Shown here one piece after another: positions 1 through 45,431 of a stretch of DNA of 45,431 bases (the stretch's first letter is position 1; each line of letters opens with the position of its first letter). The notes below the pieces were generated by a model. That model was not told where the DNA came from and did not search any database. It saw only the letters and a program-made list of their open reading frames with translations. The stretch spans positions 1 through 45,431 of the forward strand of contig JAFSLL010000044.1 of assembly GCA_017448455.1 (NCBI GenBank), written 5' to 3'. The translations under genes and the position numbers were made by a program. This stretch comes from Oscillospiraceae bacterium. Its GTDB lineage: Bacteria; Bacillota; Clostridia; Oscillospirales; Oscillospiraceae.

Positions 1-2614
1 CGAAGCGGAATCCAAAACCGTGGCCCATTGCCATCTTCATGGCTGCTTCCGCAATACCTCCGATACCGGGGGTATAGCATGCAACGGCGCTGCCGTCGGC
101 AAGAAGTGAATGAACGCGGTCAAAAAGGGCAAGAACCGACTCGGGCTTCGGCAGACCATCGCTGCCGATCTCTGGAGCAAGGCGGTACAGTCCGTGACCG
201 GCAGTTTTGAATTCCGGAGAAACAATCTTCTCTGTTTTCTCCGTCGTAACGGCGAATGAAACCAGGGTAGGGGGAACATGAATATCTTCGAAAGAACCGG
301 ACATCGAATCTTTCCCGCCGATCGCGCCGATCCCGAGTGCAAGCTGTGCTTCAAAAGCGCCGAGCAGCGCGCTCAGCGGTTTGCCCCAGCTGCGGCTGTT
401 ACGGCCAAGCCGCTCAAAGTATTCCTGAAAGCTGAGATAGACATCTTCAAAGGCAGCCCCGGTAGCTATCAACTTGCAGACAGACTCCAGTACAGCAAGC
501 CAGGCGCCGTGATAGGGACTTTTTTCCGTAATAAAGGGGTTGTAGCCCCACGCCATCAGTGAACAGTCGTCTGTATGCCCGAATTCAAGAGATATTTTCT
601 GCACCATTGCCTGGGCAGGAGTCAGCTGCTTGGCACCGCCGAAAGGCATCAGAACCGTACCGGCGCCGATGGTGGAGTCAAATCGCTCGCTCAGACCGCG
701 CTTGGAGCAGCAGTTTAAATCCTGCGACATCGCGAAGAGGTTCTCCGTAAAGCTGCCCGTCACCTTTCGACTCCAGTCTTCCGGTGCGGCGGCTATGGCG
801 TCAATGTGCTTGGAAGCGCCGTTGGTATCAAGAAAAGCGCGGCTCAGATCAACAATGGTTTTCCCGTTCCAGTTCATGACAAGGCGCGGCTCAGCCTGAA
901 CAACCGCGACTGGGGTCGCAGCCAGATTTTCACTTTCCGCAAGGGCAAGAAAGGCTGGTACATCTTCCGCTTCGACAACGACTGCCATGCGCTCCTGGCT
1001 TTCACTGATGGCAAGCTCTGTGCCGTCAAGACCTTCGTATTTTCGCGGAACGGCATTGAGGTCAATCTGCAGGCCGTCTGCGAGCTCACCGATCGCGACG
1101 GATACGCCGCCGGCGCCGAAGTCATTACAGCGCTTGATCATTCGCGACGCTTCCGCATTGCGGAACAGACGCTGGAGCTTTCGTTCTTCGGGAGCGTTGC
1201 CTTTCTGTACTTCCGCACCGCAGGTTTCAACAGATTGCGCATTATGTGCTTTGCTGGAACCGGTTGCTCCGCCGATCCCGTCTCTGCCGGTTGCCCCGCC
1301 GAGGAGAATCACCACATCTCCGGGCGCCGGACGCTCCCGCCGGACGTTGGCCTGCGGTGCTGCCGCGATTACAGCGCCGATCTCCATCCGTTTTGCAGCG
1401 TATCCCGGATGGTATATCTCATCTACGATTCCTGTTGCCAGACCAATCTGGTTGCCATATGAGGAATAACCTGCAGCAGCGGTAGTAACAAGCTTGCGCT
1501 GCGGCAGCTTGCCGGGGATTGTATCCGACACCGGCTTCAGAGGATCTGCGGCGCCGGTTACGCGCATCGCTCCATAGACATAGGAGCGTCCGGAAAGCGG
1601 ATCGCGGATTGCACCGCCGATACAGGTTGCCGCGCCGCCGAACGGTTCAATTTCGGTCGGATGGTTATGGGTTTCATTTTTAAAAAGTAGAAGCCAGGGC
1701 TCTTTGACGCCGTCAACCTCTATTTCAATCTTGACGGTACAGGCGTTGATTTCTTCGGACTCATCCAGTTTTGGAAGCTTCCCTTCCGCTTTCAGCTCGC
1801 GCACGGCAATCGTTGCCAAATCCATCAGGCAGATCGGCTTGGTACGGCCGAGTTTTGCGCGTACTGACAGATAATCCTTCCATGCTTTTTCAAGCAGCGG
1901 ATCTTCGAAGTAAGCATGATCAATGACAGTGCCGAAAGTTGTATGACGGCAGTGATCTGACCAATAGGTGTCCAGTACGCGGATTTCTGTTATTGTCGGA
2001 TCACGGCTCTCCTTCTGGAAGTAAGCCTGACAGCAGGCAAGGTCATCTGTGTCCATGGCGAGTCCTCGTTCTTTGGCAAAAGAATCCAGACCGTCACGAT
2101 TCAGCCCGCAGAAGCCGCTCAGAATCTCTACCTCAGTCGGTAATGTGTAGGGGACTTCCAGACTTTCCGGGAGTGAAAGTGCGGCCTCCCGCGCTTCAAC
2201 AGGGTTGATGACATAGTGCTTGATCTCCCGCAATTCCTCTTCCGTCAGGTCTCCGTAGAGTGCATAGAGTTTGGCGGATCGAACCGTCGGGCGTTCTCCC
2301 CGTGAGAGAATCTGGATGCACTGGGCGGCGCTGTCCGCCCGCTGATCAAACTGCCCGGGCAGATATTCAACTGCGAAAACGTGTGCGTCACCAAGTTCCG
2401 GCGAGTCGTAGACATCATCCAGCTGTGGTTCGGAAAAGACGGTGCGCACGGCGTAACGAAACAAATCCTCTGTGATCCGCTCGGCGTCATAGCGGTTAAA
2501 AAGGCGTACGGCCAGAAGTCCTTCAATGCCGAGAAGATTCCGGGTGTCATTCAGCAGCGTCTGTGCCTCATTGTCCAGCCCGGGTTTCTTCTCTACATAG
2601 ATCCGGTATACCAT
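1..2614 (-). CDS. purL: Phosphoribosylformylglycinamidine synthase (single-chain PurL), partial
   Basis: Catalyses the ATP- and glutamine-dependent conversion of FGAR to FGAM in purine synthesis, in the cytoplasm. Translating the minus strand from the ATG at 2614 gives 871 codons that run off the left edge without a stop. The visible part has SDHCRHTTF (about residue 215), the signature FKNETHNHPTEIEPFGGA (about 310), a Gly-rich stretch GGATGRDGIGGATGSS (about 435) and GAIGGKDSMSGSFED (about 760). These fit the large fused PurL of about 1,200-1,260 residues; the C-terminal glutamine amidotransferase domain lies outside the window. The start has a GAGAGGAG ribosome site and lies one base after the purD stop, so it is the last visible gene of the superoperon. 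Confidence 0.96.
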   Translation of the reverse strand, partial: MVYRIYVEKKPGLDNEAQTLLNDTRNLLGIEGLLAVRLFNRYDAERITEDLFRYAVRTVFSEPQLDDVYDSPELGDAHVFAVEYLPGQFDQRADSAAQCIQILSRGERPTVRSAKLYALYGDLTEEELREIKHYVINPVEAREAALSLPESLEVPYTLPTEVEILSGFCGLNRDGLDSFAKERGLAMDTDDLACCQAYFQKESRDPTITEIRVLDTYWSDHCRHTTFGTVIDHAYFEDPLLEKAWKDYLSVRAKLGRTKPICLMDLATIAVRELKAEGKLPKLDESEEINACTVKIEIEVDGVKEPWLLLFKNETHNHPTEIEPFGGAATCIGGAIRDPLSGRSYVYGAMRVTGAADPLKPVSDTIPGKLPQRKLVTTAAAGYSSYGNQIGLATGIVDEIYHPGYAAKRMEIGAVIAAAPQANVRRERPAPGDVVILLGGATGRDGIGGATGSSKAHNAQSVETCGAEVQKGNAPEERKLQRLFRNAEASRMIKRCNDFGAGGVSVAIGELADGLQIDLNAVPRKYEGLDGTELAISESQERMAVVVEAEDVPAFLALAESENLAATPVAVVQAEPRLVMNWNGKTIVDLSRAFLDTNGASKHIDAIAAAPEDWSRKVTGSFTENLFAMSQDLNCCSKRGLSERFDSTIGAGTVLMPFGGAKQLTPAQAMVQKISLEFGHTDDCSLMAWGYNPFITEKSPYHGAWLAVLESVCKLIATGAAFEDVYLSFQEYFERLGRNSRSWGKPLSALLGAFEAQLALGIGAIGGKDSMSGSFEDIHVPPTLVSFAVTTEKTEKIVSPEFKTAGHGLYRLAPEIGSDGLPKPESVLALFDRVHSLLADGSAVACYTPGIGGIAEAAMKMAMGHGFGFRF

Positions 2615-2615
2615 C

Positions 2616-3878
2616 TTATACTCCTCTCAAAGCCCGCTGACCGATATCTTTCCGGCAGTAGGCATTCTCAAATCTCACCTGTGCAGCGACATCATAGGCG
2701 GCGCGGATCGCGTCTTCCAGCGTTTCACCTGTGCCGACACAGCCACAGACACGGCCGCCGTCTGTGACAAGCTTACCGTCCGCCTGCTTTGCACCCGCAA
2801 TATAGACGTGGCTGCGCACAGTTTCGGGAATCTCAAGGAGAAATCCTTTTTCATATTTCTCCGGGTAGCCGTTGGATGCCAGAACAACACAGCAGGCAGA
2901 TTCATCGCGGAAGCGGACTTCCGTATCCGCAAGCCGGCCTTCGGTAACCGCCTGCATGATAGTCAGCAGGTCAGAATCCAGCAGAGGAAGCACTACCTGT
3001 GTTTCCGGATCACCGAACCGGCAGTTGTACTCAATCACTTTCGGGCCGTCTTTGGTTACCATCAGACCAAAGTACAGGCATCCGCGAAAAGTTCTGCCCT
3101 CGGCATTCATTGCCGCAATCGTCGGAAGAAAGATTTCCCGCATACAGCGTTCCGCAACAGCGGGCGTATAGCAGGGATTCGGCGCGACGGTACCCATTCC
3201 GCCGGTGTTGAGACCCTGATCGCCGTCATGGGCGCGCTTGTGATCCATGCTGGAGACCATCGGGACAACGACATTTCCGTCAGTAAAAGCCAAAACCGAG
3301 ACTTCCGGACCTTCCAGAAACTCCTCAATGACGATTTTTGAGCCTGCGTCGCCGAAACGTTTGCCTTCCATCATATCTCTTGCTGCCTGAATGGCTTCAG
3401 CCCTCGTCTGCGCTATGATTACGCCTTTTCCAAGAGCGAGCCCGTCCGCTTTCAAAACAGTCGGGAGCGGAGCGGTCTCCAGGTAACGCAGCGCTTCGTC
3501 CAAACAGGTGAATGTCTCATAGCGCGCGGTTGGAATTCCGTACCGTTTCATCAGGTCTTTTGCAAATACTTTGCTGCCCTCAATGATTGCGGCTTTTTTT
3601 TGCGGTCCAAAGCAGGGAACACCCACTGCCTCCAGTGCATCGACACAGCCAAGTACAAGGGGATCGTCCGGCGTGACAACGGCATAATCTATCTTTTTAT
3701 CCTGCGCGAAAGCGACAATACCGTCAATATCTTTTGCACCGATTGGAACACATGTTGCGTCAGCCGCAATTCCACCGTTTCCGGGCAGCGCATAAAGCTC
3801 TGTTACACACGGATTATCTTTCAGTTTGCGAATAACAGCATGCTCACGCCCGCCGCCGCCTACTACCAGTATCCGCAT
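2616..3878 (-). CDS. purD: Phosphoribosylamine-glycine ligase (GAR synthetase)
   Basis: Joins phosphoribosylamine and glycine with ATP to give GAR, the second step of purine synthesis. The 420-residue length is normal for PurD. It opens with the family N-terminus MRILVVGGGGREHAVIRKL, followed by an ATP-grasp region (LKADGLALGKGVIIA near residue 143) and the metal/ATP residues in VIEYNCRFGDPETQ near 285. The ATG at 3878 has an AAGGAGG site. It lies 14 bases after purH and one base before purL. Because the partner PurF looks ammonia-dependent, PurD would be the enzyme that captures the unstable phosphoribosylamine it makes; this coupling is inference. Confidence 0.97.
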   Translation of the reverse strand: MRILVVGGGGREHAVIRKLKDNPCVTELYALPGNGGIAADATCVPIGAKDIDGIVAFAQDKKIDYAVVTPDDPLVLGCVDALEAVGVPCFGPQKKAAIIEGSKVFAKDLMKRYGIPTARYETFTCLDEALRYLETAPLPTVLKADGLALGKGVIIAQTRAEAIQAARDMMEGKRFGDAGSKIVIEEFLEGPEVSVLAFTDGNVVVPMVSSMDHKRAHDGDQGLNTGGMGTVAPNPCYTPAVAERCMREIFLPTIAAMNAEGRTFRGCLYFGLMVTKDGPKVIEYNCRFGDPETQVVLPLLDSDLLTIMQAVTEGRLADTEVRFRDESACCVVLASNGYPEKYEKGFLLEIPETVRSHVYIAGAKQADGKLVTDGGRVCGCVGTGETLEDAIRAAYDVAAQVRFENAYCRKDIGQRALRGV

Positions 3879-3892
3879 AGTTCGGACCTCCT

Positions 3893-5071
3893 TTAATGGT
3901 GGAACAGGCGCATGCCGGTAAACGCCATCACCATATTATACTTGTCTGCGGTCATGATCACATGATCATCACGAATGGAGCCGCCGGGTTCTGCAATGTA
4001 CTGCACGCCCGATTTCCGCGCGCGTTCCACATTGTCGCCAAAGGGGAAGAAGGCATCGGAGCCGCAGGTAACACCGAACTGCCCGGCAATCCAGGCTTTC
4101 TTTTCTTCAGGAGTGATGGGTTCGGGCTTAACGGCGAAGCGGGTTTGCCATACGCCTTCTGCAAGTACGTCTTCCCATTCGTCGGAAAGATAGACATCAA
4201 TGGCGTTGTCGCGGTCAGGACGGCGGATACCGTCCACAAACTGCAGACCAAGCACTTTCGGATGCTGACGGAGAAGCCAGTTATCTGCTTTGGAACCTGC
4301 AAGTCTTGTGCAGTGAATACGGCTCTGCTGCCCGGCGCCTACGCCGATGGCCTGTCCGTCTTTTACGAAACAGACAGAGTTGGACTGGGTATACTTGAGT
4401 GTGATCAGCGCGATGATCATGTCGCGAACGGCGCTTTCAGGGAGCTCTTTATTGACAGTGACAATGTTCTGCAGCAGCGCCTCATCAATTCGGAAGTTGT
4501 TATGGCCCTGCTCGAAAGTCACACCGAAAACATCCTTGCATTCCTGCAGTGCCGGTACATAGTCCGGGTTGATCTGAACGACATTGTAGTTGCCTTTTTT
4601 CTTGGTTCTCAGGATTTCCAGAGCTTCATCGGTATAAGCCGGGGCGATGACACCGTCAGAGACTTCGTCTTTCAGATACAGGGCGGTAGCGGCATCGCAG
4701 ACTTCACTTAATGCTGCCCAGTCTCCATAGGAACAGAGACGGTCAGCACCGCGCGCGCGGATATAAGCACAGGCGATGGGGGAGAGTTCGGCATCCTTTT
4801 CTACAAAATAGATTTTCCGGTCCGTCTCACTCAAAGGCAGGCCGACAGCGGCGCCAGCCGGAGAGACGTGCTTGAAGGAAGCGGCGGCGGGGAGCCCGGT
4901 GGCTTCCTTCAGCTCCTTCACCAACTGCCAGGAATTCAGCGCGTCGAGGAAATTGATATAGCCGGGACGGCCGTTGAGCACCGTGACGGGCAGTTCGGAA
5001 CCGTCTTTCATATAAATCATTGCGGGTTTCTGGTTGGGGTTACAGCCGTATTTCAGTTCAAAAACCTTCAT
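3893..5071 (-). CDS. purH: AICAR formyltransferase, stand-alone PurH C-terminal domain
   Basis: Transfers a formyl group from 10-formyl-tetrahydrofolate to AICAR, giving FAICAR, the penultimate step to IMP. The protein has 392 residues, whereas the usual bifunctional PurH has about 510-530 and begins with an IMP cyclohydrolase domain. Here only the transformylase part is present: it starts MKVFELKYGCNPNQKPA and carries the catalytic Lys-His in SFKHVSPAGAAVG near residue 66. The missing cyclohydrolase activity is supplied by the PurO-type gene immediately upstream, 11 bases away. The start has a strong AAGGAGGAG site. The symbol purH is used loosely because the protein is only half of classical PurH. 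Confidence 0.93.
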   Translation of the reverse strand: MKVFELKYGCNPNQKPAMIYMKDGSELPVTVLNGRPGYINFLDALNSWQLVKELKEATGLPAAASFKHVSPAGAAVGLPLSETDRKIYFVEKDAELSPIACAYIRARGADRLCSYGDWAALSEVCDAATALYLKDEVSDGVIAPAYTDEALEILRTKKKGNYNVVQINPDYVPALQECKDVFGVTFEQGHNNFRIDEALLQNIVTVNKELPESAVRDMIIALITLKYTQSNSVCFVKDGQAIGVGAGQQSRIHCTRLAGSKADNWLLRQHPKVLGLQFVDGIRRPDRDNAIDVYLSDEWEDVLAEGVWQTRFAVKPEPITPEEKKAWIAGQFGVTCGSDAFFPFGDNVERARKSGVQYIAEPGGSIRDDHVIMTADKYNMVMAFTGMRLFHH

Positions 5072-5082
5072 GTTTCTCCTCC

Positions 5083-5715
5083 TTAATCTCCCAGATGTTT
5101 GTTAAACAGCCTGACTTCTCCCGCAATATTGGTATACAGGGATACTTTATTGTCAGGATTCAACGCGGCCCAGACATCCTCCGGTTCCGGCATGTTGATT
5201 TCCAGTGGCTCGCCTCGGAAGCTCGGAAGAGGGTCTCCGGGGCCTTCGTAGGTGCTGAGGAAATAACCCTTGTCTTCATCACAGCCTTCATAGCAGAAGA
5301 ACTCACGCAAACAGCGCCCGTCGCGCTGTTTCAGGATCGAAAGCTCGAAGCTGCCGTCGGCATGCAGGATAGCGGAGATGCGTGGTGTCCAGTTTGGCCC
5401 GTCCGGCTCATATTCCCGTGTCATCAGTGCCTGACGAAAATCCCCCATCTTGGTAATGGTGTCGGTCTGATCACCGTTGGTCACAATCAAATTGTCTCCA
5501 ACACGCCGCACCGGATGGTAGATGATCAGGCTTGGGTCCTTCATTTTGGAAGCGTCGAACGCCTCCGTGCGGATGCCGTCTTCTGTCAGGGAAAAAATGC
5601 GGTTGCGGCTGTTCTCGCTTCTGCCCATAATAAAGTAGTAAACACGATTCTTTCCAACAGCGATCCCGCGGCCGGGATAAGGATTGTTCTTTAAAAAAGT
5701 CAGGAAATCGGTCAT
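5083..5715 (-). CDS. purO: IMP cyclohydrolase, PurO type
   Basis: Predicted to close the FAICAR ring to IMP, the last step of the pathway. It is 210 residues, begins [20 protein letters not shown] and resembles the archaeal PurO family (Pfam IMP_cyclohyd, PF07826) that also occurs in some Clostridia; it is unrelated to the N-terminal half of classical PurH. Its place between purN and a transformylase-only purH makes the assignment strong. The ATG at 5715 overlaps the purN stop as ATGA and has a GGAG site. A longer reading frame extends upstream to 5784 inside purN, but it lacks a better ribosome site and was not used. Confidence 0.88.
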   Translation of the reverse strand: MTDFLTFLKNNPYPGRGIAVGKNRVYYFIMGRSENSRNRIFSLTEDGIRTEAFDASKMKDPSLIIYHPVRRVGDNLIVTNGDQTDTITKMGDFRQALMTREYEPDGPNWTPRISAILHADGSFELSILKQRDGRCLREFFCYEGCDEDKGYFLSTYEGPGDPLPSFRGEPLEINMPEPEDVWAALNPDNKVSLYTNIAGEVRLFNKHLGD

Positions 5716-6332
5716 GTGCTTTCTCCTTTCATGCGGAGCATCTCCGCGCAGATCTGTTCTGCCGCCTTCGGCAGGATGATCCATTCTGCTTCTTCCATTA
5801 CCCTCCGCTGGAGGAGCTCCGGTGTATCGCCTGGCATGACGGATACCGCCTTCTGCAGGATAATCTCCCCGCCGTCGGGAACTTCGTTCACAAAATGCAC
5901 AGTCGCTCCGGTAATCTTTACGCCATACTGAAGGGCTGCTTCATGAACTTTCAGTCCATACATGCCCTTCCCGCAGAAGGAAGGGATTAGAGCGGGATGA
6001 ACATTGATAATTCGCTTTGAGAAGTGATCTGTAAAAGATGCGCTCAGAATACTCATAAAACCGGCGAGGACAATCAGGTCAATTCCTTTCTCTTCCAGCA
6101 GCGATGTGAGTGCTCTCTCAAATCCTTCCTGCCCGCCGCAGGCAGCGCGGGTCAATACTGCTGCTTCAACACCCGCGTTTTCTGCACGCTTGAGCGCATA
6201 GGCTTTTGGATTGTTGGAAACGACGAGGGCAATTCTGCCGCTCTTCAGCAACCCACTCTCCTGTGCGTCGAGGAGCGCCTGCAGATTGGTTCCGCCGCCG
6301 GAGACCAATACCGCGATCTTAACGCAGTTCAA
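5712..6332 (-). CDS. purN: Phosphoribosylglycinamide formyltransferase
   Basis: Transfers a formyl group from 10-formyl-tetrahydrofolate to GAR (third step of purine synthesis). It is 206 residues, typical for PurN. The N-terminus is the Rossmann-like [18 protein letters not shown]. The catalytic Asn-His lie in [18 protein letters not shown] (about 110-127) and the acidic residue in EVPDGGEII. The start appears to be TTG at 6332, lying 14 bases inside purM, with a GAGGGGGA ribosome site; no ATG at the right place is available. Its stop overlaps the purO start, so translational coupling on both sides is likely. Confidence 0.95.
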
Positions 6333-7344
6333 TCCGGCGATCCCCCTCTCTGATTTCCCCGATCACAACCGTGTCAGGCAGCATTGCCTGTACGGCGGCG
6401 GCCTTTGTCGGGTCAACGACCAGCGTCATGCCGATGCCCATGTTGAAGGTATTGAACATATCCCGCTCTGGGATTTTGCCGCGATCCTGCAGCATGTGGA
6501 AAATAGGCAGTATCGGGATCGCTGCCTTTTCGATAACGGCATAGGCATTTTCCGGAAGGCAGCGAGGCACATTCTCATAAAAACCGCCTCCGGTAATGTG
6601 GCTGATGCCGTGAATCCCGCCTGTTTCAAGGGCTGCGAGAACAGGTCTGACGTAGATCACAGTCGGGGTCAGCAGCGCATCACCAAGGGTCTGAGAGAGT
6701 TCCTCTACGTAAACGCCAAGATCGGCTTTCTCCACGTCGAAGACCTTTCGCACAAGAGAGAAGCCGTTGGAATGAATTCCGCTGGAGGGGAGCCCGAGGA
6801 CTACATCACCGGGCTTAACCTTCAGGGAATTCAGGATTTTTTCCTTATCCACGATCCCGACTGAAAAACCGGCCAAATCGTAGTCATCCGGCTGCATGGT
6901 GCCCGGGTGTTCGGCGGTCTCTCCGCCGATAAGCGCACAGCCTGCCTGTACGCAGCCTTCTGCCACGCCGGCAACCAGGTTCGCGACTTTTTCCGGTTCA
7001 TTCTTCCCGATCGCGATGTAATCCAGAAAGAAGAGGGGTTTGGCTCCGCAGCAGATGATATCGTTAACGCACATGGCAACACAGTCTATGCCGACGGTAT
7101 CGTGTCGGTCCATCAGCTGGGCGATTCGCTGCTTGGTACCGACGCCGTCCGTGCCGGAGACCAGGATCGGCGTCTTCATCCCTTTGAGATCCGGAGCAAA
7201 GAGTCCGCCGAAACCGCCGAGATCAGATACGACGCCCGGTATAATCGTGCGCTGGACGTGTTTTTTCATCAGGCGAACGCCTTCGTAACCTGCTTCAATA
7301 TTCACGCCCGCAGCGGCATAAGCAGCAGAGTGGGAGTTTTCCAT
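6319..7344 (-). CDS. purM: AIR synthetase (phosphoribosylformylglycinamidine cyclo-ligase)
   Basis: ATP-dependent ring closure of FGAM to AIR, the fifth purine step. It is 341 residues, normal for PurM. The N-terminus [18 protein letters not shown] and the motif [15 protein letters not shown] near residue 60 match the PurM superfamily (shared fold with PurL), as do GGETAEHPG near 142 and [11 protein letters not shown] near 180. The ATG at 7344 has a GGAAAGGAG site and lies six bases after purF. The gene order purF-purM-purN is the common one in Firmicutes. Confidence 0.97.
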
Positions 7345-7350
7345 TTCTTC

Positions 7351-8778
7351 TTACTCCTTTCCGTTCCAGCAGTAGGTGCAGATCCGGTCCCGGTCAATCC
7401 CGATGGCTTCCAGCAGTCCTTCGAGTGACTGATACCCGAGAGAATCAAAACCGAGTTTCTCGCAGATCGCGCGGAGCATGCACTTGCCGCGTTCGGTGCC
7501 GGCATCTGTATATTCGTCCAGATGTTTTTCACCCTCTTCGCCTTCCAGTTCCTGGATGGTACGGCGCGCAAGCAGATCCAGGTCTGAGTTGCCGCGGGAA
7601 AAATTCAGATATTTGCAGGCATACATGATCGGCGGGCAGGCAGAGCGCATGTGCACTTCGGCGGCACCGGACTCGTATAGAAAATCGATGGTTCCCTGCA
7701 GCTGCGTTCCGCGGACGATGCTGTCATCCACAAAGAGCAGTTTCTTTCCCTCAATGAGTTCAGGAACCGGGATCTGCTTCATTTTGGCAACCTGATCACG
7801 CACATCCTGATTCGGCGGCATAAAGGAGCGAGGCCAGGTCGGCGTGTATTTGACAAATGGCCTGGCAAAGGGCTTACCGCTGCGATTGGCAAAGCCGATC
7901 GCATGCGGGATGCCGGAATCCGGTACGCCGGCAACATAATCAACTTTCGGGAGATTGCCGCGGCTGATTTCGTCCCGCGCCATGATCTCCCCGTTTCGAT
8001 AACGCATGACCTCTACATTGACGCCTTCATAATTGGAGTTTGGATAGCCGTAATAGGTCCAGAGAAAGGCGCAGATCCGCATCTTGTCCCCGGCTGGGGC
8101 GAGCGTTTCAAAGCCGTCAGAGTTGATCCGGACGATCTCGGCGGGGCCAAGCTCATAGGCGTCTGTATATCCGAGCTTATGGTAGGCAAAGGATTCAAAG
8201 CTGACGCAGCAGCCGTCTTCATTCTTCCCGAGCAGAACGGGCAGTCTGCCGAAACGATCACGTGCGGCGATGATTTCTCCATTGGCTGTCATCAGCAAAA
8301 CCGTCATAGAACCGTCAATAACCGACTGCATATGACGAATACCGGAAACCAGATCCTCCCGTTCATTAATCAGCGCGGCAACGAGCTCTGTGCAATTGAC
8401 TTTACCGGAACCCATCGCCATAAACTGGTGTCCGTGATCTGAAAAATAAGTGTCTACCAACTGTTCGGCATTGTTAATCTGACCAACTGTCGTGATTGCG
8501 TAAATACCGAGGTGCGAACGGACCAGAAGCGGCTGAGGGTCAGAATCGCTGATGCATCCGAAACCGCTGGTGCCGCCTTTGAAATCCGCAAGATCCTTCT
8601 CAAATCTGGTACGGAAGGGAGTATTGGAAATCGAGTGAATCTGCCGCTGAAAGCCATGCTCCGAACTCCAGATTGCCATGCCCGCGTTGCGTGTTCCCAG
8701 ATGACTGTGATAGTCTGTGCCAAAGAAGACGTCCAGTACGACATCACGCCTTGATACGGCGCCGAAGAATCCTCCCAT
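7351..8778 (-). CDS. purF: PurF-type amidophosphoribosyltransferase with degenerate glutaminase site
   Basis: PurF normally hydrolyses glutamine with an N-terminal Cys and channels ammonia to PRPP, giving phosphoribosylamine. This 475-residue protein begins MGGFFGAV: the nucleophilic Cys is Gly. The segment matching the glutaminase His-x-Arg motif reads CIS (75-77), and the usual HNGN position reads TVGQ (97-100). The phosphoribosyltransferase half looks intact: GVPDSGIPHAIGFA near 284 and the PRPP loop LLFVDDSIVRGT (347-358). Cys236, Cys388, Cys467 and Cys470 match the four ligands of the Bacillus-type iron-sulfur cluster. The only sensible start is the ATG at 8778, which shares one base with the purE stop and has a GGAGG site, so a Cys cannot be gained with another start. 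It is probably ammonia-dependent or partnered with a separate glutaminase; this is inference. Confidence 0.9.
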   Translation of the reverse strand: MGGFFGAVSRRDVVLDVFFGTDYHSHLGTRNAGMAIWSSEHGFQRQIHSISNTPFRTRFEKDLADFKGGTSGFGCISDSDPQPLLVRSHLGIYAITTVGQINNAEQLVDTYFSDHGHQFMAMGSGKVNCTELVAALINEREDLVSGIRHMQSVIDGSMTVLLMTANGEIIAARDRFGRLPVLLGKNEDGCCVSFESFAYHKLGYTDAYELGPAEIVRINSDGFETLAPAGDKMRICAFLWTYYGYPNSNYEGVNVEVMRYRNGEIMARDEISRGNLPKVDYVAGVPDSGIPHAIGFANRSGKPFARPFVKYTPTWPRSFMPPNQDVRDQVAKMKQIPVPELIEGKKLLFVDDSIVRGTQLQGTIDFLYESGAAEVHMRSACPPIMYACKYLNFSRGNSDLDLLARRTIQELEGEEGEKHLDEYTDAGTERGKCMLRAICEKLGFDSLGYQSLEGLLEAIGIDRDRICTYCWNGKE

Positions 8779-9275
8779 CAGGCTTCCTCCAGACGTCCGG
8801 CAATGCCGGCATCCTTCGCAAGAACCGCGGCGGTATCTGCCTGCCGTTTTGTGGCAAGGCGTTCTGCCAGTTCCGCGTCCGCTACAGAAAGAATTTCACA
8901 GGCAAGCAGCGCCGCATTCGCGCCGTTGTTGATGCCAACGGTTGCGACAGGAATGCCGGAAGGCATCTGTACAGTGCTCAGCAGCGCGTCCATTCCGTCA
9001 AGAACAGGTCCTTTGCAGGGGATGCCGATGACGGGAAGGGTGGTATTTGCGGCGATGGCTCCGGCCAGGTGTGCTGCCATACCAGCCGCGGCGATGAGGA
9101 CACCGAAACCGTTCGCTCTCGCTTCCAGCGCGAAACTGCGAGCCTGCTCGGGTGTGCGGTGTGCGGAAAACACATGTACTTCAAAAGGAACCTGAAGTTC
9201 CTTCAGAATTGCGGTGGCTTTGCGGATAACAGGCAGATCGCTGTCGCTGCCCATGATAATGCCGATTTTCTTCAT
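8778..9275 (-). CDS. purE: 5-(carboxyamino)imidazole ribonucleotide mutase
   Basis: Converts N5-CAIR to CAIR (class I), or carboxylates AIR directly in class II enzymes. It is 165 residues from the ATG at 9275, which has a GGAG site; a longer frame reaches 9317 but would overlap pyrI without a better ribosome site. It shows GIIMGSDSDLPVIRKA at the N-terminus, SAHRTPEQA near 43 and the Gly/Ala-rich GMAAHLAGAIAANT near 70. No purK is visible in the window, so which class it belongs to cannot be settled here. It is the first purine gene of the superoperon and follows pyrI by only 13 bases. Confidence 0.95.
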   Translation of the reverse strand: MKKIGIIMGSDSDLPVIRKATAILKELQVPFEVHVFSAHRTPEQARSFALEARANGFGVLIAAAGMAAHLAGAIAANTTLPVIGIPCKGPVLDGMDALLSTVQMPSGIPVATVGINNGANAALLACEILSVADAELAERLATKRQADTAAVLAKDAGIAGRLEEA

Positions 9276-9288
9276 AGTTTCTCCTTTT

Positions 9289-9714
9289 TCAGGCGGGACC
9301 ATTTGCCTTGGTCTCACAGTACATACAGCGGTAAACTTTGTTTACGCGGTCTGTCAGGCGAAAAACATGCGGAAGTTCCTGTTCGGTGCTGGTGATACAG
9401 CGGGGATTCTTACAGAAGATGACATTGGTCAGCGTTTCGGGCATATCAATCTTCCGCTTCTCTATGAGCATTCCGTTGCGGATGATGTTGATGCTGACGC
9501 CGGGATCAACATAACCGATCACGTCAAAGTTCACAGGAATATCCGCGTCAATCTTGATGATATCCTTCTTGCCGAGTTTTTCGCTGTGGACATTCTTGAT
9601 GATTGCGACCGAACAGTCCAGCTTGTCCAGTTCCAGCAGTTCATACAGCCTCATCCCACGGCCGGCAGTGATATGGTCAATGACGACCCCGTTGGCAATG
9701 GCGTCGATATTCAT
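9289..9714 (-). CDS. pyrI: Aspartate carbamoyltransferase regulatory chain
   Basis: Regulatory subunit that binds nucleotides and docks onto the PyrB catalytic trimers to form allosteric aspartate transcarbamylase. It is 141 residues (E. coli PyrI is about 153). The N-terminal allosteric domain carries [16 protein letters not shown], and the C-terminal zinc domain has Cys pairs in FCKNPRCIT and YRCMYCETK, the expected four zinc ligands. The start overlaps the pyrB stop as ATGA and has a GGAGG site. A PyrI in a Firmicute indicates the class B, allosteric type of enzyme rather than the PyrB-only type of Bacillus. Confidence 0.97.
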
Positions 9715-10637
9715 AATGTCCCGGCCTCCTTCAGCAGTTTCAGGATCAGTGCCATGCGCATATACTTTCCGTAAAGAACCTGCTTGAAGTAACAGGCGCG
9801 CGGGTCTTCATCGATGGCAACGGAGATCTCATTGACACGGGGCAGAGGATGCATGATGGAGAGGGATTCCTTCGCGTTTTTCAGTTTCTCCGGCGTGAGG
9901 ATATAGCTGTCCTTCAAACGGAGATAGTCCTCTTCATTGAAAAAGCGCTCGCGCTGGACACGGGTCATGTACAGAATGTCCAGTTCCGGCATGGCGCTTT
10001 CGAGATCTGTCGTCTGGACATAGGGAATGCTCCGTTCAGCAAGAATACCTTTCTTCACATAACTCGGCACTTTCAGTTCCTCCGGAGAGATGAAGAAGAA
10101 TTTCAGCCCTTCATAGCGCGAAAGCGCATTGATAAGGGAATGAACCGTGCGGCCGAACTTCAGGTCACCGCAGAAGCCAACCGAGAGCCCATCGAAACCG
10201 CCTTTCTCACGGTAGATGGTCAGCAGGTCCGCCAGCGTCTGGGTCGGGTGATTATGACCGCCGTCACCGGCGTTGATAACAGGGATGCTTGCGTTCATGG
10301 CTGCAACCAGCGGGGCGCCTTCCTTGGGATGCCTCATGGCGATGATATCTGCATAACAGCTGATTACTTTCGCAGTGTCTGCTACGCTTTCCCCTTTGGA
10401 GGCGGAGGAGCTCTGCGCTTCCGAAAAACCGATCACATTCCCGCCCAGTTCGTACATGGCAGCCTCAAAGCTCAGCCTGGTACGGGTAGACGGTTCAAAA
10501 AACAGAGTCGCGAGTTTTTTCCCGCGGCAGCGCTCACAGTAGAACTCGGGATTGGCGATAATGTCGTTCGCCGTATCGATGAGTTCCTGCAGCTCCTCGG
10601 TGGTGAAGTCGAGAATGTCGATCATGCTGCGCGTCAT
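9711..10637 (-). CDS. pyrB: Aspartate carbamoyltransferase catalytic chain
   Basis: Condenses carbamoyl phosphate and aspartate to carbamoyl aspartate, the committed pyrimidine step. It is 308 residues. It has the carbamoyl-phosphate motif [16 protein letters not shown] near residue 45 and the aspartate-side motif [10 protein letters not shown] near 266. The ATG at 10637 (MTRSMIDIL) overlaps the pyrE stop as ATGA and has a GGAGGG site, so it is preferred over the internal Met five codons later. It forms a pair with pyrI. Confidence 0.97.
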
Positions 10638-11284
10638 AGATTCCCTCCGATCCAGCTCTCATCGGAAGGATTGTCACGGAATGCAAGAAGCCGCCGCACA
10701 TCCTCCGGGCGGATGTAACCCTCCTCCGCGGCAACCTGCGCAATGACATCAAAATTGGTAAGACTGCGGTTTGAAACACCGGCCTCTTCCAGCCGTTGAA
10801 GTCCCCTTGCCATGCCGTAAGTGAAGATGCTCGCAATCCCGAGTACTTCGGCGCCTGCTTCCCGCAGGATATTGACAACCTCTACCGCGCTGCCGGCAGT
10901 GGAGATCAGGTCCTCAATGACAACGACTTTCTGCCCGGCATCCAGTCGCCCTTCAATCTGGTTTTTCCGTCCGTGGTCCTTCGCCCCGGAGCGGACATAG
11001 CCCATGGGGAGCCCCAGCAGATGCCCGGTGATCGCCGCATGGGCGATCCCTGCGGTGGAAGTTCCCATCAGAACCTCCGTGTCCGGATAGTATTCCCTTA
11101 TCAGTTCTGCCAATCCCTCTTCCACATCATTGCGTACCTCCGGTGAGGTAAGAGTCAGTCGGTTATCGCAGTATACCGGGCTCTTAATACCGCTTGCCCA
11201 GGTAAACGGTTCCTCCGGCCGGAAGAATACCGCACGGATTTTCAGAAGATCCTTTGCAATGCGGATTTCTCGCTCGTTTGCCAT
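10634..11284 (-). CDS. pyrE: Orotate phosphoribosyltransferase
   Basis: Converts orotate and PRPP to OMP. It is 216 residues, standard for the family. The PRPP-binding loop is [18 protein letters not shown] (about 120-137), and the flexible loop/Lys region [11 protein letters not shown] sits just before it. The start [16 protein letters not shown] lies 21 bases after pyrF. It consumes the same PRPP pool as PurF, encoded further down the same transcript. Confidence 0.96.
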
Positions 11285-11305
11285 GTTGATCAGATCCTTT
11301 CTTCC

Positions 11306-12010
11306 TTATTTGCCGGAGCAGAAATCTCTCCGGCAGCGCTCCCAGGCGGCAACGGGGTCATCCGCCTGTGTGATCGGCCTGCCTACAACGATATAGTCTG
11401 AACCAAGTTCCCTCGCACGGGCAGGTGTTGTTACACGTTTCTGGTCTCCGATATCTCCATCCGCGAAGCGGACCCCCGGTGTTACGGTCAGAAAATGTTC
11501 ACCGCAGACAGCGTGTACCTTGCCTGCTTCCAGAGGAGAGCAGACAACGCCGTCGAGACCCGCGCTTGCCGCGTTTCGAGCATAGGACAGCACAACCTCG
11601 TCCATGGGCTTTTCAATCAGAAGTTCCTTTTGCATGCTCTCCTGATCCGTGCTGGTCAGCTGTGTGACTGCGATCAGCAGAGGACGGCTGCCGTCAACAC
11701 GGGTAAGTCCTTCGAGCGCTGCTTTCATCATCGCCTGCGTTCCGGCGGCGTGCAGGTTCACAATGTCCACGTCCAGCCTGGAAAGGGAACGCATGGCCTT
11801 CCTGACGGTGTTTGGAATGTCATGCAGCTTCAGGTCCAGAAAAATCTGATGACCCCTTGCCTTGAGTTCCCGTACAATCTGCGGCCCCTCGGCATAGTAC
11901 AGTTCCATCCCGATTTTAAGAAACGGCTTTTCGCCGGTAAAACGTTGCAGAAAGGCAAAGGTCTCAGCAGCGTCGGCAAAATCGCAGGCAATAATAACGT
12001 CTTTAGCCAT
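11306..12010 (-). CDS. pyrF: Orotidine 5'-phosphate decarboxylase
   Basis: Decarboxylates OMP to UMP. It is 234 residues, the short bacterial group 1 form. The catalytic Asp-Lys-Asp array is visible in FLDLKLHDIPNTVRKAM (about 58-74), and the phosphate-binding Arg lies in the C-terminal DYIVVGRPIT motif. The ATG at 12010 overlaps the pyrD end by eight bases and has a GGAGGAG site. Confidence 0.97.
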   Translation of the reverse strand: MAKDVIIACDFADAAETFAFLQRFTGEKPFLKIGMELYYAEGPQIVRELKARGHQIFLDLKLHDIPNTVRKAMRSLSRLDVDIVNLHAAGTQAMMKAALEGLTRVDGSRPLLIAVTQLTSTDQESMQKELLIEKPMDEVVLSYARNAASAGLDGVVCSPLEAGKVHAVCGEHFLTVTPGVRFADGDIGDQKRVTTPARARELGSDYIVVGRPITQADDPVAAWERCRRDFCSGK

Positions 12011-12920
12011 GGTGAGCTCCTCCGATGATATCCTGTATATTCACAATGCCCAGCCGATCCATGAGTTTTGGCAGCTCAGCCAGAATGCGCGGACAGGCAT
12101 AGGGATCTTTTAGATTGGCGGAACCGATCTGCACGGCAGTCGCTCCTGCCAGCATCATTTCCATCACATTTTCTGCGCTGCAGATACCGCCAAGGCCAAT
12201 GACCGGGATGTGCACAGCCTGAGAAACCTGCCAGACCATCCGCAGCGCCAAAGGAAAAACAGCAGGACCGGATAGACCGCCGGTAACATTTGCAAGGACC
12301 GGTTTCCGTGTCTTCAGGTCTATCCTCATGGCGAGAACGGTGTTGATCAGTGAGACCGCGTCCGCACCTGCTTCCTCACAGGCGAGGGCGATCTCGGTGA
12401 TATCGCTTACATTTGGCGTGAGCTTCAGAATAAGCGGTTTGTCTGTCACAGCCCTGACAGCGCGGGTGACTGCGGCAGCCGCGGAAGGATCGGTACCAAA
12501 GCTCATGCCGCCGCCGTGAACATTCGGACAGCTGACGTTGACTTCCAGCCAACCGACCTGCTCTTCACGGTTCAGCTTTTCACAGACGGTGACATATTCA
12601 TCGATGGAAAAGCCGCTGACATTCGCGATTACCGGCTTCCGAAACACCGTCCGAAGTTTTGGCAGTTCTTCCTCGATTACCTTCCGCACGCCGGGGTTTT
12701 GCAGCCCGACGGAATTCAGTAAACCTGCCGGCGCTTCGGCAATTCGCGGTGCAGGATTCCCGAAACGGGGCTCCAGTGTTGTACCCTTGAAGGAAAAGGT
12801 CCCCAGACAGTTGATATCGTACAGTTCAGCGTATTCCTGCCCGTATCCGAAGGTGCCGGAGGCCGGAATCAGAGGATTGTCGATTTCAATCCCACAGAGA
12901 TTGACGCTCAGTCTGCCCAT
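12003..12920 (-). CDS. pyrD: Dihydroorotate dehydrogenase B catalytic subunit
   Basis: Oxidises dihydroorotate to orotate with FMN. It is 305 residues and of class 1B, the type that works with PyrK to pass electrons to NAD. The catalytic Cys is in VNVSCPNVHGGG near residue 130, and C-terminal FMN-binding glycines are in IPVIGLGGICSAENV. It overlaps pyrK, its electron-transfer partner, by 13 bases. The start at 12920 (MGRLSVNLCGIEI) has a GGAGGAG site. Confidence 0.96.
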   Translation of the reverse strand: MGRLSVNLCGIEIDNPLIPASGTFGYGQEYAELYDINCLGTFSFKGTTLEPRFGNPAPRIAEAPAGLLNSVGLQNPGVRKVIEEELPKLRTVFRKPVIANVSGFSIDEYVTVCEKLNREEQVGWLEVNVSCPNVHGGGMSFGTDPSAAAAVTRAVRAVTDKPLILKLTPNVSDITEIALACEEAGADAVSLINTVLAMRIDLKTRKPVLANVTGGLSGPAVFPLALRMVWQVSQAVHIPVIGLGGICSAENVMEMMLAGATAVQIGSANLKDPYACPRILAELPKLMDRLGIVNIQDIIGGAHHG

Positions 12921-13648
12921 TCGAGCTCCTCCTTTCGGAACACCGGCCCATCTTTACAGACCCGTTTCGGACCTCGTGCTGTCTGCTTCGTGCAGCCCAT
13001 ACAGGCTCCGAAGCCGCAGCCCATCCGAACGTCAAAGGCGAGCTCACCGCTGGCAGTACTCTTTGCGCAGACTGCTCGAAGCATGGCTTCAGGCCCGCAG
13101 GCGTAGAAAAAACTGTGCGGTCCTTCCATCGCGTCGGTCACAAAGCCGGGAATCCCATAGCTTCCGTCAGCTGTCGTAATAGTGGGGGAGAGCCCGATAG
13201 TCTGGAATGCGTCTTCAAAGAATACATCATCTTTCGTGTTGAAGCCAAGAATGACGGAAGGGGTAACGCCCTCCGCAAGCAGCCGCTTCGCCAGCCCAAA
13301 CAGAGGGGAGAGGCCTGTGCCGCCTCCGATGAGGAGAGGGGCGTTTCCAGCGACGGAACGCTCAAAGCCATTTCCCAGGCCGGTCAGAAGCTCAAGCTCT
13401 GTTCCGACGGGCAGGGTATGCAGCAGTTCAGTACCGCTTCCTACACGCTCAACCAGCAGTGTGATGCTGCCGTTTTCCTGATCGCAGACCGAAAAGGGAC
13501 GTCGCAGAAAAAATCCGGGCAGAGCCACATTCACAAACTGGCCGGGGCGGAAAGGTTCTTCCAATGCCTCCGCAGGGCTTAAAAGCAGGAGATTGACGCG
13601 GGCAGTCAACGGACGGTTTTCCTGAAGTCGAAACTGCGCTTTTTTCAT
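12908..13648 (-). CDS. pyrK: Dihydroorotate dehydrogenase B electron-transfer subunit
   Basis: FAD and [2Fe-2S] protein that moves electrons from PyrD to NAD. It is 246 residues from the ATG at 13648, which has a GGAGG site and overlaps the stop of the leader ORF as ATGA; a frame extending nine codons upstream was not used. It has the FAD motif RRPFSVCDQ, the NAD motif LIGGGTGLSPLFGLA, and a C-terminal cluster with Cys in GCGFGACMGC plus a later Cys in RVCKDGP, the usual 2Fe-2S pattern. It is the first recognised enzyme gene of the superoperon. Confidence 0.96.
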   Translation of the reverse strand: MKKAQFRLQENRPLTARVNLLLLSPAEALEEPFRPGQFVNVALPGFFLRRPFSVCDQENGSITLLVERVGSGTELLHTLPVGTELELLTGLGNGFERSVAGNAPLLIGGGTGLSPLFGLAKRLLAEGVTPSVILGFNTKDDVFFEDAFQTIGLSPTITTADGSYGIPGFVTDAMEGPHSFFYACGPEAMLRAVCAKSTASGELAFDVRMGCGFGACMGCTKQTARGPKRVCKDGPVFRKEELEWAD

Positions 13649-13830
13649 GTCCGCACCCTCCGTTCTGAAAAACAAAAACCCGGTTTCATGCTGTGCAAAG
13701 ATGCAGTGCAGAAACCGGGCGTGCTGATATATGGACTTGCGGGCGGGCAGATGAAGACTGTACGACCATATGCAATGAAGGTTTCAGATCCCTCATCGCG
13801 GTATGTTCTCATCTGAGCGTACAGAAGCAT
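13645..13830 (-). CDS. Putative 61-codon leader peptide of the pyr-pur superoperon
   Basis: A short reading frame starting MLLYAQMRTYRDEG at an ATG at 13830 with a GGGAGG site seven bases upstream. It reads straight through the attenuator hairpin and ends with a TGA that overlaps the pyrK ATG (ATGA). The good ribosome site and exact coupling argue that it is translated. The embedded terminator recalls the E. coli pyrBI leader, in which ribosomes following RNA polymerase prevent hairpin formation. No homologue is recognised and the peptide itself may have no function. Confidence 0.5.
   Translation of the reverse strand: MLLYAQMRTYRDEGSETFIAYGRTVFICPPASPYISTPGFCTASLHSMKPGFCFSERRVRT
13665..13719 (-). 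terminator. Intrinsic terminator/attenuator ahead of pyrK
   Basis: On the minus strand CCCGGTTTC (13711-13719) pairs perfectly with GAAACCGGG (13679-13687), and further pairing in the loop is possible. The hairpin is followed by the T-rich tail TTTTTGTTTTT. It lies between the promoter and pyrK, inside the leader ORF, so it should act as a conditional terminator of the operon. Confidence 0.8.
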
Positions 13831-13914
13831 TCCCTGTCCTCCCAATAATAATCAAAGCCTGTCGGGAACGGCAAAGGAAAACGATGCGGACATCAATCAT
13901 GTCATTTTTCTCTT

Positions 13915-13935
13915 GCCGATCTCTCCGGATCGTCT
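13915..13935 (-). promoter_or_regulatory. PyrR-box-like RNA hairpin in the leader
   Basis: The transcript reads GAUCCGGAGAGAUC (within a CGAUC/GAUCG stem) about 10-25 nt after the predicted start. The core UCCNGNGAG of the PyrR-binding loop consensus (ARUCCNGNGAGGYU) is matched exactly, and the closing bases differ in a way that keeps pairing. Unlike classical PyrR attenuators, the terminator lies about 200 nt further on. pyrR is not in the window. Confidence 0.5.
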
Positions 13936-13947
13936 TAAAGTGCCTTG

Positions 13948-13977
13948 ATTATATCGGCAAAGCCATGATTTTGTCAA
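13948..13977 (-). promoter_or_regulatory. Promoter of the pyr-pur superoperon
   Basis: Minus strand: perfect -35 TTGACA (13972-13977), 18-bp spacer and perfect -10 TATAAT (13948-13953). The expected start is near 13941, giving a leader of about 290 nt before pyrK. No other comparable promoter was seen between here and purL. Confidence 0.8.
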
Positions 13978-14031
13978 TTGACGAAATAGACAGAAAAAGA
14001 AGGTCCCAAAGGCTTTCGTTTCGGCAGGGAA

Positions 14032-16845
14032 TTAACGGGCTTTCTTCCGTGTATACAACCACAGGGCAAGGAGCGCCAGATAGGCTGTAACAGCGATATA
14101 CTGCCAGCGCTGCCAGCGAATCTGCACTTCCACGGAAGACCCGTCTGCATGACGCTGGTTGTTGACGCGAGAAGAGGAAGCTTCGGAATACAGGATCTCC
14201 TTCGCGGCGCGCTGCATCAGGAGAACCATTTCGTCGGACTCTCTGTCGGCTGTCGGGAAGGCGTTGCCCACATAGAGCCATTGACTGTTTCCAGCAAGCA
14301 GGCCTTGCTTCATGTTCATATAACGGTAGCCGAAGGTGCCCGCGTAATCTGTCAGCGCATTCCCGTGGAGTCCCCATTCATTTCTGAGAACTTCCGTCAT
14401 CAGACCGTAATGCCCTCCGGCCCATATGTCACCGATTCGGTTATACGAAGTCATGACGCCGTCAGCGCCGCCCTTGGTGATCGCAAGCTCAAAAGGCTTG
14501 AGATACAGTTCCCAGATTGCCTGCTCTCCGGCATAGGTGCACAGCCCGTTATAGGGATCATTGTTGCGGAAGTTCCCACGGTCGCCGCGATTGGTGTCCT
14601 GATCGTTCAGTGCAAAGTGTTTGATGCGATGCGAAAGACCTTTCTCCCTGGCTGCAGCACATACAGAGACGGCGTAGTTTCCCGCCAGGATTCCGTCTTC
14701 GCTGTAATACTCGTAGTTCCTCCCACCGAAAGGCGTACGGTGGGTGTCCATCGCCGGCGCGTACCAGCCGTGAATATTGTTCAGCAGCGCTTCTTCTGCG
14801 ATACAGTTGCCAATCTCTGAAGCGATTTCCGTCGACCAGGTTGCTGCCTGGATCGGATAGCAGGGGAAGAGCGTCCCCACGCGGAAGCCCATCGGACTGT
14901 CGGAGGTGTTGGACTGCTGCTTTTGGATGCTTTCAATGGCAGGACTCCTGCCGCTTCCCGCAGAGACCAGGTAATACAGCTCTTCCCTTGTCATACACTG
15001 TACCGTCTCCATCCAAAGCGGGTCATCATAATCCAAAGGTTTGCCGTTTTGATCAAAAAGCTCAGAGAAGGTATGACCGGCGCCGCTCGCGGTGACCGGT
15101 ACTCCGGAAAGTCCTGAAGCGCCTGGACAGTCGGTGGAGAGAATCGCTGTTTTCCTTTCCGGGGTCAGGGTCATGCTTGCGTCTCCAGCGGTGCCGCCGT
15201 CACCGTATACCGAGGGCCAGGTGCCCTCCCAGTCAGCCCGGGAGAGAAGCGAAAGATCTTCTGGACGGGAACTGTATTCCGCTGTTTCAAAGCGGTTGCT
15301 TATGACCGCACCGGTTTCACTGCGGTCAAACTTCTCATCCAGCGGGAGAATGACCGTTGCTTCAAGCACGGGCGTATGCGCGTCTCTGGACGCCATGAAC
15401 AGATACTCTCCCGCTTCGGCGAGATAGGTTTGGGCTCCATACGCGTCATAGGACGCAAGAAGCCGCCGCTCGACATCGATTGTCAGCGACTCGCTCATGC
15501 CGGGCTCCAGAACTCTTGTTTTGGCAAAGCCCACCAGATCCGCGGCACTTTTCTCGACACCTGTTTTACGGTCATAGTCGGTGTAGGGCTTTCGGAGATA
15601 GAGTTCCACCACGTCGCGACCGGCCATGCTGCCGGTGTTGGTTACCGTCACAGAGATGTTGAATCCGTTCTCCGACGCTGCAAGCTTCAGATCCGACCAT
15701 TGAAAAGACGTGTAGCTGAGACCGTAGCCGAAGGGATAGACAACGTTTTCCCGGTACCATTGCTCTCCTTCATCCAGCGCTCGGGTTTCATAGTACCGGT
15801 AGCCGACATAGATTCCCTCCGCATAGGCGACATAGGCGGCTGTGGTGATCTTCCCTTCGTCCACATAACGGTTGTCACCGTAGTTCTGCATGGCAGGTGC
15901 CGAGAGAAGGTCGCGTGCCCAGGTGTCGGGAAGCCTTCCTTCGGGACAGAGCTCTCCCGTCAGCATCTTTGCTACTGCTGTCATACCGTGCTGACCGGTC
16001 CCGCCGATCCAGAGCGCGGCATCGATTCCTGCCTCCTCCAAAAAGCCGCACTCAAAGGCATTCAGCGTGTTCAAGACCACGATGACCTTTTGAAAGCTGG
16101 CATCCAGAACCTCCTGCAGAAGGGCAAGTTCCTCTTCGGTCGGCTCCAGATAATGCCGGTCATCGCCTTCATGGAAATCCAGCATGGAGGTCGGCAAATC
16201 CTGTCCTTCTCCGCCGGATCGGGCAAGCACCACGATGGCGGCGTCGGCATAATCCCGGAAGCTTGCCTTCAGTTCATCGCTGTAGCGCTCTATCTCGATC
16301 TCATTGATGGAATAGCCGTAGCTGCGGCTGCCCTTGAGGCCATAGTGCCGCCCGTTCATGTCGGTGCCTTTGCCGCGCCGATAGCCCTGTTTCGCCATCT
16401 TCTCATAAAAGTCGCGCAGAGCGGGATTCACAACGAAGCCTTCCTCTTCCAGTGCGGTATAGAGGTCTGTGATCTTCTCCCGGTTCCCTTCGCCGGAGCC
16501 GGTTCCACCGTAAACGGGATTCACCGAGGCAGTGCCAAAGACCGAGATGCGGCGTTCGGAAGGATCAAGAGGAAGCGTGCCGTTGTTTTCAAGCAGCACC
16601 GTGCCGGCCGCCTGTGTCTGAATGGCGATTTCCTTTGAATACGCAGCGGCTTCCTCCATGTTTGCGAAACGGGATGAATAATAGGTTACCGCTTCAGGAT
16701 CAGGTATCTCAGGATCCCAGTCCAGCAGAAAATGACTGACAAAATTCGGCGCGTTGGACCAGCCAAAGCATATGCCCATCGTGATGGTGGCGAGAATAAG
16801 GATCACACTGAGAAGGCTGAATCCGAGTTTTTTCAGTTTTCCCAT
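14032..16845 (-). CDS. Membrane-anchored GH3 glycosidase with permuted domains (second copy)
   Basis: Predicted beta-glucosidase/xylosidase-type glycoside hydrolase family 3 enzyme of 937 residues. The usual family order is reversed: sandwich motifs come first (LLENNGTLPL near 85, YPFGYGLSYT near 375), then the TIM barrel with KHFALNDQDTNRG (from about 742) and the nucleophile Asp in NALTDYAG (about 833). A hydrophobic segment near residues 5-28 and another near 915-932 followed by RKKAR suggest membrane insertion at both ends with the enzyme outside. The start at 16845 (MGKLKKLGF) has a GGAGG site; a frame to 16929 overlaps the previous gene and was rejected. It is last in the operon, 25 bases after the esterase gene. 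Substrate specificity cannot be told. Confidence 0.9.
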   Translation of the reverse strand: MGKLKKLGFSLLSVILILATITMGICFGWSNAPNFVSHFLLDWDPEIPDPEAVTYYSSRFANMEEAAAYSKEIAIQTQAAGTVLLENNGTLPLDPSERRISVFGTASVNPVYGGTGSGEGNREKITDLYTALEEEGFVVNPALRDFYEKMAKQGYRRGKGTDMNGRHYGLKGSRSYGYSINEIEIERYSDELKASFRDYADAAIVVLARSGGEGQDLPTSMLDFHEGDDRHYLEPTEEELALLQEVLDASFQKVIVVLNTLNAFECGFLEEAGIDAALWIGGTGQHGMTAVAKMLTGELCPEGRLPDTWARDLLSAPAMQNYGDNRYVDEGKITTAAYVAYAEGIYVGYRYYETRALDEGEQWYRENVVYPFGYGLSYTSFQWSDLKLAASENGFNISVTVTNTGSMAGRDVVELYLRKPYTDYDRKTGVEKSAADLVGFAKTRVLEPGMSESLTIDVERRLLASYDAYGAQTYLAEAGEYLFMASRDAHTPVLEATVILPLDEKFDRSETGAVISNRFETAEYSSRPEDLSLLSRADWEGTWPSVYGDGGTAGDASMTLTPERKTAILSTDCPGASGLSGVPVTASGAGHTFSELFDQNGKPLDYDDPLWMETVQCMTREELYYLVSAGSGRSPAIESIQKQQSNTSDSPMGFRVGTLFPCYPIQAATWSTEIASEIGNCIAEEALLNNIHGWYAPAMDTHRTPFGGRNYEYYSEDGILAGNYAVSVCAAAREKGLSHRIKHFALNDQDTNRGDRGNFRNNDPYNGLCTYAGEQAIWELYLKPFELAITKGGADGVMTSYNRIGDIWAGGHYGLMTEVLRNEWGLHGNALTDYAGTFGYRYMNMKQGLLAGNSQWLYVGNAFPTADRESDEMVLLMQRAAKEILYSEASSSRVNNQRHADGSSVEVQIRWQRWQYIAVTAYLALLALWLYTRKKAR

Positions 16846-16870
16846 TGCCATTCCTCCTGCCAATGAATGA

Positions 16871-17929
16871 TCAGTTTGCCGGTTCAAAGCTCTCCCAGAG
16901 GAAGGTTTCCACTTCAGCCAGAAGCTCATCCGTGTACAGCCTGTCGTCAGCGTGTCTGCACTTCGGAACCAGCTTCAGGCTTACATCTTCTCCGTTCGCC
17001 TTCAGAGCCTCAAAGAGCTCTACAGACTGCAGGTGAGATACCGTGATGTCCGCGTCTCCGTGGACCAGCAGAGATCTCATCCTAGGGTTCCCGTTCTCCC
17101 GTCGCTCCGCGCGATGCAGGGGACTGGCCTCGATCTTCTCCTCATCGCCCCATTCGGCAAAGGCTTTTCTCATCCAGAATTCTTCCAGTGTGTCATATTC
17201 ACCGAGCACGTCGTTAGACCAGCTGTTGGCGACGGTGGAAATCCAGGGAATGAGTCCCTCCTCCACAAAATTGCCGCGCAGCGTCACAAAGTCAATGCAG
17301 CCGTAATAGTCCACCAGCGCGTCAAAGGCCGGCATGGGAAAGCGCTGTTCTTCCGTCTCGCCGAGACTGAGCGTATCGGCATAGGCATCCGGGGCGGAGA
17401 GCGCAGTCATAGTCGCCAGATATCCGCCTGCCGATTCACCCCAGACCGCGATTCGCTCCGCGTCATAACCATACGCTTCCGCGTTGTGTGCCAGGAACCG
17501 CACCGCTGCTTTCACATCGCGGACGGCTGCGGGATAAGCCGCTTCTGTAGACAGCCGATAGTTGATGCTGGCACAGGCAAAACCGTGATCGCGAAAATAA
17601 CGATACATGAACTGCGGCTGGCGTGCCTGAGAATCGTTAAAGGCGAAACCGCCGCCGTGGATCATCACAAAGAGTGGTGGCGGCTCTGGCGTGTCCGGCA
17701 CATAGAGGTCCAGATACTGCGCCTCGGAATCGTCGGCATAGACCAAGCGCTCGTAACTTCTGCCACCGCTCCAGTCGGCGGATTCTTCCAGCGTCAGTGT
17801 CGGCGCCGTAATGTTGCACCAGACCTGACGGACAGTGTAGTGGTTGGCAGCGAGGATCAGAACCAGAATTGCCAGAATTCCGAGCAGGATATAACGAGCA
17901 GCCTTGTGTTTTTGTTTTTCCTTACCCAT
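16871..17929 (-). CDS. Membrane-anchored alpha/beta hydrolase (esterase, HSL-like)
   Basis: A 352-residue carboxylesterase-type enzyme. After a basic N-terminus there is one membrane segment (about 12-29, ARYILLGILAILVLILAA), then an alpha/beta-hydrolase domain with the oxyanion motif IHGGGFAF (about 90), the nucleophile elbow GESAGG (Ser166), a probable Asp in LLVHGDADITVS and a probable His in PKCRHADD. The signature matches the hormone-sensitive-lipase/BD-FAE-like group, often deacetylases or lipid esterases. Its place between an extracellular esterase-like gene and a GH3 gene suggests removal of acyl groups from plant or microbial polysaccharide outside the cell; that is inference. Confidence 0.85.
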   Translation of the reverse strand: MGKEKQKHKAARYILLGILAILVLILAANHYTVRQVWCNITAPTLTLEESADWSGGRSYERLVYADDSEAQYLDLYVPDTPEPPPLFVMIHGGGFAFNDSQARQPQFMYRYFRDHGFACASINYRLSTEAAYPAAVRDVKAAVRFLAHNAEAYGYDAERIAVWGESAGGYLATMTALSAPDAYADTLSLGETEEQRFPMPAFDALVDYYGCIDFVTLRGNFVEEGLIPWISTVANSWSNDVLGEYDTLEEFWMRKAFAEWGDEEKIEASPLHRAERRENGNPRMRSLLVHGDADITVSHLQSVELFEALKANGEDVSLKLVPKCRHADDRLYTDELLAEVETFLWESFEPAN

Positions 17930-17944
17930 TGTCTTTTCTCCGGT

Positions 17945-19231
17945 TCAGAAGATTTTCTGCAGGAAGTTGTACAGCGACAGATGCCAGTGACCGATGGAAT
18001 GATAACGCATGGGGAAGAGATCAAAGCTGGTGTTGACACCCGCCCTGAGGCGCGGCTCCAGATCGGTCAGCATTCGGTAGCCCGGCACCATGTAGGGTGT
18101 GGCAAAGTCGAAAATGCCCGTGGTGGCATAGAGATAATGAATCGGCAGATCCTGCCAGGCTTCCGAGCGGATGGTCTCATTCAGATGTTCCTCTGTAGTC
18201 CGGAAGGAACTGAACAGACCGAACCAGGAAATATAATCAAGACTGCCGCATAGGGCGGCGTTGGCAGTTGTGACAGCACCGCGGGAAAGACCGGCGAAGG
18301 CGCGGTGATCCCGGCTGGCAGCGAAACCGGCATCATCGGCTGTTTCCGCCCAGGTGGAATACTTCGTTTCCACCGCAGGCATCAGGTCGTTTCGCAGTTC
18401 TTCCCGGAAGGAGAAGGTCAGAATATCCAGACTGCTGTCTTTCCCGTCATCCTCCACATAAAAGGTAGGGGTAACCACAATGAGAGGTTCGATCTCACCC
18501 TGTGCAATCATGCGGTCAAGCATGACCTTGTTGTAGCGGTGGGTCTGCAGCCAGTAGTTCTCATCGTCTCCGGTACCGTGCATCAGATAGAGAATATTGT
18601 ACTTCAGAGTTTCATCATATCCGTAAGGCAAGTACACCAATGCCCGCTTTGTAACCGGACGGCCGTCGGTGGCATAGGCTTTTGTTTCGTAAACCAGTTC
18701 CTCCAGTGTGCCCGTTTCCGTAATTTCACCGGTATCAAACTTCTCCGGGACAGCCCAGAGCGTCCGCTTCGCGTGTCCATCCCAGTTTTTGTCCCGGTCG
18801 TTATTGGCCTTCCAGACGACGAGAACCGTACAGATGATCAGCAGAGCGGCAGCCAGGGGCAACCAGGAAAACTTACGAACAGGTATTTTCTTCCAAATCA
18901 TCCATGCTGTACCGGCAACTGCCCAGACGGCGGCAACAACGCCCTGGAAGACGATGAAAGAGGCAAAATGCGTCGTTTCGCCGTAGTTGAGAAAACTGTT
19001 CAGTACAAAACATCCGATCGCGACGGGCAGAATCAGAAATGGCATCCTTCCGCTCCAGGCGGAATATGCCACCAGACACATCAGTAGCTCCAGCAGCAGA
19101 ATCATCAGCGCCATGTTGGCGAGTGCCAATGTGAGGTATCTTGTCAGCTGGATCCACCCCAGCAGGGTAAAAACACAGAAGAAGCCCAGACTAACCCGGT
19201 CTGACAGAACTTCCGGTTCTTTTGTTGTCAT
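17945..19231 (-). CDS. Polytopic membrane protein with C-terminal esterase domain (feruloyl/acetyl esterase-like)
   Basis: 428 residues from the ATG at 19231 (GGGAGG site; a longer frame to 19351 lacks support). Residues about 12-140 hold roughly five membrane helices. The rest is a PF00756-type esterase: LYLMHGTGDDENYW near 215, nucleophile elbow GLSRG (Ser316) and a likely catalytic His in MRYHSIGHWH. Such domains occur in xylan acetyl and feruloyl esterases (CE1). The fusion of a multi-helix membrane domain to the esterase is unusual. It lies 15 bases before the next esterase gene, so the two are surely co-transcribed. The substrate is unknown. Confidence 0.82.
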   Translation of the reverse strand: MTTKEPEVLSDRVSLGFFCVFTLLGWIQLTRYLTLALANMALMILLLELLMCLVAYSAWSGRMPFLILPVAIGCFVLNSFLNYGETTHFASFIVFQGVVAAVWAVAGTAWMIWKKIPVRKFSWLPLAAALLIICTVLVVWKANNDRDKNWDGHAKRTLWAVPEKFDTGEITETGTLEELVYETKAYATDGRPVTKRALVYLPYGYDETLKYNILYLMHGTGDDENYWLQTHRYNKVMLDRMIAQGEIEPLIVVTPTFYVEDDGKDSSLDILTFSFREELRNDLMPAVETKYSTWAETADDAGFAASRDHRAFAGLSRGAVTTANAALCGSLDYISWFGLFSSFRTTEEHLNETIRSEAWQDLPIHYLYATTGIFDFATPYMVPGYRMLTDLEPRLRAGVNTSFDLFPMRYHSIGHWHLSLYNFLQKIF

Positions 19232-19256
19232 ATCTTTGCCTCCCTTAAAGAAACAG

Positions 19257-19288
19257 GAAAAGACGGCGACGTGCAAGCCGTCGCCGTC
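19257..19288 (-). terminator. Intercistronic hairpin, weak terminator/attenuator
   Basis: In the 73-base gap before the polytopic esterase gene, the minus strand forms a perfect 9-bp stem, GACGGCGAC (19280-19288) with GTCGCCGTC (19262-19270), followed by TTTTCCTGTTTC. It may reduce transcription of the downstream esterase-GH3 genes or set a processing boundary. Confidence 0.5.
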
Positions 19289-19304
19289 CAAATCCCAAAA
19301 CTGT

Positions 19305-19703
19305 TTATTCCGCTTTCTTCGTGAGACCGATAAAAGCTGCCACCAGTGCAATGAGCCAGGTTACTCCGGCAAAAACCGCAAAGGTATAAAATCCGGTTAC
19401 ATTGCTCTGCGGATTCAGCCCGGCGTAAACCAGACCGATCTCGTTCACCATGGGCGCGATGGACATGCACAGTCCGGCCATCACCAGAACTACATGCGCA
19501 AGCAGGAAGAAATTCGGAAGCTCCTTACCCATTTTCACGGCAAAGGCCAGAGCCAGAGCGCCGGCAACAACAGCGCAGATGAGCAGAGGCATGGTTTTGC
19601 TGGTCTGGATATAAACGGACTTGTAGAGGATTGCGCAGACCACAGACAGAACCGTGGAAGCGGATGCGAGGACAAAGCCGATCATTTTTACATTCTTATT
19701 CAT
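19305..19703 (-). CDS. Small four-helix membrane protein, function unknown
   Basis: A 132-residue protein with four hydrophobic stretches (about 7-25, 38-55, 64-86 and 104-126) and a short basic C-terminus TKKAE. No enzymatic motif is visible. It starts MNKNVKMIGFVLASAS and lies 14 bases after the large GH3 gene, so it belongs to the glycosidase operon. It might help insert or organise the membrane-anchored hydrolases, but nothing in the sequence proves this. Confidence 0.8.
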   Translation of the reverse strand: MNKNVKMIGFVLASASTVLSVVCAILYKSVYIQTSKTMPLLICAVVAGALALAFAVKMGKELPNFFLLAHVVLVMAGLCMSIAPMVNEIGLVYAGLNPQSNVTGFYTFAVFAGVTWLIALVAAFIGLTKKAE

Positions 19704-19717
19704 GGTTCAGTCCTCCT

Positions 19718-22700
19718 TTACTGCTGTGCCTCAACGGGCGTTTTCTCTTTTTTCGGGAGCAGAGAAGCAACATACCAGACACAGGCCAGCGCAGTCAGGA
19801 TCCCTGTCGCCCAGTTGACAGCAATCAGCGTGGTTTCCCACCACGGGTGGACACGGACAACACGGGTGTCGGTAGTAACACCGTTCATGGTGTTGGAGTT
19901 GGCAAACGTATAGAGGTTATACTTCAGCATCTGCTTGAGTTCCTGCTGGAAGGCGGTGTCCTTCTCGATGAGCTTCATGTTAGCAGCGGAGAGCGGATTG
20001 CCGATGACCGTGGTGTCGTCATAAGCCGTCTCGGTCAGGCAGCCGCCGCCGCCGGCAAAGGTCACGTCACGCCAGTTCATGTACTCGGCGCCGTTAATCA
20101 TATCGGTGACAACGTAACCGGTATATCCCCACTCATTGCGGAGAATCTCGGTCAGCAGACCGCGGTGAGCACCGGCATAGACACAGCCGAGACGGTTGAA
20201 GGCGGTCATAACACCCTGAGCATAGTTGCCCTCCAGGCAGCCCTGGAAACCTCTGAGTTCCGTCTCGCGGGCACCCTGCTCGGAGATAAAGGTGGACGTT
20301 CCGGAACGGTTTGCCTCCTGATGGTTCAGAGCGAAGTGCTTCGGCTCCATCATCAGGCCCTTGGATTTGCCGCCTTCACAGGCTGCGACACCCATGATGT
20401 TGGTCAGCATGGAATCTTCAGAGTAATACTCATGGTTGCGGGAGCAGTAGGTCGCGCGGTGGTTGTTCAGACCCGGTCCGAAAATCGAGCAGGCGTTGGA
20501 CCACAAAGAGTCTTCACCGAAGAGCTCGCCCTCGCGTTCCACCAATTCCACATTAAAGGTCGCCGCAACCACAGGCTCGGTGGGCATGGTGGGCATATGC
20601 CACATGGCATATTCGCTGTCAGGACCGACATAGGTCGGTTCATCAGACTGAGAGGCATCCCAGTTGGCTGTATAGCCGGGAACCTGATCAGATACAAAGC
20701 CGACAGGTCCGTCATAAGCCGTGACTTCGTGCAGACCGATAGAATTGATCGGCTGGAAGTTGGAACCGGCATTGGCCATGGAATCGACCGCCTCTTCGAG
20801 CGTAATGTTGTCGATCAGTTCATCCCAGAGCGGATCGTCAAAAGCGACCGTTCCGGCATAGTTGCCGTTGTCGTCCAGCAGGACCATGTCAATCAGACGC
20901 ATGCCGTTGCCGGCGCCCCAGGTCACTCCCTCACCGTTCTCGGTAAGTTCATAGTTCTGGTTCTTCAGGGCCTTCAGCATGGTCTCGTTGGCAGTGACGC
21001 CCCAGACAGGATCCCAGCCCTTGGTCCAGTCAGCGCGGGTGATGTACTCCACACCCAGATCCGGAAGCAGATTGCGGATATCGCCATCCTGAAGCTGATT
21101 CTGGACACCTTCGGAATAAGTCTCGATGTCTTTGGATGCAACAGAGACGACTTTCGCGTTATCGGCGTTGATGACTTCGTCGTCCGTTACTTTTACGAGG
21201 GTTTCATCGCTGCCCAGCTTCGCAGCCAGGACATTGTTCAGCGCCTCATGTGCGCCGTTGCCGATTGCAAAGTAGTAGTCGCCCGCGTCGAGAATCCAGG
21301 CACCCTGGGTTCCGTCCGCTTTCACCGCGTCCTGATCATAAGACGCAACATACTTGGCGTCAAAATCAACGGTGACAGTCTCACTGGCGCCGGCAGCCAA
21401 AGTAGAAGTCTTGCCGAAGCCGATCAGCTGAATGGCGGCTTTTTCCACACCACCTGCGGTGTAGGGGGACTGTACATAAAGCTGAACCACACTCTTGCCC
21501 GGAACATCGCCGGTATTGGTAACCTTCACAACGGCCTTGCTCTCGCCGCCGATATTGAAGTCAACACTCTGAAGCTCCTGCTCAAAAGTGGTGTAGGACA
21601 TGCCGTAACCGAAGGGATAGGCAACCTCATCGGCATAGCTCCAGCTGCCGCTGGAAGCAAAGGTGCCTGTGCTGGAATCGGCTTTGCCCTGCCCAAGGAC
21701 CAGATCCTCATAGCGGGTTTCGTAGTATTTGTAGCCGACGTAAATGCCTTCAGTCTCGACAATATACCAGTTGCCCTTGTCAGTACCCGCGTCTATATCT
21801 TCGTTTGTGTAGAAGAAGAGACCAAAGTTCTGCATGGCAGGCGCGGAGATGGAATTGGTTGCATAGGTGTCGGCAATGTGACCGGAGGGGTTCACATTGC
21901 CGCACAGAACGTCTGCAACGCCGCGGAAACCGTAGGCGCCGGGGAGACCTGCCCAGACGATCGCGTCGATGTCGGGATCGCTCTTGAGCTCACCGATTTC
22001 CATCGTGACATCGGAGTTGAGGACCACGATGACCTTGCCGTTGGAGTTAGCCTTGGCGAGATTGATCATCGCCCTCTCATTGTCGGAGAGTGCCATCGGA
22101 CGCTCAAAGTGGTCACCGTTGGTGTCCTTCATGGTCAGCGCGTAGTCTGAAGCCTCGGAACTGTCGCGGGACAGGAAGACCAGCGCGGTGGTATCCTTTG
22201 CCGCATTGAGAACATCGTCCGTGTAGAAATCGGCGGGGGGCTCACCGATGATGTAGCTGTCAGCCGTTTCAAACATCGGCCAGAACACCGGAATCAGGGA
22301 GTGACCGGGGACTTCCTGACCGAAAAAGGCTGCCTTGCGGCGGTAGGCGTCGGCACCGCTGCCGGCATACAGTTTCAGCAGATCTTCATTCAGGGTGACG
22401 CCGTTTTCTCTGAGAGCGTCAATCAGTGTGACAGAAGTCTGCCCGGCATCAGCATTGACAGAAGTCGTGGAACCGATCAGACCGCCAAATGTGGGCGCCA
22501 AAGCGTTCAGGCCCCAGATGGTGACCTTCTCGCTGGAGGCGTTCAGAGGCAGCGCACCGTTGTTCTTAAACAGAACGGTGCCCTCCTGGGAGATCTCCCG
22601 CGCCAAGGCCTCCTTGGCGTCGATCACCTCTTTCACAGAGCTGAATTCAGACTTGAAGTAAATCCCATCGCTCGTGCTCTCGCCGCTCTTTACGGTCTTA

Positions 22701-22837
22701 TAGCTCGAGGTGCCGAGGAAGGTGTTGATCTTGCCTGTCCAGCTTCCTGCGATGCTTGTAGCGAACATGGACAGCACGAAAAGTGATGCCAGCAGCGCTG
22801 CAAGACCGCGTTTCAAACCAGTTGCTTTGCCCTTCAT
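19718..22837 (-). CDS. Membrane-anchored GH3 glycosidase with permuted domains (first copy)
   Basis: A 1,039-residue family 3 glycoside hydrolase, first gene of its operon. The N-terminal hydrophobic segment (about 10-31) could be a signal anchor. Sandwich motifs come first (VLFKNNGALPL near 90, NPSGHIADTYA near 315), then the FnIII-entry motif YPFGYGMSYTTF near 412, and last the TIM barrel with KHFALNHQEANRSG (from about 833) and the nucleophile Asp in GYVVTDMI (about 912). A C-terminal membrane segment (about 1000-1023) precedes LPKKEKTP. The order is the reverse of canonical GH3 and like that of Ruminococcus-type beta-glucosidases. The start has a strong AGGAGG site. It probably releases glucose, xylose or related sugars outside the cell. 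Confidence 0.92.
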   Translation of the reverse strand: MKGKATGLKRGLAALLASLFVLSMFATSIAGSWTGKINTFLGTSSYKTVKSGESTSDGIYFKSEFSSVKEVIDAKEALAREISQEGTVLFKNNGALPLNASSEKVTIWGLNALAPTFGGLIGSTTSVNADAGQTSVTLIDALRENGVTLNEDLLKLYAGSGADAYRRKAAFFGQEVPGHSLIPVFWPMFETADSYIIGEPPADFYTDDVLNAAKDTTALVFLSRDSSEASDYALTMKDTNGDHFERPMALSDNERAMINLAKANSNGKVIVVLNSDVTMEIGELKSDPDIDAIVWAGLPGAYGFRGVADVLCGNVNPSGHIADTYATNSISAPAMQNFGLFFYTNEDIDAGTDKGNWYIVETEGIYVGYKYYETRYEDLVLGQGKADSSTGTFASSGSWSYADEVAYPFGYGMSYTTFEQELQSVDFNIGGESKAVVKVTNTGDVPGKSVVQLYVQSPYTAGGVEKAAIQLIGFGKTSTLAAGASETVTVDFDAKYVASYDQDAVKADGTQGAWILDAGDYYFAIGNGAHEALNNVLAAKLGSDETLVKVTDDEVINADNAKVVSVASKDIETYSEGVQNQLQDGDIRNLLPDLGVEYITRADWTKGWDPVWGVTANETMLKALKNQNYELTENGEGVTWGAGNGMRLIDMVLLDDNGNYAGTVAFDDPLWDELIDNITLEEAVDSMANAGSNFQPINSIGLHEVTAYDGPVGFVSDQVPGYTANWDASQSDEPTYVGPDSEYAMWHMPTMPTEPVVAATFNVELVEREGELFGEDSLWSNACSIFGPGLNNHRATYCSRNHEYYSEDSMLTNIMGVAACEGGKSKGLMMEPKHFALNHQEANRSGTSTFISEQGARETELRGFQGCLEGNYAQGVMTAFNRLGCVYAGAHRGLLTEILRNEWGYTGYVVTDMINGAEYMNWRDVTFAGGGGCLTETAYDDTTVIGNPLSAANMKLIEKDTAFQQELKQMLKYNLYTFANSNTMNGVTTDTRVVRVHPWWETTLIAVNWATGILTALACVWYVASLLPKKEKTPVEAQQ

Positions 22838-22861
22838 TTTTTCCTCCTTTTATAAATGAAT

Positions 22862-22940
22862 ACGCGCGTAAGGGAGCAAATCCAGACGCGCGCTGCTTAG
22901 AATGTGTATGTATATTAACAGATTGTTACGAAAGAGTCAA
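22862..22940 (-). promoter_or_regulatory. Promoter and 5'-leader hairpin of the GH3-esterase operon
   Basis: Minus strand: -35 TTGACT (22935-22940), 17-bp spacer, -10 TAATAT (22912-22917). The short leader holds a GC-rich hairpin made from CGCGCGT-type arms near 22862-22869 and 22886-22893, about 25 bases before the start codon. The hairpin may regulate the message or affect its stability. Confidence 0.65.
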
Positions 22941-22977
22941 CGGTTATTTATGGATCCGGGTCCGTAGGAAGGGCAAG

Positions 22978-23017
22978 GAACAGCCCTGCCGAGATCTCAA
23001 GAATCGGAGGGCTGTTC
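22978..23017 (-). terminator. Hairpin after the GH2 gene
   Basis: GAACAGCCCT and AGGGCTGTTC form a perfect 10-bp stem with additional pairing inside the 20-base loop. The tail lacks a good T run, so termination is uncertain. It separates the GH2 gene from the promoter of the GH3 operon. Confidence 0.45.
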
Positions 23018-23035
23018 AATACGGCTTTCTGTTTT

Positions 23036-25417
23036 TCAGCTGACAGGCAGAGAAAGCGAAGCTGTGTGTGTTCCGTCGCTTACGGAAACAGCAAGTTTGC
23101 CGCTCTCACCGGCACGGACGATCAGCAGCGCTTCGCCGTAATAGGTGTCGCTTTCAGCATCCAGATAGCTCTGCTCATAGAAGGGGCAGGCGGAGCCGAA
23201 GGCTTCCAGTGTGCCGCCCTCGACGGAGGCTTTCAGCATGCCCCGCTCACAGGGCTTAGTTATGCCTTTCTCATCGGTATAGCGAACACGGAGGAAGGCC
23301 AGATGTCCGGACTGCACGTGTACGTCCTCTGCCTCAATACGGAGTTTCGTCGCCTCTTTCGCTGTGACGAGCCGGTCGCGGCCCAGCTCTTTGCCGGAGG
23401 CGTCATAGGACACTGCCTCCAGGATGCCGTTTTCATACGGCACATGGAAGAGCACGCGGCAGTCTCCGCGAGGAGCTTTTCTTCCGAGAGATTTTCCGTT
23501 GAGAGACAGCTCGATCTCGGCCGCCCTGGCATAGACCTCTACAGTGGCCTTTTTCCCTTCATAGCCCCGCCAGGACCAGGATGGCATTGCGTTGGTCATT
23601 TTCCAGGCGGAGGGACTGTGCTTGCCCTCGTGGCAGATGGGACGCACCGCAATATAGGGGCCAGTTTCACGCTCCAGCGCGACTTTGGTATAAAGCGCTT
23701 CGCCAAGGGGCTTGCCTGTCAGGTCAATGCGCCCGCTTCCGGCACTGATCCATCCAAGACCGGCATCCATATTCTTCGCGTAATCCGGATACTCCCAGGA
23801 GCCGATCATGACTTCACCCAGATAGTCAATGCCGGCCCAGACAAAGTCGCCAATTAGACGGGGATTCTCTTTCGCCAGTTCCCAGAACTTATACGCGTCG
23901 AAACAGAATGTCTCCGAGCCGAGAATCAGACGGTCGGGATAATTCTTCAGGTCTTTCTTATAGCGTTTCTCACCGTAGTTGTAGCCGGCAATGTCCATGT
24001 TCGCGAAGGATTCCCGCGTCGTCACGTCCGAGCCGTGCAGCGTCGCGCCGAGCTTCATGAAGTTTGCTCCAAAAAGCCCGGCCATATCGTTAAAGAACTT
24101 GGATCCGGTGCTGCTTTCCTTCGCTTTCTTGCCTTCTGCCTTCGCTTTAGCGGCGCGATCGGCTTCCTTTTTTGCTTTTTCATCGGAATACTGGCCAAAA
24201 CCGATATGGTTGAGGAAGTTAAAGAAAATGTTGACGCCGCAGGTGACGGGTCTGGTGTCGTCGAGTTCATGCAGGAGTGCCGTCATGTCCTTCGCCAGCT
24301 GAATCCCTTTCGGCTGAGCGGTCTCCGCGACTTCGTTTCCGGTAGAATAGAGAATGACGCAGGGATGGTTGTAGTCTTTATCGACCATGTCCGCCATATC
24401 CTGCTTCCACCAGTCAAAGAAGAAATCCACATAGTCATACATGGTCTTATGAATATACCAGTGGTCAATATACTCATCCATGACGAGCATGCCAAGACGG
24501 TCGCAGATCTCCAGCGCAGTTTTTGAGCAGGGATTATGCGCTGAGCGAAGAGCATTATAGCCGTTTTCTTTTAAGATACGGATACGGCGCTCAAGCGCGT
24601 CAGGATCGCATTTCGCGCCAAGAAGCCCATTGTCATGATGAACGCAGGCACCGCGAAGAATCTCACGCTTGCCATTGATCAGAAGACCGTCTTTCCCCCA
24701 GGACAGTGTGCGGAAACCAAAAGATTCCAGTGCCTCATCTTCACCATAGGTGACGCGGCAGGTATAAAGCTGAGGGGTTTCAACGCTCCAGAGGCTGGCA
24801 TTCTCGACCGTCAGCGTAAATACGCGCTCTTCGCCTTCCGCGAATGCCAGCACCGTTTCTCCGTCAAGAATCTCAAGCTTGACTGGGCCGTCACTGGTGG
24901 TTTTGACCTGAACCTCGATCGTTGCGGGCTTGAGAGAAATGGTTTTAATTTTCACGCCGTTCATTGCAATATGTTCAGCCGGCGCTGTCCACAGATGTAC
25001 AGGGCGGTAGATGCCGGCACCGGAATACCAGCGGGAGTTTGGCTGGTCAGCATTGAAGGCGCGCACTTCCACGGTGTTTTCACCGGTTATTGCGAATGGC
25101 TTCAAATCCACATAAAAATTGGTATAGCCGTAAGGCCGGAAATAGACCTTCTCGCCGTTGAGGTAGACTTCCGCTTTCCTGTAGACACCCTCAAACTCAA
25201 GAATGAGTGTGCCGGCGAGCTGCTCTTCTGTCAGAAAAAAGGTTTTTCTGTAGGAATAGTCGCGTCCTTCAAACCAGCTGACATTCAGCCCACCCATGGA
25301 CTGCGCGCTGCGCGGTTCCCGCAGCATGGCGTCATCGGGAATTCGGACAGGAAGCGGTGACTCATCAGTGTTCAGATGTTTGCAGGTCCAGCCTTCATTA
25401 AATGGCTGATATTTCAT
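23036..25417 (-). CDS. Glycoside hydrolase family 2 enzyme (beta-galactosidase-like)
   Basis: A 793-residue cytoplasmic GH2 enzyme with no signal peptide. Domains in order: sugar-binding jelly roll (RKAEVYLNGEKVYFRPYGYTN near 80-100), immunoglobulin-like domain, and TIM barrel (RSAHNPCSK near 291). The predicted acid/base is Glu362 in YSTGNEVAE and the nucleophile is Glu502 in ILGSETFCF. C-terminal Ig-like domains follow. Inside the barrel, residues about 411-440 form a Lys/Glu/Ala-rich insert likely to be a helix. The start at 25417 (MKYQPFNEGW) fits an AAGGATGG site better than two upstream Met codons. Galactoside is the default guess; glucuronide or other substrates are possible. Confidence 0.9.
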   Translation of the reverse strand: MKYQPFNEGWTCKHLNTDESPLPVRIPDDAMLREPRSAQSMGGLNVSWFEGRDYSYRKTFFLTEEQLAGTLILEFEGVYRKAEVYLNGEKVYFRPYGYTNFYVDLKPFAITGENTVEVRAFNADQPNSRWYSGAGIYRPVHLWTAPAEHIAMNGVKIKTISLKPATIEVQVKTTSDGPVKLEILDGETVLAFAEGEERVFTLTVENASLWSVETPQLYTCRVTYGEDEALESFGFRTLSWGKDGLLINGKREILRGACVHHDNGLLGAKCDPDALERRIRILKENGYNALRSAHNPCSKTALEICDRLGMLVMDEYIDHWYIHKTMYDYVDFFFDWWKQDMADMVDKDYNHPCVILYSTGNEVAETAQPKGIQLAKDMTALLHELDDTRPVTCGVNIFFNFLNHIGFGQYSDEKAKKEADRAAKAKAEGKKAKESSTGSKFFNDMAGLFGANFMKLGATLHGSDVTTRESFANMDIAGYNYGEKRYKKDLKNYPDRLILGSETFCFDAYKFWELAKENPRLIGDFVWAGIDYLGEVMIGSWEYPDYAKNMDAGLGWISAGSGRIDLTGKPLGEALYTKVALERETGPYIAVRPICHEGKHSPSAWKMTNAMPSWSWRGYEGKKATVEVYARAAEIELSLNGKSLGRKAPRGDCRVLFHVPYENGILEAVSYDASGKELGRDRLVTAKEATKLRIEAEDVHVQSGHLAFLRVRYTDEKGITKPCERGMLKASVEGGTLEAFGSACPFYEQSYLDAESDTYYGEALLIVRAGESGKLAVSVSDGTHTASLSLPVS

Positions 25418-25465
25418 GGCGTTTTCCATCCTTTCATCCATTTGGAAGATGATTATTTCTAAAAC

Positions 25466-25476
25466 ACACTATACCA
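25466..25476 (-). promoter_or_regulatory. Extended -10 promoter of the GH2 gene
   Basis: The minus strand reads TGGTATAGT, an extended -10 (TATAGT at 25468-25473). The matching -35 region (TTTCTT) is poor. It lies about 50 bases before the GH2 start. Confidence 0.45.
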
Positions 25477-25560
25477 GATCAATCTCAAAAAAGAAAGCGC
25501 AATACTGAATAATCTGAATCGCAAACAGATGCGACACTCGGCATGATCCTTAAAAAATAT

Positions 25561-25597
25561 AAGAAAAAGGCGAGAATCCGTATTCTGGACTCTCACC
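25561..25597 (-). terminator. Intrinsic terminator of queT
   Basis: Minus strand: GGTGAGAGTCC pairs with GGATTCTCGCC (with G-U pairs) around a 7-base loop, followed by TTTTTCTT. It lies about 30 bases after the queT stop. Confidence 0.8.
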
Positions 25598-25627
25598 TGA
25601 ATAATACAAAGAGGGAATATCAGACGG

Positions 25628-26137
25628 TTAGGCTTCGTTCTCCATAGAAATCTCCGTCCGGAAAATCTTGTCACGACGTTTGTCAAGAACATAATAAAGC
25701 ATCATGCCTAAGATCCCGCAGGAAATGACCTCGCCAAGCCCGACAGTCAGCATCATGAGGGGAATCGGGAGGTCGATCGCGTAGGCATAACGAAGCACAA
25801 AGGGAATGATCAGTACATTTGAGAGAATGGGCGGGATTGTCCCGAAAACAGGTTTCCTGCTGCGAAGCAGATAGGTGCCGATGGCACCGATCAGCGTAGC
25901 GAGGCTTCCAAAAATTACGTCCGGAACGGCCGCACCGCTGATCAGATTCGCGAGCAGGCAGCCGACGAACAGACCGGGAACAGCGGCAGGTGTAAAAAGA
26001 GGCAGAATGGTCAGTGCTTCGGAAATCCGCACCTGAACCTCCCGAAAAGAAATCGGAGCGAAGACCAGGGTGAGTGTGACATACAGTGCGGCGATAATCG
26101 CGCCGTAGGCAAGGTTCTGAACTTGTTTCTTTTGCAT
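25628..26137 (-). CDS. queT: QueT family queuosine-precursor transporter (ECF S component)
   Basis: A 169-residue membrane protein with about five or six helices. The N-terminus has the QueT-type sequence AALYVTLTLVFAPISFREVQVRISEAL (residues about 17-43), where the FREVQVRISEAL part is diagnostic. It is predicted to bind a 7-deazapurine such as preQ1 and to import it with a shared energy-coupling module encoded elsewhere. It is a single-gene unit with its own promoter, riboswitch and terminator. The ATG at 26137 follows the AGGAG site that forms the end of the riboswitch, which supports both calls. Confidence 0.88.
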   Translation of the reverse strand: MQKKQVQNLAYGAIIAALYVTLTLVFAPISFREVQVRISEALTILPLFTPAAVPGLFVGCLLANLISGAAVPDVIFGSLATLIGAIGTYLLRSRKPVFGTIPPILSNVLIIPFVLRYAYAIDLPIPLMMLTVGLGEVISCGILGMMLYYVLDKRRDKIFRTEISMENEA

Positions 26138-26145
26138 ATTGTTTT

Positions 26146-26188
26146 CTCCTAGTTTTGTTTATTGTGAGGATGGAATTTCGAACTCACA
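26146..26188 (-). promoter_or_regulatory. preQ1-I riboswitch of queT
   Basis: The minus-strand leader has a stem UGUGAG/CUCACA, a loop starting UUCGA and ending UUCC/AUC, and the A-rich tail AUAAACAAAACUAGGAG. This is the class I preQ1 layout (stem, C-containing loop, A-rich tail ending in the Shine-Dalgarno). UUCC in the loop could pair with the GGAG site to form the pseudoknot. Translational control is expected: preQ1 hides the ribosome site. The match was made by eye. Confidence 0.7.
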
Positions 26189-26206
26189 TTGCTGAAAGGC
26201 TCGCAC

Positions 26207-26235
26207 ACTGTATCACAAAATAGAGATATTTGCAA
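26207..26235 (-). promoter_or_regulatory. Promoter of queT
   Basis: Minus strand: TTGCAA (26230-26235), 17-bp spacer, TACAGT (26207-26212). It is positioned just upstream of the riboswitch stem. Each hexamer matches the consensus at four of six positions. Confidence 0.55.
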
Positions 26236-26258
26236 CGTTTATTTTCATTTCTCTCTGG

Positions 26259-26402
26259 TTGCGGCAAACCGAATCCCTATGTTATAATGGTTACGTTAAT
26301 AAAGAGGCTCATCACGGAAGAAAACGTGAAAGAGTGATTCTGGACAGCCGGTTCACAGGCTGAAGCGGCCTGCAGTTGAAATCACGCCTGCGGACTCTTT
26401 TG
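26259..26402. other. Structured intergenic region: DUF523 3' hairpin and/or plus-strand small RNA
   Basis: On the plus strand there is a perfect -10 TATAAT (26283-26288) 18 bases after a poor -35 TTGCGG. Further on, AAAGAGT (26329-26335) pairs with ACTCTTT (26394-26400), GATT with AATC (26380-26383), and CAGCC (26345-26349) with GGCTG (26358-26362). Read on the minus strand the same bases give GTGATT/AATCAC after the DUF523 stop, followed by TCTTTCACGTTTTC, which could be an elaborate terminator. No known RNA family was recognised. Confidence 0.35.
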
Positions 26403-26822
26403 ACTGGCAAGCCATTCCTCTTCGGTCAGAACTTCTATGCCGCAATCCATCAATAGTTGGGCTGCAATCCCGTTCCCTGAAATAAGGCCGCCGTCAAAAA
26501 GCCCGTTGTGGATGAGACCTTTGCCGCAGGAAGGGCTCTTTGCTTTCAAAACAGCGATACAGCAGCCATGTTCTCTGCAGATTCGAAGCGCTTCTTCCGC
26601 TCCCTTCCAAAAAGCGGCAGTCACATCTTCGCCTTCCCTGTTGACGACACGGGCTCCCTGCCGTTCACTCGGTTTTCGCGGTGTGCTCATTCCGCCCAGA
26701 ACTTCCGGACACGCCGTGACTGCCAGACCATTATCTACGAGATCTTTAATCTCAGGAACCAGATTGGTCCCGCCATCCCAGCGGCAGTGTTTCCCTGCCA
26801 GACAGGCAGATACCAGAATCAT
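26382..26822 (-). CDS. DUF523/TudS family protein (thiouracil desulfurase-like)
   Basis: A 146-residue cytoplasmic protein of the DUF523 family, some members of which (TudS) desulfurate 2-thiouracil with a [4Fe-4S] cluster. The family Cys positions are present: Cys7 in SACLAG, Cys13, Cys38 in TACPEVLGG, and Cys99 in KSPSCGKGLIHNG. The motif STPRKPSE near 46 is also typical. The start at 26822 (MILVSACLAG) has an AAGGAGG site; an 18-codon upstream extension was rejected. It is a single gene between queT and the divergent lipoprotein gene. It might salvage sulfur-modified pyrimidines from tRNA breakdown; that is inference. Confidence 0.85.
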   Translation of the reverse strand: MILVSACLAGKHCRWDGGTNLVPEIKDLVDNGLAVTACPEVLGGMSTPRKPSERQGARVVNREGEDVTAAFWKGAEEALRICREHGCCIAVLKAKSPSCGKGLIHNGLFDGGLISGNGIAAQLLMDCGIEVLTEEEWLASQKSPQA

Positions 26823-26888
26823 GGACAATGCCTCCTTTTTAGAATGGCAGATGGCTGCCTGCAGTGAGTATAGCACGCTCTAACAGAC

Positions 26889-26932
26889 TTGAAAAGCGAA
26901 AATGTCGGGGTATAAATGGCATTTTCCGCTTT
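26889..26932 (+). promoter_or_regulatory. Promoter with flanking inverted repeat upstream of the lipoprotein gene
   Basis: TTGAAA (26889-26894) and TATAAA (26911-26916) are separated by 16 bases. The -10 is framed by an almost perfect inverted repeat, AAAGCGAAAATG (26893-26904) and CATTTTCCGCTTT (26920-26932), differing by one extra base. It could be an operator. Confidence 0.5.
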
Positions 26933-27011
26933 GCGTTCAGCATGATGGAATGACAGCGAACGATTCAAACAGAAAACACAAGGGTAAACAGGATTGAAGT
27001 GGAGGAAACAG

Positions 27012-28310
27012 GTGAAGAAAAACGCGAAACAGAATTCTGAAAACGGAAGGAAGACGCTTTGCCTTCTGCTGATGATCCTGATTCTTCTTTCCCTGCTGAC
27101 AGCCTGTGGCGGACAGCAGGGAACGGCTGCAGAGCCGGAGGCCCCTGTTGCGGAAACGGCGGAGGAGCAGAAACCGGTTGTTCAGTCCCCGCCGTCAGAG
27201 AGCCCGACTCCTATGCCTTCTCCCGAGATTGCGGTTGATTTTAAAATCGGTGATCAGCAGGTAACGAAAGAAACGTCTGAAATTGATCTCTCACAGGTGA
27301 CGGAGATAGAGTTGAAACGGTTTTTAGAGTTCCTCCCTTATCTTGAAGGATTGGAAACACTTCTCCTCGGGAAAGACACTGCTGAAAATCCCAGAATATC
27401 CTGGGAAACCGTCTGGGAGATCGAGTCTGCCAGGCCGGATGTCCGGCTGCAGTATACGTTTACGGTTCACGGCTATCCCTTTGATCTGCAGGGAAACATC
27501 CTCAATCTGAATCATATTCGGTTTGAGGATAAAGGAGCGCTGGCGTATCAAATGGCAAGATGTATGCCGAACCTTCAGATACTGGACATGGACAGTTGCG
27601 GTGTGGCGGATGAAGACATGGCACGCATTCGGGATCAGCTCCCGAATGTGAACGTGATCTGGCGCGTTTTTTTCGGAAGAGCTTACAGCGCGCGAACGGA
27701 TGTGGAGCGCCTGATGATCTCCAATCCCGTCAAGAGCGGCGTCTATGATCTGTACGATGAGCAATTGAAGGGGCTGTATTATTGTACAAAGGTGAAGTAT
27801 CTGGATCTCGGTCATCTGGCATTCATTAAAGATGTAGGGTATGTTGCCAACATGCCGGATCTGGAGGTGCTGATCATCGCCATGACGGCAATCAAGAATG
27901 CGGATGCGTTGGCGAGCTGTCACAAACTCAACTATCTGGAGTTTCAGACGTCCGCAGCCTGTGACCTGTCAGCGCTGAAAGACCTGACAGCCCTTCGGGA
28001 TCTCAACATCGCCTACAACTTTGCCCTGCACGATATGTCGCCGATCATGGATCTGGAATTGGATCGCCTGTATATCGGAAAGTTTACGCCCATCCCGCGG
28101 GAACAGATCGAGGAATACAAAGCGAGACACCCAAACTGCATTGTCAACACAACGACCGAAGATCCGACTGAAGAGGGCTGGCGCACAATGAAAGGCGGAG
28201 TTGCCCCGCGCTATGAACAGCTTCGAAAAGAATTCCAATACGGCACCAACCCGCGGTGCTATGCCTATAATGAGAACGACAGACGTTACCGCTACCGATT
28301 TGAATACTGA
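27012..28310 (+). CDS. Leucine-rich-repeat lipoprotein, function unknown
   Basis: 432 residues from a GTG at 27012 with a GGAGG site; a TTG further upstream is less likely. A basic N-terminus and hydrophobic segment end in the lipobox LLTAC, so it should be lipid-anchored on the outer face of the membrane. A Pro/Glu-rich linker follows (to about residue 70). The rest has irregular leucine-rich repeats of about 22 residues, such as MPNLQILDMDSCGVAD, KVKYLDLGHL, MPDLEVLIIAM and LTALRDLNIAYNF. Such proteins bind other proteins or surfaces; the ligand is unknown. It is followed by a gamma-glutamyltransferase-like gene after 101 bases. Confidence 0.85.
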   Translation: MKKNAKQNSENGRKTLCLLLMILILLSLLTACGGQQGTAAEPEAPVAETAEEQKPVVQSPPSESPTPMPSPEIAVDFKIGDQQVTKETSEIDLSQVTEIELKRFLEFLPYLEGLETLLLGKDTAENPRISWETVWEIESARPDVRLQYTFTVHGYPFDLQGNILNLNHIRFEDKGALAYQMARCMPNLQILDMDSCGVADEDMARIRDQLPNVNVIWRVFFGRAYSARTDVERLMISNPVKSGVYDLYDEQLKGLYYCTKVKYLDLGHLAFIKDVGYVANMPDLEVLIIAMTAIKNADALASCHKLNYLEFQTSAACDLSALKDLTALRDLNIAYNFALHDMSPIMDLELDRLYIGKFTPIPREQIEEYKARHPNCIVNTTTEDPTEEGWRTMKGGVAPRYEQLRKEFQYGTNPRCYAYNENDRRYRYRFEY

Positions 28311-28337
28311 TATTCAGAATGATTCTTATGTGAAACC

Positions 28338-28362
28338 AACTGTTCGGGAAGCCTGAACAGTT
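28338..28362 (+). other. Intergenic hairpin between lipoprotein and transferase genes
   Basis: AACTGTTC and GAACAGTT form a perfect 8-bp stem with a 9-base loop. There is no T run, so it is not a clear terminator; it may be an RNA processing or regulatory hairpin. The rest of this gap holds only the GAAGGGG ribosome site of the next gene. Confidence 0.35.
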
Positions 28363-28411
28363 CGCGTGTGGAGGTATCGGCAGTTCAAAGGAAAATGAGG
28401 AAGGGGTTTCA

Positions 28412-30043
28412 ATGATGAATACAGTATTTGATCCGCTTGACCAAAAATACCGCTCTCAGCGCTTCCCGCTGTATGCCCGGGGAGGAATGGTGAACTGTTC
28501 CAGCCCGCAGGCAGCGGCTGCGGGGCTGGAGGTACTGCGTTCCGGAGGGAATGCGATAGATGCCGCTGTTGCCGCAGCGGCAGCGCTTACCGTGACGGAA
28601 CCGACAGCAAACGGTCTTGGGTCCGATGCGTTTGCTCTGGTCTGGAGCGAAAAAGAACAGCAACTCTTTGGGCTCAATTCGAGCGGTCCTGCGCCGAGGC
28701 TTGCGGACGCGGACAGAATTCTTCGGGAAGGGTTGGACAGAGACGGAAAAATGCCCACTCATGGATGGGTACCGGTTACGGTTCCCGGTGCGCCGGGGGC
28801 CTGGACAGCCCTGACAGCACGTTTCGGCCGCCGCAGCCTTGCTCAGAACCTGGCGCCTGCCGTCCGGTATGCCCGGGAAGGTTATCCCTGTGCGCCAAAC
28901 CTGGCGCAGAGCTGGGAAGAAGCTCTGTCAAGCTATCGAAGAAGGCTCAGCGGTTCCTGCTTTGATGCCTGGTTTCGGACCTTTGCTGCGGATGGACATG
29001 CCCCGGCGGCAGGTGACATCATCCGCCTGCCTGATCATGCGGATTCTCTGGAAGAAATCGGAGAGACGAACGCCGAATCATTCTATCGGGGAAGACTGGC
29101 AAAGAGGATGGACGAGGAAAGCCGCAGATACGGTGGTTACCTTCGGTTCGATGACTTGGCGGCATTTCATCCGCAGTGGGTGATACCGCTTCGGGTCAAT
29201 TACCGTGGCTATGAAGTATGCGAGATTCCGCCCAATGGTCAGGGAATCGTCGCGCTGATGGCACTGAATATCCTGAAAGAATTTGAGTTTACAGAAAAAG
29301 ACAGTGATTTGACCTGCCATCGACAGATTGAGGCAATCAAGATTGCATTTGCTGATGCGTTCGAATATGTAACCGACCCATCGAATATGCGTTTGGACTG
29401 TCACGACCTTCTTCGACCGGAGTATGGCGCCGCTCGCGCGCGGGAGATTGGTGACATGGCAAAGGTCTATTCTGCGGCGGTTCCTCCGAAGAGCGGAACC
29501 GTTTATCTCTGCTGCGCGGACGGAGAGGGGAATATGGTCTCTTATATCCAGTCCAATTACATGGGCTTTGGATCTGGCATTGTCGTAGACGGCACTGGGA
29601 TTGCGCTGCAGAACCGCGGAGCCGATTTCTCTCTGGATCCGAAGGCTGCGAATGTCCTTCGTCCGGGGAAGCGCAGTTATCACACCATTATTCCCGGATT
29701 TCTCATGCGGGATGGAATGCCGGTGGGACCCTTTGGCGTCATGGGTGCCTATATGCAGCCGCAGGGACATGTCCAGGTGGTCACAAACTATATCGACTTT
29801 CATCTGAATCCTCAGCAGGCTTTGGATGCCCCGCGGTGGCAATGGATGCGTGATGGTAGCGTAACACTCGAAAGCCGCTTTGAGCCTGAACTGGCCCGAG
29901 CCCTGCGGCGTCGCGGTCACCGGGTGAGCGTTGATCTGTCAACCCCGTCTTTCGGGCGTGGTCAGATGATTGTGCGCCTTCCGAACGGGGTGCTTGTAGG
30001 CGGCACGGAGTCCCGGACAGACAGCAATATCGCCCTGTTCTGA
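28412..30043 (+). CDS. Gamma-glutamyltranspeptidase family protein (cytoplasmic type)
   Basis: A 543-residue Ntn-hydrolase. The family N-terminus is VNCSSPQAAAAGLEVLRSGG with NAIDAAVAAAAALTVTEP (about 47-64). The expected autoprocessing and nucleophile Thr is Thr363 in PPKSGTVYLCCADGEG. A C-terminal Gly-rich segment (FGVMGAYMQPQGHVQV) fits the substrate loop. No signal peptide is seen, unlike secreted GGT of glutathione metabolism, so it resembles the intracellular GGT-like or cephalosporin-acylase-like branch. The substrate is not known. It is 35 bases ahead of the MATE exporter gene, so the two are probably co-transcribed. The ATG at 28412 follows GAAGGGG. Confidence 0.88.
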   Translation: MMNTVFDPLDQKYRSQRFPLYARGGMVNCSSPQAAAAGLEVLRSGGNAIDAAVAAAAALTVTEPTANGLGSDAFALVWSEKEQQLFGLNSSGPAPRLADADRILREGLDRDGKMPTHGWVPVTVPGAPGAWTALTARFGRRSLAQNLAPAVRYAREGYPCAPNLAQSWEEALSSYRRRLSGSCFDAWFRTFAADGHAPAAGDIIRLPDHADSLEEIGETNAESFYRGRLAKRMDEESRRYGGYLRFDDLAAFHPQWVIPLRVNYRGYEVCEIPPNGQGIVALMALNILKEFEFTEKDSDLTCHRQIEAIKIAFADAFEYVTDPSNMRLDCHDLLRPEYGAARAREIGDMAKVYSAAVPPKSGTVYLCCADGEGNMVSYIQSNYMGFGSGIVVDGTGIALQNRGADFSLDPKAANVLRPGKRSYHTIIPGFLMRDGMPVGPFGVMGAYMQPQGHVQVVTNYIDFHLNPQQALDAPRWQWMRDGSVTLESRFEPELARALRRRGHRVSVDLSTPSFGRGQMIVRLPNGVLVGGTESRTDSNIALF

Positions 30044-30078
30044 GCGATCTCCCGTTGCTGTTGATAGGAGTGAAACAA

Positions 30079-31449
30079 ATGGCAGTTAAGAAAATAGATT
30101 CGCGGCGCATGGGGGAAATGCCAGAAGGCCGTCTGCTGATTACAATGGCGATTCCCATGATTCTTTCGATGATGGTTCAGGCATTGTACAATGTTGTGGA
30201 CAGCATCTATGTAGCCCGCGTCTCGGAAGATTGTCTTTCTGCGCTCTCTCTGGCATTCCCGGCACAGAATATCATGATCGGTCTGGCAACAGGCACCGGT
30301 GTAGGTGTCAGCACGCTGGTTTCCCGCGCGCTGGGACGCAGAGATGGCGAGGAAGCCCGCAGAGTCACCGGCACAGCGATCTTCCTCTGTTTTTGCTGTT
30401 GGTTTCTGGTCGCGCTGTTCGGTGTTTTCGGCGCCAAAGCGTTCATCTGTTCCCAGACACAGGTGGCATCGATCCGCGGTCATGCGGAATCCTATCTGCA
30501 GATCGTGACCATTGGCTCCCTGTTTGTGTATCTGGAGATCTGCGCGGAGCGACTGCTTCAGTCAACAGGCCTTACCAGGCTTTCCATGTGGACGCAGATC
30601 ATCGGTGCCGTCACCAACATCATTCTGGATCCTTTCTTTATTTTCGGCTGGTTGGGACTCCCGGCGATGGGTACTGCAGGGGCTGCCGTAGCAACCGTGA
30701 TCGGCCAGGCGGTCGGGGCGATTGTTGGCTTTGTTTTCCATGTTCGTCTCAACACGGAGCTGCCCATTCAGCTGAAAGAGATCCGTCCGCATCTGCCGAT
30801 AATCCGCAGTATATACAGGATTGGCTTTCCCTCTATTCTGATGATGTGTATCGGTTCTCTGACAAACTATCTCATGAATATTATCCTTGGTGCGTTCACA
30901 TCGACGGCGGTAGCGGTTTATGGCGTTTATTTCAAGATTCAGAGTTTCTTCTTCATGCCGGTTTTTGGCATCAACAATGCGCTGATTCCGGTCATCGGAT
31001 ACAACTACGGGGCACGAAAGAAGGAACGGATTTATCGTACCATCCTGTTCGGCGTCTTATATGCCAGCTGTTTTATGCTGCTTGGCCTTTCTGCATTCCA
31101 GCTGATACCGAAGCAGCTCCTCGGTATCTTTGCTCCCTCCGAGACCATGCTTTCCATCGGCGTTCCCGCTCTGCGACGGATCAGCCTCAGCTATGTTTTT
31201 GCCGGATTCTGTATTGTCGCGGGTTCTACCTGTCAGGCGTTGGATCGAAGTGTCTACTCCCTTCTGGTGTCTGTTCTCAGACAGGTTGTCGCCCTGATCC
31301 CGGCAGCTTGGCTGCTCAGCAGGACTGGGGATGTCAACATGGTATGGTGGGCTTTTCCGATCGCCGAGATCATTTCCTTTACTGCCAGCGCTCTCTTCCT
31401 CCGCTCTGCTCTGAAAGGGATGGAAGTAACATTCTCTGGGAAACACTAA
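30079..31449 (+). CDS. MATE family efflux transporter
   Basis: A 456-residue integral membrane protein with about 12 helices, of the DinF/NorM-like MATE superfamily, exporting cationic or other small molecules using an ion gradient. It begins MAVKKIDSRRMGEMPEGRL, then IPMILSMMVQALYNVVDSIY in helix 1, with typical repeats such as IGAVTNIILDPFFIF near 180 and FGINNALIPVIGYNYGARK near 305. The ATG at 30079 has an ATAGGAG site; the frame opens earlier at a TTG that was not used. It is the last gene before a strong terminator. Confidence 0.93.
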   Translation: MAVKKIDSRRMGEMPEGRLLITMAIPMILSMMVQALYNVVDSIYVARVSEDCLSALSLAFPAQNIMIGLATGTGVGVSTLVSRALGRRDGEEARRVTGTAIFLCFCCWFLVALFGVFGAKAFICSQTQVASIRGHAESYLQIVTIGSLFVYLEICAERLLQSTGLTRLSMWTQIIGAVTNIILDPFFIFGWLGLPAMGTAGAAVATVIGQAVGAIVGFVFHVRLNTELPIQLKEIRPHLPIIRSIYRIGFPSILMMCIGSLTNYLMNIILGAFTSTAVAVYGVYFKIQSFFFMPVFGINNALIPVIGYNYGARKKERIYRTILFGVLYASCFMLLGLSAFQLIPKQLLGIFAPSETMLSIGVPALRRISLSYVFAGFCIVAGSTCQALDRSVYSLLVSVLRQVVALIPAAWLLSRTGDVNMVWWAFPIAEIISFTASALFLRSALKGMEVTFSGKH

Positions 31450-31464
31450 TTCTTGTACAAAAAG

Positions 31465-31517
31465 TAAAAAAACAGACCACGATAAGCAAACGATGTGCTT
31501 GTCGTGGTCTGTTTTTT
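31465..31517. terminator. Bidirectional intrinsic terminator
   Basis: A stem of about 20 bp, with AACAGACCACGA pairing with TCGTGGTCTGTT around a short loop, has A tracts on the left and T6 on the right. It serves the MATE gene on the plus strand and the small membrane-protein gene on the minus strand. Confidence 0.93.
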
Positions 31518-31546
31518 ATGGGTCAAAGGAATGTAATAGAGAGATA

Positions 31547-31780
31547 TTATTCGCTGTCGCGCAATGGCTTCCACCAGGCGATCCCGAAAAACAGGCAGTT
31601 GATGAAGGCTTCTGCCATTCCTACACCCTTGGCTTTCGCAATTGGCATTCCTTTCAGAAAGAATTCTCCGGTATGAATTCCCATCAGGGCAAGCAGGGGA
31701 ATATACTGTTTCTTTCCACAGAAGAATGCGGCAACAGCATAGAGAAGCACACAGATAACATTTCCGTATTTGCTTTTCAT
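31547..31780 (-). CDS. Small membrane protein, function unknown
   Basis: A 77-residue protein starting MKSKYGNVICVLLYAV at an ATG with a GGAGG site five bases upstream. Two or three hydrophobic stretches are visible (about 7-20, 27-40 and 58-70), with GIHTGEFFLKGMPIAK between them. It is not recognised. It follows the SDR gene by 51 bases and ends at the shared terminator, so it is probably the last gene of the flavoenzyme-SDR operon and could be a membrane helper or transporter fragment. Confidence 0.6.
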   Translation of the reverse strand: MKSKYGNVICVLLYAVAAFFCGKKQYIPLLALMGIHTGEFFLKGMPIAKAKGVGMAEAFINCLFFGIAWWKPLRDSE

Positions 31781-31831
31781 AGAAACCTCCGCCATATAAT
31801 TCTTTAGCGATTTATTGATGTTGGATCCAGA

Positions 31832-32704
31832 TTACAGAGTCGCTTTGACGTCAACGTCGCTCAGTTCAACCGGGCGTGTCTTGTTCGCCTGATATACACC
31901 CTGCGCACGAAGCAGGCCGTCATATTTGTCGTGGGTTAAAATGAAAAAGCACTCAGTTCCGAGCAGCTTAAAGACATAATCCATGACTTCGTCGATTGGA
32001 GTACCAGTTGTAGTGACATATTTGCTGATTGCAAGCTGTTTCTGATAATCATCGTCATGATAATACGGGTCGTCTGTAATGGCATAGCGGGCGGGACGAT
32101 GACGGTCTGTCAGATACATCTCGGTCTGAACGAAGCCAGGGGCAAATACAGAGACATCAATCTTGGAACCTTTCGCCTTGAGTTCTTTATAAAGGACTTC
32201 ACTCAGAGCAATTGCAGCATGCTTGGAACTGAAATAGGTAGGAGAGGCGGGAGAGGTAATGAGTCCGGCGATGGAGCAGACATTGATGATCTGTGCGTGA
32301 GCATCCTGCGCTTCCATCATGGGCAGGAAGTAGCCGAGCATGAACCAGTGTGAAAAGACGTTGACTTCATAAACCCAGCGGATATCCTGCTCGGGAATAT
32401 TGGTGAAGTCGCCGCTTGCACTGACGCCGGCATTGTTAACAAGAATATCACAGCGTCCAAATACTTCTACGGTCTTGTCATAGATTTTCTTGCATTCTTC
32501 TTTGAGAGAGACGTCAGCTCCGATGGAATAGCCTTGAACACCGAGCGCGCGGATCTCTTCCGCAACAAGTTCCGCTTCATCCGGATGGATATCGGCAATC
32601 AAAACATCAGCGCCGCGCTTTGCGAAATTGAGTGCGAACGCTTTACCGATGCCGTTTGCGCCACCGGTAACCACAGCCTTTAATCCCTTATAATCAGTGA
32701 TCAT
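31832..32704 (-). CDS. SDR family NAD(P)-dependent oxidoreductase (copy 1)
   Basis: A 290-residue classical short-chain dehydrogenase. It has the cofactor motif TGGANGIG (13-20), NNAG near 90, and the catalytic triad Ser144, Tyr157 and Lys161 (YFSSK). The acidic residue after beta-strand 2 (IADIHPDE) suggests preference for NAD. The C-terminal part, HRPARYAITDDPYY onward, is shared with the neighbouring SDR, so the two are paralogues with an extended substrate-binding tail. The ATG at 32704 has an AAGGAG site; a frame to 32758 was rejected. It is likely an alcohol or ketone oxidoreductase acting on the same compound series as the flavoenzyme. Confidence 0.9.
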   Translation of the reverse strand: MITDYKGLKAVVTGGANGIGKAFALNFAKRGADVLIADIHPDEAELVAEEIRALGVQGYSIGADVSLKEECKKIYDKTVEVFGRCDILVNNAGVSASGDFTNIPEQDIRWVYEVNVFSHWFMLGYFLPMMEAQDAHAQIINVCSIAGLITSPASPTYFSSKHAAIALSEVLYKELKAKGSKIDVSVFAPGFVQTEMYLTDRHRPARYAITDDPYYHDDDYQKQLAISKYVTTTGTPIDEVMDYVFKLLGTECFFILTHDKYDGLLRAQGVYQANKTRPVELSDVDVKATL

Positions 32705-32737
32705 GTTATTACTCCTTTTCAGTTGGTTAGTTGTTTG

Positions 32738-32762
32738 CCCGGTGCCGCCCTGCGGCACCGGG
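32738..32762 (-). other. Strong intercistronic hairpin between the two SDR genes
   Basis: CCCGGTGCCGC pairs perfectly with GCGGCACCGGG over 11 bp with a 3-base loop. No T run follows in the direction of transcription, so it is more likely an mRNA stability or processing element than a terminator. Confidence 0.6.
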
Positions 32763-32785
32763 ACAAATTAAAACAAGTATGAAAA

Positions 32786-33628
32786 TCAGGTGCCGGGGTG
32801 GGACAGCTCGAAGACGTTCTTCATGCGCTGTTGCTGGACAACCAGCGCCTCGGGATGTGTCAGAATATAGAACTGATCTTCCTCGAAAGCTGTAAAGACT
32901 GTCAGACCGACAGAGTCAATGGGAATACCGGTGGACACACCGCGCGCAGCGCGGATCTTACCGGCAATGAACTCCTCAGACTGGTAATATGGATCGTCAT
33001 TGATAGCAGCCCAGTCAGGACGATGGTTATCACTCAGGTGAATGGTCGTTTTAATATAGGCCGGGCAAAGCACATGCATGGAGATGTTCGTAATGCCGCG
33101 GGACTTGAGCGCAAGATAGGTGCACTCGGTCTGCACGACGTCTGCAGTTTTGGTAGCATGGTACATGCAGGAACTGAAGGAGATGCCCAGGCCCGCGCCG
33201 GAGGCAGTGTTCATATAGCAGCACTCATCGCCCTGCTTGATCATCTGCTTAAGGAAGTAGTGCATGGCATAGGTATGGGATACAAAATTGCATTTGGAAA
33301 TCCAGTTAATATCCTGGATTGGCAGCTCCCATACGGGACCGGGTGCAGTAACACCGGCGTTAGCGACCATAATGTTGACCTTGCCAAAGTTATCCAGGCA
33401 TACATTGAGAAGTGCTTCCACATTTTCTGCCGAAGAAATATCAGCCGCTAAGGAGACAACGGGAACACCGTATTCCTTGCACATTGCTTCGGTTTCGGTC
33501 AATCCTTCCGCATCAATGTCATTGATTACGACCTTCATCCCGCGAAGAGCGCCTTCCAGCGCAACCGCCCGACCGATACCACTGGCAGCACCGGTTACGC
33601 ACAAAACTTTATCTTTAAATTCTTTCAT
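32786..33628 (-). CDS. SDR family NAD(P)-dependent oxidoreductase (copy 2)
   Basis: A 280-residue classical SDR. Cofactor motif TGAASGIG (12-19), NAG near 90, and catalytic Ser143, Tyr156 and Lys160 (YHATK). Asp37 in INDIDAEG points to NAD. Its C-terminal region HRPDWAAINDDPYY is clearly related to copy 1, but the two have diverged strongly elsewhere. It lies 19 bases after the flavoenzyme gene and 81 bases before copy 1. The ATG at 33628 has an AAAGGAGGG site. It may oxidise or reduce a hydroxyl group at a different position or with the opposite stereochemistry to copy 1; that is inference. Confidence 0.9.
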   Translation of the reverse strand: MKEFKDKVLCVTGAASGIGRAVALEGALRGMKVVINDIDAEGLTETEAMCKEYGVPVVSLAADISSAENVEALLNVCLDNFGKVNIMVANAGVTAPGPVWELPIQDINWISKCNFVSHTYAMHYFLKQMIKQGDECCYMNTASGAGLGISFSSCMYHATKTADVVQTECTYLALKSRGITNISMHVLCPAYIKTTIHLSDNHRPDWAAINDDPYYQSEEFIAGKIRAARGVSTGIPIDSVGLTVFTAFEEDQFYILTHPEALVVQQQRMKNVFELSHPGT

Positions 33629-33647
33629 ATATTTGCCCTCCTTTTAT

Positions 33648-35585
33648 TTAGAATACCCAGGCTTTCGAATTGGCTTCACGGAGTGCGTCGCCAATCAGAC
33701 CGGGAACAGAGGCATCGCCAACCTTGGTGACTTTGTCAAAGGCGGCAAAGAATTCATCTGCAAACGCGTTGTTCGGACGGACACCAGCGGCAAAGACCAC
33801 ATAGTCAGCGTCCAGCTCGGTTTTAAACGCGGTGACGCTGTTGCGCAGAACAGCCTTGCCATCTTTAATTTCCGTGAGGCTCTCCAGCGTCTTGACTACA
33901 GAGCCCTGCTCAGCCAGAACACCAAGCAGATAACGTTTTACACTGGGATAAAGAGGATCACCAACGTTGCCTGTCATTTCTACAACGGTAACCTTGTTGT
34001 TGGCGCCAAGAATCTCCGCGGTCTCCAACCCGGTAATACCGCCGCCAACTACGACAACGTTTTTATCCTTGATGTCATACTTCCCTGCAACGACATCCTG
34101 TGCGAGCAGAACATTGTCGGCATCGGCTCCGGGGACGGGAAGCTTAATGGGAGTACCGCCGGTTGCGATGATAACACCATAGGGATTCAAAGCTTTTACG
34201 GCTTCTACAGTGGCTTCGGTGTTAAGACGAACTTCAACGCCATACTCTTTCAGCTCGGCGGCAAGAACGTCTATCAACTCACCAACCAGCTGCTTGTGAG
34301 GCGGCATTTTTGCATAATTCATGGAGCCGCCAAGAACACCGGATTTTTCAAAGAGAACCGGTTTGAAGCCACGTCTGGCAAGCACAGAGGCCGCCTGCAT
34401 GCCACCCGGGCCGCCGCCTATTACGGCAACTGTACGACCATCGCCGTTCTTGATCAGGGTATCTTCGTTATAGATGGTCTCCATGCCGAGTCTCGGGTTG
34501 CTGTTGCAGACGATGGGAAGACCCATGGCGGCTGCTTTGAAGCAGAACATGCAGCCCATGCAGTTGCGGATCAGGTGCTCTTTGCCTTCTTTTGCCTTCT
34601 TGCCGAATTCAGGATCCGCCAACTGGGCACGGCCCAAAGCGACGAAGTCGCTGACGCCCTCTTCCAGCAGCTTTTCAGCAGTGGCAGGATGTTTTACCGT
34701 ATTAACGGCAATGACAGGAATCTTGACAGCCTTTTTGACGGAGGCGGCAAGATCTTTCTTCCACATTTCGTCGCGGAAGTATGGCTCGACAATGGTATTG
34801 CCGGTTGCGTAGGTACCGCAGCTGACATTGATGGCGGAAATGCCAAGACTCTCGAGGTAGCGAGCAATCTTCACACCGTCCTCAATGGTCAGGCCACCTT
34901 CCTGATACTCGCTGGCACTGATGCGGACACTGACCGGGAAGCCGGGACAGGCATAACGGATACCGACGATGATTTCCGCGATGAAACGCATGCGTCCGAA
35001 GAAGTTTCCACCGTATTTGTCGGTGCGTTTGTTGGTCAGCGGGCTCATGAACTGGTTGAGCAGATAACCGTGTGCGGCATGAAGTTCAACGCCGTCCATT
35101 CCCGCCATTTTGGCCATCATGGCAGCCTTAATGAACTTGTTGACCATGGCTTCACACTCCTGTGTAGTCATGGCTCTGGGCATTTCACCTACAACCGGGC
35201 AGGGAATGGCGCTGGGGGCGATGATCTCACCGGCTTTCTGCATGGACGCAGAAATCTCACGGCCGGGGTGGTGGAGCTGAAGGAAGATCTTCGTGTCGTA
35301 CTTGTGAACAGCGTTTGCCAGCTTCTGGAGGCCTTGCACATACTTGGGCTCCGCTGCGTGGAGCTGGAAATAACCGGCGCCGCCGCGCTCTTCGTCAACA
35401 CAGGTAACTTCTGTGTAAATCAGCGCGCAGCCACCTTTTGCTCTCTCCTCATAGTACCTGATGATCTCGGGGGAAGCGGTGCCGTCAGCATTTGCCAGAC
35501 TGCACCCCATGGGAGGCATGACGATCCTGTTTTTCAGCTCCAAGGATCCGATCTTGCCTCTGGAGAAAAGTTTCTCGTACTTCAT
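33648..35585 (-). CDS. NADH:flavin oxidoreductase/2,4-dienoyl-CoA reductase family (BaiCD/BaiH-like)
   Basis: A 645-residue three-cofactor enzyme. Residues 1 to about 370 are an old-yellow-enzyme TIM barrel binding FMN (NRIVMPPMG, LHHPGREIS, ELHAAHGYLL with a probable catalytic Tyr174). Cys342, Cys345, Cys348 and Cys360 match the [4Fe-4S] site. The C-terminal half is an FAD/NAD module (VIGGGPGGM near 388, VVVVGGGITGLETAE near 505). Homologues reduce activated C=C bonds of dienoyl-CoA, bile-acid enones, cinnamates or steroids. The HGDR motif known from bilirubin reductase is absent. It is first in the operon, divergent from a PucR-type regulator. The substrate is unknown. Confidence 0.9.
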   Translation of the reverse strand: MKYEKLFSRGKIGSLELKNRIVMPPMGCSLANADGTASPEIIRYYEERAKGGCALIYTEVTCVDEERGGAGYFQLHAAEPKYVQGLQKLANAVHKYDTKIFLQLHHPGREISASMQKAGEIIAPSAIPCPVVGEMPRAMTTQECEAMVNKFIKAAMMAKMAGMDGVELHAAHGYLLNQFMSPLTNKRTDKYGGNFFGRMRFIAEIIVGIRYACPGFPVSVRISASEYQEGGLTIEDGVKIARYLESLGISAINVSCGTYATGNTIVEPYFRDEMWKKDLAASVKKAVKIPVIAVNTVKHPATAEKLLEEGVSDFVALGRAQLADPEFGKKAKEGKEHLIRNCMGCMFCFKAAAMGLPIVCNSNPRLGMETIYNEDTLIKNGDGRTVAVIGGGPGGMQAASVLARRGFKPVLFEKSGVLGGSMNYAKMPPHKQLVGELIDVLAAELKEYGVEVRLNTEATVEAVKALNPYGVIIATGGTPIKLPVPGADADNVLLAQDVVAGKYDIKDKNVVVVGGGITGLETAEILGANNKVTVVEMTGNVGDPLYPSVKRYLLGVLAEQGSVVKTLESLTEIKDGKAVLRNSVTAFKTELDADYVVFAAGVRPNNAFADEFFAAFDKVTKVGDASVPGLIGDALREANSKAWVF

Positions 35586-35640
35586 GCAATCATTCCTTTC
35601 ATTAATAATTGGAGAATAGTCGGATTGCCTTGACGATTGC

Positions 35641-35698
35641 TTGACAAAACAATCCTGTTATGTCTATAATATGTTAAAAAATAAATTTTCAACATATT
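35641..35698 (+). promoter_or_regulatory. Promoter of the PucR-type gene with overlapping inverted-repeat operator
   Basis: Perfect hexamers TTGACA (35641-35646) and TATAAT (35665-35670) are separated by 18 bases. The inverted repeat AATATGTT (35668-35675) / AACATATT (35691-35698) overlaps the -10 and start point. On the opposite strand a weaker TTGAAA-17-TTATAG overlaps the same repeat and could drive the flavoenzyme operon, so one protein could control both directions. The rest of this 236-base gap is AT-rich leader sequence without a gene. Confidence 0.75.
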
Positions 35699-35821
35699 CA
35701 TGAAGCACAAAAAAGAAGCAGTCAATTATGCACCGAGAATCTGTACAAATGATGGTGAAGTGTATAAAGCATAATTGGTGCTTTATTTACGTATTAACCG
35801 TAATACGATGGAGGATCAGGA

Positions 35822-37363
35822 ATGCTCTTTTCCAAAATTGCCGAAAAGTTGAAACAGAAGTATCCGGAGACAGAGTCTGTTGTTTTGGGAGACAGGCTTC
35901 TTATGGGACTACAGTTTCTGGAAACGGAAGATGGTTTTCTATCCGATGCACTTTATGTTGTTTTTGGAGAGAGTGCTGTAACTAGAGATTGCTTTCCACA
36001 TAACCTTCTCGTTTTTTACCGGAGTGAACAGGAACACGAGACACTGAAAGACCATTTTTCTCAAAGCAGGGGGCCGGTTAATCTGCTTTATGCTTCATGG
36101 GAAAACCACGCGCAGATCATGAACAGCATCCAGGCCTATCTTCGCACAGAGCAGAGAAAATCAGACAGCTATTCAGAATTTCTGCGCATGGTCGTTGAGG
36201 GAAAAGACCTATATTTTCTGCTGGCTGAAGGTGCCAGACAGTGTGGCAGACAACTGGTTGCGCTTGATATCAGTGGTAAAATTCAGGGTTATTCCCCGAT
36301 CCAGAATTATCTGACATCGGACTGGCTCGTAGCAATCAAAAATGGGTACTGTCCGGTAGATTTTATGGAACATCTCTATGATCGTCTCCTGACACGTACC
36401 GAGATATCGTCTACTCCGTTTGTTTATTACTGTGATCAGACCAAGCTGACATATTTAAGCAGTCCGGTTGTGATCGGAGGCAGCCCCTATGGTTATGTGT
36501 TCCTTTTATCGGAGAAAGAGGACTTTGATCCGGTCGCTTATGATATTCTTCCAATTCTCAGCCGGGTAATGGGGGATTATCTCAGGCGGAGCAATACTGG
36601 CCTTAACAGTCGGAACCAGCTTTTTCATGAACTGGTTCGCGATATCTTACATGGAGAAGCTCCTGACTCTGTTCAGTCCCGTATTGCATCCGGCAAACTT
36701 CCGATTCCACCCATCATGCGTGTTCTGGTGGTATATTTTTATTATGCGGAGCATGAAAAGGAAGCATTAAAAAGACTCAGTTCTCAGCTTGCGCTTATTT
36801 TTGGACCTTTTGCACCTCTGCGGTATGAGAATCGATTAATTCTCCTTCAGAACATGGATCCGAAACTGACAGAACAGAATAAGAAGGCAATGGCATATTT
36901 GCAGCAGCTTGCAGTAACAAATAAACTGTATGTAGGGATCAGCAACGAATTTTCCAGGCTTGATTCCTTTGCGGAATACTACGAAGAGGCGGAAGAGGCA
37001 TTAAAACTTTCATTCCGGATGCATGAAGAAAAAAACCTGGTATATTATCAGGATGTCGCCTTTTATTCTATGCTATGCAAAATACCAGCCAGCGAGAAGA
37101 TGCGCTCTTTCTGTCATCCTGCGTTGGAAATCCTCCAGCATTATGATGCCGAGAATCATACGGTACTTCTTGAGACACTGAAGGTCTATCTTGATACAGG
37201 CTGTAACCAGAAGCTGACTTCAGAAATCATGTATACCCATAGAAACACAATCTCCTATCGCAGACAGCAGATCATTGATTTGACCGGTGTCGATTTTACG
37301 GATGCGGACATATTGTTTCAACTACGATATTCAATGAGAATTTATCAGTTTCTGGACACATGA
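35822..37363 (+). CDS. PucR-type transcriptional regulator
   Basis: A 513-residue regulator. Residues 1-380 have no recognised catalytic motif and probably include a ligand-sensing region; the middle resembles the GGDEF-like/CdaR central domain. The C-terminus is the PucR helix-turn-helix (HTH_30): LKVYLDTGCNQKLTSEIM, then YTHRNTISYRRQQI and VDFTDADILFQLRYSM. Such regulators often control degradation of purines, aromatics or other small molecules. It is divergent from the flavoenzyme-SDR operon and is the obvious candidate for its control. The ATG at 35822 has a GGAGG site. Confidence 0.88.
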   Translation: MLFSKIAEKLKQKYPETESVVLGDRLLMGLQFLETEDGFLSDALYVVFGESAVTRDCFPHNLLVFYRSEQEHETLKDHFSQSRGPVNLLYASWENHAQIMNSIQAYLRTEQRKSDSYSEFLRMVVEGKDLYFLLAEGARQCGRQLVALDISGKIQGYSPIQNYLTSDWLVAIKNGYCPVDFMEHLYDRLLTRTEISSTPFVYYCDQTKLTYLSSPVVIGGSPYGYVFLLSEKEDFDPVAYDILPILSRVMGDYLRRSNTGLNSRNQLFHELVRDILHGEAPDSVQSRIASGKLPIPPIMRVLVVYFYYAEHEKEALKRLSSQLALIFGPFAPLRYENRLILLQNMDPKLTEQNKKAMAYLQQLAVTNKLYVGISNEFSRLDSFAEYYEEAEEALKLSFRMHEEKNLVYYQDVAFYSMLCKIPASEKMRSFCHPALEILQHYDAENHTVLLETLKVYLDTGCNQKLTSEIMYTHRNTISYRRQQIIDLTGVDFTDADILFQLRYSMRIYQFLDT

Positions 37364-37441
37364 AAAGACAGTTGCTGCGTACAGACCTCTACAGGTGTGT
37401 TCGGAGTATCTGAATAAAAAATTATTAAGGAGAGTGTACAA

Positions 37442-37738
37442 ATGATTATCGTTTTTTGTGAGGCTAAGATTGATCCGGAAAAACAGGCGGAATTTCTTGA
37501 GAGAGTGAACGAATCCGGTGTTATTGAAGCAACAACGCAGGAAGAAGGAAATATCAGCTATGAACTGGCCGCCTCCGCTGGCAAGAAGGGTCAGCTGTAT
37601 GTAATAGAGCGCTGGGAAAACATGGCAGTACTGCAGGCGCATATGAAAGGTGCCAACTTTGCCGCATTCGGAAAAATGAGTATGGAGTACGGCATCAAGA
37701 CGGAGATTAAACTCTATCAGGGGGAAGCGCTGAACTGA
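37442..37738 (+). CDS. Antibiotic-biosynthesis-monooxygenase (ABM) domain protein
   Basis: A 98-residue single-domain protein of the dimeric alpha/beta-barrel ABM/YgiN family: IIVFCEAKIDPEKQAEFLE at the N-terminus, EEGNISYELAAS near 38, and VIERWENMAVLQAHM near 62, the most diagnostic segment. Relatives include quinol monooxygenases and heme-degrading enzymes, but many have no known activity. It has an AAGGAGAG site and lies 78 bases after the regulator, so it is probably in the same transcript. It may act on a quinone or phenolic product linked to the neighbouring redox cluster; that is inference. Confidence 0.85.
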   Translation: MIIVFCEAKIDPEKQAEFLERVNESGVIEATTQEEGNISYELAASAGKKGQLYVIERWENMAVLQAHMKGANFAAFGKMSMEYGIKTEIKLYQGEALN

Positions 37739-37813
37739 GAGATAAACAACATAGCAGTTTGCCACCTGAGAGACAACATTGACTGCAGCTATGCCACTGA
37801 TACAAAGATGAAT

Positions 37814-37861
37814 AACAGCAAAAACCGATGAATTATCATTTTTCCATCGGTTTTTGCTGTT
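37814..37861. terminator. Bidirectional intrinsic terminator
   Basis: A perfect 17-bp stem, AACAGCAAAAACCGATG with CATCGGTTTTTGCTGTT, is followed by TTTT on the plus strand. It closes the regulator-ABM unit and marks the boundary to the mobile-element remnants. Confidence 0.92.
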
Positions 37862-37867
37862 TTATCA

Positions 37868-38641
37868 TTACTGGATAATAAACAGAAGCATTGTCATATC
37901 TGATTGAAGTTCATGATAGGGTTCTGCAGGAAGTTGCATCAGAAAAGGCTTCTCTTCCTCAAACATAGATGCCCTGCTGCCTTCCTTCTTCTGGAACGGT
38001 TTATGATTGAACTCGAACAGCTTATTCCAGATTGCTTCATTCAATTCCGGCAAGGAGAGGAACTGCCGATTGCGCAGAGCAGCAATGATGAAGGTGGAGA
38101 TGACGCCGACCGTGCCCTCTACGAATGCTTTGTCCCTCGGAGATCTGACTCGGGCGGGAACGACAGCAGTGTTGTAATGCTCAGCCAGTTCCTGATACGA
38201 GCGATTCAGTTCAACTTCATCTTTCCCATGCTTGACAACGCCAGTTTTTAGATTGTCACATTGAATCATCTTCGTTGCACCGCCAAAATACTTGTAGGCA
38301 TTGACATGCGCTGTTGTCCAGCACTCCTGATCCATGGAGTAAAAGCCTTCCACGTAACTGTACCCACTGAACGGCAGCGTAGCAACAAAGACATAGACCT
38401 TGAGGAGTTCACCCGTGTCAGTGTCAATAATGCCGGTTGTATCTCCTGCCCAGTCTACCTGCATGATCTCTCCTGGCTTGTGGTTAAGGTGCATGGTGGC
38501 GTTCTTCTTGGCACAAAAGTCGTTGTAGTACTTGTTAAACTGGGTCGATTGATACGGCAATTCACCGGCAAGCCTGCATTCATCTACGTATTCACGCCAA
38601 AGCAGGTCGAGCGTTACGCCATCTCGTTGAAGCTCTTTAGC
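37868..38641 (-). pseudogene. IS21-family transposase IstA, fragment
   Basis: The minus-strand frame is open from 38641 (just after a TAA at 38642-38644) to 37868, giving about 257 residues without an initiator at the family position. It contains an IstA-type DDE core: DGVTLDLLWREY, VDWAGD, IQCDNLKTGVV and RDKAFVEGTVG. The N-terminal helix-turn-helix part is missing and the C-terminus ends early, about 150 residues short of full IstA. No IstB gene is adjacent. It is an inactive remnant. Confidence 0.85.
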
Positions 38642-39120
38642 TTATCTGCGATATGGAGCGTATGTGAGGCAATAAAAAGAAGTGAACGGATCTTCCCGTT
38701 CACAGAAGCGCACCGCACCGGCGCGTTTCTGTGAGCCGGAAGGCTCAGACAAGTGAATAGGGCAAGCAGATACGTTCCGCTTGCGGGAAGCCAGGTAGCG
38801 GGTGCGCGAGGATTGCCGGTTGTCCGGGAGGTGAAAGGACGACGGCAGAGCGAACAACACCACCGCTGTATGCAGCCGATGGCAAGGCAGCCGGCCACGA
38901 TCCGCGAGTGGAGATAATGATACCTACGTTGATGACACGTCACAGAGTCAAACGTCCCGCCATAAGCATGGGGGGAGGCACGGAACAATCCTACGGAGCG
39001 GCCCGCCAGGTCGCCGTCTGATTCTTGCCTATGATAATATCGTGATACTCCCGAACCACCTTTCAAACGAGTGCGGATTTTGTCGATTTTTGTGTCTCAC
39101 CGTGAGACACATTTTTCATT
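38642..39120. other. Hairpin-rich mobile-element debris, no convincing gene
   Basis: No frame on either strand looks like a real protein; the overlapping minus-strand frames have no recognisable motif and compete with each other. Several hairpins follow one another: GTGAACGG/CCGTTCAC (38682-38703), AGAAGCGC/GCGCGTTTCT (about 38704-38730) and GAGCCggaaGGCTC. Further on lie GC-rich structured-looking sequence and a GTGTCTCAC/GTGAGACAC hairpin (about 39091-39112). It could be decayed intron, integron-like or IS sequence, or a structured RNA. Confidence 0.4.
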
Positions 39121-39123
39121 TGA

Positions 39124-39357
39124 TTAAAGACGATAGTTATAGAACAGGGGACGGTAAAAACGAGAGAGGAAAAACTGATCGTTGAGGGCTGCGAGATCAA
39201 GATCAACTATGCAAAGCAGGATAATCCGGAAGCGTTGGCTGCAATCCGGGGCTTGCTTGAAAAGCAAAGAATAACGCCGGGAAATATGCAGAAATTTGAC
39301 GGTATTGAGGAAAAATGCGATAATAACAGTAAAGAATGCACCTTGAAAACTGAATAG
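39124..39357 (+). CDS. Small recombinase-associated protein, start missing or unclear
   Basis: A plus-strand frame open from 39124 to the TAG at 39355-39357 has protein-like content: EEKLIVEGCEIKINYAKQD followed by NPEALAAIRGLLEKQRITPG. The E-G-C-E-(V/I) pattern and length resemble small proteins often found just upstream of recombinases in clostridial mobile elements. There is no good ATG/GTG/TTG start; AGAGAGG lies upstream of a CTG at 39175. It may use CTG or be a truncated remnant. The recombinase follows after 36 bases. Confidence 0.45.
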   Translation, partial: LKTIVIEQGTVKTREEKLIVEGCEIKINYAKQDNPEALAAIRGLLEKQRITPGNMQKFDGIEEKCDNNSKECTLKTE

Positions 39358-39393
39358 CGAATAGAGGAAACAGATTCGTCGCAGGTGTATGAA

Positions 39394-40974
39394 ATGAGCT
39401 ATAAACGTGTTGAATGTCTCTATCGTGTCTCTACGGTAGGACAGGTTGAGAAGAACGATATTCCGATGCAGCGGCAGTATTGCCAGGAATTTGTATCGGG
39501 ACACCCGGATTGGGAGATCACGAAGGAGCTATACGAAAAAGGTGTGTCCGGCTTCAAGAAATCCGCCAAAGACCGTGATGCAATCCAGGAACTACAAGAG
39601 GACGCTGTTCAGAGCAAGTTCGATATTCTCCTTGTATTCATGTTTGACCGGCTCGGACGCCGCGATGATGAAACGCCGTTTATTGTTGAATGGTTCGTAA
39701 AAAACGGTATAGAGGTATGGAGTGCGGTTGAGGGACAGCAAAGATTTGATACCCATGTGGACAAGCTGCTCAACTACATCCGCTATTGGCAGGCATCCGG
39801 CGAAAGTATAAAAACCTCCGTCCGTGTTCGTACAAGGATGGAACAACTGACGGAGGAGGGCTTTTTTACCGGCGGCTCTGTGCCTTATGGATATAGACTT
39901 GTGAAAACAGGTCGGACAAACAAGCGCAACAAAGAGGTCTTTGATATTGAACTGGATGAATCTGCCGCAGAGATCATCCGGCTCATTTTCTATAAATATG
40001 TACATGAGGGCTACGGCGCACAACGCCTCTGCAAGTATCTGGCCGAAATGCATATCTACAAGGAGAACGGAAAAAACTTCCCGAATACGACGATCAACCG
40101 CATTATCAAAAACGAAATCTACACCGGCGTCATGCACAACGGAGAGGCGAGATCGGAGGTCATCCCAGAGCTGCAGATCATTGATCGGGAGACCTACGAA
40201 CGAGCGCAAAAGATCATGCGGGAACGGACGATGCCCCATAACGATGTTCCCTTGAATCTGAAAGGACAGTCTCTTTTGGTGGGGAATGTGTTCTGCGGGT
40301 ATTGCGGGAATAGGTTGACGCTAACGACAAGCGGCTATCGCAATGTTCACAAAGACGGAAGCTGCGTCCGAGCCGCCCGCGCCCGGTATGCCTGCCATTA
40401 CAAGCAAAGGCATCCGGGAGAATGTGAAGGGCCGTCCGGCTATGGCATCAAGACACTTGACGGGATTGTTGACCGTGTTGTACGGAGCCAACTTCAAAAA
40501 ATTAAAGATCAGCCGAGCGGGAAACTCGTTTCGTCCCAGCAGCAGGAACTAATCAACTTGCTTTCTGCAAGGTGCAAAATCCTCTCCCTGCAGGTGAGCG
40601 ACAAACAGCAGGAGATTACCGATTACGAGGCCGAGACAATTAAGGTCATAAGAGGGCAGAGCAAGTTTTCGGCTGAACTGCTTACGTCTCTTTCCGCAAA
40701 AGCAAAAGACGAGCTGGAGGAACTGAAAACGGCGCTGGAAGCAGCACAGCAGGAACTCGACGCTTTACAGGCTGATGAAGTGACAGAAAACGAGGAATAC
40801 GACCGTTTGATTGGCTGGGCAGATGTATATGACCGCTGTTCTTTTGAGACGAAAAAGATGTTTGTATCGAAGTTTATCAAGGCTGTGCGGGTGTTCCGAG
40901 ATTATCGCTTGGAGATCGACTTCAACGTATCCTACGAGGAATTTCAGAACTTGACCGTGAAAGTAGCGGTATGA
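39394..40974 (+). CDS. Large serine recombinase
   Basis: A 526-residue site-specific recombinase. The N-terminal resolvase domain has the catalytic Ser13 in LYRVSTVGQ and the arginines of VFMFDRLGRRDDE near 82. A recombinase domain follows (GGSVPYGYRL, INRIIKNEIYTGVM), then a zinc ribbon (VFCGYCGNRL ... YACHYKQRHPGEC), and residues about 390-470 form a coiled coil. It is full-length. The ATG at 39394 has an AGGTG site; the frame opens at a GTG three codons earlier. Such enzymes integrate or excise mobile elements. The rest of the element is not evident here, and it ends five bases before the tRNA-Ala terminator. Confidence 0.92.
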   Translation: MSYKRVECLYRVSTVGQVEKNDIPMQRQYCQEFVSGHPDWEITKELYEKGVSGFKKSAKDRDAIQELQEDAVQSKFDILLVFMFDRLGRRDDETPFIVEWFVKNGIEVWSAVEGQQRFDTHVDKLLNYIRYWQASGESIKTSVRVRTRMEQLTEEGFFTGGSVPYGYRLVKTGRTNKRNKEVFDIELDESAAEIIRLIFYKYVHEGYGAQRLCKYLAEMHIYKENGKNFPNTTINRIIKNEIYTGVMHNGEARSEVIPELQIIDRETYERAQKIMRERTMPHNDVPLNLKGQSLLVGNVFCGYCGNRLTLTTSGYRNVHKDGSCVRAARARYACHYKQRHPGECEGPSGYGIKTLDGIVDRVVRSQLQKIKDQPSGKLVSSQQQELINLLSARCKILSLQVSDKQQEITDYEAETIKVIRGQSKFSAELLTSLSAKAKDELEELKTALEAAQQELDALQADEVTENEEYDRLIGWADVYDRCSFETKKMFVSKFIKAVRVFRDYRLEIDFNVSYEEFQNLTVKVAV

Positions 40975-41004
40975 AAAACGGGAAGTCTGATACCAGACTT
41001 CCCG
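40974..41004 (-). terminator. Terminator of tRNA-Ala
   Basis: CGGGAAGTCTG pairs with CAGACTTCCCG over 11 bp with a 4-base loop (40979-41004). On the minus strand it is followed by TTTTTCAT, so it terminates the tRNA gene. It could also end recombinase transcription, but there is no T run in that direction. Confidence 0.85.
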
Positions 41005-41008
41005 AAAT

Positions 41009-41084
41009 TGGTGGAGACGGAGGGATTCGAACCCTTGACCTTACGGATGCGAACCGTACGCTCTCCCAGCTGAGCTACGCCCCC
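41009..41084 (-). tRNA. tRNA-Ala(CGC)
   Basis: The minus strand gives a 76-nt cloverleaf starting GGGGGCGTAGCTCAGCTGGG with the anticodon arm TACGG-TTCGCAT-CCGTA (anticodon CGC), T loop TTCGAAT and an encoded CCA. The acceptor stem has the G3-U70 pair that identifies alanine tRNAs. Confidence 0.96.
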
Positions 41085-41117
41085 GATTATTGACGCCTGA
41101 ATTTCTCAAGCTTCTGT

Positions 41118-41145
41118 ATTATACCACAAATTTTCCATTTGTAAA
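41118..41145 (-). promoter_or_regulatory. Promoter of tRNA-Ala
   Basis: Minus strand: TTTACA (41140-41145), 16-bp spacer ending in an extended -10 TGG, and TATAAT (41118-41123), about 34 bases before the tRNA. Confidence 0.7.
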
Positions 41146-41153
41146 GAAAAAGA

Positions 41154-41182
41154 TTGCACTTCCGGAAAAAATGGTGTAATAT
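41154..41182 (+). promoter_or_regulatory. Promoter of the SRP RNA
   Basis: TTGCAC (41154-41159), 17-bp spacer, TAATAT (41177-41182), placing the start near 41189 where the RNA's terminal helix begins. It is back to back with the tRNA promoter. Confidence 0.7.
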
Positions 41183-41188
41183 AAGCGC

Positions 41189-41485
41189 GTGGCTTTTGAC
41201 AAGGCTGCACTAGTCGGGGAGCCAGCGGTGCCCTGTAACCTGCAATCCGCTACAGCAGGGACGAATTCCCATCTTAGGATATGTTCTGTGTCGATTGGCC
41301 CCGGTAAGCAGCGTTGAAGATCCGGTCTCGCGCAACGGGAACCCGTGAACCATGTCAGGCGGGGAACCGAGCAGCATTAAGCGGGACATCCCGTGTGCCG
41401 TGAGGGCGCCGGGTCCGAGCCGGCTGCCGGGGTACGGATGTAGCGCATTTTTCAACGGTGGGTGTGCAGTCTTGTCAAGAGCCAT
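41189..41485 (+). ncRNA. ffs: Signal recognition particle RNA, long Gram-positive type
   Basis: About 297 nt. The ends pair over about 20 bp (GGCTTTTGACAAGGCTGCAC with GTGCAGTCTTGTCAAGAGCC). The Alu domain is seen in GGTGCCCTGTAACCTGC and the S domain in GTCAGGCGGGGAACCGAGCAGC, with a GGAA loop and the following AUUAAGC. It binds Ffh to target membrane and secreted proteins. A T6 run follows at 41489-41494 and acts with the terminal helix as a terminator, close to the dnaX start. Confidence 0.95.
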
Positions 41486-41510
41486 AGCTTTTTTGAGGCA
41501 GGTGAGCGCT

Positions 41511-43151
41511 TTGTATCAGGCCCTGTACCGCAAATGGCGGCCGCAGACCTTTGACGAGGTCATCGGTCAGCAGCATATTACCGAAACGCTGAAGAACCAG
41601 GTGAAGACCGGGCGCCTGTCGCACGCCTACCTCTTCATCGGCACCCGCGGCACCGGCAAGACCACCTGCGCGCGCATCCTGGCCCGTGCGGTCAACTGCG
41701 AACACCCGGTCGACGGCAACCCCTGCGGGACCTGCCCGGCCTGCCGCGGCATCCTCGAAGGCTCGGTGATGGACGTGGTCGAGCTGGACGCGGCCTCCAA
41801 CAACGGCGTGGACAATGTCCGCGCGCTGCGCGAGGAGGCGGTTTTCTCGCCCTCTGCGGTCAGAAAGCGCGTGTACATCGTGGACGAGGTGCACATGCTC
41901 TCGGCCTCCGCCTTCAACGCCCTGCTGAAGATCCTGGAGGAGCCGCCGGAGCATCTGATGTTCATCCTCGCAACGACCGAGCTCAACAAGGTCCCGGCGA
42001 CCATCCTGTCCCGCTGCCAGCGGCACAGCTTCAAGCGGATCGACGTGCCGGAGATCGCCGAATACCTGGAGTATATCGCATCCAAAGAAAACTTCACGCT
42101 GACCCATGAGGCGGCGGAGCTGATCGCCCGCCTGGCCGAGGGCGGCGTGCGCGACGCGCTGAGTCTGCTGGATCAGTGCTCATCCACGGAGAAGATCGAC
42201 GTCGACGCGGTCTATGCCGCGATGGGACTGGCCGGCAAGCGGCGCATCGCCGAGCTGCAGGAGAAGATCCTGGCCCACGATACCGCGTCTGCCCTGCAGC
42301 TTTTCAGCGAAATGTGGATGGACGGGAAGGACCCGGGCACGATCCTGTCGGAGCTGGCCCAGCTGCTGCGGGACGTGCTGATGCTGCAGGTCGCGCCGCG
42401 GGGCAGCCGCAATCTGCTCTCCTCCGGCTTCGAGACCGACGCGCTGCGCTCCTTCGGCGACCGGATGACCCGCGAGGAGCTGCTCTGCGCCCTGGAAAAG
42501 CTGCAGGAGACCCAAGGCGCGATGCGGACGGTCAGCAACCCCCGCATGAACGCCGAACTCTGCCTGGTCTCGCTCTGTGACAACAGCCTGGGCGACAGCA
42601 CGGCGGAGCTGCGCGCCCGCCTTTCTCGCCTGGAAAAGGCACTGGAAAACGGTGTGCCCGCCGCCGCTCCGGCGGAAAAGCCCGCACAGCCTGCGGAAAA
42701 GCCCGCCCCGGCAGACCCGCCCGCGCGGGAAGCGCCGCGGGAAGAGCCGCGCCCGGTCCCGGCGGACCCCGTGCCTGCGCCTCCGCAGGAGAAGGCGGCG
42801 CCCGCGCCGGCTGTCGAGCCGTCGGAAGTGAGCGCAGGGACTGATGACGTGTGGACGGCGGTGCGTAAGCGCCTGGCTCCGCGTCTGTCGATGGAGATGC
42901 GCACGATCATCAACAACCCCGACATGGTGCTGGGCACGATGCGCGGCGACGAGCTGCGGATCGACGCCGCCCCCGGCTACGCGTACATGCGCTTTAACCG
43001 GCCGGAGCTGCTGCAGGTCATCGCCGAGACGGCCGGCGCGATCCGGGGCCGCCCCACCCGCACCCAACTAGCGGAGAACAAGCCGCGGCAGGGGAGCGGG
43101 CGCAGCCTGGACGAGCTGCGGGACTTCCGGGAAGTACACTTTGTGGATTAA
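41511..43151 (+). CDS. dnaX: DNA polymerase III gamma/tau subunit
   Basis: 546 residues; clamp-loader ATPase of the replicase. The TTG at 41511 gives the family N-terminus MYQALYRKWRPQTFDEVIGQ with AGGTGAG upstream; a GTG three codons earlier is possible. Walker A GTRGTGKT (44-51), zinc-binding Cys63, Cys72, Cys75 and Cys78, Walker B-type YIVDEVHMLS, and the sensor/SRC motif LSRCQRH. After the collar domain comes a Pro/Ala/Glu-rich linker (about 380-445) and a tau-type C-terminus. It is strikingly GC-rich compared with genes to the left. The gene order ffs-dnaX-ybaB is typical of Firmicutes. Confidence 0.97.
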   Translation: MYQALYRKWRPQTFDEVIGQQHITETLKNQVKTGRLSHAYLFIGTRGTGKTTCARILARAVNCEHPVDGNPCGTCPACRGILEGSVMDVVELDAASNNGVDNVRALREEAVFSPSAVRKRVYIVDEVHMLSASAFNALLKILEEPPEHLMFILATTELNKVPATILSRCQRHSFKRIDVPEIAEYLEYIASKENFTLTHEAAELIARLAEGGVRDALSLLDQCSSTEKIDVDAVYAAMGLAGKRRIAELQEKILAHDTASALQLFSEMWMDGKDPGTILSELAQLLRDVLMLQVAPRGSRNLLSSGFETDALRSFGDRMTREELLCALEKLQETQGAMRTVSNPRMNAELCLVSLCDNSLGDSTAELRARLSRLEKALENGVPAAAPAEKPAQPAEKPAPADPPAREAPREEPRPVPADPVPAPPQEKAAPAPAVEPSEVSAGTDDVWTAVRKRLAPRLSMEMRTIINNPDMVLGTMRGDELRIDAAPGYAYMRFNRPELLQVIAETAGAIRGRPTRTQLAENKPRQGSGRSLDELRDFREVHFVD

Positions 43152-43181
43152 ACCGATAACGATGATTGGGAGGAAATAACC

Positions 43182-43526
43182 ATGGCAAAAGGCGGATTTC
43201 GCGGCGGTATGCCCGGCAATCAGATGAATATGATGCGCCAGGCGCAGAAAATGCAGCAGGATTTCATGAAAATGCAGCAGGAACTGGAGAGCCGCAGCTT
43301 CGAATTCACGGCGGGCGGCGGCGCGGTCAAGGCCGTGGTGTCCGGTACGCGCAGCTTTGAGAGCATCACCATCGATCCCGAGGTCGTCGATCCCGAGGAC
43401 GTGGAAATGCTGCAGGATCTGATCCTGGCGGCGGTCAACGGCGCCCTGAAGGCGGCGGACGACGAGACCGGCAAGGCGATGAACAAGCTGCAGGGCGGCC
43501 TGGGCGGCTTTCCCGGACTGTTCTGA
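43182..43526 (+). CDS. YbaB/EbfC family nucleoid-associated protein
   Basis: A 114-residue DNA-binding protein. It has an N-terminal Met/Gln-rich helix (NMMRQAQKMQQDFMKMQQEL, 16-35), then the family beta segment FTAGGGAVKAVVSGTRSF and ITIDPEVVDPEDVEMLQDLI, and a C-terminal helix of the dimer. It is 30 bases after dnaX with a GGGAGG site and is a standard neighbour of dnaX and recR; recR is not next here, because the operon ends at a terminator. Confidence 0.95.
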   Translation: MAKGGFRGGMPGNQMNMMRQAQKMQQDFMKMQQELESRSFEFTAGGGAVKAVVSGTRSFESITIDPEVVDPEDVEMLQDLILAAVNGALKAADDETGKAMNKLQGGLGGFPGLF

Positions 43527-43539
43527 TCGGCGCGATAAT

Positions 43540-43573
43540 GAAAACGGAGGCTGAAACTTCAGCCTCCGTTTTC
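43540..43573. terminator. Bidirectional intrinsic terminator
   Basis: GAAAACGGAGGCTGAA and TTCAGCCTCCGTTTTC form a stem of about 14-16 bp with a very short loop; A and T tracts are on both sides. The C-terminal codons and stop of the PAP2 gene lie inside it. Confidence 0.9.
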
Positions 43574-44263
43574 GTTTTCTCTGTTGATGCCCGCAAGCTT
43601 TTGCAGCCAGGCCATGACCCTTTCGATCAGCCGGTGATAGATCCGGCGCAGCCTGTCGGAGCGGGCGGCCTGCCAGCAGAGCTCTGCCAGCAAAATGCCG
43701 GAGGGCACGTCCACGATCACATGCTGCTTGGTCGTCAGCGTCGAGCAGCAGATGGCGGCGGCGATCAGCAGCGCCAGCGGACTGAGCCAGCGGGGGAGAT
43801 CCTTTCTGCCCCGCACGCCGATCCAGCACAGCCAGGCCACGGAGCAGTGCAGCGAGGGGAAGAGGTTTTCCGGCGTGTCAACGCCGTAGACGATCCCCAT
43901 GATCCAGTTCCAGAGACCGCCCCCGGTCAACTCCGGACGGACGTTGGTGGTCGGGAGGAGGATGAAGATCAGAAAGCTGATCAGAGCGTTCAGATGAAAG
44001 GCGCAGAACAGACGCTCACGCTCATAGACCGGTCCGGTGCTGATGACCACCAGCATCACATACCAGAAGACAAAGGTGCCCACATAGATGCTGACGGTCC
44101 AGGGCAGGAAGGGGATCAGCGCATCCCAGCGCAGGCTCATGTCAAGATGCGGCCGCCAGAAGCACAGCAGCTTAGCAAAGGTGAAAAGGCCGGTGCTGAA
44201 AATCAGCGCCTCAACGGGCGCAGCGACGGAAAAGGGATATTTGTCGATCAGTTTTTTTATCAT
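43559..44263 (-). CDS. PAP2 family phosphatase, membrane protein
   Basis: A 234-residue protein with about six membrane helices. The phosphatase motifs are in the second half: NLFPSLHCSVAWLCW (Ser-x-His, about 151-165) and TLTTKQHVIVDVPSG (about 195-209) with the catalytic His-x4-Asp. Relatives dephosphorylate lipid phosphates such as phosphatidic acid or undecaprenyl diphosphate, or act as inositol phosphoceramide synthase-like enzymes. The ribosome site is weak (GAAG/GAG before the ATG). Its C-terminus lies in the terminator shared with ybaB. Confidence 0.88.
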   Translation of the reverse strand: MIKKLIDKYPFSVAAPVEALIFSTGLFTFAKLLCFWRPHLDMSLRWDALIPFLPWTVSIYVGTFVFWYVMLVVISTGPVYERERLFCAFHLNALISFLIFILLPTTNVRPELTGGGLWNWIMGIVYGVDTPENLFPSLHCSVAWLCWIGVRGRKDLPRWLSPLALLIAAAICCSTLTTKQHVIVDVPSGILLAELCWQAARSDRLRRIYHRLIERVMAWLQKLAGINRENENGG

Positions 44264-44286
44264 CTCAGATTACTTCTTGACGCAAA

Positions 44287-44320
44287 GGCAGATCCGGACG
44301 AGAGCCGGATCTGCCGTTTT
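44287..44320. terminator. Intrinsic terminator-like hairpin
   Basis: GGCAGATCCGG pairs with CCGGATCTGCC over 11 bp with a 7-base loop. It is followed by TTTT on the plus strand and by TTTGCG on the minus strand. It lies between degV and the PAP2 gene, so it probably ends degV transcription, weakly. Confidence 0.6.
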
Positions 44321-44344
44321 ATTGCAAAGTCTGTCGGGCGGCGC

Positions 44345-45229
44345 TTACTCGGGGCGGCGGCCGTCGCAAAGGTAGAAGACGGTCAGCAGACCGGGGCCGC
44401 AGTGGGCGCCGATGACGACGCCGAGCGAGGTGATGGTGATGCGGCCGACCTGGGGATAGGCTTTTTTGATCTCATCGCGGACCCACTCCGCGTCAGCGCG
44501 GCAGTCTGCCTGCAGGATGTGGAATTCCGTTCCGGTCGGGTCGATGCGGCTCAGATCGTTGAGCACGCCGCTGAGGATGGTGCTGAGCGCCGCCTTGCGG
44601 CCGCGCACCTTTTTCGCCACGTCCAGGGTTCCGCCGTCCGGCACATAGAGCACGGGCTTGATGTTCAGCATGGATCCGACCAGTGCGGAGGCGTTGGAGA
44701 CGCGGCCGCCGGCCTTGAGGTAGTTCAGGTCGTCTACGGTGAAGCGGTGGGCGATCTTCAGCTTGTTTTCCTCGCCCCAGGCGACGACCTCATCGAAGCT
44801 CGCGCCGCTTTCCTTCAGCCGCACGGCGCGCTCGACCAGCAGGCCGAGGCCGCCGGAAATGCAGAGCGTATCCATGACGTACAGCCGCTGCTCGGGGTAC
44901 TCGGGGCGGATCATCTCGGCTGCCTTGTTGGCGTTGGCAAAGGAGACGGACATCTTCTTGCTCATGTCCAGGAAGAGCACGTCCTTGCCGGTATCCAGCA
45001 GCTCCTTGAAGAAATCGTAATAGATGAACTCATTGATCATCGAGGTCTTGAGCCGGTCGCCCTTGCGCATGCCTTCATAGATGGCCTGGCGGCTCTCTTC
45101 ACGGCAGTCGTCCTCGCAGAGGCGGTCGCCGACGGTGAAGGTATAGGGGATGAAGGGGATCTGATGCTCGTCCAGATAGGTCCTCGGGAGATCGGAGGTC
45201 GAAGAGGTGGCAATGATGTAGTCGCGCAT
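44345..45229 (-). CDS. DegV family fatty-acid-binding protein
   Basis: A 294-residue two-domain protein. It begins MRDYIIATSSTSDLP, with the DegV signature KTSMINEFIYYDFF near 61 and MDTLCISGGLGLLVERAV near 118. TVDDLNYLKAGGRVS near 164 and the C-terminal LGVVIGAHCGPGLL near 268 complete the family pattern. Family members (including FakB) bind a fatty acid and pass it to a fatty-acid kinase for phospholipid synthesis; which lipid is bound here cannot be told. The ATG at 45229 has a GAGGAAA site. It is probably a single-gene unit. Confidence 0.93.
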   Translation of the reverse strand: MRDYIIATSSTSDLPRTYLDEHQIPFIPYTFTVGDRLCEDDCREESRQAIYEGMRKGDRLKTSMINEFIYYDFFKELLDTGKDVLFLDMSKKMSVSFANANKAAEMIRPEYPEQRLYVMDTLCISGGLGLLVERAVRLKESGASFDEVVAWGEENKLKIAHRFTVDDLNYLKAGGRVSNASALVGSMLNIKPVLYVPDGGTLDVAKKVRGRKAALSTILSGVLNDLSRIDPTGTEFHILQADCRADAEWVRDEIKKAYPQVGRITITSLGVVIGAHCGPGLLTVFYLCDGRRPE

Positions 45230-45242
45230 GTGTTTATTTCCT

Positions 45243-45256
45243 CATTTCATGAAATG
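45243..45256. promoter_or_regulatory. 14-bp palindrome upstream of degV
   Basis: CATTTCATGAAATG is a perfect palindrome just upstream of the degV ribosome site. It could be an operator, for example of a lipid-responsive repressor, or chance. Confidence 0.3.
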
Positions 45257-45287
45257 TGAATACAAGAGTGGGAAAAGGACGGTCGGC

Positions 45288-45431
45288 TCAGCCGCCGAAT
45301 CCGGACCCGGGGCCGCCGGGCTCCGCGCCGCCCTCGGGCGGGAAGGAGGGGAGGCTGTGGTCCTCAAAATCGGGAACGGGGAAGCTGCTGCGATACACGG
45401 TGGATTCGAAATACTCCCTGGCGTTGTCCGC
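45288..45431 (-). CDS. C-terminal tail of an unidentified protein, partial
   Basis: The minus-strand frame enters from the right edge and ends at the TGA at 45288-45290. The 47 visible residues include REYFESTVYRSSFPVPDFED followed by a Pro/Gly/Glu-rich end (PSFPPEGGAEPGGPGSGFGG). The composition suggests a flexible tail, perhaps of a membrane or surface protein; nothing more can be said. Confidence 0.6.
   Translation of the reverse strand, partial: ADNAREYFESTVYRSSFPVPDFEDHSLPSFPPEGGAEPGGPGSGFGG

Follow-up and report, generated by a model that had tools for sequence, protein, structure and literature searches.

PurF homologues with an apparently dead glutaminase domain form a large bacterial clade and are likely ammonia-using phosphoribosylamine synthases

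Standard accounts have purine synthesis begin with a glutamine-dependent committed step, and the locus described here raises the question of how a purine operon obtains its first nitrogen when its PurF homologue has no catalytic cysteine. The locus lies in a 45,431-nucleotide stretch of DNA from an Oscillospiraceae bacterium (contig JAFSLL010000044.1 of assembly GCA_017448455.1), the whole of which we call the window. A preliminary description had reported an open reading frame at 7351..8778 whose product begins MGGFFG, and had concluded that the protein must use free ammonia, borrow a glutaminase or have another job. The reading frame exists; no strand had been given for it, and it lies on the minus strand. 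We refer to this protein and its relatives as Gly-type, and to PurF with the nucleophilic Cys as Cys-type. The gene and its neighbours are as follows.

9289..13675, minus strand: pyrI, pyrB, pyrE, pyrF, pyrD and pyrK, upstream and in the same direction (Pfam matches for all except pyrE, with E-values up to 1e-8; pyrE is a putative assignment from its sequence)
8778..9317, minus strand: purE (PF00731 AIRC, 204 bits), its stop overlapping the start of the Gly-type gene
8773..8775, minus strand: codon 2 of the Gly-type gene, encoding Gly, the PurF counterpart being the nucleophilic Cys
7351..8778, minus strand: PurF homologue of Gly-type, apparently glutaminase-dead, 475 amino acids, beginning MGGFFG
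6319..7344, minus strand: purM (TIGR00878, 422 bits)
5712..6332, minus strand: purN (TIGR00639, 195 bits)
5083..5784, minus strand: IMP cyclohydrolase-like gene with a PurO-type domain (PF07826, 157 bits; below the cut-off of the NCBIfam purO model)
3893..5071, minus strand: stand-alone AICAR formyltransferase (NF005492, 699 bits)
2616..3878, minus strand: purD (TIGR00877, 520 bits)

The gene thus sits in a purine operon, as first described, in the order purE, Gly-type, purM, purN, PurO-like gene, AICAR formyltransferase and purD, with the pyr genes upstream. PurD is the enzyme that consumes phosphoribosylamine (PRA); PurL is encoded elsewhere in the same genome. The end of IMP synthesis is split in the window between the stand-alone AICAR formyltransferase and the PurO-like cyclohydrolase (3893-5784, minus strand), the latter scoring below the archaeal PurO cut-off. 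Away from the operon, the window also carries a glycoside hydrolase family 3 gene (14032-16929, minus strand) whose domains are permuted, the C-terminal one (110-377) preceding the N-terminal one (682-863), and a large bacterial signal recognition particle RNA (41205-41469, plus strand, 206 bits) with a tRNA nearby on the other strand.

The start had been described as fixed by overlap with purE, which proved correct: the purE stop and the Gly-type start overlap in TGATG, GGAGGAA lies just upstream, and no in-frame ATG, GTG or TTG precedes MGGFFG in the window (the listing of reading frames begins at the first start codon after a stop). In two relatives, L049 and L064, the Gly-type start comes directly after a stop codon, which leaves no space there for a concealed Cys or a propeptide. 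A hidden upstream Cys or propeptide was rejected on these grounds.

By sequence search the nearest protein is B. subtilis PurF (1ao0, E 3.9e-44). Against TIGR01134, the curated PurF model, the window protein scores 174.9 bits, below the cut-off of 350, and this model alone would therefore miss it as a PurF. The N-terminal (or unmasked) nucleophilic Cys of PurF is absent and Gly stands in its place, as had been reported. In the alignment the glutamine-pocket motifs are not kept: QHRGQ reads SHLGT, HNGN reads TVGQ (also reported before) and D-TE reads N128-x-T-E. The earlier statement that His-x-Arg reads Cys-Ile-Ser captured a real change, which is better described as part of a deletion of about eight residues that takes out the Arg-Tyr-x-Thr loop (HVRYxTxG) and leaves CI. 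With these pocket residues lost, the glutaminase half looks dead from its sequence, in agreement with the preliminary description. The PRPP-binding motif DDSIVRGT and the four cysteines of the B. subtilis type had been said to remain, and they do. The motif reads VDDSIVRGT in the window protein, with D351, D352 and I354 to T358 invariant across a 68-sequence alignment; Cys 236, 388, 467 and 470 are all present and conserved in the clade. The counterparts of these cysteines are, we assume, the iron-sulfur ligands of B. subtilis PurF, and in the Gly-type protein they are putative cluster ligands. The overall PurF fold is predicted to be retained. Other parts are new. The old glutamine pocket has the invariants D22, Y23, H24 and N128 (these and H26 are identical in 120 of 120 clade members), the flexible loop that closes over PRPP reads KYTPTW-RSF in place of the Cys-type loop, and an extra stretch at about 405-435 (LEGEEGxxHLxEYxD..TERG) is conserved in the Gly-type and missing from the aligned Cys-type PurF.

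A scan of contigs gave at least 582 confirmed relatives, possibly with Cys-types among them, of which we examined the best 80; these are 72-87% identical to the window protein. Their titles are mostly of Ruminococcaceae or Oscillospiraceae type, with Frisingicoccus, Adlercreutzia, Slackia and Eggerthellales in addition. The Gly-type is a large clade with members in Oscillospiraceae-type Firmicutes and in Actinobacteria (the Adlercreutzia family, which we take to be Eggerthellaceae). Position 2 is Gly in 138, Ser in 11, Ala in 2 and Cys in none of 151 aligned rows; two genes were kept twice (L080 = L097, L085 = L103), and the 149 distinct sequences have Gly in 137, Ser in 11, Ala in 1 and Cys in none. 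These rows leave out L109 (whose genome is that of L093), L162 and L164-L168 (genes already included) and two fragments (L197, L198); L158-L161 do not belong to the Gly-type. The question of whether the Gly2 homologues form a clade was answered by a single FastTree run, in which they split from 36 Cys-type rows on a very long branch (2.45) with moderate support (0.817). The Cys-type rows (35 distinct) were chosen by a Cys-containing motif, so that the presence of Cys in 36 of 36 is by construction; the motif pattern missed L136, L139, L141, L142, L151 and L155 (which has Ser), and L138 was trimmed from a wrong start.

Some individual genes stood out during this survey. L155 (G083:C13), from the genome of the Frisingicoccus locus, is a third PurF-like gene there, near-canonical at 409 bits, with Ser at the nucleophile position (RSGLFAMY); it is apparently a second, separate loss of the PurF Cys. 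In the genome of L117/L167 (G524:C14; genome size about 1.1 Mb, from the Adlercreutzia-family sample), 5 of 12 reading frames checked contain in-frame TGA, and two of the three in-frame TGA codons of the Gly-type gene fall where nearly all aligned homologues have Trp; judging by these positions, TGA seems to be read as Trp in this genome. In G559 (C1:132025-134900) the Gly-type gene consists of two segments separated by about 1.3 kb, one matching query residues 1-264 and the other the overlapping range 206-475, and the genome also has a weaker, Cys-type-like match.

Both domains of the Gly-type protein are under purifying selection. When the window gene is compared with those of ten close relatives, pN/pS ranges over 0.10-0.25 for the N-domain and 0.10-0.17 for the C-domain, and the mean pairwise identity among 120 clade members is 70% in the N-domain and 78% in the C-domain (56% and 62% among the 36 Cys-type rows). 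The low pN/pS and high identity of the N-domain indicate that the dead glutaminase half is not decaying. There is accordingly next to no chance that the gene is a pseudogene, a sequencing error or a wrongly placed start. Only the missing Cys itself speaks for such a reading, whereas the frame is full-length, pN/pS is well under 1 in both domains, none of the distinct homologues has Cys at position 2 and the start is pinned by upstream stops in two relatives. Sequencing error and pseudogene were rejected on the strength of the Cys-less homologues and the purifying selection.

We then asked whether genomes with a Gly-type gene also encode a Cys-type PurF. None was found in the window's own genome (G000, a MAG 92% complete with 7.3% contamination). 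The seven sampled genomes nearest to the window include six with Gly-type only (G061-G064, G066 and G067) and one, G065 (82% identical), with both. Throughout these counts, "only" means that no Cys-type was found; several such genomes are incomplete MAGs, and for any one of them the absence is unproven. In a sample of 61 genomes from the window's family, 36 have Cys-type, 25 have Gly-type, 10 have both, 15 have Gly-type only and 10 have neither. The Gly-type was assigned here by a score band of 126-195 bits plus coverage, all 25 matches being below the TIGR01134 cut-off. For nineteen of them the sequence itself was read, in some cases through loci (L020, L029) of apparently the same genomes; G033 and G039 were matched at 73% and 79% in the order-wide scan, and G011, G023, G050 and G056 are placed by score band and coverage only. 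Among the genomes of 30 of the best 80 loci, 18 also have Cys-type and 12 have Gly-type only. Identical coordinates mark G064 and G004, and G071 and G022, as apparent duplicates.

Wider samples gave a similarly mixed picture. In the window's order, presumably Oscillospirales, we searched 396 genomes, all of them at least 95% complete except that of the window: 94 have a Gly-type without a second match, 135 have a Gly-type and more, 142 have no Gly-type and 25 have no match. Five of the 94 are uncertain (G693, G864, G619, G722 and G757, where only 4 of 5 or 6 candidates were scored), which leaves 89 safer cases, and 20 of these stayed single when they were re-searched with all candidates scored. 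Of the 229 genomes in the order with a Gly-type, 135 thus have a further match. The Adlercreutzia-family sample of 79 genomes has 10 with Gly-type only, about 48 with both, that is, most of its Gly-bearing genomes, and 21 with no Gly-type; in this sample and that of the order, second matches were taken as Cys-type from their weak score. In the wider phylum sample at least 382 of 398 genomes have a match over the PurF cut-off among the matches listed, so Gly-type only is rare there among those matches. Coexistence therefore differs with the sample: no Cys-type was found in the window's genome and in six of its seven nearest sampled relatives, and one is present in G065 and in many other genomes of the order.

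Genomes with a Gly-type as the only PurF found usually encode PurD and PurL as well. Within the family sample, searches found PurD in 12 of the 15 genomes with Gly-type only (the three without it are 63-82% complete), in 34 of 36 with Cys-type and in 1 of 10 with neither; once family genomes less than 90% complete or more than 5% contaminated are set aside, the figures are 7 of 7 with Gly-type only versus 0 of 5 with neither. It is also present in all 12 Gly-only genomes of the 30-locus sample (one of them G004 again) and in all 10 of the Adlercreutzia family (G085 being in both counts). Counted once each, the genomes of the family and 30-locus samples in which no PurF but the Gly-type was found number 26; searches detected PurD in 23 of them and the PurL glutaminase domain in 24, the latter versus 1 of the 10 "neither" genomes. 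There are exceptions. Neither PurD nor PurL was found in G429 (92% complete), whose Gly-type gene (L162, G429:C114) has Ser2 and lies on a contig that ends just after it, or in G018 (82% complete), where purM, a PurO-like gene and AICAR formyltransferase come after the Gly-type gene; G088 gave no PurL match.

The position of the gene is also largely that of purF. In 61 of 80 loci purE precedes and purM follows as the next genes of the reference set, a Cys-type gene in between being allowed, and 12 of the 80 loci carry a Cys-type PurF as well. In G501 and G524, with genomes of about 1.5 and 1.1 Mb, the order is purE-purC-Gly-purM-purN-purO-AICARFT-purD-purL with one other reading frame before purO, and no other PurF was found in either genome. 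Reference-set pur genes are absent at 12 of 80 loci, two of which have a purC-like reading frame upstream, and for 24 of 28 more divergent members (53-59% identical) the flanking 1.5 kb, which contig ends shorten in a few cases, contain no gene of the set. In a search for riboswitches before stand-alone copies, no purine or PRPP riboswitch reached the gathering score in sets of 11 and 20 loci or in the window; L091 has a glycine riboswitch well downstream of its Gly-type gene.

The best explanation, to which we assign a probability of roughly 0.68, is that the Gly-type protein is a glutaminase-dead descendant of PurF that acts as an ammonia-using PRA synthase, replacing PurF in some lineages and coexisting with it in others. 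Replacement is suggested by genomes that yielded no other PurF and combine it with PurD, PurL and the purF position in the operon. Ammonia is the likely amine donor, to judge from sequence and genome context. The C-terminal half, with its PRPP site and iron-sulfur ligands kept, should still couple NH3 to PRPP, and the N-terminal half would have kept its fold while its glutamine pocket was taken apart and rebuilt. Ammonia, supplied by the medium or by catabolism, may enter through the old glutamine mouth, which should be open as a result of the loss of the glutamine loop; it would then react with PRPP, and the PRA would pass to PurD. E. coli PurF with Cys1 replaced is described as losing glutamine use and keeping ammonia use (PMC3261824). 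According to a paper on the yeast enzyme, PPAT, it can use ambient NH3; the paper also refers to a proposal in which NH3 from outside comes in by way of the glutamine site (PMC12017579). Where both types occur together, they would presumably be divided between high and low ammonia. A bolder form of this proposal, possible although we would bet against it, makes the dead domain a new module: the nearly invariant old pocket (D22-Y23-H24, C75-I-S-D, N128) would capture ammonium or sense nitrogen and feed the redesigned PRPP loop, in a dedicated ammonia:PRPP enzyme that spread between Firmicutes and Actinobacteria living in animal guts and let whole lineages drop the glutamine-dependent PurF.

Two other readings bear on the same evidence. 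The Gly-type could be a PRPP-binding paralogue with another amine donor or a regulatory role, kept in purine operons for control, and for genomes that also have Cys-type (18 of 30, 10 of 25, about 48 of 58 in the Adlercreutzia family and 135 of 229) it may indeed have another role. Besides this coexistence, new invariant residues in both halves favour it, and the KYTPTW-RSF loop together with D22, Y23, H24 and N128 could reflect a different amine or ligand. G065 with both types, G429 and G018 without PurD or PurL found, G088 without a PurL match, the divergent members away from reference pur genes and the stand-alone loci without riboswitches or pur neighbours likewise sit poorly with a PRA synthase. 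We nevertheless consider this reading unlikely for the clade, because PurD and PurL co-occur with the Gly-type: the pathways of the 26 genomes without another PurF found would have no first step, and G501 and G524 have the gene at the purF position of a full cluster.

Alternatively, the protein could be a PRA synthase fed ammonia by a separate glutaminase that docks on the N-domain. The N-domain has the selection and the strongly conserved residues that would be expected of such a docking face, and the Cys-type PurF at 12 of 80 loci could give NH3 in a mixed tetramer. However, Gly-only genomes have no Cys-type found to pair with, and the conserved companion amidase that the preliminary description proposed to look for did not recur at 34 mostly stand-alone and 20 divergent loci. 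With the Gly-type gene, its opposite-strand reading frames and pur genes set aside, the largest shared gene cluster there is common to at most 3 of 34 and 3 of 20 loci (neighbouring reading frames were called mechanically, longest first, with labels on pur genes only). A borrowed glutaminase is weakened by the lack of any such recurring neighbour, and we regard it as quite improbable. Free ammonia is thus the best supported of the three options first proposed, and the other two have lost ground.

If the ammonia-using reading is correct, purine supply in a common clade of gut bacteria would be tied directly to ammonia, and glutamine analogues and flux models may treat such organisms wrongly at the first purine step. 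Enzymes that take free ammonia where relatives use glutamine are familiar in carbamoyl phosphate synthetase I, AsnA and ammonia-dependent NadE; these are different enzymes with different folds, and the likeness is one of analogy only. Compared with PurF of the B. subtilis type (EC 2.4.2.14), the Gly-type has no nucleophilic Cys and no glutamine-binding loop, and differs in its PRPP flexible loop, the added conserved stretch and its TIGR01134 score of 174.9 against 350. In the open-access PMC literature, which mostly leaves out subscription papers, we recognised no description of a bacterial Gly-type clade. The closest relative in kind is crenarchaeal PurF', described in 2011 as a PurF paralogue without the N-terminal Cys (many have Ala or Val) near purine genes, with ammonia-dependent activity offered as a possibility to be tested (PMC3261824). 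This precedent, and the frequency of the Gly-type in the window's order, temper the earlier view of an unusual nitrogen-entry route. The two are alike as Cys-less PurF homologues linked to pur genes. They differ in that a Cys-type PurF accompanies PurF' in every Crenarchaeon studied, whereas the Gly-type is often the only PurF found; coexistence of the archaeal kind was seen in many genomes of the clade and not in the 92% complete genome of the window. The ammonia idea put forward for PurF' thereby becomes testable in bacteria where no Cys-type was found to confuse the result. Beside PurF', the archaeal precedent, the new element is a clade of bacteria whose genomes frequently yielded the glutaminase-less form and no other PurF, together with the rest of the pathway.
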